A program made the translations under genes and the position numbers. Source: Clostridia bacterium (GTDB taxonomy: Bacteria > Bacillota > Clostridia > Christensenellales > CAG-138). Taken from it: 36,458 nucleotides of DNA. The notes beneath the pieces were generated by a model, which worked only from the letters and a program-made list of their open reading frames with translations, did no database searches and was not told the DNA's origin. The stretch lies in NCBI GenBank assembly GCA_017539215.1, contig JAFYHI010000017.1:1-36458 (forward strand). Reading direction: 5' to 3'. This document shows positions 1-36,458 of this stretch, piece after piece (the first letter of the stretch is position 1; each line of letters starts with the position of its first letter).

Positions 1-18
1 GATAAAGCCCGTTTCGTC

Positions 19-62
19 CACCTCATCCGGCGCTTTGCTCCGCTTTCCCCTTGGTGGGGAAT
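19..62 (-). repeat. REP-like palindromic repeat, copy 1
   Basis: It starts with CACCTCATCC, then a GC-rich arm (GGCGCTTTGCTCCGC), then TTTCCCCTTGGTGGGGAA, a small palindrome. This is the reverse-complement orientation of the copies at 91-148 and 4991-5127. The arm is degenerate here. Confidence 0.7.
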
Positions 63-90
63 GGACGAACCCACGCTCCTTCCCCTTTTG

Positions 91-148
91 CTCCTTCCCC
101 TTTGAGGGGAAGGGGGACCGCCGACGCAAGGCGGCGGTGGAAGAGGTG
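91..148 (+). repeat. REP-like palindromic repeat, copy 2
   Basis: It is built from CCTTCCCCT-ttg-AGGGGAAGG (9-bp stem), a GG spacer, ACCGCCG...CGGCGGT (7-bp stem) and a terminal AAGAGGTG. It nearly matches the copies at 4991-5049 and 5070-5127. A partial GCTCCTTCCCCTTTT unit precedes it at about 75-90, like the tandem tract at 4932. Confidence 0.8.
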
Positions 149-197
149 GTTAAAAGAATACACACTTCCCTGTCAGTCCGATTTCTGCCCATGCGCC

Positions 198-242
198 CAC
201 CTCATCCGGCGCTTCGCGCCACCTTCCCCTCATAGGGGAAGG
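198..242 (-). repeat. REP-like palindromic repeat, copy 3
   Basis: It reads CACCTCATCC, then GGCGC-ttc-GCGCC, then CCTTCCCCT-cat-AGGGGAAGG. The GC arm differs in sequence from copy 2 but still forms a perfect hairpin, so structure rather than sequence is kept between copies. Confidence 0.8.
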
Positions 243-284
243 AGCGTTGGAGATGACGCCGCTAACGCCTATTACTTCACCGTC

Positions 285-313
285 AAGGCTTGACACTTTA
301 TTTGTCAAGCCTT
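285..313 (+). terminator. Hairpin, probable plus-strand terminator
   Basis: AAGGCTTGACA and TGTCAAGCCTT form a perfect 11-bp stem with a 7-nt loop, followed by TTCGTTT. The T tract is on the plus side, so it may end a plus-strand transcript that begins outside the window. Confidence 0.55.
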
Positions 314-327
314 TTCGTTTCATCCGC

Positions 328-357
328 AAAAAACCGCCCCGCGGGGACGCGGGGCGG
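328..357 (-). terminator. Rho-independent terminator of the ABC/pseudokinase operon
   Basis: Read on the minus strand, CCGCCCCGCG-TCCC-CGCGGGGCGG (10-bp perfect stem) is followed directly by TTTTTT. It lies 15 bases after the pseudokinase stop codon. Confidence 0.93.
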
Positions 358-371
358 CGCAGACGCCTTTA

Positions 372-2825
372 TCATTTATCGTTTACGAACCAGACGTACA
401 CCACGGGCGCGCCGTCGGCGTTTTTGCCGATGGGGTGACCGTAGATAAAGCTGTAAGTCTTGCCCTCGACAAACTCGTTTGCCGTGGGGTAATGGTGGTG
501 GTATTCAAGCAGCAGGGTGCTTCCGTCGGCGGTCTCAAGCGTGACGAGGTAATAATCGTGATGCTCGATAATGCCCGTAACGGCGCCCTTTACGTTGTAG
601 CACTGCCTGCTTGCGCGGGTCAGCGCGTCATAGCTCATGGCCCACGCGCTTTCAACGTAGGGCTTCCACTCGGGCGCACACTGCAGATGCAGCACGCGGC
701 TGCCGGTCTCCCCCGCCTCGTTCGCGCAGTCGATGTTTATCACGTAGTCGCCCACCTCCTGCGGCAGCGCGGCGGTGAACGTAAACGTGCCGTCCTCCTG
801 CATTTCGGGTTCGGTGAGCACCACCCTTTCATCCTCGCAGGAGAGGGTCACGCTCATTCCCTCGGGGGCTTTGCAGGTAACGGTCTTTTCGGCGGGAGCC
901 GCGTCCTCGCCCGTCTGCACGGTGACGCGCTGGCTGAATTCCGTGTCGCCCATATCCCAGGGCAGCAGTATCATGGGAGGCTCGGGTATCGCCACCTCAA
1001 CGGTGACGGTGCCGCGCCAAATTCTGTGGCGGGGCAGCCTTGCCTCCACCTCGACGGGATAGGAGCCGTTCTCCTCCCAGGTCTTTTCATATACGAACGC
1101 GCCGCCCTCGCCGGGAATGACGCCCTCGCCGTTTACCGTGACCTCGGCGCCGGGATTATCGACCCTTCCCGCGATACGCACCTCGCCGGTGTCGGTGGTT
1201 ATGCTGTCGCCGCATTCAAGCACCACGTTAAGCTCCGGCACCTCAAGCATTACATAGCCCACGTCGATGGGGGTAAGCTCGCCCTCGCCGCTCTTTTCGT
1301 AAAAGCGGGGCTGGGCGGAATACGAGCTGCTGTCTATCGGCTCGTCCGGCATAAGGTCGGAGCCCTTTATCTCAACGGTCAGCCTGTTGTCCTCGCCCAC
1401 AAGGTATTCCTTCTTCATGCCCGCGGGGGTCTCGTACACCACCACGGAGCCCGCCTTGCGGTAAAGCGTGACGCGGTAAACGTCCTTGTCAACGGCGTCC
1501 TGCACTATCTCGGCGGGGCGGGGATGGAAGGCGTTCTGCTCACGCTCATACGCGGCGTTTTCAAGCACGTTTTTCACGAGTATCCCGAGTATGCCGAGCA
1601 GCGCAAGCCCCGCGATGACCGACGCGATGATTATGCCGACCTTAAGCCCCTTTGAGCCGCGCCCGTCCCCGTCATCGAATTCGGGCCCGTCTGTCTCCGG
1701 CGGGGCGTCCTGCGGCAGGGGCATGACTCGCTCGGCCTCGGCGGGCACGTACGCGGGTGTCTCCCCGGCGCGTTTTTCCTTTTTGGCGCGGCGCTTTTCA
1801 CGCCTGCCCCGCTTCTCTGGCGCGGGCGCGGGGGTTTCGTACAGGGGCTGCGGCTCCTCCGCGGCAGGCGGGGTCAGCACCTCCGAAACGTCTGCCTCGG
1901 CCTCCTCCTCGGGCACGCGGCTGTATTTGAGCTGAGCCAGATCCTGCCTCAGCTCCCTTGCAGACTGATACCTGTCGCGCGGGTCGCAGGCGACTGCCTT
2001 TAATATGACGCGGGAGAGCGCCTCGTCCGCGTCGCAGGGAGCGGGCAGCTTTGCCCCCGCTATGCGCCGCATCGCGGCGGACTCCATCATGGATTCGGTA
2101 TAGGGCTCCGGAGAGTTGGGCAGAAGCGGCAGCCTGCCGCGGTTCATCAGCCTGTACATTATAAGGCCGAGAGAGTAAATGTCGGTGCGCTCCGAATCGG
2201 CCTCGCCCTTATAGATCTCCGGCGCGGAATAGGGGCCGGGCTCGGCGGGCCTCCCGCCCAAGCCCTTTTCGCGGGCCTTTTCAAACCCGCCCAGCCTGAA
2301 CGAGCCGTCCTCCGCGCGGAACACGCTGACCGGGCTTACCGCCCCGTGCACCACGCCCTCCATAGTGCAGGCCTCAAGCGCGGTGGCTATCTCCGCGCCC
2401 ATGTCAATGACCTCGCCGCGATCAAGCGGCGCCTTTGCGGTAAGCTCCGCAAGGCTGGGCAAAAGCTCCGTGCGTATCAGCATATCCGCACCCTCGCCCC
2501 CCTCGCGGGGGATGAGCGCGGTTTCGGCGTACTCCAGTATGTTGGCGTAGCCGTGCAGCAGTTTGGCGCAGCCCGTCTCGCGGTTAAGCTCCTCCATGCG
2601 CTTGTCGTAAAACGCCTTTAAGCCTTCCTCGTCAAGGCCCTCTTCCTTAAGCCGGTCGACTATCCGCTTCTCCGCGGGTATCGGCACGAGCTTTATACGG
2701 CAGTATTCCTCAGCGCCGTTTGCCGTGCGCTTTGCCCTGTACCAGACGCCGTCGTCGGCACGGCTCAATACGCTGTCGGCATACCAAGAGCCGAACAGGG
2801 GTTCAAATGGCTTTATCCTTTCCAT
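372..2825 (-). CDS. Membrane-anchored serine/threonine pseudokinase with large C-terminal region
   Basis: The 817-residue protein has an N-terminal Hanks-type kinase fold (about residues 10-300), a basic Pro/Glu-rich linker (300-390), one membrane segment (about 394-417) and a roughly 400-residue region that should lie outside the cell and looks like Ig-type beta domains. Kinase landmarks remain: a possible VAIK-type Lys (RIK near 43-45), the APE-like SAPEIY (200-205) and TDIYSLG (214-220). The catalytic ones are lost: the HRD loop reads HGAVSPVSVF (160-169), without Asp or Asn, and DFG reads GGF (179-181). No clear Gly-rich loop is visible. It should therefore not transfer phosphate and more likely binds or senses a ligand or partner. 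The start ATG has GGGAG six bases upstream. It follows the ABC transporter gene by 13 bases in one operon. Confidence 0.85.
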   Translation of the reverse strand: MERIKPFEPLFGSWYADSVLSRADDGVWYRAKRTANGAEEYCRIKLVPIPAEKRIVDRLKEEGLDEEGLKAFYDKRMEELNRETGCAKLLHGYANILEYAETALIPREGGEGADMLIRTELLPSLAELTAKAPLDRGEVIDMGAEIATALEACTMEGVVHGAVSPVSVFRAEDGSFRLGGFEKAREKGLGGRPAEPGPYSAPEIYKGEADSERTDIYSLGLIMYRLMNRGRLPLLPNSPEPYTESMMESAAMRRIAGAKLPAPCDADEALSRVILKAVACDPRDRYQSARELRQDLAQLKYSRVPEEEAEADVSEVLTPPAAEEPQPLYETPAPAPEKRGRREKRRAKKEKRAGETPAYVPAEAERVMPLPQDAPPETDGPEFDDGDGRGSKGLKVGIIIASVIAGLALLGILGILVKNVLENAAYEREQNAFHPRPAEIVQDAVDKDVYRVTLYRKAGSVVVYETPAGMKKEYLVGEDNRLTVEIKGSDLMPDEPIDSSSYSAQPRFYEKSGEGELTPIDVGYVMLEVPELNVVLECGDSITTDTGEVRIAGRVDNPGAEVTVNGEGVIPGEGGAFVYEKTWEENGSYPVEVEARLPRHRIWRGTVTVEVAIPEPPMILLPWDMGDTEFSQRVTVQTGEDAAPAEKTVTCKAPEGMSVTLSCEDERVVLTEPEMQEDGTFTFTAALPQEVGDYVINIDCANEAGETGSRVLHLQCAPEWKPYVESAWAMSYDALTRASRQCYNVKGAVTGIIEHHDYYLVTLETADGSTLLLEYHHHYPTANEFVEGKTYSFIYGHPIGKNADGAPVVYVWFVNDK

Positions 2826-2838
2826 AAACGCTCCCTTT

Positions 2839-4740
2839 TTATTCTTTGGCGCTCTCCTCCGTGTACCTTGCCGCCTGCGTGGAGAAGAGCGTATAGTATT
2901 TACCCTTTTGCGCCATAAGCTCGCCGTGGCTGCCTACCTCGACGATGCGCCCGTTTTCCATAACGAGTATCTTGTCCGCTATCGTGGCGCTCGACAGGCG
3001 GTGACTTATGAATATGCTCGTTTTGTTGTGCCTCAGCTCGTTGAAGCGGTTGAAAATATCCTGCTCCGCCATCGGGTCGAGAGAGGCCGTCGGCTCGTCC
3101 AGTATGAGTATGTCCGAGTCCGAATAGAACGCCCTTGCTATTGCGAGCTTCTGCCATTGGCCGATGGACAGCTCGGCGCCGTCGGCCTCGAAATAGCGCA
3201 TGAGCGGCGTATCGTAGCCGTTTTTGAGCCCCTGAATATACACGTCGGAGCCGCTCTTTTTCGCGGCCTCGCGCACCTCTTCCGCGCCGGCGTCGCGCTC
3301 AATGTCGCCGAAGACTATGTTTTCGCCCGCGGTGACGGCGTATTTGCCGAAATCCTGGAATATGATGCCGAACATATCGTAAAGCTCATCCACATCATAC
3401 TCCCTAATATCGTATCCGTCAAGCATTACCGTACCGGAGGACGGGTCGTAAAGGCGGGTGAGCAGCTTGACCAGCGTGGTTTTGCCCGCGCCGTTAAGGC
3501 CGACGATCACCACCGTTTCGCCCGGCTCTATCGTCAGGTCGATGCTGTGCAGCACGTCGTGGTCAAGCCCCTGATAGCGGAAGCATACGTCCCTGAACTC
3601 TATCCTGTGCGGCACCCCGCGCATAACGTGGCGGGCGGGGGAAACGCTGGGCACGATGGTGGGCTTTTCGCCCAAAAAGCTTATGAGGTTTTCAATGAAC
3701 AGCGTACCCTCGTAAATGGAGGCCGTGGAGTTTATAAGCCCCGAAACGCCGCCGCCTATCGCGGTTATCGCGCCCGTGTACAGCGAAAAGTCGCCCACCG
3801 CGAACTCCCGCGAGTAAACGCCCCTGGCCAGGAATATGTACAGCAGGCAGTAGACCGCGCTTGTGACGAGCGCCGCGGCAAGGCCCCACAGGGTCTCCTC
3901 CACGCGCAGCCTTCTGAGGCCCCGGTAATAGTCGTCAAAGACCGCCTTGTACTTATTCGTGAAGGTGGAGTTGAGGTTGAACATCCTTATCTCCTTGACG
4001 AGGTCCTTGTCTATCACGGTGGAGGCGTAATAGTCCATCTGGCGGCGGCTCTTGGAGCGGCGGAACATATAGTTGACGTTCTTTTTGCGGTAGACGAAAT
4101 TGACTATGGTGGTGGGTATGGACACGAGTATTATGAGCCACGGCGCCCACGAGCTGACGGAAAACAGCACGACTATGTAGCTGATTATGCTGATGAGCGT
4201 CGAAAGCACCGAGAACGTGGAGCTCATTATCTGTATGGGGCGCATGCCCGCCTCGCGGTTGGCGTTCTCCATGCGGGCGTAGAAGTCGGGCGAGTCGTAG
4301 CTGACCATGTCCACCTCGCGCGCCTTGTCCATTATGAGCATCTTGACGTGGTTCGAGACCTGCTCGCCCGATATGCTCGTCACGGTGGAATAAAGCCGCG
4401 TCACAGTCTGGTTGACGAAAGTGTAAAAGAACTGCAAAACCAGCAGCACCGTTATAACGCCGAAGGCAAACTCCGCGCCGGCGTAGGCCTCCGCCAGGCG
4501 GTTCATGATTCGCGCGCCTATGAGCGAGCCGATGACGGGCATAACGCCGTTGAACACCGCCATGAACACCATTATAAACAGGAGCGATTTTTTTGTGTCC
4601 CACACAAGGCGGAAGATGTAGAACAGCCTTGAGAAAAAGCTTTTCAGCAGATCCTTCATGTACTTGGGCACCTCCGAAATGCTCTTGGGCTTAGGCACCC
4701 TGTAACGGTCGTTTACGGACATATCGTTGATATCGCGCAT
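2839..4740 (-). CDS. ABC transporter, fused membrane and ATP-binding domains
   Basis: A 633-residue half-transporter of the ABC exporter (type IV) class that should work as a dimer. Residues about 50-350 form a six-helix membrane domain. The ATPase domain follows, with Walker A GLNGAGKTT (414-422), Q-loop FQDFG (461-465), signature LSIGQ (524-528), Walker B ILILDEP (544-550) and H-loop ISH (578-580). All catalytic motifs are intact. The substrate cannot be read from the sequence; the family exports lipids, peptides or drugs. The frame stays open up to 5064 through repeat DNA, but the real start is the ATG at 4740, which has GGGAGGGAACT before it and the promoter at 4774-4802 upstream. The signature LSIGQ deviates slightly from LSGGQ. 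It is followed by the pseudokinase gene. Confidence 0.92.
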   Translation of the reverse strand: MRDINDMSVNDRYRVPKPKSISEVPKYMKDLLKSFFSRLFYIFRLVWDTKKSLLFIMVFMAVFNGVMPVIGSLIGARIMNRLAEAYAGAEFAFGVITVLLVLQFFYTFVNQTVTRLYSTVTSISGEQVSNHVKMLIMDKAREVDMVSYDSPDFYARMENANREAGMRPIQIMSSTFSVLSTLISIISYIVVLFSVSSWAPWLIILVSIPTTIVNFVYRKKNVNYMFRRSKSRRQMDYYASTVIDKDLVKEIRMFNLNSTFTNKYKAVFDDYYRGLRRLRVEETLWGLAAALVTSAVYCLLYIFLARGVYSREFAVGDFSLYTGAITAIGGGVSGLINSTASIYEGTLFIENLISFLGEKPTIVPSVSPARHVMRGVPHRIEFRDVCFRYQGLDHDVLHSIDLTIEPGETVVIVGLNGAGKTTLVKLLTRLYDPSSGTVMLDGYDIREYDVDELYDMFGIIFQDFGKYAVTAGENIVFGDIERDAGAEEVREAAKKSGSDVYIQGLKNGYDTPLMRYFEADGAELSIGQWQKLAIARAFYSDSDILILDEPTASLDPMAEQDIFNRFNELRHNKTSIFISHRLSSATIADKILVMENGRIVEVGSHGELMAQKGKYYTLFSTQAARYTEESAKE

Positions 4741-4773
4741 AGTTCCCTCCCCGGGGGGTATATTATTTTGGAT

Positions 4774-4802
4774 ATTGTACACCGGCCGAGCCCCGGTTTC
4801 AA
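4774..4802 (-). promoter_or_regulatory. Promoter of ABC transporter-pseudokinase operon
   Basis: On the minus strand TTGAAA (4797-4802), a 17-base spacer and TACAAT (4774-4779) form a near-consensus housekeeping promoter, about 35 bases upstream of the ABC gene start. Confidence 0.75.
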
Positions 4803-4833
4803 GATAAAAGGCAAAATTCATGCGGGGATAAAA

Positions 4834-4856
4834 CAAAAAAACCGCGAAGGACGCGG
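4834..4856 (-). terminator. Terminator downstream of MATE operon
   Basis: Read on the minus strand, CCGCG-tcctt-CGCGG is followed by TTTTTTTG. It lies about 400 bases after the MATE stop codon. The repeat cluster would therefore be part of the 3' untranslated RNA of that operon, unless transcription ends earlier. Confidence 0.65.
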
Positions 4857-4931
4857 CTTGACAGCGCAGCTGCCGGCAGGGAAAGCCGCGCAAGACCTGT
4901 CCTTCACCCGCGGGGGAAGGGACGAGCTCAT

Positions 4932-5003
4932 GCTCCTTCCCCTTTTGCTCCTTCCCCTTTTGCTCCTTCCCTTTTGCTCCTTCCCTTTTTGCTCCTTCCC
5001 CTT
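4932..5003 (+). repeat. Tandem 14-16-bp repeat (GCTCCTTCCCCTTTT)
   Basis: About five consecutive copies of GCTCCTTCCC(C)TTTT, differing by one C or T, lead into a full REP-like element. The tract looks like an expansion of the first arm of that element by slippage. It is not a CRISPR array, because there are no spacers. Confidence 0.85.
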
Positions 5004-5049
5004 TGAGGGGAAGGGGGACCGCCGACGCAAGGCGGCGGTGGATGAGGTG
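4991..5049 (+). repeat. REP-like palindromic repeat, copy 4
   Basis: CTCCTTCCCCT-ttg-AGGGGAAGG, GG, then ACCGCCG-acgcaagg-CGGCGGT, ending GATGAGGTG. The two palindromic arms are perfect. It follows directly from the tandem tract. Confidence 0.88.
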
Positions 5050-5069
5050 TTTGAGTGTCCTCACTAATG

Positions 5070-5127
5070 CTCCTTCCCCTTTGAGGGGAAGGGGGACCGC
5101 CGACGCAAGGCGGCGGTGGATGAGGTG
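5070..5127 (+). repeat. REP-like palindromic repeat, copy 5
   Basis: By eye this is base-for-base the same two-arm element as copy 4, separated from it by 20 bases (TTTGAGTGTCCTCACTAATG). Confidence 0.88.
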
Positions 5128-5132
5128 AATGA

Positions 5133-5169
5133 GGGGGACCGCCGACGCAAGGCGGCGGTGGATGAGGTG
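5133..5169 (+). repeat. REP-like palindromic repeat, partial copy 6
   Basis: Only the second arm and tail are present (GGGGGACCGCCG through GATGAGGTG). The CCTTCCCCT arm is missing. It abuts copy 5, which suggests partial tandem duplication. Confidence 0.85.
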
Positions 5170-5262
5170 AAGGAGCGGAACCGCACGAAATCAAGATTTC
5201 GCCTCTCATCCGACAACTGCCCATGCGCCGGCGGTTCAGCGCCGGCGGGCGTCGCCGGGCTC

Positions 5263-6636
5263 TTAAGGTACGGCGTCCCGTTTATTCAGCACCCTGCGGA
5301 AGAAGGCGATCTGGAAAGGGACGGACACGCTAAAGGTCATAAAGTCCGCCGCGGGCTGGGCCATCTGCACGCCCAAAAGCCCTATCGCGCGGGGGAGCAG
5401 CAGTATTATGGGTATAAAGAATATCCCCTGGCGGCAGGAGGCCAGCACGGAAGCGGGCAGGCTGAAGCCGAGGCATTGATAAAGCTGGTTTACGAAGGTG
5501 GAGTAGGCCATGAAGGGCATTACCGCGGCGGCGAATTTAAGCGCCAGCGCGCCCACCTCCACCACCTTGGGGTCGTCGCGGAACCACTGCATGATGGGGG
5601 CGGCGTTTAAGAATATCACCGCTCCCGCGGCAGCGGCTATGCCCGTGCCCGCAAGCACCGAGAACCAGAACGCCTTTTTAACGCGCGAATAGATGCGCGC
5701 CCCGTAATTGTACCCGGCGACGGGCTGAAAGCCCTGACCTATGCCTATCATCATGGAGCGTACGAGCATATAGATCTTGTTCGATATGGTGACCGCCGCC
5801 ACGCAGGCGTCCGCGTCCGCTCCGCCCCAGTAGGCCGCGCCGTGATTTAAAAGCGCCGAGGCCACGCTTGCCATGCCCTGGCGGCAGATGGTGGGAAAGC
5901 CTATCTTCATAAGCCTCCAATAAACGCCTATATCGCGCGAGACGGCCGAAAAGCGCAGCTTCAGAATGCTCCTGCCCGAGCGGAATATGACGAGCAGTAT
6001 AATGAGGCTTACGAGCTGGCTCGTCACCGTGGCGAGCGCCGCTCCCGATATGCCGAGCTTAAACGTGAATATGAACAGCGGGTCGAGCGCGATGTTGACG
6101 AGCCCTCCCGCGCAAAGCCCTATCATCGAAAGGTTCGCCTCGCCCTCGGACTTTAAGATGTTGTTCAGCACGAACGAGGTGCACATGACCGGCGCGCCTA
6201 TGAGTATGATCCGCGTGTAGTCGCAGGCGTAGGGCAGCACGGTCTCGGTTGCGCCCAGAAGGCGCATGAGCGGCTTTAAGCACGAAAGCCCCGCGACAAG
6301 CAGAAAAAGCCCCAGTATAATGGAGCCGAAAAATGCCGAGTTTGCGTACATTTCGGCCTCGGCGTCCTTCTTTTCGCCGAGCCTGCGCGAAACGAGACTG
6401 GAGCAGCCCATGGCTATGCCGAAGCCGAACGCCTGTATTATAGCCTGCAGGGCAAACGCCACGCCCACCGCCGCCGACGCGCCGGTGCTTATCTTTGAAA
6501 CAAAGTAGGTATCCGCCGTGTTGTAGGCGATGGTGATGAGCTGAGAGAAAGTCGTCGGTACCGCAAGAGAGGCAATGAGCCGGGGTATGCCCATTGCCGT
6601 CATGCGTTTATGCTGCTGTTCGCTTGAAAGCGCCAT
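5263..6636 (-). CDS. MATE family multidrug/sodium antiporter
   Basis: The 457-residue integral membrane protein has the expected MATE length and about twelve hydrophobic helices in two repeated halves. Family features include the N-terminal IPRLIASLAVPTTFSQL, the stretch NTADTYFVSKIS typical of MATE helix 2, and a second-half segment with GIGQGFQPVAGYNYGA. Such proteins export cationic or drug-like compounds in exchange for sodium ions or protons; the substrate here is unknown. The start lies 3 bases after the stop of the nucleoside-recognition gene, and there is no clear Shine-Dalgarno before it, so translation is probably coupled. A second in-frame ATG at 6603 cannot be ruled out. The 3' side runs into the repeat cluster at 4932-5169. 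Confidence 0.9.
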   Translation of the reverse strand: MALSSEQQHKRMTAMGIPRLIASLAVPTTFSQLITIAYNTADTYFVSKISTGASAAVGVAFALQAIIQAFGFGIAMGCSSLVSRRLGEKKDAEAEMYANSAFFGSIILGLFLLVAGLSCLKPLMRLLGATETVLPYACDYTRIILIGAPVMCTSFVLNNILKSEGEANLSMIGLCAGGLVNIALDPLFIFTFKLGISGAALATVTSQLVSLIILLVIFRSGRSILKLRFSAVSRDIGVYWRLMKIGFPTICRQGMASVASALLNHGAAYWGGADADACVAAVTISNKIYMLVRSMMIGIGQGFQPVAGYNYGARIYSRVKKAFWFSVLAGTGIAAAAGAVIFLNAAPIMQWFRDDPKVVEVGALALKFAAAVMPFMAYSTFVNQLYQCLGFSLPASVLASCRQGIFFIPIILLLPRAIGLLGVQMAQPAADFMTFSVSVPFQIAFFRRVLNKRDAVP

Positions 6637-6639
6637 GCG

Positions 6640-7809
6640 TCACAGCGCGAATATCAGCGCGACAAGGCGGTAAAGCCAGTTTGCCGCAATGCCGGCAAAT
6701 ACGCCGCCTATGGTGTGAGAGAGTATGGCCTTGCCCGTCAGGTACTTAAAGCCCAGGCTGTCCATCATGGAAACGTGCGTGGAAAGGTACCCGCTCCAGC
6801 ACATGCACATGGCGGTGAACACCGCGACGTCGTGCGCGTTGGCAAGGCCCGTCGTCAGCAGATTGGGCACAAGGCCCATCGCCGCGCCCGCGGAGCCCAG
6901 CGCCGTTATCGGCACCGAAACGCCGCCCGCCGACGCAAAGCCGAACAGGGGCTTTAATATAAAGTTTATCTTCTCCGCCGCTATGGGCAAAAGGCCTATC
7001 CCCTCGTACGCGGCGCCGGTGTAGCCGCCGTCGGGCATGGAATTGGTCAGCATCATAACAAGCGTGCAGATTATGACGACGCCGGGTATTATCCCAAGGC
7101 CAAGCTGCACGCCCGCCTTGCCGCCCTCCAGAAGCGAGTTCATAATGCGCATGCCCAGGGTATGCTCCGACTCGTGTACCTGACTTGCCTCCGCGCGCTC
7201 CTCGTGCGGGACGGAGGGAGCCTCCTTCCCGAATATGCGCTTTGTAAACAGCAGCATTATGCGCGTTGAAACGACCGAGCCGAGTATAGCCGCAAAATTG
7301 CCTGTCAGCACCGCGGGCATAAGGTTGGTGCCCGCCGCGCCCTCCTGCCCGAGCATGAACGTGGTGACGATAAGCCCCATGCCGAACGACGTGCCTATAT
7401 TCGTCAGCGCGGGGAGCTGATAACGCTTGAAGAACGCCCTGAACCCCCTGTCATCGGCAAGGGAGAGTATTGCGGGGTTGTCCGAAAGATACGTCGTGAC
7501 CACGCCCAAAGCCGCCGCGCCGGGCAGGTCGTAAACGGGCTTCATCAGCGGCGAGAGTATCTTGTTTAACAGGCGAACCACGCCGAATTCCGTGAATATG
7601 GCCGAAAGCGCGCCCATAAGCACGGCTATAGCCATTATATAAAAGCAGGTGTCTACAAGTATGCGGAACGCGGTGTTCATAAGCGTGCTGAACATATTGG
7701 AAAGCCCCATCGGCACGGCAAACAGCGTGAACACGCCGACCACCAGCACTATGCATATAAGCGCGGAGACCCACCAAGGCAGCAGCTTTTTGCGCCGCTC
7801 TATCTTCAT
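6640..7809 (-). CDS. Nucleoside-recognition (Gate) domain membrane protein
   Basis: A polytopic membrane protein of 389 residues from the ATG at 7809. It holds two Gate (nucleoside recognition) segments, like those in SpmA/SpmB and FeoB, seen in the stretches YLSDNPAILSL, PALTNIGTSFGMGL and GLANAHDVAVFTAMCMCWSG. The exact transported molecule is unknown and the family name is not proof of nucleoside binding. The start could also be a GTG at 7839, but the ATG has AGGGAA close by. It heads an operon with the MATE exporter and is transcribed away from the LysR gene, a frequent sign of control by that regulator. Confidence 0.8.
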   Translation of the reverse strand: MKIERRKKLLPWWVSALICIVLVVGVFTLFAVPMGLSNMFSTLMNTAFRILVDTCFYIMAIAVLMGALSAIFTEFGVVRLLNKILSPLMKPVYDLPGAAALGVVTTYLSDNPAILSLADDRGFRAFFKRYQLPALTNIGTSFGMGLIVTTFMLGQEGAAGTNLMPAVLTGNFAAILGSVVSTRIMLLFTKRIFGKEAPSVPHEERAEASQVHESEHTLGMRIMNSLLEGGKAGVQLGLGIIPGVVIICTLVMMLTNSMPDGGYTGAAYEGIGLLPIAAEKINFILKPLFGFASAGGVSVPITALGSAGAAMGLVPNLLTTGLANAHDVAVFTAMCMCWSGYLSTHVSMMDSLGFKYLTGKAILSHTIGGVFAGIAANWLYRLVALIFAL

Positions 7810-7879
7810 CTTTTCCCTATGCACGGCAAAAACCCCCACAAATCATAGGCCCGTGGGCGCATACCCAAAGGCCAACAAA

Positions 7880-7908
7880 ATAATACTCCAAACGGGGTTG
7901 AATTGAAA
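7880..7908 (-). promoter_or_regulatory. Weak promoter toward nucleoside-recognition/MATE operon
   Basis: On the minus strand TTTCAA (7903-7908), a 17-base spacer and TATTAT (7880-7885). The -35 box is poor. It overlaps the -35 region of the opposing lysR promoter by one base. Confidence 0.45.
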
Positions 7909-7926
7909 GCGAGGGTTTGTTATAAT
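7898..7926 (+). promoter_or_regulatory. Promoter of lysR-type gene
   Basis: TTGAAT (7898-7903), a 17-base spacer and TATAAT (7921-7926) precede the LysR start at 7962 by about 35 bases. Confidence 0.75.
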
Positions 7927-7961
7927 GACCATGAAGATCTTTCATGTTGAGGTGGCCCGTT

Positions 7962-8852
7962 ATGCGGTCTGTGACTAACCCCGCCAAATACACCGTGCTG
8001 CTCGCGGTCAAGGACTGCGGCTCGCTTACCTCCGCCGCCGAAAAGCTGGGCTATACCCAATCGGGCATAAGCCACATAATCGCCGACCTCGAGGCCGAGT
8101 GCGGGTTCCCGCTTATCAAAAGGACGAGGACGGGCTCGGGGCTCACCCGTGAGGGCGAGCGCCTGACGGAGCCCATACGCGCCCTGCAGCGGGCGGGCGA
8201 GCAGCTCTTCTCCGCAATGGACGAGATAAACGGCCTGCGCTCGGGCGTGGTGCGCGTGGGCATGTTTTCAAGCGTGGCGGTGCATTGGGCGCCGGAGCTT
8301 TTAAAGCGTTTTTCCGAAAAATACCCCAATATTTCGGTGGAGGTGTTTTCGGGCCTGTATAACGAGATAGAAGACCGCGTCCTTTCCGAGGAGCTTGACT
8401 GCGGCTTTTTATCGGAGTGTTCAAGGCTGCGCCCGGGGTTTCGGGGGCTTGCGCGCGACCGCCTGCTTGCGGTGCTGCCCGCCGGGCACGAGCTGTGCGC
8501 GCTAAAGCGCGTACCGCTTGAAGCCATTGCAAACGCCGACCTCATAATCCCCGGCGAGGGAACGGGCTACGACATAGGCGAGCTGTTCCGCGCCGCGCGC
8601 ATAAAGCCGCGCGTCAAATACGCCCTGTCCGACGACTACGCCGCCCTTTCAATGGCGGAGCGCGGCCTGGGCATCACCATACTTCCGGAGCTGATACTTG
8701 CGGGGCAGACCGCAAAGGTGGAGCTTCGTGAGCTCGACCCCGCCTGCTGCCGCACGATAGGCATAGCAACGCGACCGGGCCGGCTGCTCTCCCCCGCCGC
8801 CGCCGCGTTCGTCGAAATGGCGGCGCGTATGTACAAAACCACTGCAGACTGA
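7962..8852 (+). CDS. LysR family transcriptional regulator
   Basis: A 296-residue regulator with the standard LysR layout. An N-terminal winged helix-turn-helix (about residues 8-66) includes GSLTSAAEKLGYTQSGISHII and FPLIKRTRTG. A two-lobed effector domain (about 90-290) follows, with VVRVGMFSSVAVHW and the MAERGLGITILPE stretch near the C terminus. An upstream in-frame ATG exists at 7944, but the ATG at 7962 has AGGTGG seven bases before it and is the better start. The gene is divergent from the nucleoside-recognition/MATE operon, with promoters that meet, and 31 bases upstream of the NrdG-like gene. It probably controls one or both; the effector is unknown. Confidence 0.92.
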   Translation: MRSVTNPAKYTVLLAVKDCGSLTSAAEKLGYTQSGISHIIADLEAECGFPLIKRTRTGSGLTREGERLTEPIRALQRAGEQLFSAMDEINGLRSGVVRVGMFSSVAVHWAPELLKRFSEKYPNISVEVFSGLYNEIEDRVLSEELDCGFLSECSRLRPGFRGLARDRLLAVLPAGHELCALKRVPLEAIANADLIIPGEGTGYDIGELFRAARIKPRVKYALSDDYAALSMAERGLGITILPELILAGQTAKVELRELDPACCRTIGIATRPGRLLSPAAAAFVEMAARMYKTTAD

Positions 8853-8883
8853 ACGCGGCCCCGCGCCGCGAAAGGGGCATTAT

Positions 8884-9573
8884 ATGAACATTAACGGAAT
8901 ACAAAAGCTCACCCTGCTTGACTTTCCCGGGCGTATGGCCTGCACCGTGTTTCTGGCGGGCTGCGATATGCGCTGCCCATGGTGCCACAACAGCGAGCTT
9001 TGGCGCACAGACGCTCCCGCGCAAATGACCGACGGGGAGCTGCTTGACATGCTTTCAAAGCGGCGCGGCATACTCACGGGCGTGGTCTTTACCGGGGGCG
9101 AGGCGCTGCTGCACCCCGAGCTGCCCGACCTTATCGCAAGGGTGCGCGACCTGGGCTATGCCGTAAAGCTCGACACCAACGGCACCCATCCCGAAAGGCT
9201 CCGCCGACTTATCGACGCGAAGCTTCTCGATTACGCCGCAATGGATATCAAAAACGACGCCGCCCGCTACGCGCTGACCTGCGGCCTTGAAAAGATGGAC
9301 CTTGCGCCCATCGGCGAAAGCATAGCCCTCCTTCTGGAGGGGCGCGTGCAGTATGAGTTCCGCACCACCGTCGTAAGCCCCCTGCATGACAGGACCTCGT
9401 TTATAGGCATAGGCTCCATGATCTCCGGCGCAGACAGGTACTTTCTGCAGTCCTTCACCGACCGCGACACCGTCCCCTTCGGCGGCTTCTCCTCCCCTTC
9501 CAAGGAGGAAATGCAGACCTTCCTCGATACCGTCTCCCCCTTCGTCAAATTCGCCGCGATACGCGGGGAGTGA
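8884..9573 (+). CDS. Anaerobic ribonucleotide reductase activating protein-like radical SAM enzyme
   Basis: A 229-residue radical SAM protein. The 4Fe-4S ligand motif is C27-x3-C31-x2-C34 within AGCDMRCPWCHN, followed by FTGGEALL, a Gly-rich SAM-binding motif. The N-terminal GIQKLTLLDFPGRMACTVFL is typical of the NrdG-like family annotated as anaerobic ribonucleoside-triphosphate reductase activating protein; such enzymes install a glycyl radical on a partner. No glycyl-radical partner (nrdD or pfl) lies in the window, so the substrate is open. The SD is AGGGG about eight bases before the ATG. It probably shares the lysR transcript. Confidence 0.85.
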   Translation: MNINGIQKLTLLDFPGRMACTVFLAGCDMRCPWCHNSELWRTDAPAQMTDGELLDMLSKRRGILTGVVFTGGEALLHPELPDLIARVRDLGYAVKLDTNGTHPERLRRLIDAKLLDYAAMDIKNDAARYALTCGLEKMDLAPIGESIALLLEGRVQYEFRTTVVSPLHDRTSFIGIGSMISGADRYFLQSFTDRDTVPFGGFSSPSKEEMQTFLDTVSPFVKFAAIRGE

Positions 9574-9610
9574 AGAAGAAGGGCCGTTTGCCCCGTTCAA
9601 GCCGCATCCG

Positions 9611-9645
9611 GAAATAAAAACCGCAGCCACGAAAACCGTGGCTGC
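9611..9645 (-). terminator. Terminator of the XRE-controlled operon
   Basis: On the minus strand GCAGCCACG and CGTGGCTGC form a 9-bp perfect stem (9623-9631 with 9637-9645) and are followed by GGTTTTTATTT. It lies just after the last gene and may also stop plus-strand reading from nrdG. Confidence 0.88.
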
Positions 9646-9652
9646 TGTACTT

Positions 9653-10366
9653 TTATTTGCGCTTTATCCAAGGCGAATAAACGCATTTATAGCCGCCGAA
9701 CACTTTCTTTTTAAAATACTGCTCGGCATAGTTCGTAGTGCCGGAGCGTTTATCGCATTCCTTTGCCCATTCATATCCTACGTCATCATCCTTTGTACGG
9801 CCAATACCCATTACACATAGCTTCATCATGATGTATGAAATCGGTAGATCCATCCACAACAATTGCAATTCATCAAGGTGTCCGTTTACACAGTCCGAGG
9901 TGAGTTCGCAAAGCCTTTGCTGCTCCGTCGAATCCAGCGAATCAAACCTGTCATCCATAGCAATTACATAGGTCGCTTTGCTCATCACATTTGCGTCCGC
10001 GATCTCAGCGAGCAGCCCTTCGGCGCGCCTGTAAAGGCCGCTGCGTTTTTCTGCGTTTTTCATGCCGGCCTGAACAAGCTGGTATCCAAGATTCATTTTC
10101 GCCTTTTGTTTTAACGCCTCGCTGCCTTCACTCGCCCATTTAAGCGCCTCTTCCGCCTCTTCAACAGATTCCTCGTGGATCGAAGACCTGATCAGATATG
10201 AAACAGAATCCCAAAGGTTTGAGGACAAATTGGCGAATGTCCAGTCGTTCATTTTGCCATATTCAAAAAGAAGATGCTGACAAGCTGCGGCTTTACGATG
10301 TTCGTCTATTTCTTCGAACGACGCGCTCAAAGAGTTTATTTTGTCATACAGTTCTCTTTCGTTCAC
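9653..10366 (-). CDS. Hypothetical Sel1-like repeat protein, paralogue B
   Basis: About 237 residues from a GTG at 10366 that has AGGAGG upstream with good spacing; the longer frame to 10396 lacks one. The protein is mostly helical. Its C-terminal third holds a Sel1/TPR-type unit (LCVMGIGRTKDDDVGYEWAKECDKRSG) and ends with GGYKCVYSPWIK. The neighbour at 10381-11118 shares the same architecture and the same C-terminal signature, so the two are tandem paralogues. There is no signal peptide or membrane helix. Sel1 repeats act as protein-binding scaffolds; no catalytic motif is visible and the function is unknown. It is the last gene of the operon and lies 14 bases after its paralogue. Confidence 0.7.
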   Translation of the reverse strand: MNERELYDKINSLSASFEEIDEHRKAAACQHLLFEYGKMNDWTFANLSSNLWDSVSYLIRSSIHEESVEEAEEALKWASEGSEALKQKAKMNLGYQLVQAGMKNAEKRSGLYRRAEGLLAEIADANVMSKATYVIAMDDRFDSLDSTEQQRLCELTSDCVNGHLDELQLLWMDLPISYIMMKLCVMGIGRTKDDDVGYEWAKECDKRSGTTNYAEQYFKKKVFGGYKCVYSPWIKRK

Positions 10367-10380
10367 AGTAAACTCCCTCC

Positions 10381-11118
10381 TCAGCCTTTTATCCACGGTT
10401 CATAGACACACTTGTAACCGCCCAAAAGCTTCTTCTTAAAATACTCGGTGGCCATGCTCGTATTCCCTGCACGCTTATCAAATTCAACAGCCCATTTATG
10501 GCCCTCGTCGTCATCTCGTTTCCTTCCGACTCCTCTGCAGCATATCTCCGCCATCGTACAGCATATAAGCAAATCGTAGTTTGGAACTTCTTCCATATGC
10601 TCGGCGCACTGCGAAACAAGCTCGTTGAGCTTGAACTGCTCCTCCGAACTAAGAGTATTTATCCTTTCACGGAGCACATGGACATAGCTGCATTTATCAT
10701 TCCAATTCAGCGCACCGTATTTATTAAAGAGAGCTTCGGCGTCGGCATAATGCTCCGCGCTTTCACCGTCTTTCTTCGAGTTCCCCGCTCTTACCAAAAA
10801 CCAGCCAAGCCTTCTTCCGATCTGCCCTATAAAATCGGGATCAGTCGTCTGCTGAGCAAACCTGTAACCATCCTGTGCGGCTGAGAGAAAAGCTTCCGTA
10901 TCATCCTTGTTTAGATTGCGCTTCTCATTCGCAGATTCCATCAACTCAATCGCCAGTTTTTTAAGGCGTGTATTGTCACCCAATTCAACGAGCAGCCTGT
11001 AACAGCATGCTGACTGCGTATGTTCCTCTTTTAATTCATATTTCTCGGCTAACGCGGTGACTGTCTGCTGAACTTCCTTTAATGACTGAGCATATTGTGT
11101 AATTGCGCTTTCACTCAC
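10381..11118 (-). CDS. Hypothetical Sel1-like repeat protein, paralogue A
   Basis: About 245 residues from a GTG at 11118, chosen because GGGGGAG lies seven bases upstream; an ATG at 11136 overlaps the previous stop and has no SD. Helical throughout. The C-terminal part contains a Sel1-like unit (MAEICCRGVGRKRDDDEGHKW) and the tail GGYKCVYEPWIKG, nearly the same as in paralogue B. Middle regions of the two also align (for example LGWFLVRAG here with LGYQLVQAG there). The GTG start and the 14-base gap to the previous gene are repeated in paralogue B, as expected from gene duplication that included the ribosome site. Function unknown, probably a binding or scaffold role. Confidence 0.7.
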   Translation of the reverse strand: MSESAITQYAQSLKEVQQTVTALAEKYELKEEHTQSACCYRLLVELGDNTRLKKLAIELMESANEKRNLNKDDTEAFLSAAQDGYRFAQQTTDPDFIGQIGRRLGWFLVRAGNSKKDGESAEHYADAEALFNKYGALNWNDKCSYVHVLRERINTLSSEEQFKLNELVSQCAEHMEEVPNYDLLICCTMAEICCRGVGRKRDDDEGHKWAVEFDKRAGNTSMATEYFKKKLLGGYKCVYEPWIKG

Positions 11119-11132
11119 TTCAATACTCCCCC

Positions 11133-11420
11133 TCATCTTTTTATCAGCCTTCCGGCTGTATCCTCTCCGATCCTGCCTATCCGTCGATACATTTCATCAA
11201 AGACATAACCGCTGCGTTCTATTCGTCCGTGCCGTCTGCCGCCCTCATCGTAAATATATCCGCGGTCATCTATGCGGCCCATCCTGCTGCCGCTTTCGGC
11301 ATAAATGTAACCGCTGTCAAAGTCTATTCGTCCAAGGCGGCGAAAGCCCTCATCGTAAACGTAGCCGTTTTCCTCTATCCTGCCGATGCGCTTCAGCCCT
11401 TCGGTGTAAACATAGCTCAT
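11133..11420 (-). CDS. Small protein made of five beta-type 18-residue repeats
   Basis: The 95-residue protein is almost entirely five tandem repeats of the pattern G-Y-[VI]-[YF]-x-E-x3-R-x-G-R-I-x3/4 (for example GYIYDEGGRRHGRI). It looks like the four-fold beta-flower type of repeat known from small Firmicute proteins, though here there are five units. Such repeats form a compact beta structure that may bind a ligand or partner. It has no signal peptide. It lies 9 bases after the CFI-box gene and 14 bases before paralogue A in the same operon. Function unknown. Confidence 0.72.
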   Translation of the reverse strand: MSYVYTEGLKRIGRIEENGYVYDEGFRRLGRIDFDSGYIYAESGSRMGRIDDRGYIYDEGGRRHGRIERSGYVFDEMYRRIGRIGEDTAGRLIKR

Positions 11421-11429
11421 ATATCCACC

Positions 11430-11897
11430 TTAAATATACCTGTGCTTGAGTGCAGACACCCAACTTTTATAGAGCGTATATGCGTCGTGGTATTTCCCGG
11501 ACTCGACAAACTCAAGGCAGGGAAGTATCATTTCGCGGTAGATCGAATCGAATTCGCTCTTGCGGTCATCCGACGCCTTTATCGCCGAAACGATGAGAGG
11601 CGCGGTTTCATAGTATTCCCGGATCTCGTCCTCGCCGCCGGGAATATTTCTAATGTAGTTATCCCTCAGCGCACGCATGGCGGTAAGCTCGCGGCAATCA
11701 TCCGCCAGCCCCCGTTCTTCCACACAGGCAGAAGTCAAAAAGCACCACCCGGAGGAAGAACTGTCCTTGCCCTTGTAAATGGGGCAGTCGCCATAATCGT
11801 ATCCGCGGCAATACTTATAATAGATGTCCTCGTTAACGTCCTTTCCGCTTTTCCTGCATGCGTAATGATTATTCCACCAGTAGTAAGGGCAGCTCAT
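11430..11897 (-). CDS. Hypothetical protein with CFI-box-like motif and Cys-rich N terminus
   Basis: 155 residues. The N terminus is rich in aromatic residues and Cys (C3, C14, C30, C38), a possible metal-binding knuckle. The centre carries CFLTSACVEERGLADDC followed by LTAMRALRDNYI, which matches the CFI-box pattern (Cys-Phe-[IL]-x-Thr/Ser-Ala... Leu-Arg-x-Phe/Leu-Arg-Asp) seen in many small proteins of unknown function. The C-terminal half is helical. The start ATG has AGGGAGG six bases upstream. It is the first gene of the operon controlled from 11930-11962, next to a divergent XRE regulator. Confidence 0.72.
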   Translation of the reverse strand: MSCPYYWWNNHYACRKSGKDVNEDIYYKYCRGYDYGDCPIYKGKDSSSSGWCFLTSACVEERGLADDCRELTAMRALRDNYIRNIPGGEDEIREYYETAPLIVSAIKASDDRKSEFDSIYREMILPCLEFVESGKYHDAYTLYKSWVSALKHRYI

Positions 11898-11929
11898 ATA
11901 TACCTCCCTATCATCATTAAGGTATATTC

Positions 11930-11958
11930 ATTATAGGTCAATTTCACCCTATTGTCAA
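11930..11958 (-). promoter_or_regulatory. Consensus promoter of the CFI-box operon
   Basis: On the minus strand TTGACA (11953-11958), a 17-base spacer and TATAAT (11930-11935): a perfect match to the housekeeping consensus, so strong unless repressed. GACCTAT occurs both just upstream of the -35 and at the -10, as a direct repeat. Confidence 0.88.
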
Positions 11959-11962
11959 TAGG
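11948..11962. promoter_or_regulatory. Candidate operator palindrome for XRE repressor
   Basis: CCTATTG-T-CAATAGG is a perfect 7-1-7 palindrome that contains the whole -35 box of the operon promoter. It lies between the XRE gene and its likely target operon. A repressor dimer bound here would block RNA polymerase. Confidence 0.7.
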
Positions 11963-12006
11963 TCTGTGTGGCATAATTTTGTATATTCCGAAAGGCGGTG
12001 ATGTAG

Positions 12007-12231
12007 ATGTCAAGACTTAGGGACCTTCGCAAAAGCAAAGGGCTTACTCAAGTCCAAATGCAGATGCTTACCGGGATCGACCAGAGCGATTATTCAAAGA
12101 TCGAAAGCGGCAAACGCTATTATACGTTTGAGCAGTGCAGGCGGATCGCGCTTGCACTTAACACAAGCATGGATTATTTAGCGGGGCTTACGGACGAAAA
12201 AAGCCCGTATCCGCGCAGTTTTTCTTCATAA
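12007..12231 (+). CDS. Small XRE family transcriptional regulator
   Basis: 74 residues, almost entirely a Cro/CI-type helix-turn-helix. LRKSKGLTQVQMQMLTG and DQSDYSKIESGKRYYTFEQ form helices 1-4, and ALALNTSMDYLAGLTD the last helix. It has no separate effector domain, so it is probably a constitutive repressor that is released by something else, or a partner-dependent one. The SD (AAAGGCGGTGAT) lies just upstream. A TGG-CATAAT extended -10 at 11969-11977 is the best plus-strand promoter seen. The gene is divergent from the four-gene operon at 9653-11897, with the operator palindrome between them. Confidence 0.88.
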   Translation: MSRLRDLRKSKGLTQVQMQMLTGIDQSDYSKIESGKRYYTFEQCRRIALALNTSMDYLAGLTDEKSPYPRSFSS

Positions 12232-12248
12232 CAGAGTTGTTTTTGTCC

Positions 12249-13022
12249 TTACGCGCGGCCGGTGCCGATGCTCCAGCAGCGCAGGCGCGCCATGGCGGCG
12301 GCGGATTTGGCGGAGCTGTCGCCGGGGGCGCAGTAAAGGCAGGACATCAGGTATTTTCGGCTGTCGGTGACGTTAAGGTTTCTGCCCAGGTCGTCCGCGA
12401 CGGTCTCAAGGCATTCGTGGTCGAGCTCCCTCAGGCGCGACCTGACGTCGTACCAAGGTATGGTACGTCCCTTCACGCGGACGGACTCCGCGAACCACAT
12501 GTCGGTTATCGCAAGTTTCATTGCCTTGGCAAGGTATTTTTCACCCAAGCACTCAAACTGGAGCCGATCTAAAAGATCCTCGAGCTTTTCGCCTGCGCGC
12601 TCGTTTATAAGGTATTTGTCGGCGACTTCCTCGGGCGCGATACCCCGCGGCAGCACGTAGCCGCCGTATTCCAAAAGCGGCCTCGGACCATGCTTCTGCT
12701 CTTTTTCGGGCTCGGGCTGCGGCTCCGCCGCCGTGCCTCCCCTGCGCTTCAGAATATAGAGGTTCGTGAGGTTCCTCTTTCCGCCGCCGTAATCGGAAAA
12801 ACGGCGCTTTATTATTATGAGCGTCTTCTCTTCAAGCTCATGCAGCGCGCGGCGCACGGTGCTTTCGGAAAAGCCGCAGTTCTGCGCGATGCGTGCTATC
12901 GACGGGAAACAGCGCCCGTTTTTGTCGGCACACAGGCTCAGATAAAAATACACGAGCTTGCTCTTGTCCGCAAGTCCGGCCTCCCAGACCTCGGTGTTGA
13001 CGTAGTATATATCCCTCTTCAC
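12249..13022 (-). CDS. Helix-turn-helix protein resembling plasmid/phage replication initiators (HTH_36 type)
   Basis: 257 residues from a GTG with AAAGGAAA upstream. The N-terminal 90 residues hold a winged helix of the HTH_36 type: DKSKLVYFYLSLCADKNGRCFPS, then ARIAQNCGFSESTVRRALHELEE, then a basic wing with a Tyr/Gly-rich turn (RRFSDYGGGKRN). Such domains occur in plasmid and phage replication initiators and in related chromosomal proteins. The rest is helical and resembles no domain I know. It stands alone, with its own consensus promoter and a perfect palindrome in its leader. It may be a domesticated initiator from a mobile element, or a regulator. Confidence 0.7.
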   Translation of the reverse strand: MKRDIYYVNTEVWEAGLADKSKLVYFYLSLCADKNGRCFPSIARIAQNCGFSESTVRRALHELEEKTLIIIKRRFSDYGGGKRNLTNLYILKRRGGTAAEPQPEPEKEQKHGPRPLLEYGGYVLPRGIAPEEVADKYLINERAGEKLEDLLDRLQFECLGEKYLAKAMKLAITDMWFAESVRVKGRTIPWYDVRSRLRELDHECLETVADDLGRNLNVTDSRKYLMSCLYCAPGDSSAKSAAAMARLRCWSIGTGRA

Positions 13023-13055
13023 TTCCGTGATTTCCTTTCGTTCTCAGGCGCATAA

Positions 13056-13080
13056 GCTGAACGACCGGAGGGAGTTCAGC
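13056..13080. repeat. Inverted repeat in leader of HTH_36 gene
   Basis: GCTGAAC (13056-13062) and GTTCAGC (13074-13080) flank an 11-base loop. In the RNA this would be a hairpin about 35 bases before the start codon. Confidence 0.6.
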
Positions 13081-13134
13081 GCGCGTTATAATCTTTATTT
13101 ATTCTTATCGGGGTTTCAGGCTGACACCCTCCCC

Positions 13135-13149
13135 CTGTCACTGTGACAG
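13135..13149. promoter_or_regulatory. Perfect palindrome downstream of the HTH_36 promoter
   Basis: CTGTCAC-T-GTGACAG, a 7-1-7 palindrome 16 bases beyond the -10 box, around +10 to +25 of the transcript. It may be an autoregulatory operator. Confidence 0.6.
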
Positions 13150-13164
13150 TACCCCTTTAGTTAT

Positions 13165-13193
13165 ATTATAGCACATTCGTTCGATTTGTTCAA
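13165..13193 (-). promoter_or_regulatory. Promoter of HTH_36 gene
   Basis: On the minus strand TTGAAC (13188-13193), a 17-base spacer and TATAAT (13165-13170). Confidence 0.8.
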
Positions 13194-13240
13194 GGGCGGA
13201 TGGGTCGGGATATTGCCTTGCCCGCGGCGGAAGAGGCAAT

Positions 13241-13278
13241 GGAAAAACCCGATGAGGAGACGGGCTCCGCATCGGGTT
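13241..13278 (-). terminator. Terminator of acd-etfBA operon
   Basis: On the minus strand AACCCGATG pairs with CATCGGGTT, with an inner GGAG/CTCC stem, followed by TTTCC. It lies about 40 bases after the etfA stop. Confidence 0.85.
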
Positions 13279-13319
13279 CATTGGGTATTCACTTGGTTTG
13301 CGCCGGAGCGCGGGGCGGA

Positions 13320-14333
13320 TCAGCTCTCCGCCTTTGCGGCGCGTATCTTTTCGGTGAGCATGGGAACGACCTTGTTGAGGTCGCCTACCACGCCGTAGTC
13401 GGCGATGTTGAATATGGGGGCGGTCTCATCGCGGTTGATGGCGATTATGAGGTCGCTCTCCTCCATGCCGGCAAGGTGCTGTATCGCGCCGGAGATGCCC
13501 ACGGCGATATAGAGCTTGGGACGCACGGTCTTGCCCGTCTGACCCACCTGCAGCTCCTTATCGACCCAGCCTGCGTCGACCGCCGCGCGGGATGCGGAGA
13601 CCCTTCCGCCAAGCGCGTCGGCAAGGTCGTAAAGCATTTGGAAATTCTCCTTGCTGCCCATGCCGCGCCCGCCGGAGACCAGTATGTCCGCCTGGGAGAT
13701 ATCCACGGACTCGTTCATCTTTTTGATGACGTCCAGTATCTCGACGTACCTGTCGTTCTTCTCGAACTTGACGCCGAAGGGCAGAACGCGGGCGCGCCTG
13801 CCGCTGACGCGCTCGGCGCGCTGCATGACGCCGGGACGCACGGTGGCCATCTGCGGACGGAAGTCCGGGCACACGATGGTGGCCATGAGGTTGCCGCCGA
13901 ACGCGGGACGGGTCATAAGAAGGCGGCCGGTCTCCTTGTCTATCTCGAGCTTGGTGCAGTCGGCGGTAAGGCCGGTATGCACCCTGGCGGATACGCGGGG
14001 CGCAAGGTCGCGGCCGATGGTGGTGGCGCCGTACAGCACGACCTCGGGCTTGAAGAACTCGATAACGCTGTGCATGGCGTGGGCGTAGGGCTCGGTCATG
14101 TAGCTTTCAAGCGCGGGATCGTCCACAAGGACGACGGTATCCGCGCCGCACTCGCCCAGCTCGTCCGCAAGACCCGCAACGTTATAGCCGCAGAGCACCG
14201 CGGAAACGCCCGTGCCAAGGTCCTTGGCGAGCTCCCTCGCCTTGCCGATAAGCTCAAAGCTGACGGGAGCGATAACGCCCTCCACCTGCTGAACAAATAC
14301 GTAAACGCCTTTATATTCGCTGAACTGATTCAT
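13320..14333 (-). CDS. etfA: Electron transfer flavoprotein alpha subunit
   Basis: 337 residues. EtfA binds FAD and pairs with EtfB to pass electrons to or from acyl-CoA dehydrogenase. The C-terminal FAD domain is clear: SGGRGMGSKENF, AVDAGW, QVGQTGKTVRP, LYIAVGISGAIQHLAGM and APIFNIADYGVVGDLN. The N-terminal half is the alpha/beta fold shared with EtfB. The start is the ATG at 14333 with GAGGTG before it; an ATG at 14345 overlaps the end of etfB and lacks a site. It is the last gene of acd-etfB-etfA. Confidence 0.96.
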   Translation of the reverse strand: MNQFSEYKGVYVFVQQVEGVIAPVSFELIGKARELAKDLGTGVSAVLCGYNVAGLADELGECGADTVVLVDDPALESYMTEPYAHAMHSVIEFFKPEVVLYGATTIGRDLAPRVSARVHTGLTADCTKLEIDKETGRLLMTRPAFGGNLMATIVCPDFRPQMATVRPGVMQRAERVSGRRARVLPFGVKFEKNDRYVEILDVIKKMNESVDISQADILVSGGRGMGSKENFQMLYDLADALGGRVSASRAAVDAGWVDKELQVGQTGKTVRPKLYIAVGISGAIQHLAGMEESDLIIAINRDETAPIFNIADYGVVGDLNKVVPMLTEKIRAAKAES

Positions 14334-14344
14334 ATAGCACCTCA

Positions 14345-15130
14345 TTAAATAACGAACTTCTCACGAAGCTTGGACACGAGATAATCGGCCTCGGCCTCGG
14401 CGTCGAGCGTGACGACCTCGCCCTTGCCCTTGAGCGCCTTGGGGAAGCTCTCCTTGACCCTGGTGGGCGAGCCCTTAAGGCCGATGTTGGAGTCGTCCAC
14501 GGGGACGTCGGCGCGGGCCCAGACGGTGACCTGCTTCTCACGGTAGGCGGAGAATATGCCGCCGGGGGTCATATAGCGGGGACGGTTAAGCTCGGTCAGA
14601 GCGGTGACAAGGCAGGGCATCTTGACTCGGACGACCTGATAGCTGTTTTCAAACTGCCTTTTGACGATGAGGCTGTCGCCGACCACGCGGATCTCCTCCG
14701 CATAGGAGACGTTGGGTATGCCCAGGTGCTCCGCCATCTGCGGGCCGACCTGCGCGGTGTCGCCGTCTATCGCCTGGCGGCCGGTAAAGACTATGTCGTA
14801 AGGCAGCTTGGAGACCGCCGCGGCAATGGTGGAGGATGTGGCCCAGGTGTCGGCGCCGCCGAACGCGCGGTCGCTGATAAGGTACGCCTCGTCAGCGCCC
14901 ATGGCAAGCGCCTCGCGCAGCACGGCGTCCGCCTGAGCGGGGCCCATGGACACGACGCGCACGCACGCGCCCAGCTCGTCCTTGATGCGCAGAGCCGCCT
15001 CAAGGCCCGCCTTGTCGTCGGGGTTCATAATGGAGGGGACGCCCTCGCGGATAAGGGTGCCGGTCTTGGGATCAAGGCGCACCTCGTTGGTGTCCGGCAC
15101 CTGCTTTATGCAAACTACTATATTGAGCAT
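14345..15130 (-). CDS. etfB: Electron transfer flavoprotein beta subunit
   Basis: 261 residues with the EtfB signature: N-terminal IVVCIKQVPDTNEVR, then the nucleotide-site segment FTGRQAIDGDTAQVGPQMAE and the C-terminal arm PTRVKESFPK that wraps the alpha subunit. The GDTAQVGP stretch is shared by ETFs of the electron-bifurcating butyryl-CoA type, which reduce crotonyl-CoA and ferredoxin with NADH; bifurcation here is inference. SD is GGAGGT. It lies 15 bases after acd and 11 before the etfA start. Confidence 0.96.
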   Translation of the reverse strand: MLNIVVCIKQVPDTNEVRLDPKTGTLIREGVPSIMNPDDKAGLEAALRIKDELGACVRVVSMGPAQADAVLREALAMGADEAYLISDRAFGGADTWATSSTIAAAVSKLPYDIVFTGRQAIDGDTAQVGPQMAEHLGIPNVSYAEEIRVVGDSLIVKRQFENSYQVVRVKMPCLVTALTELNRPRYMTPGGIFSAYREKQVTVWARADVPVDDSNIGLKGSPTRVKESFPKALKGKGEVVTLDAEAEADYLVSKLREKFVI

Positions 15131-15145
15131 ACTTTATTACCTCCG

Positions 15146-16285
15146 TCAGCTTAAAAGACTGCCCGAGATGACCATGCGCTGCACCTCGCTGGTGCCCTCG
15201 TATATCTCGGTTATCTTGGCGTCGCGCATCATGCGCTCCACCGCGTACTCGCGGGTGTAGCCGTAGCCGCCGTGAAGCTGTACGCACTTGGTCGTGACCT
15301 CCATAGCCGTCTCCGCCGCAAAGAGCTTTGCCATTGCGGCCTCTACAGAGAAGCGCTTCTGCGTATCCTTGGCATAAGCGGCCTTGTAGACCAGCATCTT
15401 TGCGGCCTCTGTCTTTGCGGCAAGGTCTGCAAGCGTGAACTGCGTGTTCTGGAACTGGGCAATGGTGCGGCCGAACTGCTTCCTTTGTTTGACGTATGCA
15501 ACCGTCGTCTCAAGCGCGCCCTCGGCAATGCCCAGCGCCTGCGCCGCGATGCCTATCCTGCCGCCGTCCAATGTCGCCATGGCGATGGAGAAGCCCTTGC
15601 CCTCCTGCCCGAGCAGATTCTCACGCGGGATGCGGCAGTCGCGGAATATCAGCTCGTAAGTGGAGGAGCCGCGAATGCCCATTTTCTTTTCCTTGGTGCC
15701 GAAGGTGAACCCGGGGGCGCCCTTTTCGACTATGAACGCCGATATGCCCTTGGTGCCCTTTGACGGGTCGGTCATGGCGAAAACAATGTAAATATCGGCC
15801 TCTTTGCCGTTGGTGATGAATATCTTGCTGCCGTTCAAGACGTACTGCTCGCCCTCTAAAACGGCCTTGGTCTGAACGCCCGCGGCGTCGGTGCCGGCGC
15901 CCGGCTCGGTCAGCGCGAACGCGCCCAGCTTATCGCCCGAGGCGAGGGGCTTTAAGTACTCCTCCTTCTGGGCGGGCGTGCCGAATTTATATATGGGGTC
16001 GCAGCAGAGCGAGGTGTGCGCCGAAACTATGACGCCCGTGGTGGCGCAGCGCTTTGACAACTCCTCAACGCACATGACGTAAGTCAAGGAATCGCAGCCC
16101 TGACCGCCGAATTCGCGCGGTATGGGTATGCCCATGAACCCGTAACGCTGAAGCTTTTCGACCGTCCCCTTGGGGAACTCCTCCGTCTCGTCGACCTCGG
16201 CGGCGTAGGGCTTTACCTCGTTCTCCGCAAACTCGGAGAAGAGCGTCCTTGCCATAAGGTGTTCGGAGCTTAATTTAAAATCCAT
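15146..16285 (-). CDS. Acyl-CoA dehydrogenase (butyryl-CoA dehydrogenase type)
   Basis: 379 residues, the normal length for short-chain acyl-CoA dehydrogenases. Seen: the flavin and substrate motif FALTEPGAGTDAAG, the C-terminal LHGGYGYTREYAVERMMRD, and the catalytic base Glu in ITEIYEGTSEVQRM. All active-site landmarks are intact. With the EtfBA genes next door it probably works as a Bcd/Etf complex reducing enoyl-CoA during butyrate-type fermentation. The other pathway genes (thl, hbd, crt) are not here, so the acyl-CoA preferred is not certain. Start at the ATG with GGAGG five bases upstream; an upstream TTG at 16297 is less likely. Confidence 0.93.
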   Translation of the reverse strand: MDFKLSSEHLMARTLFSEFAENEVKPYAAEVDETEEFPKGTVEKLQRYGFMGIPIPREFGGQGCDSLTYVMCVEELSKRCATTGVIVSAHTSLCCDPIYKFGTPAQKEEYLKPLASGDKLGAFALTEPGAGTDAAGVQTKAVLEGEQYVLNGSKIFITNGKEADIYIVFAMTDPSKGTKGISAFIVEKGAPGFTFGTKEKKMGIRGSSTYELIFRDCRIPRENLLGQEGKGFSIAMATLDGGRIGIAAQALGIAEGALETTVAYVKQRKQFGRTIAQFQNTQFTLADLAAKTEAAKMLVYKAAYAKDTQKRFSVEAAMAKLFAAETAMEVTTKCVQLHGGYGYTREYAVERMMRDAKITEIYEGTSEVQRMVISGSLLS

Positions 16286-16371
16286 AAAGGCCTCCAATCA
16301 GTTCTTACACGGCCCGTGTGCAGCCGCGCATAGCCCGGGAGCGCGTCGGCGCATACCCGCGGGTAAATATC

Positions 16372-16400
16372 ATTATACATTCGTTTTTGCCTTGTTTCAA
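16372..16400 (-). promoter_or_regulatory. Promoter of acd-etfBA operon
   Basis: On the minus strand TTGAAA (16395-16400), a 17-base spacer and TATAAT (16372-16377). The leader between it and the gene (about 80 bases) is very GC-rich, with imperfect repeats of a (G)GGnTATGCGC motif. Confidence 0.82.
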
Positions 16401-16496
16401 GGGGTTTTGCGGGCTTTGAAAAGTATATTCGGCCCTCCCGCGCGGCTAATCTAATTTAGCGGATAAGATAAAATTGTTTCTAAAATCAGATACCGC

Positions 16497-16525
16497 TTGC
16501 AAAGCGCGCCGCGCTGTGTTAAAAT
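16497..16525 (+). promoter_or_regulatory. Promoter of acyltransferase-DUF6320 operon
   Basis: TTGCAA (16497-16502), a 17-base spacer and TAAAAT (16520-16525). The start codon lies only seven bases later, so the mRNA may have almost no leader. Confidence 0.55.
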
Positions 16526-16531
16526 GCAGGC

Positions 16532-17848
16532 ATGAAAACACCCGTAAAAAAGAGGGCTCCGCGCTGGATGCCGCTGGACAACGCCGCAAAGATATACCCC
16601 CCGGCAATGACCGAGGGGTGGAACGCGCTGTTTCGCGTGTCTGTCACGCTTGACGAGCCCGTGGACCGTCAGGTGCTGAAAAGGGCGCTTTTGCGCACGG
16701 CGGCAAGGTTCCCCAACTTCACCATGCATTTAAGGCGCGGCTTCTTTTGGTATTATCTTGAAAAGCTGGACGGCGTGCCGGAGATACGGGACGACGTGCG
16801 CAACCCCTGCGCCAGGCTGAACTTCCGTGAAAACGGGGGGTTCGCGTTCAGGATACGCTGCTACAACCGCCGTATCGCGGTGGAGATATTCCACGCGATA
16901 ACCGACGGCGGCGGCGGGATATCGTTTTTGAAGACGCTGACCGCCGAATACGTTTCCATAAAATACGGCGTGACCGTGCCGCGCGGCGGGGACATACTGG
17001 ACTGCTCGGACCAGGCCTCGGAGGAGGAGCTGTCGGACGGCTTCTTAACACACGCCGGGCCCGTTGCCGTGCCGGAGCCCGCAGGCCGCGCATACAGGAT
17101 AAAGGGCACGCGCGACCGCGACTTTCTGCATGTGACGACCGGCATACTGGACTCCGCCGAGGTATTGTCGCGGGCAAAGGCCCTGGGCGTGACCGTTACC
17201 GAGTATTTAACGACCGTGCTGCTGTTTGCGGCCTCTGACTTGAAACGGGTCAAGCGGGACTTCTTTCAGAAGCGGCGGCCCGTTATGGTGACGGTGCCCG
17301 TGAACCTGAGAAGGCTTTTCAACTGCCGCACGCTTAGGAACTTTGCAAACTATGCGAACGTGGGCCTTGATACGCGCCTTGGGGAGTACGGGTTTGAGGA
17401 GGCCGCAAGGATAGTCCACCACCAGCTGAAGCTGGGCTGCGACCCGCACCGGCTTGCGGCAAAGGTTGCCTCGAACGTCAACATAGAAAAGAACATTTTT
17501 ATGCGCCTGGTGCCGCTCTTCATAAAGGACCCAGTCATGGCCCTTGCCTACCGCATAGAGGGCGACAGGAAATCCACCACCTGCTTTTCGAATCTGGGGC
17601 AGATAACCCTGCCGCCCGAGATGGAGGCGCACGTTGAGCGGTTTGACTTTATGCTGGGCTCCCTTGCCGAAAACCCCGTGGCCTGCGCCGCGGTGGGGTA
17701 CGGGGGCAGGCTGATGATAAACTTTACCCGCGTCATTGAGGAGAGCTTTCTGGAACGCGCCTTTTTCACAAGACTGGTGAAGATGGGCCTGCACGTTATG
17801 GTGGAAAGCAACGACGCCGCGCAGGGCTGCGGCGCTCAGGGAGATTGA
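16532..17848 (+). CDS. Condensation-like acyltransferase (alcohol acetyltransferase-type, CAT fold)
   Basis: 438 residues. The key motif is EIFHAITDGGGGISFL (near residue 115-130), an HxxxDG catalytic motif of the chloramphenicol acetyltransferase/condensation superfamily, with His as base. A second region (PVMVTVPVNLRRLF) fits the fold's bridging loop. Proteins of this sort are annotated alcohol acetyltransferases or condensation-domain proteins; the acyl donor and acceptor are unknown. No strong SD is seen, and the promoter -10 is very close to the ATG. It overlaps no gene and is one base upstream of the DUF6320 start, so they are co-translated. The function is probably acylation of a lipid, alcohol or small metabolite. 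Confidence 0.75.
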   Translation: MKTPVKKRAPRWMPLDNAAKIYPPAMTEGWNALFRVSVTLDEPVDRQVLKRALLRTAARFPNFTMHLRRGFFWYYLEKLDGVPEIRDDVRNPCARLNFRENGGFAFRIRCYNRRIAVEIFHAITDGGGGISFLKTLTAEYVSIKYGVTVPRGGDILDCSDQASEEELSDGFLTHAGPVAVPEPAGRAYRIKGTRDRDFLHVTTGILDSAEVLSRAKALGVTVTEYLTTVLLFAASDLKRVKRDFFQKRRPVMVTVPVNLRRLFNCRTLRNFANYANVGLDTRLGEYGFEEAARIVHHQLKLGCDPHRLAAKVASNVNIEKNIFMRLVPLFIKDPVMALAYRIEGDRKSTTCFSNLGQITLPPEMEAHVERFDFMLGSLAENPVACAAVGYGGRLMINFTRVIEESFLERAFFTRLVKMGLHVMVESNDAAQGCGAQGD

Positions 17849-17849
17849 T

Positions 17850-18554
17850 ATGAGCTATTGTGTAAACTGCGGCGTGGAGCTTGGCCCCGCCGAAAAGCGC
17901 TGTCCCCTTTGCGGGGTGGAGGTGATAAACCCCCGTCAGAAATTCGACCCGGACGCCGAGGCGCCCTATCCCAAGGACGTTGAGCGCGTACGCCACAGGA
18001 CCGTCAGGATAACGGCCGCAAGGGTTTTGTCGATACTGCTTGCCATACCCGCGGTATCCGTACTCCTTGTTGACCTCGTGCAGGACGGGCGGCTGTCGTG
18101 GTCGCTCATACCCGCCGCGGCCATCGCGCTGATATTCCTTATCGCCGTGTTCCCGTGCCTTTTCAAAAAGCCGCGCGTGTGGCTCTTTATGCTTTTCGGC
18201 ACGCTTGAGGCCGCCGCGTTCCTTTTTGTGCTGCATTGTCTGCTGGGCGGGAACTGGCTGTGGCTGTTTGCCCTGCCGCTTACCGCGCTGACGGGCGCCG
18301 CCGTTATAGGCTGCTGCCTGATAAGCACCTCGAAAAAAGCACGCCTGCCGCTTAAAATGATAGTGGTGCTGCTGATAATAATGGTGTACGTCATAGTCCT
18401 GCAGATGCTCATAGAGCTGTACCTGCACGGCGCGATACGCCTTGACTGGTCGCTGTACGTCGCCGTGGCCTGCGCGCTTTTGAGCGTTGTCGTGCTTATC
18501 GTCGGGCATCTGTACGTCAAAAACGAGGCCTTCAAAAAGAAGATGTTTTACTGA
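17850..18554 (+). CDS. Zinc-ribbon membrane protein (DUF6320-like)
   Basis: 234 residues. The N terminus is a zinc ribbon with two CxxC pairs (C4/C7 and C18/C21 in YCVNCGVE and RCPLCGVEV), followed by a Pro-rich linker and about six hydrophobic helices (residues 50-225). It looks like the DUF6320 family, which I recall being encoded next to alcohol-acetyltransferase-like proteins, as here. The role is unknown; it could anchor or assist the acyltransferase at the membrane. The stop of the acyltransferase and this ATG are separated by one base. Confidence 0.78.
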   Translation: MSYCVNCGVELGPAEKRCPLCGVEVINPRQKFDPDAEAPYPKDVERVRHRTVRITAARVLSILLAIPAVSVLLVDLVQDGRLSWSLIPAAAIALIFLIAVFPCLFKKPRVWLFMLFGTLEAAAFLFVLHCLLGGNWLWLFALPLTALTGAAVIGCCLISTSKKARLPLKMIVVLLIIMVYVIVLQMLIELYLHGAIRLDWSLYVAVACALLSVVVLIVGHLYVKNEAFKKKMFY

Positions 18555-18564
18555 GCCCCGGCTG

Positions 18565-18593
18565 TTGCAATTCGCGCAGGGGCGTGCTATAAT
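18565..18593 (+). promoter_or_regulatory. Promoter of ABC-F gene
   Basis: TTGCAA (18565-18570), a 17-base spacer and TATAAT (18588-18593). The predicted start of transcription (about 18600) leaves a 107-base leader before the ABC-F ATG. Confidence 0.82.
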
Positions 18594-18622
18594 GGTATAT
18601 CCCAAAAAGGAGGGCTCCCGGC

Positions 18623-18637
18623 TTGAACATTCGCTGA
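18623..18637 (+). CDS. Candidate leader peptide (four codons, TTG start)
   Basis: AGGAGGG (18608-18614) lies eight bases before TTG-AAC-ATT-CGC-TGA, which would make the peptide MNIR. The site is the first strong ribosome-binding sequence in the ABC-F leader and sits upstream of the hairpin at 18657-18674. Such tiny ORFs are the sensors in ribosome-mediated attenuation of ABC-F and other antibiotic-resistance genes. This is inferred from position only. Confidence 0.4.
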   Translation: MNIR

Positions 18638-18656
18638 ACACTTTTTTTACCCTTTA

Positions 18657-18684
18657 CCGCAGGCAAACCTGCGGGGTGATTTTT
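18657..18684 (+). terminator. Attenuator-like terminator in ABC-F leader
   Basis: CCGCAGG-CAAA-CCTGCGG (7-bp perfect stem) is followed by GGTGATTTTTG, and lies only 23 bases before the ABC-F start codon and downstream of that gene's own promoter. A terminator in this position can only control the gene it precedes. Confidence 0.65.
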
Positions 18685-18706
18685 GTGTTCGGAAAGCGAG
18701 GGACCC

Positions 18707-20233
18707 ATGATACAACTGAACGGTTTATCCATATTCAACGCCGCTGACGGGCGCAGGCTCGTCGACGGCCTTTCCTTTACCCTGAACCGGGGCGACCGCA
18801 CGGTGCTTATTGGCGAGGAGGGCAACGGCAAATCCACTCTGTTAAAATACATTTACGATCCCCGTCTTGTGGAGGGCCGCGTGTACGCGACGGGCTCCGT
18901 CACGCGCGGCGGCCACCGCATGGGGTATCTGGCGCAGGAGGCCTCAGCAGAGGAGAACGCCCTTTCGGTGCGCGAATTCCTGGGTCTGGAGGAGCATGAG
19001 CTTTGGCGGGCGGAGGCGCTGTGCGCCGAGCTTGACGCCGACCCCGCCCTTGTGCGGGAAACGCGCCCGCTCGGCACGCTGTCGGGCGGCGAGCGCGTGA
19101 AGACGCGCCTTGTAAAGGTGCTTTTGGGCGAGCCCGATATGCTGCTTTTGGACGAGCCGACGAACGATATCGACATAGAGACCCTTGAATGGCTCGAGGG
19201 TATGATAAACAGCTTCGATGGCGGCGTGCTGTTCGTTTCGCACGACGAGACGCTTATCGAGAACACGGCGAAGGCGGTCATACATCTGGAGCATATACAC
19301 CACAAAAAGGTGGCGCGCAGCACCTACGCCGCCCTGCCATACCGCCGCTACGTTGAGGAACGCGAGCGTGCGTTCGCACACACGGCGCAGGTGGCGGCCT
19401 TTGAACACGCCGAGCAGAAAAAGAAGGAGGAGCGCTGGCAGAAGATCTACGAAAAGGTGGACGCGGCCCAGCGCGGACTTACGCGGCAGGACCCATCCAC
19501 CGGACGCCTGCTTAAAAAGAAGATGCACTCGGTGCTGTCGCAGGGGCGCCGTTTGGAACGCGAGCGCGAAAACCTGACCGAGGCGCCCATGGCCGAATTT
19601 CAGATACTGCTGGCCCTGCCCGAGGTGAGCCTGCCGCCGAAGAAGGAGCTGCTGCGCCTGCGCGGGGAGCGGCTGCTGCTGCCCGACGGGCGGGCGATAG
19701 GGGGCGAATTCGACCTTGACGTTAACGCGGCGGAGCATATCGTGATAACGGGGCGCAACGGCAGCGGCAAATCGACCCTTTTGAAAATGCTGTACGCGCA
19801 GCTTTGCGCAAGGCGCGACGTGAACGTGTTTTATATGCCGCAGGACTATTTCGAGGTGCTTGACGAGAACGACACCCCGATAAGCTTTCTTGCGCCCACG
19901 GGCGAAAAGGACGCCGTGACGCGCGCCAGGACGTATCTTGGCAGCGTGCGCTTTACAAAGGACGAGGCGCAAAGCCCCGTTTCAAAGCTGTCCGGCGGGC
20001 AAAAGGCCAAGCTGTTCTTTGTGAAAATGGCGCTTGACGGGCCGGACGTACTGCTTTTGGACGAGCCCACGCGCAATTTCAGCCCGCTCTCCGCGCCGGT
20101 CATACGGGAGCTTATAAGCTCGTTCGGCGGCTGTGTGATAGCGGTTTCGCACGACCGCAGGTTTATAAGCGAGGTCGGACGCAGGATCGTCCGCATGGAG
20201 GATCTGACGGGCGCAAACGTGCATCGCCCCTGA
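18707..20233 (+). CDS. ABC-F family ATPase (ribosome protection-type)
   Basis: 508 residues with two ABC ATPase domains and no membrane segment, the ABC-F layout. Domain 1: Walker A GEEGNGKS (36-43), signature LSGGE (125-129), Walker B MLLLDEP (145-151). Domain 2: Walker A GRNGSGKS (349-356), signature LSGGQ (429-433), Walker B VLLLDEPTRNFSPLS (448-462). The linker (about 190-300), rich in Lys/Arg/Glu, is the arm that enters the ribosomal P-tRNA site in this family. ABC-F proteins rescue stalled ribosomes or displace antibiotics (macrolide, lincosamide, pleuromutilin). The leader, with a small ORF and terminator, argues for an antibiotic-responsive member. The start ATG (18707) has GAGGG before it; an upstream TTG is unlikely. 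Confidence 0.88.
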   Translation: MIQLNGLSIFNAADGRRLVDGLSFTLNRGDRTVLIGEEGNGKSTLLKYIYDPRLVEGRVYATGSVTRGGHRMGYLAQEASAEENALSVREFLGLEEHELWRAEALCAELDADPALVRETRPLGTLSGGERVKTRLVKVLLGEPDMLLLDEPTNDIDIETLEWLEGMINSFDGGVLFVSHDETLIENTAKAVIHLEHIHHKKVARSTYAALPYRRYVEERERAFAHTAQVAAFEHAEQKKKEERWQKIYEKVDAAQRGLTRQDPSTGRLLKKKMHSVLSQGRRLERERENLTEAPMAEFQILLALPEVSLPPKKELLRLRGERLLLPDGRAIGGEFDLDVNAAEHIVITGRNGSGKSTLLKMLYAQLCARRDVNVFYMPQDYFEVLDENDTPISFLAPTGEKDAVTRARTYLGSVRFTKDEAQSPVSKLSGGQKAKLFFVKMALDGPDVLLLDEPTRNFSPLSAPVIRELISSFGGCVIAVSHDRRFISEVGRRIVRMEDLTGANVHRP

Positions 20234-20252
20234 AAAAAATCGCCGTTTTGAC

Positions 20253-20281
20253 TTGACGGGGGAACCGTGCTGGAATATAAT
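20253..20281 (+). promoter_or_regulatory. Promoter of SPT-like/SDR operon
   Basis: TTGACG (20253-20258), a 17-base spacer and TATAAT (20276-20281), a near-perfect promoter. Confidence 0.85.
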
Positions 20282-20300
20282 GGGGTATTGATAATTTACG

Positions 20301-20328
20301 CGCCGCAGGGCAAAAACCCCGTGCGGCG
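20301..20328 (+). promoter_or_regulatory. Hairpin in leader of SPT-like gene
   Basis: CGCCGCA(GGG)...(CCC)G-TGCGGCG forms a stem of ten pairs with one bulge and a loop of CAAAAAC, at about +13 to +40. There is no T tract after it. It may stabilise or regulate the mRNA. Confidence 0.5.
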
Positions 20329-20361
20329 GCATAGCAAACCAGTGTTGCGGAAAGGAATCAT

Positions 20362-21558
20362 ATGGATCTTTTTGACAAGTGTTTCAATCCCCTCGTTGCG
20401 CGTATCAGGGACGAGGGCATCTACCCCTATTTCCACATGCTGGAGTCAAGGCAGGACGTTGAGGTCATTATGGAGGGCAGGCGCCGCATAATGCTGGGCT
20501 CCAACAACTATCTGGGGCTCACCTCGAACAAGCGCGTTATAGAGGCCGGCGTCGCCGCGCTCGAAAGGTACGGCAGCGGCTGTTCCGGCTCTCGTTTTTT
20601 GAACGGCACGCTCGACCTGCACGTTCAGCTTGAGACCGAGCTTGCCGAGTTTTTGGGCAAGGAGGCCGTTATGACTTTCTCCACCGGGTTCCAGTCGAAC
20701 CTGGGCATAATAAGCGCGATCGTCGGCAGGAACGACTACATGATCTGCGATAAGGAGAATCACGCCTCCATTTACGACGGGTGCAAGCTCTCCTACGGCA
20801 AGATGCTGCGCTACCGCCACGCCGATATGGATGACCTTGAGGCGCAGCTTCAGCGCGTGCCCGAGAACGCGGGCAAGCTCATTATAACCGACGGCGTGTT
20901 CTCTATGGGCGGCGACATTGCAAAGCTGCCCGAGATAGTCGCCCTTGCCGAAAAATACGGCGCAAGGGTCATGGTGGACGACGCGCACGGCCTGGGCGTA
21001 TTGGGCGAGAACGGCCGCGGCACCGCCGACTACTTCGGCCTGACCGACAAGGTGGACATAATCATGGGCACGTTCTCAAAGAGCCTTGCCTCAATAGGCG
21101 GGTACATGGCGGGCGACCTGCGCGTGGTGGATTACGTGCGGCACGCCTCGCGCCCGTTCATATTCTGCGCGTCCATACCGCCCGCGTCCTGCGCCACCGC
21201 GCTTGAGGCGCTGCACATCATGAAGGAGCAGCCCGAGCTGCCCAAGCACCTGCTTGCGCTTGCCTCGCACATGCGCAGGGGCCTGCGCGAGCGCGGCATT
21301 GCCATACGCGACAGCATCACGCCCATTATACCCATTTACACCTACACCGACGAGCGCACGCTTATAAAGGCCAAGGAGCTTTACGACGAGGGCGTTTACG
21401 TCAACCCCGTGCTGCCCCCCGCCACTCCCGCGGACGAGTGCCTGCTGAGGACGAGCTATATGGCCACCCACACCGTGGAGCTTTTGGACGAGGCGCTGGA
21501 CATAATCGAAAAGGTCATTGGCCACACCGCAGAGGAGCGCGTGACGACGGAGGCTTGA
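20362..21558 (+). CDS. Serine palmitoyltransferase-like alpha-oxoamine synthase (PLP)
   Basis: 398 residues. PLP enzymes of this family condense an amino acid with an acyl-CoA. Seen: ring-stacking His in NHASIYDG (H134), pyridine-N Asp in VDDAHG (D206 or D207), Schiff-base Lys in GTFSKS (K240). Within the family it is closest by eye to bacterial serine palmitoyltransferase rather than KBL, BioF or HemA: SNNYLGLT, YGSGCSGSRFLNGT, RPFIFCASIPP, and above all VNPVLPPATPAD, where PPATP (352-356) is the mobile loop described for bacterial SPT. The proposed reaction, serine plus palmitoyl-CoA to 3-ketosphinganine, is inference. It has its own promoter and is followed 5 bases later by an SDR gene. 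Confidence 0.8.
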   Translation: MDLFDKCFNPLVARIRDEGIYPYFHMLESRQDVEVIMEGRRRIMLGSNNYLGLTSNKRVIEAGVAALERYGSGCSGSRFLNGTLDLHVQLETELAEFLGKEAVMTFSTGFQSNLGIISAIVGRNDYMICDKENHASIYDGCKLSYGKMLRYRHADMDDLEAQLQRVPENAGKLIITDGVFSMGGDIAKLPEIVALAEKYGARVMVDDAHGLGVLGENGRGTADYFGLTDKVDIIMGTFSKSLASIGGYMAGDLRVVDYVRHASRPFIFCASIPPASCATALEALHIMKEQPELPKHLLALASHMRRGLRERGIAIRDSITPIIPIYTYTDERTLIKAKELYDEGVYVNPVLPPATPADECLLRTSYMATHTVELLDEALDIIEKVIGHTAEERVTTEA

Positions 21559-21563
21559 ATAAT

Positions 21564-22361
21564 ATGAGCGGTTCGGGGATGAGGGCCGTCGTCACCGGCG
21601 GCACGAGCGGCATTGGGCTTGCGATAGTCAAAGAGTTCGTCCGCAGGGGCGCCGTGGTCTACGCGCTTGCAAGGCGCGAGGCTCCGCTTCCCGAGGGGGC
21701 GGTCTTCGTACGCTGCGACGTGACGGACGAAAAAAGCGTGGCCGCCGCCGCGGCGGAGATACTCTCACGCGAGGGACGCATAGACGTGCTTGTGAACAAC
21801 GCGGGCTTCGGCATTTCGGGCGCGGTGGAGTTTACGGAGCTTGCGGACGCGAAAAGGCAGTTCGACGTTAACTTCTTCGGCATGGTCAATATGACCAAGG
21901 CCGTGCTTCCCGCGATGCGCAAAGCGGGCGGAGGCATGATAGTGAACATAAGCTCCGTCGCCGCGATGACGCCCATACCCTATCAGGCGTACTATTCCGC
22001 CTCAAAGGCCGCGATAAACGCCTATACCATGGCGCTTGCGAACGAGGTGCGCGGGCACAGCATAAAGGTCTGCGCGCTTATGCCCGGCGACGTGAAAACG
22101 GGCTTCACCGCCGCAAGGAAAAAGTCGCTTGAAGGCACGGACGCCTACCCCGCGCTTGAAAAGTCCGTCCGCACGATGGAGCGCGACGAGCAGAACGGCA
22201 TGCCGCCCGAGGCGCTTGCCCGCCGCGCGTACTTTATTGCCACGCGCAGGCATCCAAAGCCGCTGTATTCCTGCGGGTTCTCGTACAAGCTCTTCTGCGT
22301 GCTGGCAAGCGTGCTGCCCAAACGCCTTGTCAATTGGATACTTTCGAAGCTGTACGGTTAA
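21564..22361 (+). CDS. Short-chain dehydrogenase/reductase (possible 3-ketosphinganine reductase)
   Basis: 265 residues of the classical SDR type. Nucleotide motif TGGTSGIG (11-18), structural NNAG (78-81), catalytic Ser in NISS (128-131), Tyr144 and Lys148 in YYSASK. The C-terminal 35 residues are hydrophobic and basic (SCGFSYKLFCVLASVLPK), suggesting membrane contact, as in lipid-acting SDRs. Next to an SPT-like synthase the simplest role is reduction of the 3-keto product, as 3-ketodihydrosphingosine reductase does; this rests only on position and fold. The longer open frame from 21438 belongs to the other gene's end; this ATG has GGAGG ten bases before it. Confidence 0.82.
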   Translation: MSGSGMRAVVTGGTSGIGLAIVKEFVRRGAVVYALARREAPLPEGAVFVRCDVTDEKSVAAAAAEILSREGRIDVLVNNAGFGISGAVEFTELADAKRQFDVNFFGMVNMTKAVLPAMRKAGGGMIVNISSVAAMTPIPYQAYYSASKAAINAYTMALANEVRGHSIKVCALMPGDVKTGFTAARKKSLEGTDAYPALEKSVRTMERDEQNGMPPEALARRAYFIATRRHPKPLYSCGFSYKLFCVLASVLPKRLVNWILSKLYG

Positions 22362-22396
22362 AGGCTCCTTTGACCGATAAAAGAACAGGTTTTTTC

Positions 22397-22426
22397 AAAG
22401 CCCGCGCAGTTACCGGCGCGGGCTTT
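22397..22426 (+). terminator. Hairpin after SPT-like/SDR operon
   Basis: AAAGCCCGCGC and GCGCGGGCTTT form an 11-bp perfect stem with an 8-base loop. The plus-side T tract is poor (GTGCACGTTT). Probably a terminator of the preceding operon. Confidence 0.6.
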
Positions 22427-22512
22427 GTGCACGTTTGAGCCCGAAAAGCGCGGGCGCAGCAAGGGGTTTGGCCGCCGCAGCGCGTCCGCAAAAAAATATA
22501 TCTTTCCGATAG

Positions 22513-22540
22513 TGTAACAATCAGTCCGCCCGTTCGTTTT
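22513..22540 (+). promoter_or_regulatory. Possible autoregulated ECF promoter
   Basis: TGTAAC (22513-22518), a 16-base spacer and CGTTTT (22535-22540) resemble ECF promoters (TGwAAC / CGTn) and lie just before the sigma gene. The housekeeping -10 TATAAT is absent. Confidence 0.45.
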
Positions 22541-22568
22541 ATAGGCGAGACGCAAAGGAGGTGAGCGA

Positions 22569-23066
22569 TTGAAAAACGATGCACTGCGGCTCCTGTATGA
22601 GAAGTACAGCCGCAAGATACTGACGTATCTTTTGAGCCTTGGGCTTGACGCGGCTTCGGCCGAGGACTTGATGCAGGAGACGTTTGTAAAGGCGCTGCTC
22701 TCGCTGGACGAGAGCCACCAAAACGCAGGCGCATGGCTTTATGCAGTCGCAAGGAACCTCTTTCTTGACCGGGCGCGCAGGCGGATAAAAGAGCTGCCGG
22801 AGTCCACGGGCGAGCTTGCGGGCGTGTCTCCCCCGCCGGAGGAACATCTGATGAAAAGGCTCGTAAGCGAAAGGCTTGCCGCCGCCATTTTAAAGCTGGA
22901 GCCGCGAAAGCGCGAAGTGATAGTCCTGCGGTATTATTCGGAGCTTTCCTTTGCGGAGGTCTCCTCGATCATGGGGATAGGATATGACAACGTGCGCGTG
23001 CTTGCGCACAGGGCGAAAAAGGATCTGAAAAAGTTTTTGGAGGATGAAGACGATGAAATACAGTGA
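22569..23066 (+). CDS. ECF RNA polymerase sigma factor (sigma-70 family)
   Basis: 165 residues with a TTG start and a very strong site (AGGAGGTGA). Region 2: SRKILTYLLSLGLDAASAEDLMQETFVKAL, with DLMQETF the -10 recognition/melting part. Region 4: ILKLEPRKREVIVLRYYSELSFAEVSSIMG, with an HTH (SFAEVSSIMGIGYDNVRVLAHRAK). A poorly charged linker joins them. It is a small extracytoplasmic-function sigma, cotranscribed with its presumed anti-sigma factor (the next start lies inside its last codons). The activating signal is unknown; it is probably cell-envelope stress. Confidence 0.92.
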   Translation: MKNDALRLLYEKYSRKILTYLLSLGLDAASAEDLMQETFVKALLSLDESHQNAGAWLYAVARNLFLDRARRRIKELPESTGELAGVSPPPEEHLMKRLVSERLAAAILKLEPRKREVIVLRYYSELSFAEVSSIMGIGYDNVRVLAHRAKKDLKKFLEDEDDEIQ

Positions 23067-24243
23067 AAAGATAGAAAAATACGCGGCGGGCGAGCTTGGC
23101 GAATCCGAAACCCGCGAGGTAGAGTACGATATAGAAAGGCACGAGGCCATATCCGATTACCTTGCCGAAAGGGAGGTCATACCGGAGCTTGGCGTGACCA
23201 AGCCGACGGAAAGCGCGGGCGCCGCCTCCCCCGCCCCTGCCGATCTTACCAAAAAGATCCGCAGGCAGATACGCCTTTCGTTTTTAAAGGCGGGGCTCAT
23301 CACGGCGGCCTGCGTTTTGGGGATAGTGTTCTTTTGCATGTACGCCCTGCCAAAGCTCATCGACGGCGCCTATTATGACCCTACCGAAAAGGTGGCTCCC
23401 CTAATGGCGGGCGACGAGGTATCGCCCACCATGACGGACCGCATGAGCCTGGACGTTTCCGTATTTTCAGAGCTGCTGCTGCCCGGCAAGTATAGGTGCG
23501 ACGTGTTTTCCGAAAGTCTGGGCAGCGGCAAATATGCCGTCAACGTACAGCAGAGCTTCTCGCACACCGGGGTATTCCGCGACACGGCCGGCTTTATAGA
23601 CCGGGGCAAGCTGACGCTCTATGACCCGAACGTATTCAAGCTCCCCGTTCAAAACGTGTTCGACACCCACGCCTCCGGCGTAGGCGACGTAAGCTTTGGG
23701 GATATCTATGACCTCGATTATGCGAGGGGCTCCGCCGAAGGCGGGGAGCGCTATCTGTACGTTACCTTTGACGGCGCGAAGGATTATGACTGGGTCTTGA
23801 ATTGGTGCAAAGAAAACGGCGTTTCCCCCGAATGGGGCGCCGTCTGTGCCGACGGAGAGATGATATTCCCCGGGCTCAACGTGGGCGTAAAGCTTATGCT
23901 GAACAGCATTATCCAAGGGTTTGAGCGCGACAGGTACCCCTACCTTACCGTGTACTCCATTGCGGAGCAAGCGGACAGCGACCTTAACGCGCCGGAGACT
24001 ATAATGAGGCAGCATATAACGAGCCTGCTTCGCTACTTTGCCGACAACACCCGAGGCATGGATATGCTGTACGGGCAAAGCGGCATTGACGATCTGGCGG
24101 AAAGCTGCCGTGCCGCTGCGGATACGATAGAGCAGAACGGCTTCAAGATCTACGGGATATCCTTTACCGCTGACGCCGAAAAGATAACCGAGCTTTATTC
24201 CAACGAAAACGTGGTCTATATGTTCAGCGAGGCGCTGAGCTGA
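23053..24243 (+). CDS. Membrane anti-sigma factor with sigma-regulator C-terminal domain
   Basis: 396 residues from an ATG at 23053 with GGAGG nine bases upstream (an ATG at 23044 is too close to that site). The first 60 residues are acidic and helical and should bind the sigma factor. A single membrane helix lies near residues 77-100 (AGLITAACVLGIVFFCMY). The remaining roughly 300 residues should be outside the membrane and resemble the sigma factor regulator C-terminal family. Gene order sigma then anti-sigma, with overlap, supports the role. It ends 38 bases before a strong terminator. What the external domain senses is unknown. Confidence 0.83.
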   Translation: MKYSEKIEKYAAGELGESETREVEYDIERHEAISDYLAEREVIPELGVTKPTESAGAASPAPADLTKKIRRQIRLSFLKAGLITAACVLGIVFFCMYALPKLIDGAYYDPTEKVAPLMAGDEVSPTMTDRMSLDVSVFSELLLPGKYRCDVFSESLGSGKYAVNVQQSFSHTGVFRDTAGFIDRGKLTLYDPNVFKLPVQNVFDTHASGVGDVSFGDIYDLDYARGSAEGGERYLYVTFDGAKDYDWVLNWCKENGVSPEWGAVCADGEMIFPGLNVGVKLMLNSIIQGFERDRYPYLTVYSIAEQADSDLNAPETIMRQHITSLLRYFADNTRGMDMLYGQSGIDDLAESCRAAADTIEQNGFKIYGISFTADAEKITELYSNENVVYMFSEALS

Positions 24244-24281
24244 TACGCCTCCTGCCGCAGCCTTTCAGGCCGGATACAGCT

Positions 24282-24330
24282 CAATGGAGCTCCCCTTTCG
24301 GGGAGCCCCATTGCATTTCTTTTGTATTTT
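24282..24330 (+). terminator. Terminator of sigma/anti-sigma operon
   Basis: CAATGG-a-GCTCCCC-tttc-GGGGAGC-c-CCATTG, a near-perfect 13-bp stem, followed by a T-rich tract (CATTTCTTTTGTATTTT). Confidence 0.9.
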
Positions 24331-24332
24331 GC

Positions 24333-24803
24333 TCAGCCCTTGATGCCCTTGATCCTGAACACCATAGCCCCGCCGGGGGTCTGTATCTCGACCGTTTCGC
24401 CGACCTTATGGCCAATAAGCCCGTTGCCCACGGGGGAGTTGTTGGAGATGCGGTTCTTGAAGGGGTCCGCCTCCGCCGCGCCGACTATCTGATACTCCAC
24501 CTCTTTATTGCGGGTGATGTTGTGCAGCATTACGGTGGAGCCGACCGCGACGGTGTTGTTATCGGAGGCCGCGTTCTCTATGACTATGGCGTTTTTGAGC
24601 ATGGCCTCGACCTCTGCGATCTCATACTCGTTCTTGGCCTGCAGCTCCTTAGCGGCGTCGTACTCGGCGTTTTCGGAAAGGTCGCCCTGCGCACGCGCCT
24701 CGGAGATAAGCTCCGCTATCTCCGTCCTGCGAATATTTTTGAGGTAAGCCAGCTTATCGTCCAGCTCTTTCTTTCCCTCGGGAGTTAAGTAGACTTCTGC
24801 CAT
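24333..24803 (-). CDS. greA: Transcription elongation factor GreA
   Basis: 156 residues, the standard GreA length. The N-terminal coiled coil carries YLTPEGKKELDDKLAYLKNIRR and the acidic-tip region EARAQGDLSENAEYDAAKE that reaches into the RNA polymerase channel. The C-terminal globular domain has SNNSPVGNGLIGHKVGE. GreA stimulates transcript cleavage by stalled polymerase. The start is the ATG at 24803 with AAAGGAA; the frame upstream (to 24932) runs through the promoter and is not coding. It ends only three bases after the plus-strand terminator's T tract, so the gene is convergent with the anti-sigma operon. Confidence 0.97.
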   Translation of the reverse strand: MAEVYLTPEGKKELDDKLAYLKNIRRTEIAELISEARAQGDLSENAEYDAAKELQAKNEYEIAEVEAMLKNAIVIENAASDNNTVAVGSTVMLHNITRNKEVEYQIVGAAEADPFKNRISNNSPVGNGLIGHKVGETVEIQTPGGAMVFRIKGIKG

Positions 24804-24858
24804 ATTGATAAATTCCTTTCGGTTATATTCAGCCTGACGGTTGCCCGTATTCGTATGA

Positions 24859-24887
24859 ATTATATGCACGAATCCCGCCCGTGTCAA
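24859..24887 (-). promoter_or_regulatory. Promoter of greA
   Basis: On the minus strand TTGACA (24882-24887), a 17-base spacer and TATAAT (24859-24864), a perfect consensus match. Confidence 0.92.
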
Positions 24888-24906
24888 GCAAAATTTGTTT
24901 GTTTTA

Positions 24907-24975
24907 CCGCATAAGCCCGTCGCGGAACTCACGCACCAGCTTTATAAGCTCCCCCGCCGTGCGGGCCGTGTTGAC
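24907..24975 (-). pseudogene. C-terminal remnant of dusB after in-frame TAG
   Basis: Sixty-nine bases in frame with dusB encode 23 residues that match the end of DusB proteins (VNTARTAGELIKLVREFRDG and so on), then TAA at 24904-24906. Nothing in this part is frameshifted. It suggests a recent nonsense change, readthrough, or a sequencing error. Confidence 0.7.
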
Positions 24976-25875
24976 CTACCGCCGCAGCTCGAGCGCGCCG
25001 CGCATGCCGCGGGTGTACCATGACATATGTTTGCGAAGCTCGGGAAAAAGCCGCTCGTCCTTTTCCGCCAAAAACAGCTCCGCGTGGCGCACCGCCTCGC
25101 ACATACGCTCATAGTCGGTGGGCGGAACGTACCCGCGCCCGTCCAGCGCAGCGCGTATCTCGTCGAATATGAAGGGGTTCCCCTCCGCCGCGCGGCCCAC
25201 CATAACGCCGGCGGCGCCGGTCTCATTAAGCATCCTTACGGCGGCCTCGCCGGAGTCCACGTCGCCGTTGCCTATGACGGGTATTTTGACGGCGGCTGCC
25301 ACCCGGGCAATTACCTCCCAATCGGCGGGGCCGTGATAGAGCTGTTCGCGCGTCCTGCCGTGCACCGTGACAAGCGCCGCCCCGCTTGCCTCCATTGCGC
25401 GGGCAAACTCCACGGCGTTGGCCCTTGCCTCGTCCCAGCCCTTGCGGAACTTGCACGAAACGGGCAGCGCGGAGGCTTTTGCGGCGGCCTCCATAACGGC
25501 GGCGGCCCGGGGCACGTCAAGCATCAGCGCCGAACCCTCGCCGTTGCCCGTTATCTTGGGCATGGGGCAGCCCATGTTTATGTCCACCATGCAGATATCG
25601 TCGGCGAACTCGTCCGCAATGCGCTTTATCATATCCGCGACTATCACGGGGTCCGAGCCGAAAAGCTGCACCGCGCAGGGGCGCTCGGCCTCCGACACGC
25701 GCAGAAGCTCCCGCGTTTTGGCGCCGCCGTAAAAAAGGCCCTTTGCGCTGACCATTTCGGTATAGGTAAAATCACAGCCGTGCTCCATACAGACGCGGCG
25801 GTACACAAAATCGGAAATGCCCGCCATGGGCGCAAGCACGACGGGCGTTTTGTTTTTTTTGAATACGGGAAGCAT
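24976..25875 (-). CDS. dusB: tRNA-dihydrouridine synthase DusB, interrupted near C terminus
   Basis: The open part has 299 residues with the TIM-barrel FMN core: VVLAPMAGISDFVYRR at the start, INMGCPMPKITGNGEGSALM with the catalytic Cys, VHGRTREQLYHGPADW, and IPVIGNGDVDSGE. It reduces uridine to dihydrouridine in tRNA. The frame ends in TAG (24976-24978), but the same frame then continues for 23 codons (24907-24975) to a TAA at 24904, with the expected C-terminal helix (ARTAGELIKLVREFRDG). The full length would be about 322 residues, the usual DusB size, so the TAG looks like a point mutation (for example from CAG). Its ATG overlaps the stop of the upstream hypothetical gene by one base. Confidence 0.85.
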   Translation of the reverse strand: MLPVFKKNKTPVVLAPMAGISDFVYRRVCMEHGCDFTYTEMVSAKGLFYGGAKTRELLRVSEAERPCAVQLFGSDPVIVADMIKRIADEFADDICMVDINMGCPMPKITGNGEGSALMLDVPRAAAVMEAAAKASALPVSCKFRKGWDEARANAVEFARAMEASGAALVTVHGRTREQLYHGPADWEVIARVAAAVKIPVIGNGDVDSGEAAVRMLNETGAAGVMVGRAAEGNPFIFDEIRAALDGRGYVPPTDYERMCEAVRHAELFLAEKDERLFPELRKHMSWYTRGMRGALELRR

Positions 25876-26441
25876 CAGTCCTTCTCGATCTGGCTGTAAT
25901 CCGGCGTGGGGCGCGCCTCTTCCTCCGGCGATTCCTCAATCACGATAAGGCTTGATATGAGCCAGCGCCCGTCCACCTTTACAAGGCTTACCCTGTACAG
26001 CATGCTCTTCCACGCGGGGACGGAGCCCGTGACCTCGTCGGAGATGGGGGTGGCGACAATGGAGGGTATGCGCTCGACGTATTTGACGGAGCCGGTCTTG
26101 GCCCAGGGCAGCACGGAAATACCCTTTATCTCATACCGGTAGTCAAACGAATCGACCGCCCAGTCAAGATAGGGGCTTGAAAGCAGCATCTCGTCCGAGT
26201 TAAGAAAATCCTCGGTAAAGAACTGCGAAAGGTCCGAATCCGCCGTGTTTTTCAGCACGTTGTCGGCGCGGTTCTCCATGCCCTCGGTAACGATTATGTA
26301 CATATTGCTTATGTACATGCCCTCGGTGAACACGCCGTAGGCCAGCCCCAAAAGCAGGCTGACCACGAGCACGGCGCGAATTACGAACCAAATCGTGCGC
26401 CGAACGGTGCTTACCGTGTTTGTTTTTTGCTTTTTAGCCAT
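25875..26441 (-). CDS. Hypothetical protein with one membrane helix
   Basis: 188 residues. A basic N terminus is followed by a hydrophobic helix (about 17-40, FVIRAVLVVSLLLGLAYGVF), so the protein is probably anchored with its C-terminal 150 residues outside the cytoplasm. That domain has a mixed alpha/beta pattern (SLVKVDGRWLISSLIVIEE, like the small extracytoplasmic NTF2-type domains), but no known motif. It is overlapped at both ends: it starts within the last codons of the TSCPD gene and its stop overlaps the dusB start. I do not recognise the family. Confidence 0.7.
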   Translation of the reverse strand: MAKKQKTNTVSTVRRTIWFVIRAVLVVSLLLGLAYGVFTEGMYISNMYIIVTEGMENRADNVLKNTADSDLSQFFTEDFLNSDEMLLSSPYLDWAVDSFDYRYEIKGISVLPWAKTGSVKYVERIPSIVATPISDEVTGSVPAWKSMLYRVSLVKVDGRWLISSLIVIEESPEEEARPTPDYSQIEKD

Positions 26442-26682
26442 TTATCGCCTGCTTGATAGCCTTCGAGAGCTGATCCCCGCAGGATGTGGTGTTGCTGCCG
26501 CAGCGAACGCCCTCGAGCCTTTCCACGGCAAATTCCGGGGTCTGCCCCTCTAAAAGGCGGCCGATGGATTTGAGATTGCCGTTGCATCCGTTGGTAAATA
26601 CGATGTTGTGGAGCTTCCCGTCCTCGATATCGAAGTCGATCATAGTGGAACAGGTGCCTTTGGTTTTGTAAGTATAATGCAT
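26434..26682 (-). CDS. TSCPD domain protein (TIGR03905-type)
   Basis: 82 residues. The sequence MHYTYKTKGTCSTMIDFDIEDGK is the hallmark start of TIGR03905 proteins. Conserved Cys residues (C11, C33, C61, C68, in GTCS, GCNGN and GVRCGSNTTSCGDQL) could bind metal. The domain also occurs at the end of some ribonucleotide reductases and resembles uncharacterised ferredoxin-like proteins. The function is unknown. It has a small Shine-Dalgarno (AAGGCGGG). It lies between dapF and the membrane protein in one operon. Confidence 0.88.
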   Translation of the reverse strand: MHYTYKTKGTCSTMIDFDIEDGKLHNIVFTNGCNGNLKSIGRLLEGQTPEFAVERLEGVRCGSNTTSCGDQLSKAIKQAING

Positions 26683-26724
26683 ATTCTGACCCGCCTTCAG
26701 GCGGCCTTTCCCGGCTTTGCGCCG

Positions 26725-27570
26725 TTAATCCAGGTACGCCGTGCCCTCAAACACCTTTTCGGCGGGGCCGGACATATATATGTTGTTCACGCCGTCCCAC
26801 TCGATGCGAAGCCGCCCAAGAGGCACGAGCACGTTTACGACCTTGTCGGTAAGCCCGGACTTGATGCAGGCTGCGGCGACGGCCGTGGCACCTGTGCCGC
26901 AGCAGAGCGTGGCCCCGCAGCCGCGCTCCCATGTGCGCAGTATGACAGAGCGCCTGTCCTCTATCTCGCAGAACGAAACGTTGGTCTTTTCGGGGAAGAA
27001 CTCATGATGCTCCAGCGGCAGACCGTATTTTTCGATATCGAGCGAGCGCACGTCATCCGTAAACACCACAAGCTGCGGTATGCCGGTGTTTACGGCGGTG
27101 GCGATGAACTCCCGCCCGGCGGCCGTGATCGGCTGCCTTATAAAGGTCTCCTCGCCGCAGTCCATGGGCACGTCGCCCGTTAAGAAAGCGGGCACGCCCA
27201 TATCCACGCGCACGGACATCACCTTGCCGTCCATAAGCAGGAGCTGGGGCTTTTTAACGCCCGACAGCGTTTCAACGGTAAAGCCGTCGTACGGTATCCA
27301 TCCCGCCTCGTACACCACGCGCGAAAAGCAGCGTATGCCGTTGCCGCACATCTGGGCCTCGGTGCCGTCTGAATTGAACACGCGCATCCTTATGTCGGCT
27401 ATATCGCTTTCCGCCGCGACGAGCAGGCAGTCGCCGCCTATGCCCGTTCTGCGGTTGCAGAGCCTGCGGGCGATGCGCGCAAGCTCCCTTTCGGGGAGGG
27501 CGCCGCCCCTGCCGTCAACGACTATCATGTCGTTGCCCAGGCCGTGGAGTTTATAAAAGTACAGTTCCAT
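26725..27570 (-). CDS. dapF: Diaminopimelate epimerase
   Basis: 281 residues. DapF interconverts LL- and meso-diaminopimelate for peptidoglycan and lysine synthesis. The two catalytic cysteines are present: C75 in EAQMCGNGIRC and C224 in ATLCCGTGATA. The start MELYFYKLHGLGNDMIVVDG is the family's; the ATG at 27570 has CGGAG before it, and the track's longer frame starts at a badly placed ATG near the promoter. It heads the operon dapF-TSCPD-hypothetical-dusB. Confidence 0.96.
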   Translation of the reverse strand: MELYFYKLHGLGNDMIVVDGRGGALPERELARIARRLCNRRTGIGGDCLLVAAESDIADIRMRVFNSDGTEAQMCGNGIRCFSRVVYEAGWIPYDGFTVETLSGVKKPQLLLMDGKVMSVRVDMGVPAFLTGDVPMDCGEETFIRQPITAAGREFIATAVNTGIPQLVVFTDDVRSLDIEKYGLPLEHHEFFPEKTNVSFCEIEDRRSVILRTWERGCGATLCCGTGATAVAAACIKSGLTDKVVNVLVPLGRLRIEWDGVNNIYMSGPAEKVFEGTAYLD

Positions 27571-27617
27571 ATCATTCTCCGTTCGCCATGGTTTTTGAGA
27601 ACACATAAGCTCAATTT

Positions 27618-27646
27618 ATTATACCGCAAAGCGGAGCGGTTATCAA
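27618..27646 (-). promoter_or_regulatory. Promoter of dapF operon
   Basis: On the minus strand TTGATA (27641-27646), a 17-base spacer and TATAAT (27618-27623). The -35 overlaps the stop codon of the GH13 gene. Confidence 0.78.
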
Positions 27647-29544
27647 GCCCCGCTGTCAGCCGTAAATACGGCAAAACCGTGCGCGGGCACCTGCGCCGTG
27701 CAAAGCCCGCCGTTTATGCGCGGCTGCGCCTCGCCCACAAAGCCGCTGCCCCGCAATTCGGCCGACGCGCTTTTGTCGGAGCGGTTCACCGCCGTGAACA
27801 CCGTCCGCTCGCCGATCCTTGCGATAACGAAAACGTCTGGGTGCGGCGCGGCAAACGCGGTGAGCCCGCAAATGAGCTCCGGGTATTCCCTGCGGTATGC
27901 GGCGATGCGCCTGTAATGAGCGACAAGCTCGCTGTTCTCGCGCCCCCACGGGTAGGGCCGCCTGCAGAACGGGTCGGAAAGCCCGTCAAGGCCCGCCTCG
28001 TCGCCGTAGTAAATGCAGGGCATGAACGGCATTGCAAACTGCAGGGCCGACGCCTGCATGAGCCGCTTTTTGCCGAGGGCCGCGGCCTCTATCGAGGGGC
28101 GCCACATTGCCTGCGCCTCACGCCGGAGGGTATCCTTTTCGGGGCAGCCGGACAGCACCGACAGCGCCCTTTGCGTATCGTGGGAGTCGAGCAGCCCCAA
28201 CTGAGCGCGCATAAAGGCCCGCGGGTACCCCTCAAGCTGCGCGGCAAGCTGCGCACAAAGCGCGAAAGAATCGAGCCTCCCCGTTAAAAAGCCCAGTACG
28301 GCCTCCGAAAAGGGATAGTCCATGACGCCGTCGAGCTCCGCTCCGTTGACGTACTCGCGCCTGCGTCCCGCGCCGTCGCGCTTGAGCGCCGCATCCTCCC
28401 ACACCTCGCCTATGAGTATGGCCTCCGGGTCTATCGCTTTGAGCCTTCTGCGCAGGAATTTTATGAATTCATCGGGCAGCTCGTCGGCTACGTCGAGCCG
28501 CCAGCCGTCAGCGCCGAGGCGCACCCATTTTTCAAGCACGGAAGAAACGAACTCCATATAAGACGGCGTCAGCTCGTTGACCTCGGGCAGGGTTTCAAAA
28601 CCCCACCAGCAGCGGTAGCCGTGCCTGTAACCGGGCGAAAAATCGTACCACTCGCGGTAGGGCGAAGCGGGGTCGAGGTAAGCGCCCCCGCCGTAATGCC
28701 CGAACCTGTCGAAATAAACGCTGTCGTCGCTCGTGTGCGAAAACACGCCGTCAAGTATGAGCTTTATATCCGCCTCGTGCAGCTTTTCCGCCAGACGGCG
28801 AAAATCGTCCTCGCTGCCCAAAATCGGGTCCACGCGCATATAATCCGAAATGCTGTAGCGGTGATTATAGGCGGATTCGAAAATGGGGTTGAGGTACACA
28901 ACGCCCACGTTCAGCGATTTGAGATAGGGTATTTTTTCGGCGATGCCCCGAAGGTCCCCCAGGTAATAATCCTGCGGGGAGTAATACCGCTCGCCGCAGC
29001 GCGGAAGATAGTCCACCTCCTCGGACCAGTCCTTTACGGTGACCCTGCGCCCGAGCGAGCGGTGATGCTCTATCGCGGGGCCCGTGTCGCGCCCGCTTGC
29101 GAAAAAGCGGTCGGGGAATATCTGATATGCGACCCTGCCGCAGAACGCATCGGGGACGGTAAAGGCCGCATCGTACACGGTTATGCGGAAATCGTGCGGG
29201 AGCTCCCGCGTAAGCTCCGACCTGCCGGAGCGCAAAGCGGCGTCCGCCGCGCCGACGTAAAAGAAATCGTCCCCCAGATGCAGGCGAAAATGGTACCACA
29301 GCACGCAGGGCGCGTCGGGCGCCTTAACGCGGAAGGTGAAGACCCGCTTTTCGCCCTCCTCGGCGGAGACTGCGTGGACGTAATGCTCCTCGCCGTGCCA
29401 TGTGCGAAGCAGCGCGTGTACGCGGCCGGCGTCCCTTCCCCACACTTCAAGGCGCAGCGTTGCCTCCGCCCCGCAGGGCAGCGCCCCGAAAGGCTCGCGC
29501 CAGGCAAGCCCGCATGAATCGTGATACGCATTCAGCCAAAGCAT
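27643..29544 (-). CDS. GH13 alpha-glycosidase (cyclomaltodextrinase/neopullulanase type)
   Basis: 633 residues, a cytoplasmic enzyme without signal peptide. An N-terminal beta domain (about 1-120) precedes a catalytic (beta/alpha)8 barrel. Conserved GH13 regions: DGVFSHTSD (265-273), GWRLDVADE with nucleophile D351, LIGEVWEDA with acid/base E380, and SHDTQR with D456. A C-terminal beta domain closes the protein. Such enzymes cleave alpha-1,4 or alpha-1,6 links in maltodextrins or cyclodextrins. Substrate preference is not readable. The start ATG has GGGGGTGA; it has its own promoter. Confidence 0.92.
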   Translation of the reverse strand: MLWLNAYHDSCGLAWREPFGALPCGAEATLRLEVWGRDAGRVHALLRTWHGEEHYVHAVSAEEGEKRVFTFRVKAPDAPCVLWYHFRLHLGDDFFYVGAADAALRSGRSELTRELPHDFRITVYDAAFTVPDAFCGRVAYQIFPDRFFASGRDTGPAIEHHRSLGRRVTVKDWSEEVDYLPRCGERYYSPQDYYLGDLRGIAEKIPYLKSLNVGVVYLNPIFESAYNHRYSISDYMRVDPILGSEDDFRRLAEKLHEADIKLILDGVFSHTSDDSVYFDRFGHYGGGAYLDPASPYREWYDFSPGYRHGYRCWWGFETLPEVNELTPSYMEFVSSVLEKWVRLGADGWRLDVADELPDEFIKFLRRRLKAIDPEAILIGEVWEDAALKRDGAGRRREYVNGAELDGVMDYPFSEAVLGFLTGRLDSFALCAQLAAQLEGYPRAFMRAQLGLLDSHDTQRALSVLSGCPEKDTLRREAQAMWRPSIEAAALGKKRLMQASALQFAMPFMPCIYYGDEAGLDGLSDPFCRRPYPWGRENSELVAHYRRIAAYRREYPELICGLTAFAAPHPDVFVIARIGERTVFTAVNRSDKSASAELRGSGFVGEAQPRINGGLCTAQVPAHGFAVFTADSGA

Positions 29545-29571
29545 ACGTTCACCCCCGTTTTCGTTTATGGG

Positions 29572-29600
29572 ATTATAGCATATTTTGCCCCGCGTGACAA
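29572..29600 (-). promoter_or_regulatory. Promoter of GH13 gene
   Basis: On the minus strand TTGTCA (29595-29600), a 17-base spacer and TATAAT (29572-29577). Confidence 0.8.
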
Positions 29601-29601
29601 C

Positions 29602-29626
29602 AAAAAAGCCGATCCGCGACCGGCTT
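29602..29626 (-). terminator. Terminator of tryptophanase-like/rdgB/yfcE operon
   Basis: On the minus strand AAGCCG...CGGCTT is followed by TTTTG. It lies 11 bases after the phosphodiesterase stop and just ahead of the GH13 promoter. Confidence 0.78.
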
Positions 29627-29636
29627 AAGAGTGCGT

Positions 29637-30149
29637 TTACAATATGATAAGACTTGCGTTGACCGAGCCTTTTTCAACCTCAAGCACCGCAAAAGAGGCC
29701 CCGCCCCCGCGCGGGCGCGACGTGCTGCCGGGGTTTAAGACCAGCACCGGCCCAAAGGCCGAAAGCTCCGCCCGATGGGTATGCCCGTAAAGCACCGCGG
29801 CGCAATTCAGCTCCTCCGCGCGGTATGAGGCGCGAAGCGTGCCGAGGTCCACCCCATAGCGGTGCCCGTGCATAAGCAGGATCCTTGCGCCGCCGATCGT
29901 AACGACGCGCTCGCCGGAGCCCGCCTTTTGGGAAGCGGGGTATGCGTCCTCTATGGCCTCGCCGCCGAAGAAGCCGTCGCAGTTGCCGTAAACGGAGTAG
30001 ACGGGCCTGCCCGATGCGGCAAGGGCCTTTGCGTCGGAGGCGAAGTCGCCCAGATGGAACCAGCAGTCCACTCGGCCTGCCTTCAACATACAGGCTTCAA
30101 GCGAACGCAGGTCGCCGTGGCTGTCCGAAACCACGCCTGCGCGGATCAC
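29637..30149 (-). CDS. Metallophosphoesterase, YfcE/MJ0936 type
   Basis: 170 residues. Metal ligands are seen in order: VVSDSHGD, HLGDF, YGNCDG, MHGHRYG, GHTHRAE, and LNPGSTSRPR. This is the complete set for a YfcE-type phosphodiesterase, which hydrolyses phosphodiester bonds in test substrates; its natural substrate is unknown. The GTG start overlaps the rdgB stop (GTGA). Confidence 0.9.
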   Translation of the reverse strand: MIRAGVVSDSHGDLRSLEACMLKAGRVDCWFHLGDFASDAKALAASGRPVYSVYGNCDGFFGGEAIEDAYPASQKAGSGERVVTIGGARILLMHGHRYGVDLGTLRASYRAEELNCAAVLYGHTHRAELSAFGPVLVLNPGSTSRPRGGGASFAVLEVEKGSVNASLIIL

Positions 30150-30766
30150 CTTTCGCCCTCGCTTTCAAGCGCCGCAAGCACGAGCGACAGCGCGTTTTTC
30201 CTGTGGCTCACGGAGTTTTTTTCGTCGGGCTCAAGCTGAGCGAACGTCTTTTTGAAGGGCGGGTAGTAAAAGAGCGAGTCATACCCGAAGCCGTTTTCGC
30301 CAAGCTCCGCGCGGCCTATCTCGCCGTAAACGCGGCCCGTGGCCTCTATATCCGGGCAGCCCTTGCGCAAAAGCACCATTGCGGTGGCAAAATGCGCGCC
30401 GCGCTCACCGTCTTTCACGCCGTCCATTTCGCGCAGGAGCTTCGCCCTGTTGGCGGCGTCGTCGTGACCGTCCGTCGCGTACCTTGCCGAGTGTACGCCG
30501 GGCGCGCCGCCCAAAGCGTCCACCAGCAGCCCCGAATCGTCCGCAAGCACCGCGTCGCCCGGGCAAAGCAGCCCGCGTGCGTCGGCTGCCGCAAAAACCT
30601 CCTCGGCCTTTTTGCGGGCGTTGCCCTCAAGCGTATCGGCGTTTTCGTCCACGTCCAGCTCGAGCCCCGCCTCGCGCTGGCCCTGCACGCACTCAAAGCG
30701 CGCGCCGAGCATTGCGCGGATCTCTTCTATTTTATGCCTGTTGTTGGATGCTATTATAAGCTTCAT
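30146..30766 (-). CDS. rdgB: RdgB/HAM1 family XTP/dITP diphosphatase
   Basis: 206 residues. It removes inosine and xanthosine triphosphates from the nucleotide pool. Motifs: LIIASNNRHKIEEIRAML at the start, VLADDSGLLVDALGGAPGVHS, and FGYDSLFYYP near the C terminus. It lies one base after the tryptophanase-like gene and overlaps the next start by four bases, so the three are translationally linked. Confidence 0.95.
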   Translation of the reverse strand: MKLIIASNNRHKIEEIRAMLGARFECVQGQREAGLELDVDENADTLEGNARKKAEEVFAAADARGLLCPGDAVLADDSGLLVDALGGAPGVHSARYATDGHDDAANRAKLLREMDGVKDGERGAHFATAMVLLRKGCPDIEATGRVYGEIGRAELGENGFGYDSLFYYPPFKKTFAQLEPDEKNSVSHRKNALSLVLAALESEGER

Positions 30767-30767
30767 A

Positions 30768-32201
30768 TCAGTCCTCGAGCCCGGTCTTTTTGTACTCGGC
30801 GGCGAGCTTTTCGCGCCAGTCGCCCACGGGCCGCAGGAAGTCGGTGAACAGATGGTCGCCCTCGATCTCCTCCTCCCAGCGCATCGCGCCTATCATTTCG
30901 CGGTGCTCGTACAGCCAGGTCACGCGGTCTATGACGTACTTGATGTGAGAGAGCGTATAGACCCTGCGAGGGACCGCAAGGCGCACCAGCTCGAAAGGCG
31001 CGATGGAATCCTCGTGCTTTTCGGAGGAGAGGCCGCGCTCCATGCCGCGCACGCCGGAGACTATGTAGATGGCCGCCGCAAGCGCCGCGCCGCGGAACTC
31101 GCGCCGCCCGAGGTGCGCACAGAACCTGTCCGCGTCAAGGTGACAGCCCAGGCCGCCCGCCGGGGTGACCACGGGCACGCCGCGCTTTTTGAACTCCTCC
31201 ACCATGTACTCGATAAAGTCGGGACCCTGGGAGATGACGTTCTCGTCCATGGTATCGTCAAAGCCCTGCCGCATGACCTCAAGCTCGGCCGAGCTCATGC
31301 CGCCGAACGTGGGGAACCCCTCGTAGCAGGAGACCAGCGCGCGCACGCGCTTGAAATCCGCCTCGTCGTTCATGCAGATGCCGCCGCCGCGCGCAAAGCC
31401 CAGCTTGCGCCCGCTGAAATAGATGATATCCGCGGCGTCAGCCATTTCGCGCATTATCGCGCGTACGGAAAGGCCCGCACGCTTCTTGTCGCGCGTCTTT
31501 ATAAAGTGCAGGTTGTCCATAACAAGGCTCATATCCAGCAGCACCCTTATGCCGTGGCGATGCGCCGTTTCCGATACCGCGTTGATGTTGTCGAGCGAGA
31601 TGGGCTGACCGCCTATGAGGTTGGTCCCCGCCTCTATCCTGACGAGCGGCACGCGCTCGCGGGCCGTGGAGGACAGGAACGCCTCGAGCTTTTCGACGTC
31701 GTAATCGCCCTTAAAGCCGTCGTCGCCGCCGGTCACAAGGCCCTTGTCCTGCAGGAACTCCACAAGGTCGCCCCCCTGCAGGCGGGTCTGAGTCTGGAAA
31801 GTACAGAAGTGGAAATTGGTGGGGATAAGGTCGCCCTGCTTAACGAACGCCTTTGCCAGCATATGCTCGCACGCGCGGCCCTGATGCACGGGCAGGAAGT
31901 AGTCCTTCCCCAGTATCTCGCGCACCTTGTCGGCCATGCGGTAATAGCTTTCGCTGCCCGCATAGGCAAAATCCGCAAGGTGGAACGCGCCCGCCTGCGC
32001 GTCGCTCATGGCGTTGAAGCCCGAGTCGGTAAGCATATCTATAAAGACGTCCTCGCTCTTTAAGTTGTATGAGCAGTTGCCCGCCTCGTCAAGGGCGGCG
32101 ACGCGCTCCTCGACGGGGATGAGCCTTATGGGATGTACTGTGGAAACGCGGTGCATCTCTATGGGAAGAGTGCCGCCGCCGTAAAGCTTGATCTTGGACA
32201 T
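30768..32201 (-). CDS. Tryptophanase/tyrosine phenol-lyase family beta-eliminating lyase, divergent
   Basis: 477 residues. This PLP family cleaves tryptophan or tyrosine to indole or phenol plus pyruvate and ammonia. Shared points: ADFAYAGSESYYRMADKVREI, LPVHQGRACEHML (HQGR 106-109), the PLP-stabilising Asp223 in LLDMSL, Schiff-base Lys266 in SGRKLGFARGG, GFPTFGG, and VRLAVPRRVYT with the carboxylate-binding Arg. It departs from E. coli TnaA elsewhere: the DSARFAEN stretch (with the Arg that contacts PLP) here reads DMSLVMDN, and the C-terminal substrate His is not evident. The substrate may therefore differ from tryptophan. The SD is AAAGGAGAAG. It leads the rdgB-yfcE operon. Confidence 0.85.
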   Translation of the reverse strand: MSKIKLYGGGTLPIEMHRVSTVHPIRLIPVEERVAALDEAGNCSYNLKSEDVFIDMLTDSGFNAMSDAQAGAFHLADFAYAGSESYYRMADKVREILGKDYFLPVHQGRACEHMLAKAFVKQGDLIPTNFHFCTFQTQTRLQGGDLVEFLQDKGLVTGGDDGFKGDYDVEKLEAFLSSTARERVPLVRIEAGTNLIGGQPISLDNINAVSETAHRHGIRVLLDMSLVMDNLHFIKTRDKKRAGLSVRAIMREMADAADIIYFSGRKLGFARGGGICMNDEADFKRVRALVSCYEGFPTFGGMSSAELEVMRQGFDDTMDENVISQGPDFIEYMVEEFKKRGVPVVTPAGGLGCHLDADRFCAHLGRREFRGAALAAAIYIVSGVRGMERGLSSEKHEDSIAPFELVRLAVPRRVYTLSHIKYVIDRVTWLYEHREMIGAMRWEEEIEGDHLFTDFLRPVGDWREKLAAEYKKTGLED

Positions 32202-32236
32202 AAAAACTTCTCCTTTATTTATTAAGGCAGGGCTTT

Positions 32237-32265
32237 ATTATACAGCATATTGCGCAGAATCGCAA
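32237..32265 (-). promoter_or_regulatory. Promoter of tryptophanase-like operon
   Basis: On the minus strand TTGCGA (32260-32265), a 17-base spacer and TATAAT (32237-32242). Confidence 0.72.
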
Positions 32266-32305
32266 ACCTTGCCCGTTCTTTTTACAGTTTATTAACAAAG
32301 TGCGC

Positions 32306-32908
32306 CTACCAGCCGACCGTATAGCCTATGGCTATGCCCGCCGCCGCGGAAAACGCGATGAACACCAGCGGGTGCAGTTTTTTCAGCGGCTTCAGATTGG
32401 TCACAAGCATGAGCGCCGCAAACAGTATTATCTCCGGCAGCAGGAACTTCTGCCCGAATACCGACGCCGTGAAGTTAAACAGCGTGGTGCCTATGACGCT
32501 CCATGCGGCGGCGGCGATGAGCCCCGCGACAGCGGGACGCAGCCCCGAGAAGGCGTCGTTTACGATAAGGCTGGACTTGTACCTGTCAAGCACGCGGCTG
32601 ACTATGAGTATCACAATGAAGCTGGGAGCCACGAGCGAGGCCGTGGCTGTGAACGCCGTCGTCACGCCAAGAAGCGGGCTGCCGAAGGTGTTGTACCCCG
32701 CCATATAGCCCGCGTAGGTCGCCATGTTGATCCCCAGCGGCCCCGGCGTGGACTCCGACAGGGCAACCATCTGGCCTATCATGTCGGAGGTCAGCCACGG
32801 GTATTTATCGGCAAGCGCGTTCAAAAAAGGCAGGGTCGCAAGCCCGCCGCCCGCGGCGAAAAGGCCTATCTTGAAAAACTCGAAAATGAGCGTGAGGTAC
32901 AGTTTCAT
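32306..32908 (-). CDS. chrA: Chromate transporter, ChrA half-protein (second of pair)
   Basis: 200 residues with about six hydrophobic helices. It has the ChrA half motif FFKIGLFAAGGGLATLPFL followed by SESTPGPLGINMATYAGY. Short ChrA proteins come as adjacent pairs that equal the two halves of long ChrA. They carry chromate or related oxyanions; the natural substrate is often unproven. The start ATG (32908) overlaps the previous stop (ATGA) and has GGGAGGG; the longer frame to 33049 lies in the other gene. It ends in TAG. Confidence 0.88.
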   Translation of the reverse strand: MKLYLTLIFEFFKIGLFAAGGGLATLPFLNALADKYPWLTSDMIGQMVALSESTPGPLGINMATYAGYMAGYNTFGSPLLGVTTAFTATASLVAPSFIVILIVSRVLDRYKSSLIVNDAFSGLRPAVAGLIAAAAWSVIGTTLFNFTASVFGQKFLLPEIILFAALMLVTNLKPLKKLHPLVFIAFSAAAGIAIGYTVGW

Positions 32909-33486
32909 TTGCCCTCCCTCCCGGCGCGGCGCGTGATGAACCCGCGCACTATGCCGATGAGCGCCGCCGCTATAACGACGAACACGGGCGACACCTTTAA
33001 GAACACCACGACGGCGAACGCCGCCGCGTAGAGCAGATACCCAAGCCAATCCTTGATCTTTTCGCGCACGAGCTTAATGACCGTGTTGAGTATGAGCACG
33101 CCCACGCATACGCGGATGCCGTGCAGGGCGTATTTGACGGCGGGTATCTCGGCAAAGTTCGCAAGCACCGCGGTAAGCACGCAGATTATAACGAACGAGG
33201 GAAGCACCACCCCCACCGTTGCCGCCAGCGCGCCCCAAAAGCCGCGCTCCTTTTTGCCGACGAAAGTTGCGGTGTTCACGGCTATGACGCCGGGCGTGCA
33301 TTGGCCTATCGCAAAATAGTCCAGCAGCTCGTCCTTTGAGACCCACCCATACTTTGTGACGCACTCGCGCTCAAGCATGGGCAGCATTGCGTAGCCCCCG
33401 CCGAACGTGAACGCGCCTATGCGCATGAACGCCGAAAAAAGCTGCCAAAGGCTTGTCGGCTTCGCCGCCGTTTCGTTATGCTCCAT
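32905..33486 (-). CDS. chrA: Chromate transporter, ChrA half-protein (first of pair)
   Basis: 193 residues, six or so hydrophobic helices. Motifs: FMRIGAFTFGGGYAMLPML and AIGQCTPGVIAVNTATFVG, the first-half versions of the ChrA repeat. It pairs with the next gene. The start lies within the last codons of the Ppx-type gene (11-base overlap), and GAGGAGG precedes it. Confidence 0.9.
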   Translation of the reverse strand: MEHNETAAKPTSLWQLFSAFMRIGAFTFGGGYAMLPMLERECVTKYGWVSKDELLDYFAIGQCTPGVIAVNTATFVGKKERGFWGALAATVGVVLPSFVIICVLTAVLANFAEIPAVKYALHGIRVCVGVLILNTVIKLVREKIKDWLGYLLYAAAFAVVVFLKVSPVFVVIAAALIGIVRGFITRRAGREGK

Positions 33487-34357
33487 GCGTCCTCCTCATC
33501 TCGTAAAGATAGCCCTCCATGCCGTCGGCACAGCTTACCGAAAGCTCGTCCATTCCGAGCTTTTTCATGGCGGCAAGCACCACGTCCGCGCCGCAGAGTA
33601 TAACGTCGTGACGCTCGGTCAACAGCGGATGCTCCTTTCTGTCCTCGCCGCCCATGCTTTCAAGCTTTGAAATGAGCCGCCGAACGCCGCTTTGGGTGAG
33701 TTTTGTGCGTGAGACCGCCTGCGGGTCGAACTCCCGCAGTCCCGCCTCAAGCGCGGCAAGGGTCGTTATAGTGCCGCCAACGCCCACAGCCCGCCCCGAT
33801 ACGGGCGGAACGTCCTTTAAAAGCGCGTAAACGTAGCCGCCGACCGCCGCGCTCTGCATGGGGCGCAGCTCGTCGGGGAGCGTCGCCCCCGTGACGAACC
33901 GCGCGATATCCCCGCAGCGCACGCACCCCGCGGGAAAGCTCACCGCGAGATCCCGCGTGACCAACTGCATCGAAGCGCCGCCGACGTCCATCATTACGGA
34001 GCAGCCCTCCCCCGCCGCGTCAAACGCAAAGCGGGCCTCCTCCTCACCCGTGAGTATGCGCACGGGCAGGCCGAGGCTGTCGTTGAGCCTTGCTGCAAAC
34101 GCGCGCCCGTTATGAGCGTCGCGCACGGCGCTGGTGGCGTACGCCGCTGGAACCAGCCCCGCAGCCCGCGCACGCCCGACAAGGCGGGCGATGACCGCAA
34201 AGCTTTTGTCCATGCTTTCCTGCGAAAGCATGCCGGTCTGCGCAAGCCCCGCGCCCAGGCGCGTGGTGTAAACCTCTTTATTCGAAAGCACGCCGCCCGT
34301 TTCGTATGCAAAGCGGACGGAGTTGCTGCCAATATCGATTATAGCAAATTCAGTCAT
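33476..34357 (-). CDS. Exopolyphosphatase/GppA family phosphatase
   Basis: 293 residues, sugar-kinase/HSP70 actin fold. Phosphate-binding motifs: FAIIDIGSNSVRF at the start, VMMDVGGASMQLV and AVGVGGTITTLAAL. Members degrade polyphosphate or convert pppGpp to ppGpp. It lacks the C-terminal HD domain of the long Ppx forms, so it is the short type. Its ATG overlaps the end of the ftsB-like gene by eight bases. The order ftsB/divIC then ppx is common in Firmicutes. Confidence 0.9.
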   Translation of the reverse strand: MTEFAIIDIGSNSVRFAYETGGVLSNKEVYTTRLGAGLAQTGMLSQESMDKSFAVIARLVGRARAAGLVPAAYATSAVRDAHNGRAFAARLNDSLGLPVRILTGEEEARFAFDAAGEGCSVMMDVGGASMQLVTRDLAVSFPAGCVRCGDIARFVTGATLPDELRPMQSAAVGGYVYALLKDVPPVSGRAVGVGGTITTLAALEAGLREFDPQAVSRTKLTQSGVRRLISKLESMGGEDRKEHPLLTERHDVILCGADVVLAAMKKLGMDELSVSCADGMEGYLYEMRRTHGA

Positions 34358-34655
34358 CGGGCGATATCACAACGTCGTCGGGGCCGGTGTAGCCCAGATA
34401 TTCGCGCGCGTACCATAAAAGCCCCTCGCGGCTCTTGACGAACTCGAGATTGCTCAACAGCCTTTCATGCTCGCGGTTAAGCTCCTCCACCTGAGTCTGG
34501 AGGCGCGCCTTTTCGGAGAGCAGCTCGTTGAGCTTGCGCTGCTGCGAGAAATGCTCCTTTACCGTAAAGCCCACGATGAGCAGTAAAAGCGCGAGGCCGA
34601 CCCACGGCAGGGCCCGTTTGAACTTTTCGCTTTTGAAGAACTCCAACGCCTTCAT
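34350..34655 (-). CDS. Septum formation initiator (FtsB/DivIC family)
   Basis: 101 residues: a short cytoplasmic part, one membrane helix (about 15-32, LPWVGLALLLLIVGFTV), a coiled coil (about 37-68, QQRKLNELLSEKARLQTQV), then a folded tail ending with EYLGYTGPDDVVI. It belongs to the FtsL/FtsB/DivIC division proteins, which stabilise the septal complex. GGGAG precedes the ATG by seven bases. It is first in the operon ftsB-ppx-chrA-chrA. Confidence 0.88.
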   Translation of the reverse strand: MKALEFFKSEKFKRALPWVGLALLLLIVGFTVKEHFSQQRKLNELLSEKARLQTQVEELNREHERLLSNLEFVKSREGLLWYAREYLGYTGPDDVVISPDD

Positions 34656-34691
34656 AAAGTCACTCCCGTCACGGTAGATTAGGTCATTTAT

Positions 34692-34720
34692 ATTATGCCC
34701 TTAAACGCGCCGTTTTTCAA
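34692..34720 (-). promoter_or_regulatory. Promoter of ftsB-ppx-chrA operon
   Basis: On the minus strand TTGAAA (34715-34720), a 17-base spacer and CATAAT (34692-34697). Confidence 0.7.
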
Positions 34721-34790
34721 GTGTTATTTTCGCACTTGGCGCAAATCCCCTCCCCCGTGCGGTATATTTTGCTTTTTTCGAAATTAATGC

Positions 34791-34820
34791 TTGACATCCG
34801 CCTCTCCCCTTGTGTATAAT
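34791..34820 (+). promoter_or_regulatory. Promoter of tRNA-Gly
   Basis: TTGACA (34791-34796), an 18-base spacer and TATAAT (34815-34820), thirty bases before the tRNA. Confidence 0.9.
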
Positions 34821-34850
34821 ACTGTCTGTTCCCGAAAGGGAGCGTGATTC

Positions 34851-34926
34851 GCGGGAATAGCTCATTTGGTAGAGCGCCGCCTTGCCAAGGCGGAGGTGGC
34901 GGGTTCGAGCCCCGTTTCCCGCTCCA
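34851..34926 (+). tRNA. tRNA-Gly (anticodon GCC)
   Basis: Full cloverleaf: acceptor GCGGGAA with TTCCCGC, D arm AGCTCATTTGGTAGAGC, anticodon stem CCGCC/GGCGG around TTGCCAA (anticodon GCC), T arm GGCGGGTTCGAGCCCCG. The discriminator base T and an encoded CCA follow (34923-34926). Confidence 0.97.
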
Positions 34927-34966
34927 ATAAAAAATGCGTCATCCAATGGATGACGCATTTTTTATT
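34926..34966 (+). terminator. Terminator of tRNA-Gly
   Basis: A 19-bp perfect stem (34926-34944 with 34948-34966) with a three-base loop, whose 3' arm contains TTTTTT. It begins within the final A of CCA. Confidence 0.93.
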
Positions 34967-34980
34967 CGACCGAGCAGTTG

Positions 34981-35092
34981 GCTCAGAACCCCGAAAAAGC
35001 CGAAGGCTTTTTCTTAAAGTTTCGCTGTACGCAAGTCCGATACTCTTCAGCAATGCGAAACTTGGGGTTCAGAGCCCCGTTTCCCGCTCCAA
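34981..35092 (+). repeat. Structured tRNA-tail unit 1
   Basis: Three-way-junction-like element. P1 pairs GCTC-A-GAACCCC (34981-34992) with GGGGTTC-A-GAGC (35064-35075); P2 is GAAAAAGCC-gaa-GGCTTTTTC (34993-35013); P3 pairs AAGTTTCGC (35017-35025) with GCGAAACTT (35055-35063). Its end (35072-35092) repeats the 21-base 3' end of tRNA-Gly with CCAA. Unit 2 has the same plan. Confidence 0.75.
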
Positions 35093-35098
35093 AAAAAC

Positions 35099-35127
35099 AA
35101 GGCCCACAAGTTGGGTCTTATTTTTTT
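35099..35127 (+). terminator. Terminator-like hairpin after tail unit 1
   Basis: AAGGCCCA pairs with TGGGTCTT (8 bp, one G-T), followed by ATTTTTTT. It occupies the same place after the core as the real tRNA terminator. Confidence 0.75.
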
Positions 35128-35142
35128 GCCGTGAAAGCAGTC

Positions 35143-35265
35143 GGCTCAGGGCCCCGAGAACGTCCGCATAGTTTGCGGTCGTTCTCTGACATTTCGCGCA
35201 GCAGAGCCGCACACTCACCGGCTAACTGCGAAATGGGGGTTCCTGAGCCCCGTTTCCCGCTCCAA
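35143..35265 (+). repeat. Structured tRNA-tail unit 2
   Basis: P1 GGCTCAGG (35143-35150) with CCTGAGCC (35242-35249); P2 GAGAACG-t-CCGCA...TGCGG-t-CGTTCTC (35156-35186); P3 ATTTCGC (35191-35197) with GCGAAAT (35228-35234), enclosing AGCCG/CGGCT. The last 21 bases (35245-35265) repeat the tRNA-Gly 3' core. Compared with unit 1, stem pairs change on both sides (for example G-C to A-T at the base of P3). Confidence 0.75.
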
Positions 35266-35321
35266 AGCGCCTCCCCGCCAGTGGGAAGCCAACGCCCCAC
35301 TCAATTCAAAGGTACGAAAAC

Positions 35322-35345
35322 GGAGCGCAGCATTCGCTGCGCTCC
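35322..35345 (-). terminator. Terminator after aconitase 3' fragment
   Basis: GGAGCGCAGC-attc-GCTGCGCTCC, a perfect 10-bp stem; on the minus strand it is followed by GTTTTCG. It may stop transcripts from the aconitase side, or plus-strand reading after the tail units. Confidence 0.65.
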
Positions 35346-35363
35346 GCATTGTTTATTCGGGTT

Positions 35364-35562
35364 TTAGTCCTTCATGTGGGCCTTATAATAGTTCATAAGG
35401 TTGCCGTCAAGGAGGATCTCCTTCTCGTCGGGAGTGAGGCCCTTGATATCGAGGGTGATATCGTGTACGCCGTCCTTCGCAATGACCTTGGCGGAGACGG
35501 TCTCAACGCCGTCCTCTACGGCCTTGCGGATGCCGGGAACGAACACGAAATCGCCGGTCTCA
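35364..35562 (-). pseudogene. Duplicated 3' fragment of aconitase-family gene
   Basis: This 199-base block repeats 35711-35909 with about 11 mismatches by eye and no gaps. It encodes the last 65 or so residues (from ETGDFVFVPGIRKA to YYKAHMKD) in frame. Upstream of 35562 the match stops abruptly. The frame has no start with a ribosome site, so it is a fragment rather than a gene. Differences are spread over codon positions, so the copy is not brand new. Confidence 0.85.
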
Positions 35563-35667
35563 GGCGAAGCCGCGACCAACGGGAGCCGCGCGGGCCAGCG
35601 CGTCCGCGCCGCGAGAGGCGCGGGACCTCGACCCGATAAGCCTGAGTGACCGCTCCGCGAGACATAT

Positions 35668-35697
35668 AAAGGAGCACGACCTGAGCCGTGCTCCTTT
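35668..35697 (-). terminator. Terminator of aconitase-family gene
   Basis: AAAGGAGCACG pairs with CGTGCTCCTTT (11 bp, loop of 8 bases); on the minus strand the stem ends CTCCTTTATAT. It lies 14 bases after the stop codon, between the full gene end and the duplicated fragment. Confidence 0.72.
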
Positions 35698-35710
35698 TAA
35701 CTCAAATGCT

Positions 35711-36458
35711 TTAGTCCTTCATATGGGCCTTGTAATAGTTCATAAGGTTGCCGTCAAGGAGGATCTCCTTCTCGTCGGGAGGGAGGCCCTTGATATCCAG
35801 GGTGATATCGTGGACGCCGTCCTTCGCAATGACCTTGGCGGGAACGGTCTCAACGCCCTGCTCAATGGCCTTGCGGATGCCGGGAACGAACACGAAATCG
35901 CCGGTCTCATAGGGGAACTCAGCGCCCTCGGGGAGGGTGAAGGGCAGTATGCCCCAGTTGATGCAGTTGGAACGATAACGCTTGGTGGCGTACTCGTAGC
36001 AGATGTTGGCGTCTCCGCCCAGGACCTTCTGGCAGGAAGCGGCCTGTTCGCGGGCGCTGCCGTCACCGGGCTTGTTGGCAAAGACACAGGAGCCGAAGGA
36101 AGTGCTTTCGGCCGAGGCGCCGGCAATCTGAAGGGCCTTCCTGAGGTCCTCGGAGACCACGCCGGCCCGGCGGTTGCGGTCATCCTCCTGGATGCGCTTA
36201 CTGCGGCCCACATACTCGGGAACGCGGCGGCTGAGGGCGAATTCCGACAGCTTGAGCGGGTTGGAACGGTAGCTGGAGGTTTCTCCGGAAGGAATCAGCT
36301 CATCGGTGGTGGTCACGGGGTCATGGATTACCGCGGCCAGTTCCAGCAGCATGTTCTCCTGCATTGCAGGCATTGCGGGCCAGTCCTTGATGTTGGGACC
36401 GTAACGCAGTTCAGTTTCCCTCTGGGCCTTTCCGAAGCCGTTGTAGATGCGCTTTTCA
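35711..36458 (-). CDS. Aconitase-family hydratase, C-terminal part (partial at window edge)
   Basis: The last 248 residues of an aconitase/homoaconitase-type protein. The frame is open to the window edge, so the start lies beyond 36458; the internal Met at 36373 is not the start. The swivel domain is clear: PSGETSSYRSNP, GDGSAREQAASCQKVLGG (the GDGSxREHA-like motif), then CINWGILPF. Substrate-binding Arg residues are seen in TSSYRSNP and SAREQ. The more usual SREHA is SAREQA here, as in Firmicute proteins annotated simply hydratase. The iron-sulfur Cys cluster residues would lie outside the window. Its reaction (citrate/isocitrate or another hydroxy acid) cannot be fixed. Confidence 0.85.
   Translation of the reverse strand, partial: EKRIYNGFGKAQRETELRYGPNIKDWPAMPAMQENMLLELAAVIHDPVTTTDELIPSGETSSYRSNPLKLSEFALSRRVPEYVGRSKRIQEDDRNRRAGVVSEDLRKALQIAGASAESTSFGSCVFANKPGDGSAREQAASCQKVLGGDANICYEYATKRYRSNCINWGILPFTLPEGAEFPYETGDFVFVPGIRKAIEQGVETVPAKVIAKDGVHDITLDIKGLPPDEKEILLDGNLMNYYKAHMKD

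Follow-up and report, generated by a model that had tools for sequence, protein, structure and literature searches.

A stretch of DNA from a Clostridia bacterium encodes an enzyme resembling serine palmitoyltransferase (SPT) and an SDR resembling ketosphinganine reductase, a coupled pair that represents its own clade in Clostridia and that, judging from sequence, most likely serves a long-chain-base pathway. The window, by which we mean the whole 36,458-nt stretch analyzed, is the forward strand of contig JAFYHI010000017.1 of assembly GCA_017539215.1, a draft genome that is 70% complete. The original prediction had read the two genes as a possible sphingoid-base pair, a reading that gains support from the placement of the synthase in trees, from its SPT-type residues and from the recurrent coupling of the two genes. 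Both reading frames proved to be open and on the same strand, with the expected 5-nt gap between them (Table 1).

Table 1. Coordinates of the gene pair and of related features in the window and elsewhere in the same genome
Feature	Position	Strand	Basis
SPT-like alpha-oxoamine synthase (PLP), 398 aa	20362-21558	+	open ORF, profiles, tree
SDR resembling 3-ketosphinganine reductase, 265 aa	21564-22361	+	open ORF, KdsR model, motifs
Sigma-70-like promoter, TTGACG-17-TATAAT, 5' of the pair	20253-20281	+	consensus match 11/12
Hairpin, 12-bp stem, 3' of the SDR gene	22396-22427	+	folding; T tract absent
ABC-F gene	18683-20233		two ABC_tran stretches
ORF of 438 aa, acyltransferase of the original prediction	starts at 16532		present in the window
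YghO/bCerS-like putative N-acyltransferase	C38:25342-26457 (same genome)		28% to E. coli BL21 YghO, E 9e-34

Relationship of the synthase to serine palmitoyltransferases

Among NCBIfam models, the synthase scored best with the CFB-type SPT (NF047600; 544 bits, below the cut-off of 640), and lower with the beta-type SPT (418 bits; cut-off 500), TIGR01825 (396; 535), glycine C-acetyltransferase (KBL; 392; 460) and BioF (TIGR00858; 378; 426), exceeding none of these curated SPT, TIGR01825, KBL and BioF cut-offs. Of the solved chains, the Sphingobacterium SPT ranked highest at 446 bits, with other SPTs at about 305 bits and KBL at 267 bits. Cysteate C-fatty acyltransferase (CFAT, PDB 28eh) belongs to the same superfamily but reached only 236 bits, carries 1 of the 16 SPT-type columns described below and lies on the opposite side of the tree split. 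Four Bacteroidota-type SPT members (Sphingobacterium, PDB 3a2b/8guh, NF047600) are about 48-54% identical to the synthase over their full length and have in common with it the catalytic residues and the GSRFLNGT motif, although the synthase falls in a separate clade and under the curated cut-off.

The catalytic residues noted in the original prediction, the PLP lysine among them, are borne out by alignment to the catalytic residues of SPT (3a2b) and by invariance across 23 orthologues. They are H134, D206, H209, K240 and R363. The PPATP loop, which had been noted as known from bacterial SPT, did not survive comparison as a diagnostic motif: the Sphingobacterium SPT has SPAVP and the BL21 SPT has PPAAP at this position, and the loop also varies inside the synthase's own clade. 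The tree alignment has 20 columns that part six SPTs (three solved structures and three sequences over the cut-off, one of them near a solved one) from ten non-SPTs. The synthase has the SPT residue at 16 of the 20, including G46, S77, L80, N81, A270, N348 and S365. These columns were chosen from the same data as the tree and were checked on rows held out of the choice. Of the 16 SPT residues, 13 are found in the BL21 SPT, 1 in a KBL, and 9 (L229), 6 and 0 in three unclassed synthases. Eight Bacteroidota SPT-like rows have 10 to 14 of the 16, and two CFAT rows have 0 and 1.

In a careful tree of 52 rows, 28 of them from the query clade and with BioF and ALAS proper left out, a split supported at 98/97 separates the query clade, CFB SPT, Bacteroidota SPT-like proteins and proteobacterial SPT from KBL, TIGR01825 and CFAT. 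The SPT side contains a Bacteroidota group scoring 455-526 bits and two proteobacterial SPTs. The query clade forms one group here (100/98) and likewise a single group (99) in a quick tree of 86 rows, which left the deep order open. By AU test, a clade of query and KBL was rejected (p 2e-94) and one of query, KBL and TIGR01825 was weakly rejected (p 0.025); a clade of query and CFAT was not rejected (p 0.12), and grouping with the CFB SPT was neither recovered nor rejected (p 0.39). Placement inside KBL or BioF had been named beforehand as grounds for abandoning the sphingoid-base reading. The synthase was found outside the KBL clade by both the split and the AU test, and outside BioF as judged by profile alone. 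In the careful tree, the synthase groups with SPTs as a distinct clade.

An orthologue of at least 58% identity is present in 39 of 61 genomes searched, the source genome included, and in all 12 of the same-genus genomes searched (86-90% identity). In a sample of 391 genomes of the class, 49 contain the clade at E 1e-110; two of these 49 matches are divergent (G272, 53% identity; G385, 51%) and are possibly intermediate between the synthase clade and other clades. Among the best 80 of at least 593 confirmed matches, the named ones (62-88% identity) include many Clostridia bins, the complete genomes of Oceanirhabdus sp. W0125-5 and Tenericutes MO-XQ, one bin of the Haloplasmataceae, and some bins assigned to Bacteroidales or to Spirochaetia, the last two of which may reflect transfer or misbinning. 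Eight loci from bins named Bacteroidales or Paludibacteraceae carry the clade (L126, L147, L148, L149, L153, L154, L156 and L159), six of them with the SDR adjacent. A large group of Bacteroidota synthases (L197-L211 and L213-L223) scores about 455-526 bits with the SPT model. A second synthase, at 36-39% identity, occurs in 29 of the 39 orthologue-bearing genomes, the source genome's own copy being a fragment, and the two that were classed, from G010 and from SPT-lacking G016, are both KBL. The latter, which lies near a YghO-like gene, is a plain KBL at 660.8 bits (cut-off 460).

The reductase partner and a candidate N-acyltransferase

The SDR contains the motifs G12GTSGIG, NNAG from residue 78 and Y144xxxK. 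Its best NCBIfam model is KdsR (NF049977), to the end of which the alignment extends; it differs from the KdsR/BT_0972 type in reaching 237 bits against a cut-off of 400 and in that the gene in the window is coupled to an SPT gene. We inspected 119 loci, the window included, of which 116 remained after removal of three same-genome duplicates. The SDR adjoins the synthase in 84 of the 116 (69 downstream, 11 upstream and 4 on the opposite strand), with the adjacency in L050 entered by hand because merged hits distorted its gap. Adjacency is absent from 24 loci and from 8 more in which the flank is shorter than 1 kb on a side. No other neighbor is conserved to a similar degree: when antisense and partial frames of the synthase and SDR are left aside, the most frequent remaining sense-strand cluster occurs in only 11 of the 116, with scattered spacing. 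Seven loci, the window and six others, have the ABC-F gene in the vicinity of the pair, and in L113, L115, L119 and L124 a second SDR relative adjoins the SPT-SDR pair.

Non-adjacent cases included, the KdsR model reached at least 190 bits in 30 of 33 SPT-bearing genomes (24/27 plus 6/6) and also in 9 of 22 SPT-lacking relatives, which weakens KdsR as an SPT-specific marker. The Fisher p of 2e-5 for this association, in which a split copy counts as present (31/33), is indicative only because the genomes are related. By eye, the KdsR-like SDRs of the SPT-lacking genomes have no common neighbor. None of 14 Bacteroidota genomes had a match over the KdsR cut-off. Three of them have an SPT that does exceed its own cut-off, and their KdsR scores were 205 bits, 199 bits and, in the third, no match at 1e-30. 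In a quick tree, the 59 clostridial-type SDRs formed one group (support 85) that excluded 7 ordinary SDRs, with the two Bacteroidota KdsR candidates outside the clostridial group on long branches and with SPT-adjacent SDRs scattered over several subclades. The SDR motifs, the best match to KdsR and the adjacency in 84 of 116 loci make the SDR a good candidate for a 3-ketosphinganine reductase, the partner role originally proposed for it.

For N-acylation, the original prediction had pointed to the ORF at 16532, with the caveat that an ABC-F gene lies between it and the pair. The intervening gene is indeed there, and the ORF itself fared poorly as a ceramide synthase, with no Pfam match at 1e-3, no NCBIfam match at 1e-5 and a cluster confined, by a crude gene picker, to 3 of 39 loci (the window, L039 and L074). 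PF13480 proved unfit as a marker for ceramide synthase, since a Pfam search with BL21 YghO gave no match at 1e-3; the PF13480 match in the source genome overlaps an ORF that by eye looks RimI-like. In E. coli BL21, ECD_02850 may act as an N-acyltransferase in ceramide synthesis, according to PMC9386255. We took yghO as this gene because it lies next to genes annotated as acyl-AMP ligase, epimerase, ACP and spt. The suggested search of the same genome for a ceramide synthase then returned a distant YghO homologue on C38, away from the pair, which is a better candidate for N-acylation than the 16532 ORF.

A first search found YghO matches in 34 of 45 genomes. Six of these are Bacteroidota genomes with a CFB SPT, or with an SPT-like gene, from outside the query clade; in all six a match adjoins that gene, with an epimerase gene following in the one inspected; in a seventh (G065), which has a query-clade gene, it is not adjacent. 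A ceramide-synthase homologue also lies beside the synthase gene in all three genomes tried from the 455-526-bit Bacteroidota group. Over both searches, the homologue is present in 32 of 47 genomes with a query-clade SPT and in 9 of 39 genomes that lack one (p 4e-5). The counts are 10/12 versus 5/34 outside the home family, not including four SPT-bearing genomes whose family was not given (three positive); inside it, there is no association (19/31 versus 4/5). Ten of the 15 SPT-bearing genomes in which the homologue is missing are more than 90% complete. In a quick YghO tree, most clostridial proteins, that of C38 among them, fall in one clade (37 rows, support 100), which also includes L334; in the Bacteroidota genome G109, the matched region of L334 is separated by 29 nt from that of an over-cut-off SPT. 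The other six SPT-adjacent proteins are outside this clade, and ten further rows, that of Oceanirhabdus among them, come from genomes with or without SPT and fall elsewhere. The YghO/bCerS family has members unlinked to SPT.

The C38 gene lies between DegV/FakB-like and PlsX genes and behind a FakA-like gene, the four forming a tight row (L342, 7309-11987). This row recurs in nine same-genus relatives (L343, L344, L360, L367, L371-L374 and L393), and three of the four genes are found in G013 and likewise in G027. G046 has FakA, PlsX and the YghO homologue without DegV, and its SPT and SDR genes share a contig with these three, at a distance from them of about 11 kb. Because the DegV/FakB-like gene matches the FakB model weakly (81 of 350 bits), we can only infer a supply of acyl-phosphate. 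KdsR-like SDRs and YghO-like proteins also occur without a query-clade SPT in G016 (L277, L362), G050 (L279, L363), G055 (L281, L397) and G036 (L282, L395), the last of which is only 72% complete.

Proposed pathway and alternative readings

We think it probable that the pair catalyzes steps one and two of a long-chain-base pathway. The synthase would form 3-ketosphinganine from an amino acid, most likely L-serine, and a long-chain acyl thioester, and the SDR would convert this product to sphinganine. The YghO/bCerS-like N-acyltransferase of C38 possibly provides a third step, to dihydroceramide. We infer serine as the amino acid, the acyl length, the use of NADPH and the direction of the reaction. 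The scheme is consistent with the open genes and their tandem order, the placement on the SPT side, the SPT-type residues and the coupling across distant genomes. Counting against it are the missed SPT and KdsR cut-offs, the absence of a YghO homologue from 15 of 47 SPT-bearing genomes, its lack of association with SPT inside the home family and its identity to YghO of only 28%, the KdsR-like SDRs found without SPT, the position of the two Bacteroidota KdsR candidates outside the clostridial SDR group, the 9 of 16 columns shared by L229 and the p of 0.12 for query plus CFAT.

Reduction before acylation is the order used by eukaryotes and demonstrated for BT_0972 of Bacteroides, and the coupled SDR would permit a direct test of this order against that of Caulobacter. 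In E. coli BL21 and Caulobacter, the cluster consists of aasR, cerR, acpR, spt and cerS. The synthases are 43% identical and the window's genome has its distant YghO/CerS homologue, but the reductase of that cluster is the epimerase-type CerR, without similarity to the SDR of the window, and the cluster holds an ACP and an acyl-ACP synthetase, neither of which is encoded by the four neighboring ORFs scanned here, in keeping with the original remark that no acyl carrier protein is nearby. We speculate, tentatively and with more doubt than confidence, that a whole lineage of Clostridia from gut, rumen and sediment, together with some Mollicutes, makes sphingolipids by a eukaryote-like sequence of SPT, reductase and YghO-like N-acylation fed by FakAB/PlsX acyl-phosphate. 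In the literature cited here, such a FakAB/PlsX-fed sphingolipid route is not described for bacteria.

An SPT-like synthase that prefers alanine or glycine would lead instead to 1-deoxy or 1-desoxymethyl long-chain bases. Sequence does not reveal the amino-acid preference here, and 1-deoxysphingolipids in euxinic Black Sea water are co-abundant with bacteria bearing Spt-like genes, according to PMC11334938. On the other hand, the synthase has the SPT-type residue at 16 of 20 columns, though these may not set the choice of amino acid, and the enzyme might equally be promiscuous; we regard a dedicated alanine or glycine enzyme as unlikely. The pair could also make another acyl-aminoketone or amino alcohol, such as a signal, a pigment or a non-sphingoid lipid, through a distinct oxoamine-synthase activity, and the separate clade, the missed curated cut-offs, the p of 0.12 for query plus CFAT and the carriers without a ceramide-synthase homologue would all be compatible with this. 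CFAT itself makes a sphingoid-base analogue. Such a product is nevertheless quite improbable given the 98/97 split that joins the synthase to SPTs, the KdsR-like partner and the 0 and 1 of 16 SPT-type columns in the CFAT rows.

It is very improbable that the synthase is a KBL or a BioF paralogue. Although the superfamily is the same and BioF and KBL give 378 and 392 bits, both scores are under their cut-offs and well under that of the SPT model, a KBL clade is rejected (in a tree without BioF proper), and a second synthase of KBL level is already present in 29 of 39 carriers. The draft state of the genome at 70% completeness and the presence of the clade in some Bacteroidales and Spirochaetia bins could raise the suspicion of contamination, with a Bacteroidota contig placed in a bin of Clostridia, but the orthologues in 12 of 12 same-genus genomes (86-90%) and the recurrence of the ABC-F gene close to the pair in six further loci make this extremely improbable.

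Returning to the reading of the pair as a source of long-chain bases, its recurrence in many Clostridia suggests that bacteria not known for sphingolipids may make them. If about one-eighth of the sampled genomes of the class (49/391) carry such an SPT, in many cases with a reductase gene next to it, then Clostridia would have been overlooked as a source of these lipids. Sphingolipids in Acholeplasma are known from older literature, and a ceramide-synthesis paper in Nature Chemical Biology reportedly found ceramides from one Gram-positive species. A search of titles and abstract openings in the open-licence literature found no paper on sphingolipid synthesis in Clostridia among the matches listed, which is no proof of absence. 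According to PMC11334938, 38 phyla in the Black Sea have Spt-like proteins, and the words Firmicutes, Clostridi- and Bacillota are absent from its main text. PMC10191378 and PMC10865984 name Bacteroidota as the source of gut-bacterial sphingolipids with effects on the immunity and metabolism of the host, and BT_0972 of Bacteroides was identified as a ketosphinganine reductase, according to PMC9278070.

Sequence flanking the pair

The two genes had been described as enclosed by one consensus promoter and one hairpin. The promoter match stands, but sites of this kind are no more frequent than chance, with 1 found versus 1.3 (s.d. 1.1) in shuffled sequence; by eye, a TTGAC box is present in 8 of 11 upstream regions of same-genus genomes. 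The hairpin is a strong fold (-27 kcal/mol for a 68-nt stretch, z -3.1), but it has no T tract and was not called by a terminator scan. Upstream, EtfA, EtfB and acyl-CoA dehydrogenase genes at 13320-16297 of the window resemble an acryloyl-CoA reductase set, all under the curated cut-offs of the acryloyl-CoA reductase models. Downstream, at 22569-24243, an ECF sigma factor gene precedes one whose product ends in a sigma-factor-regulator domain at the C terminus.
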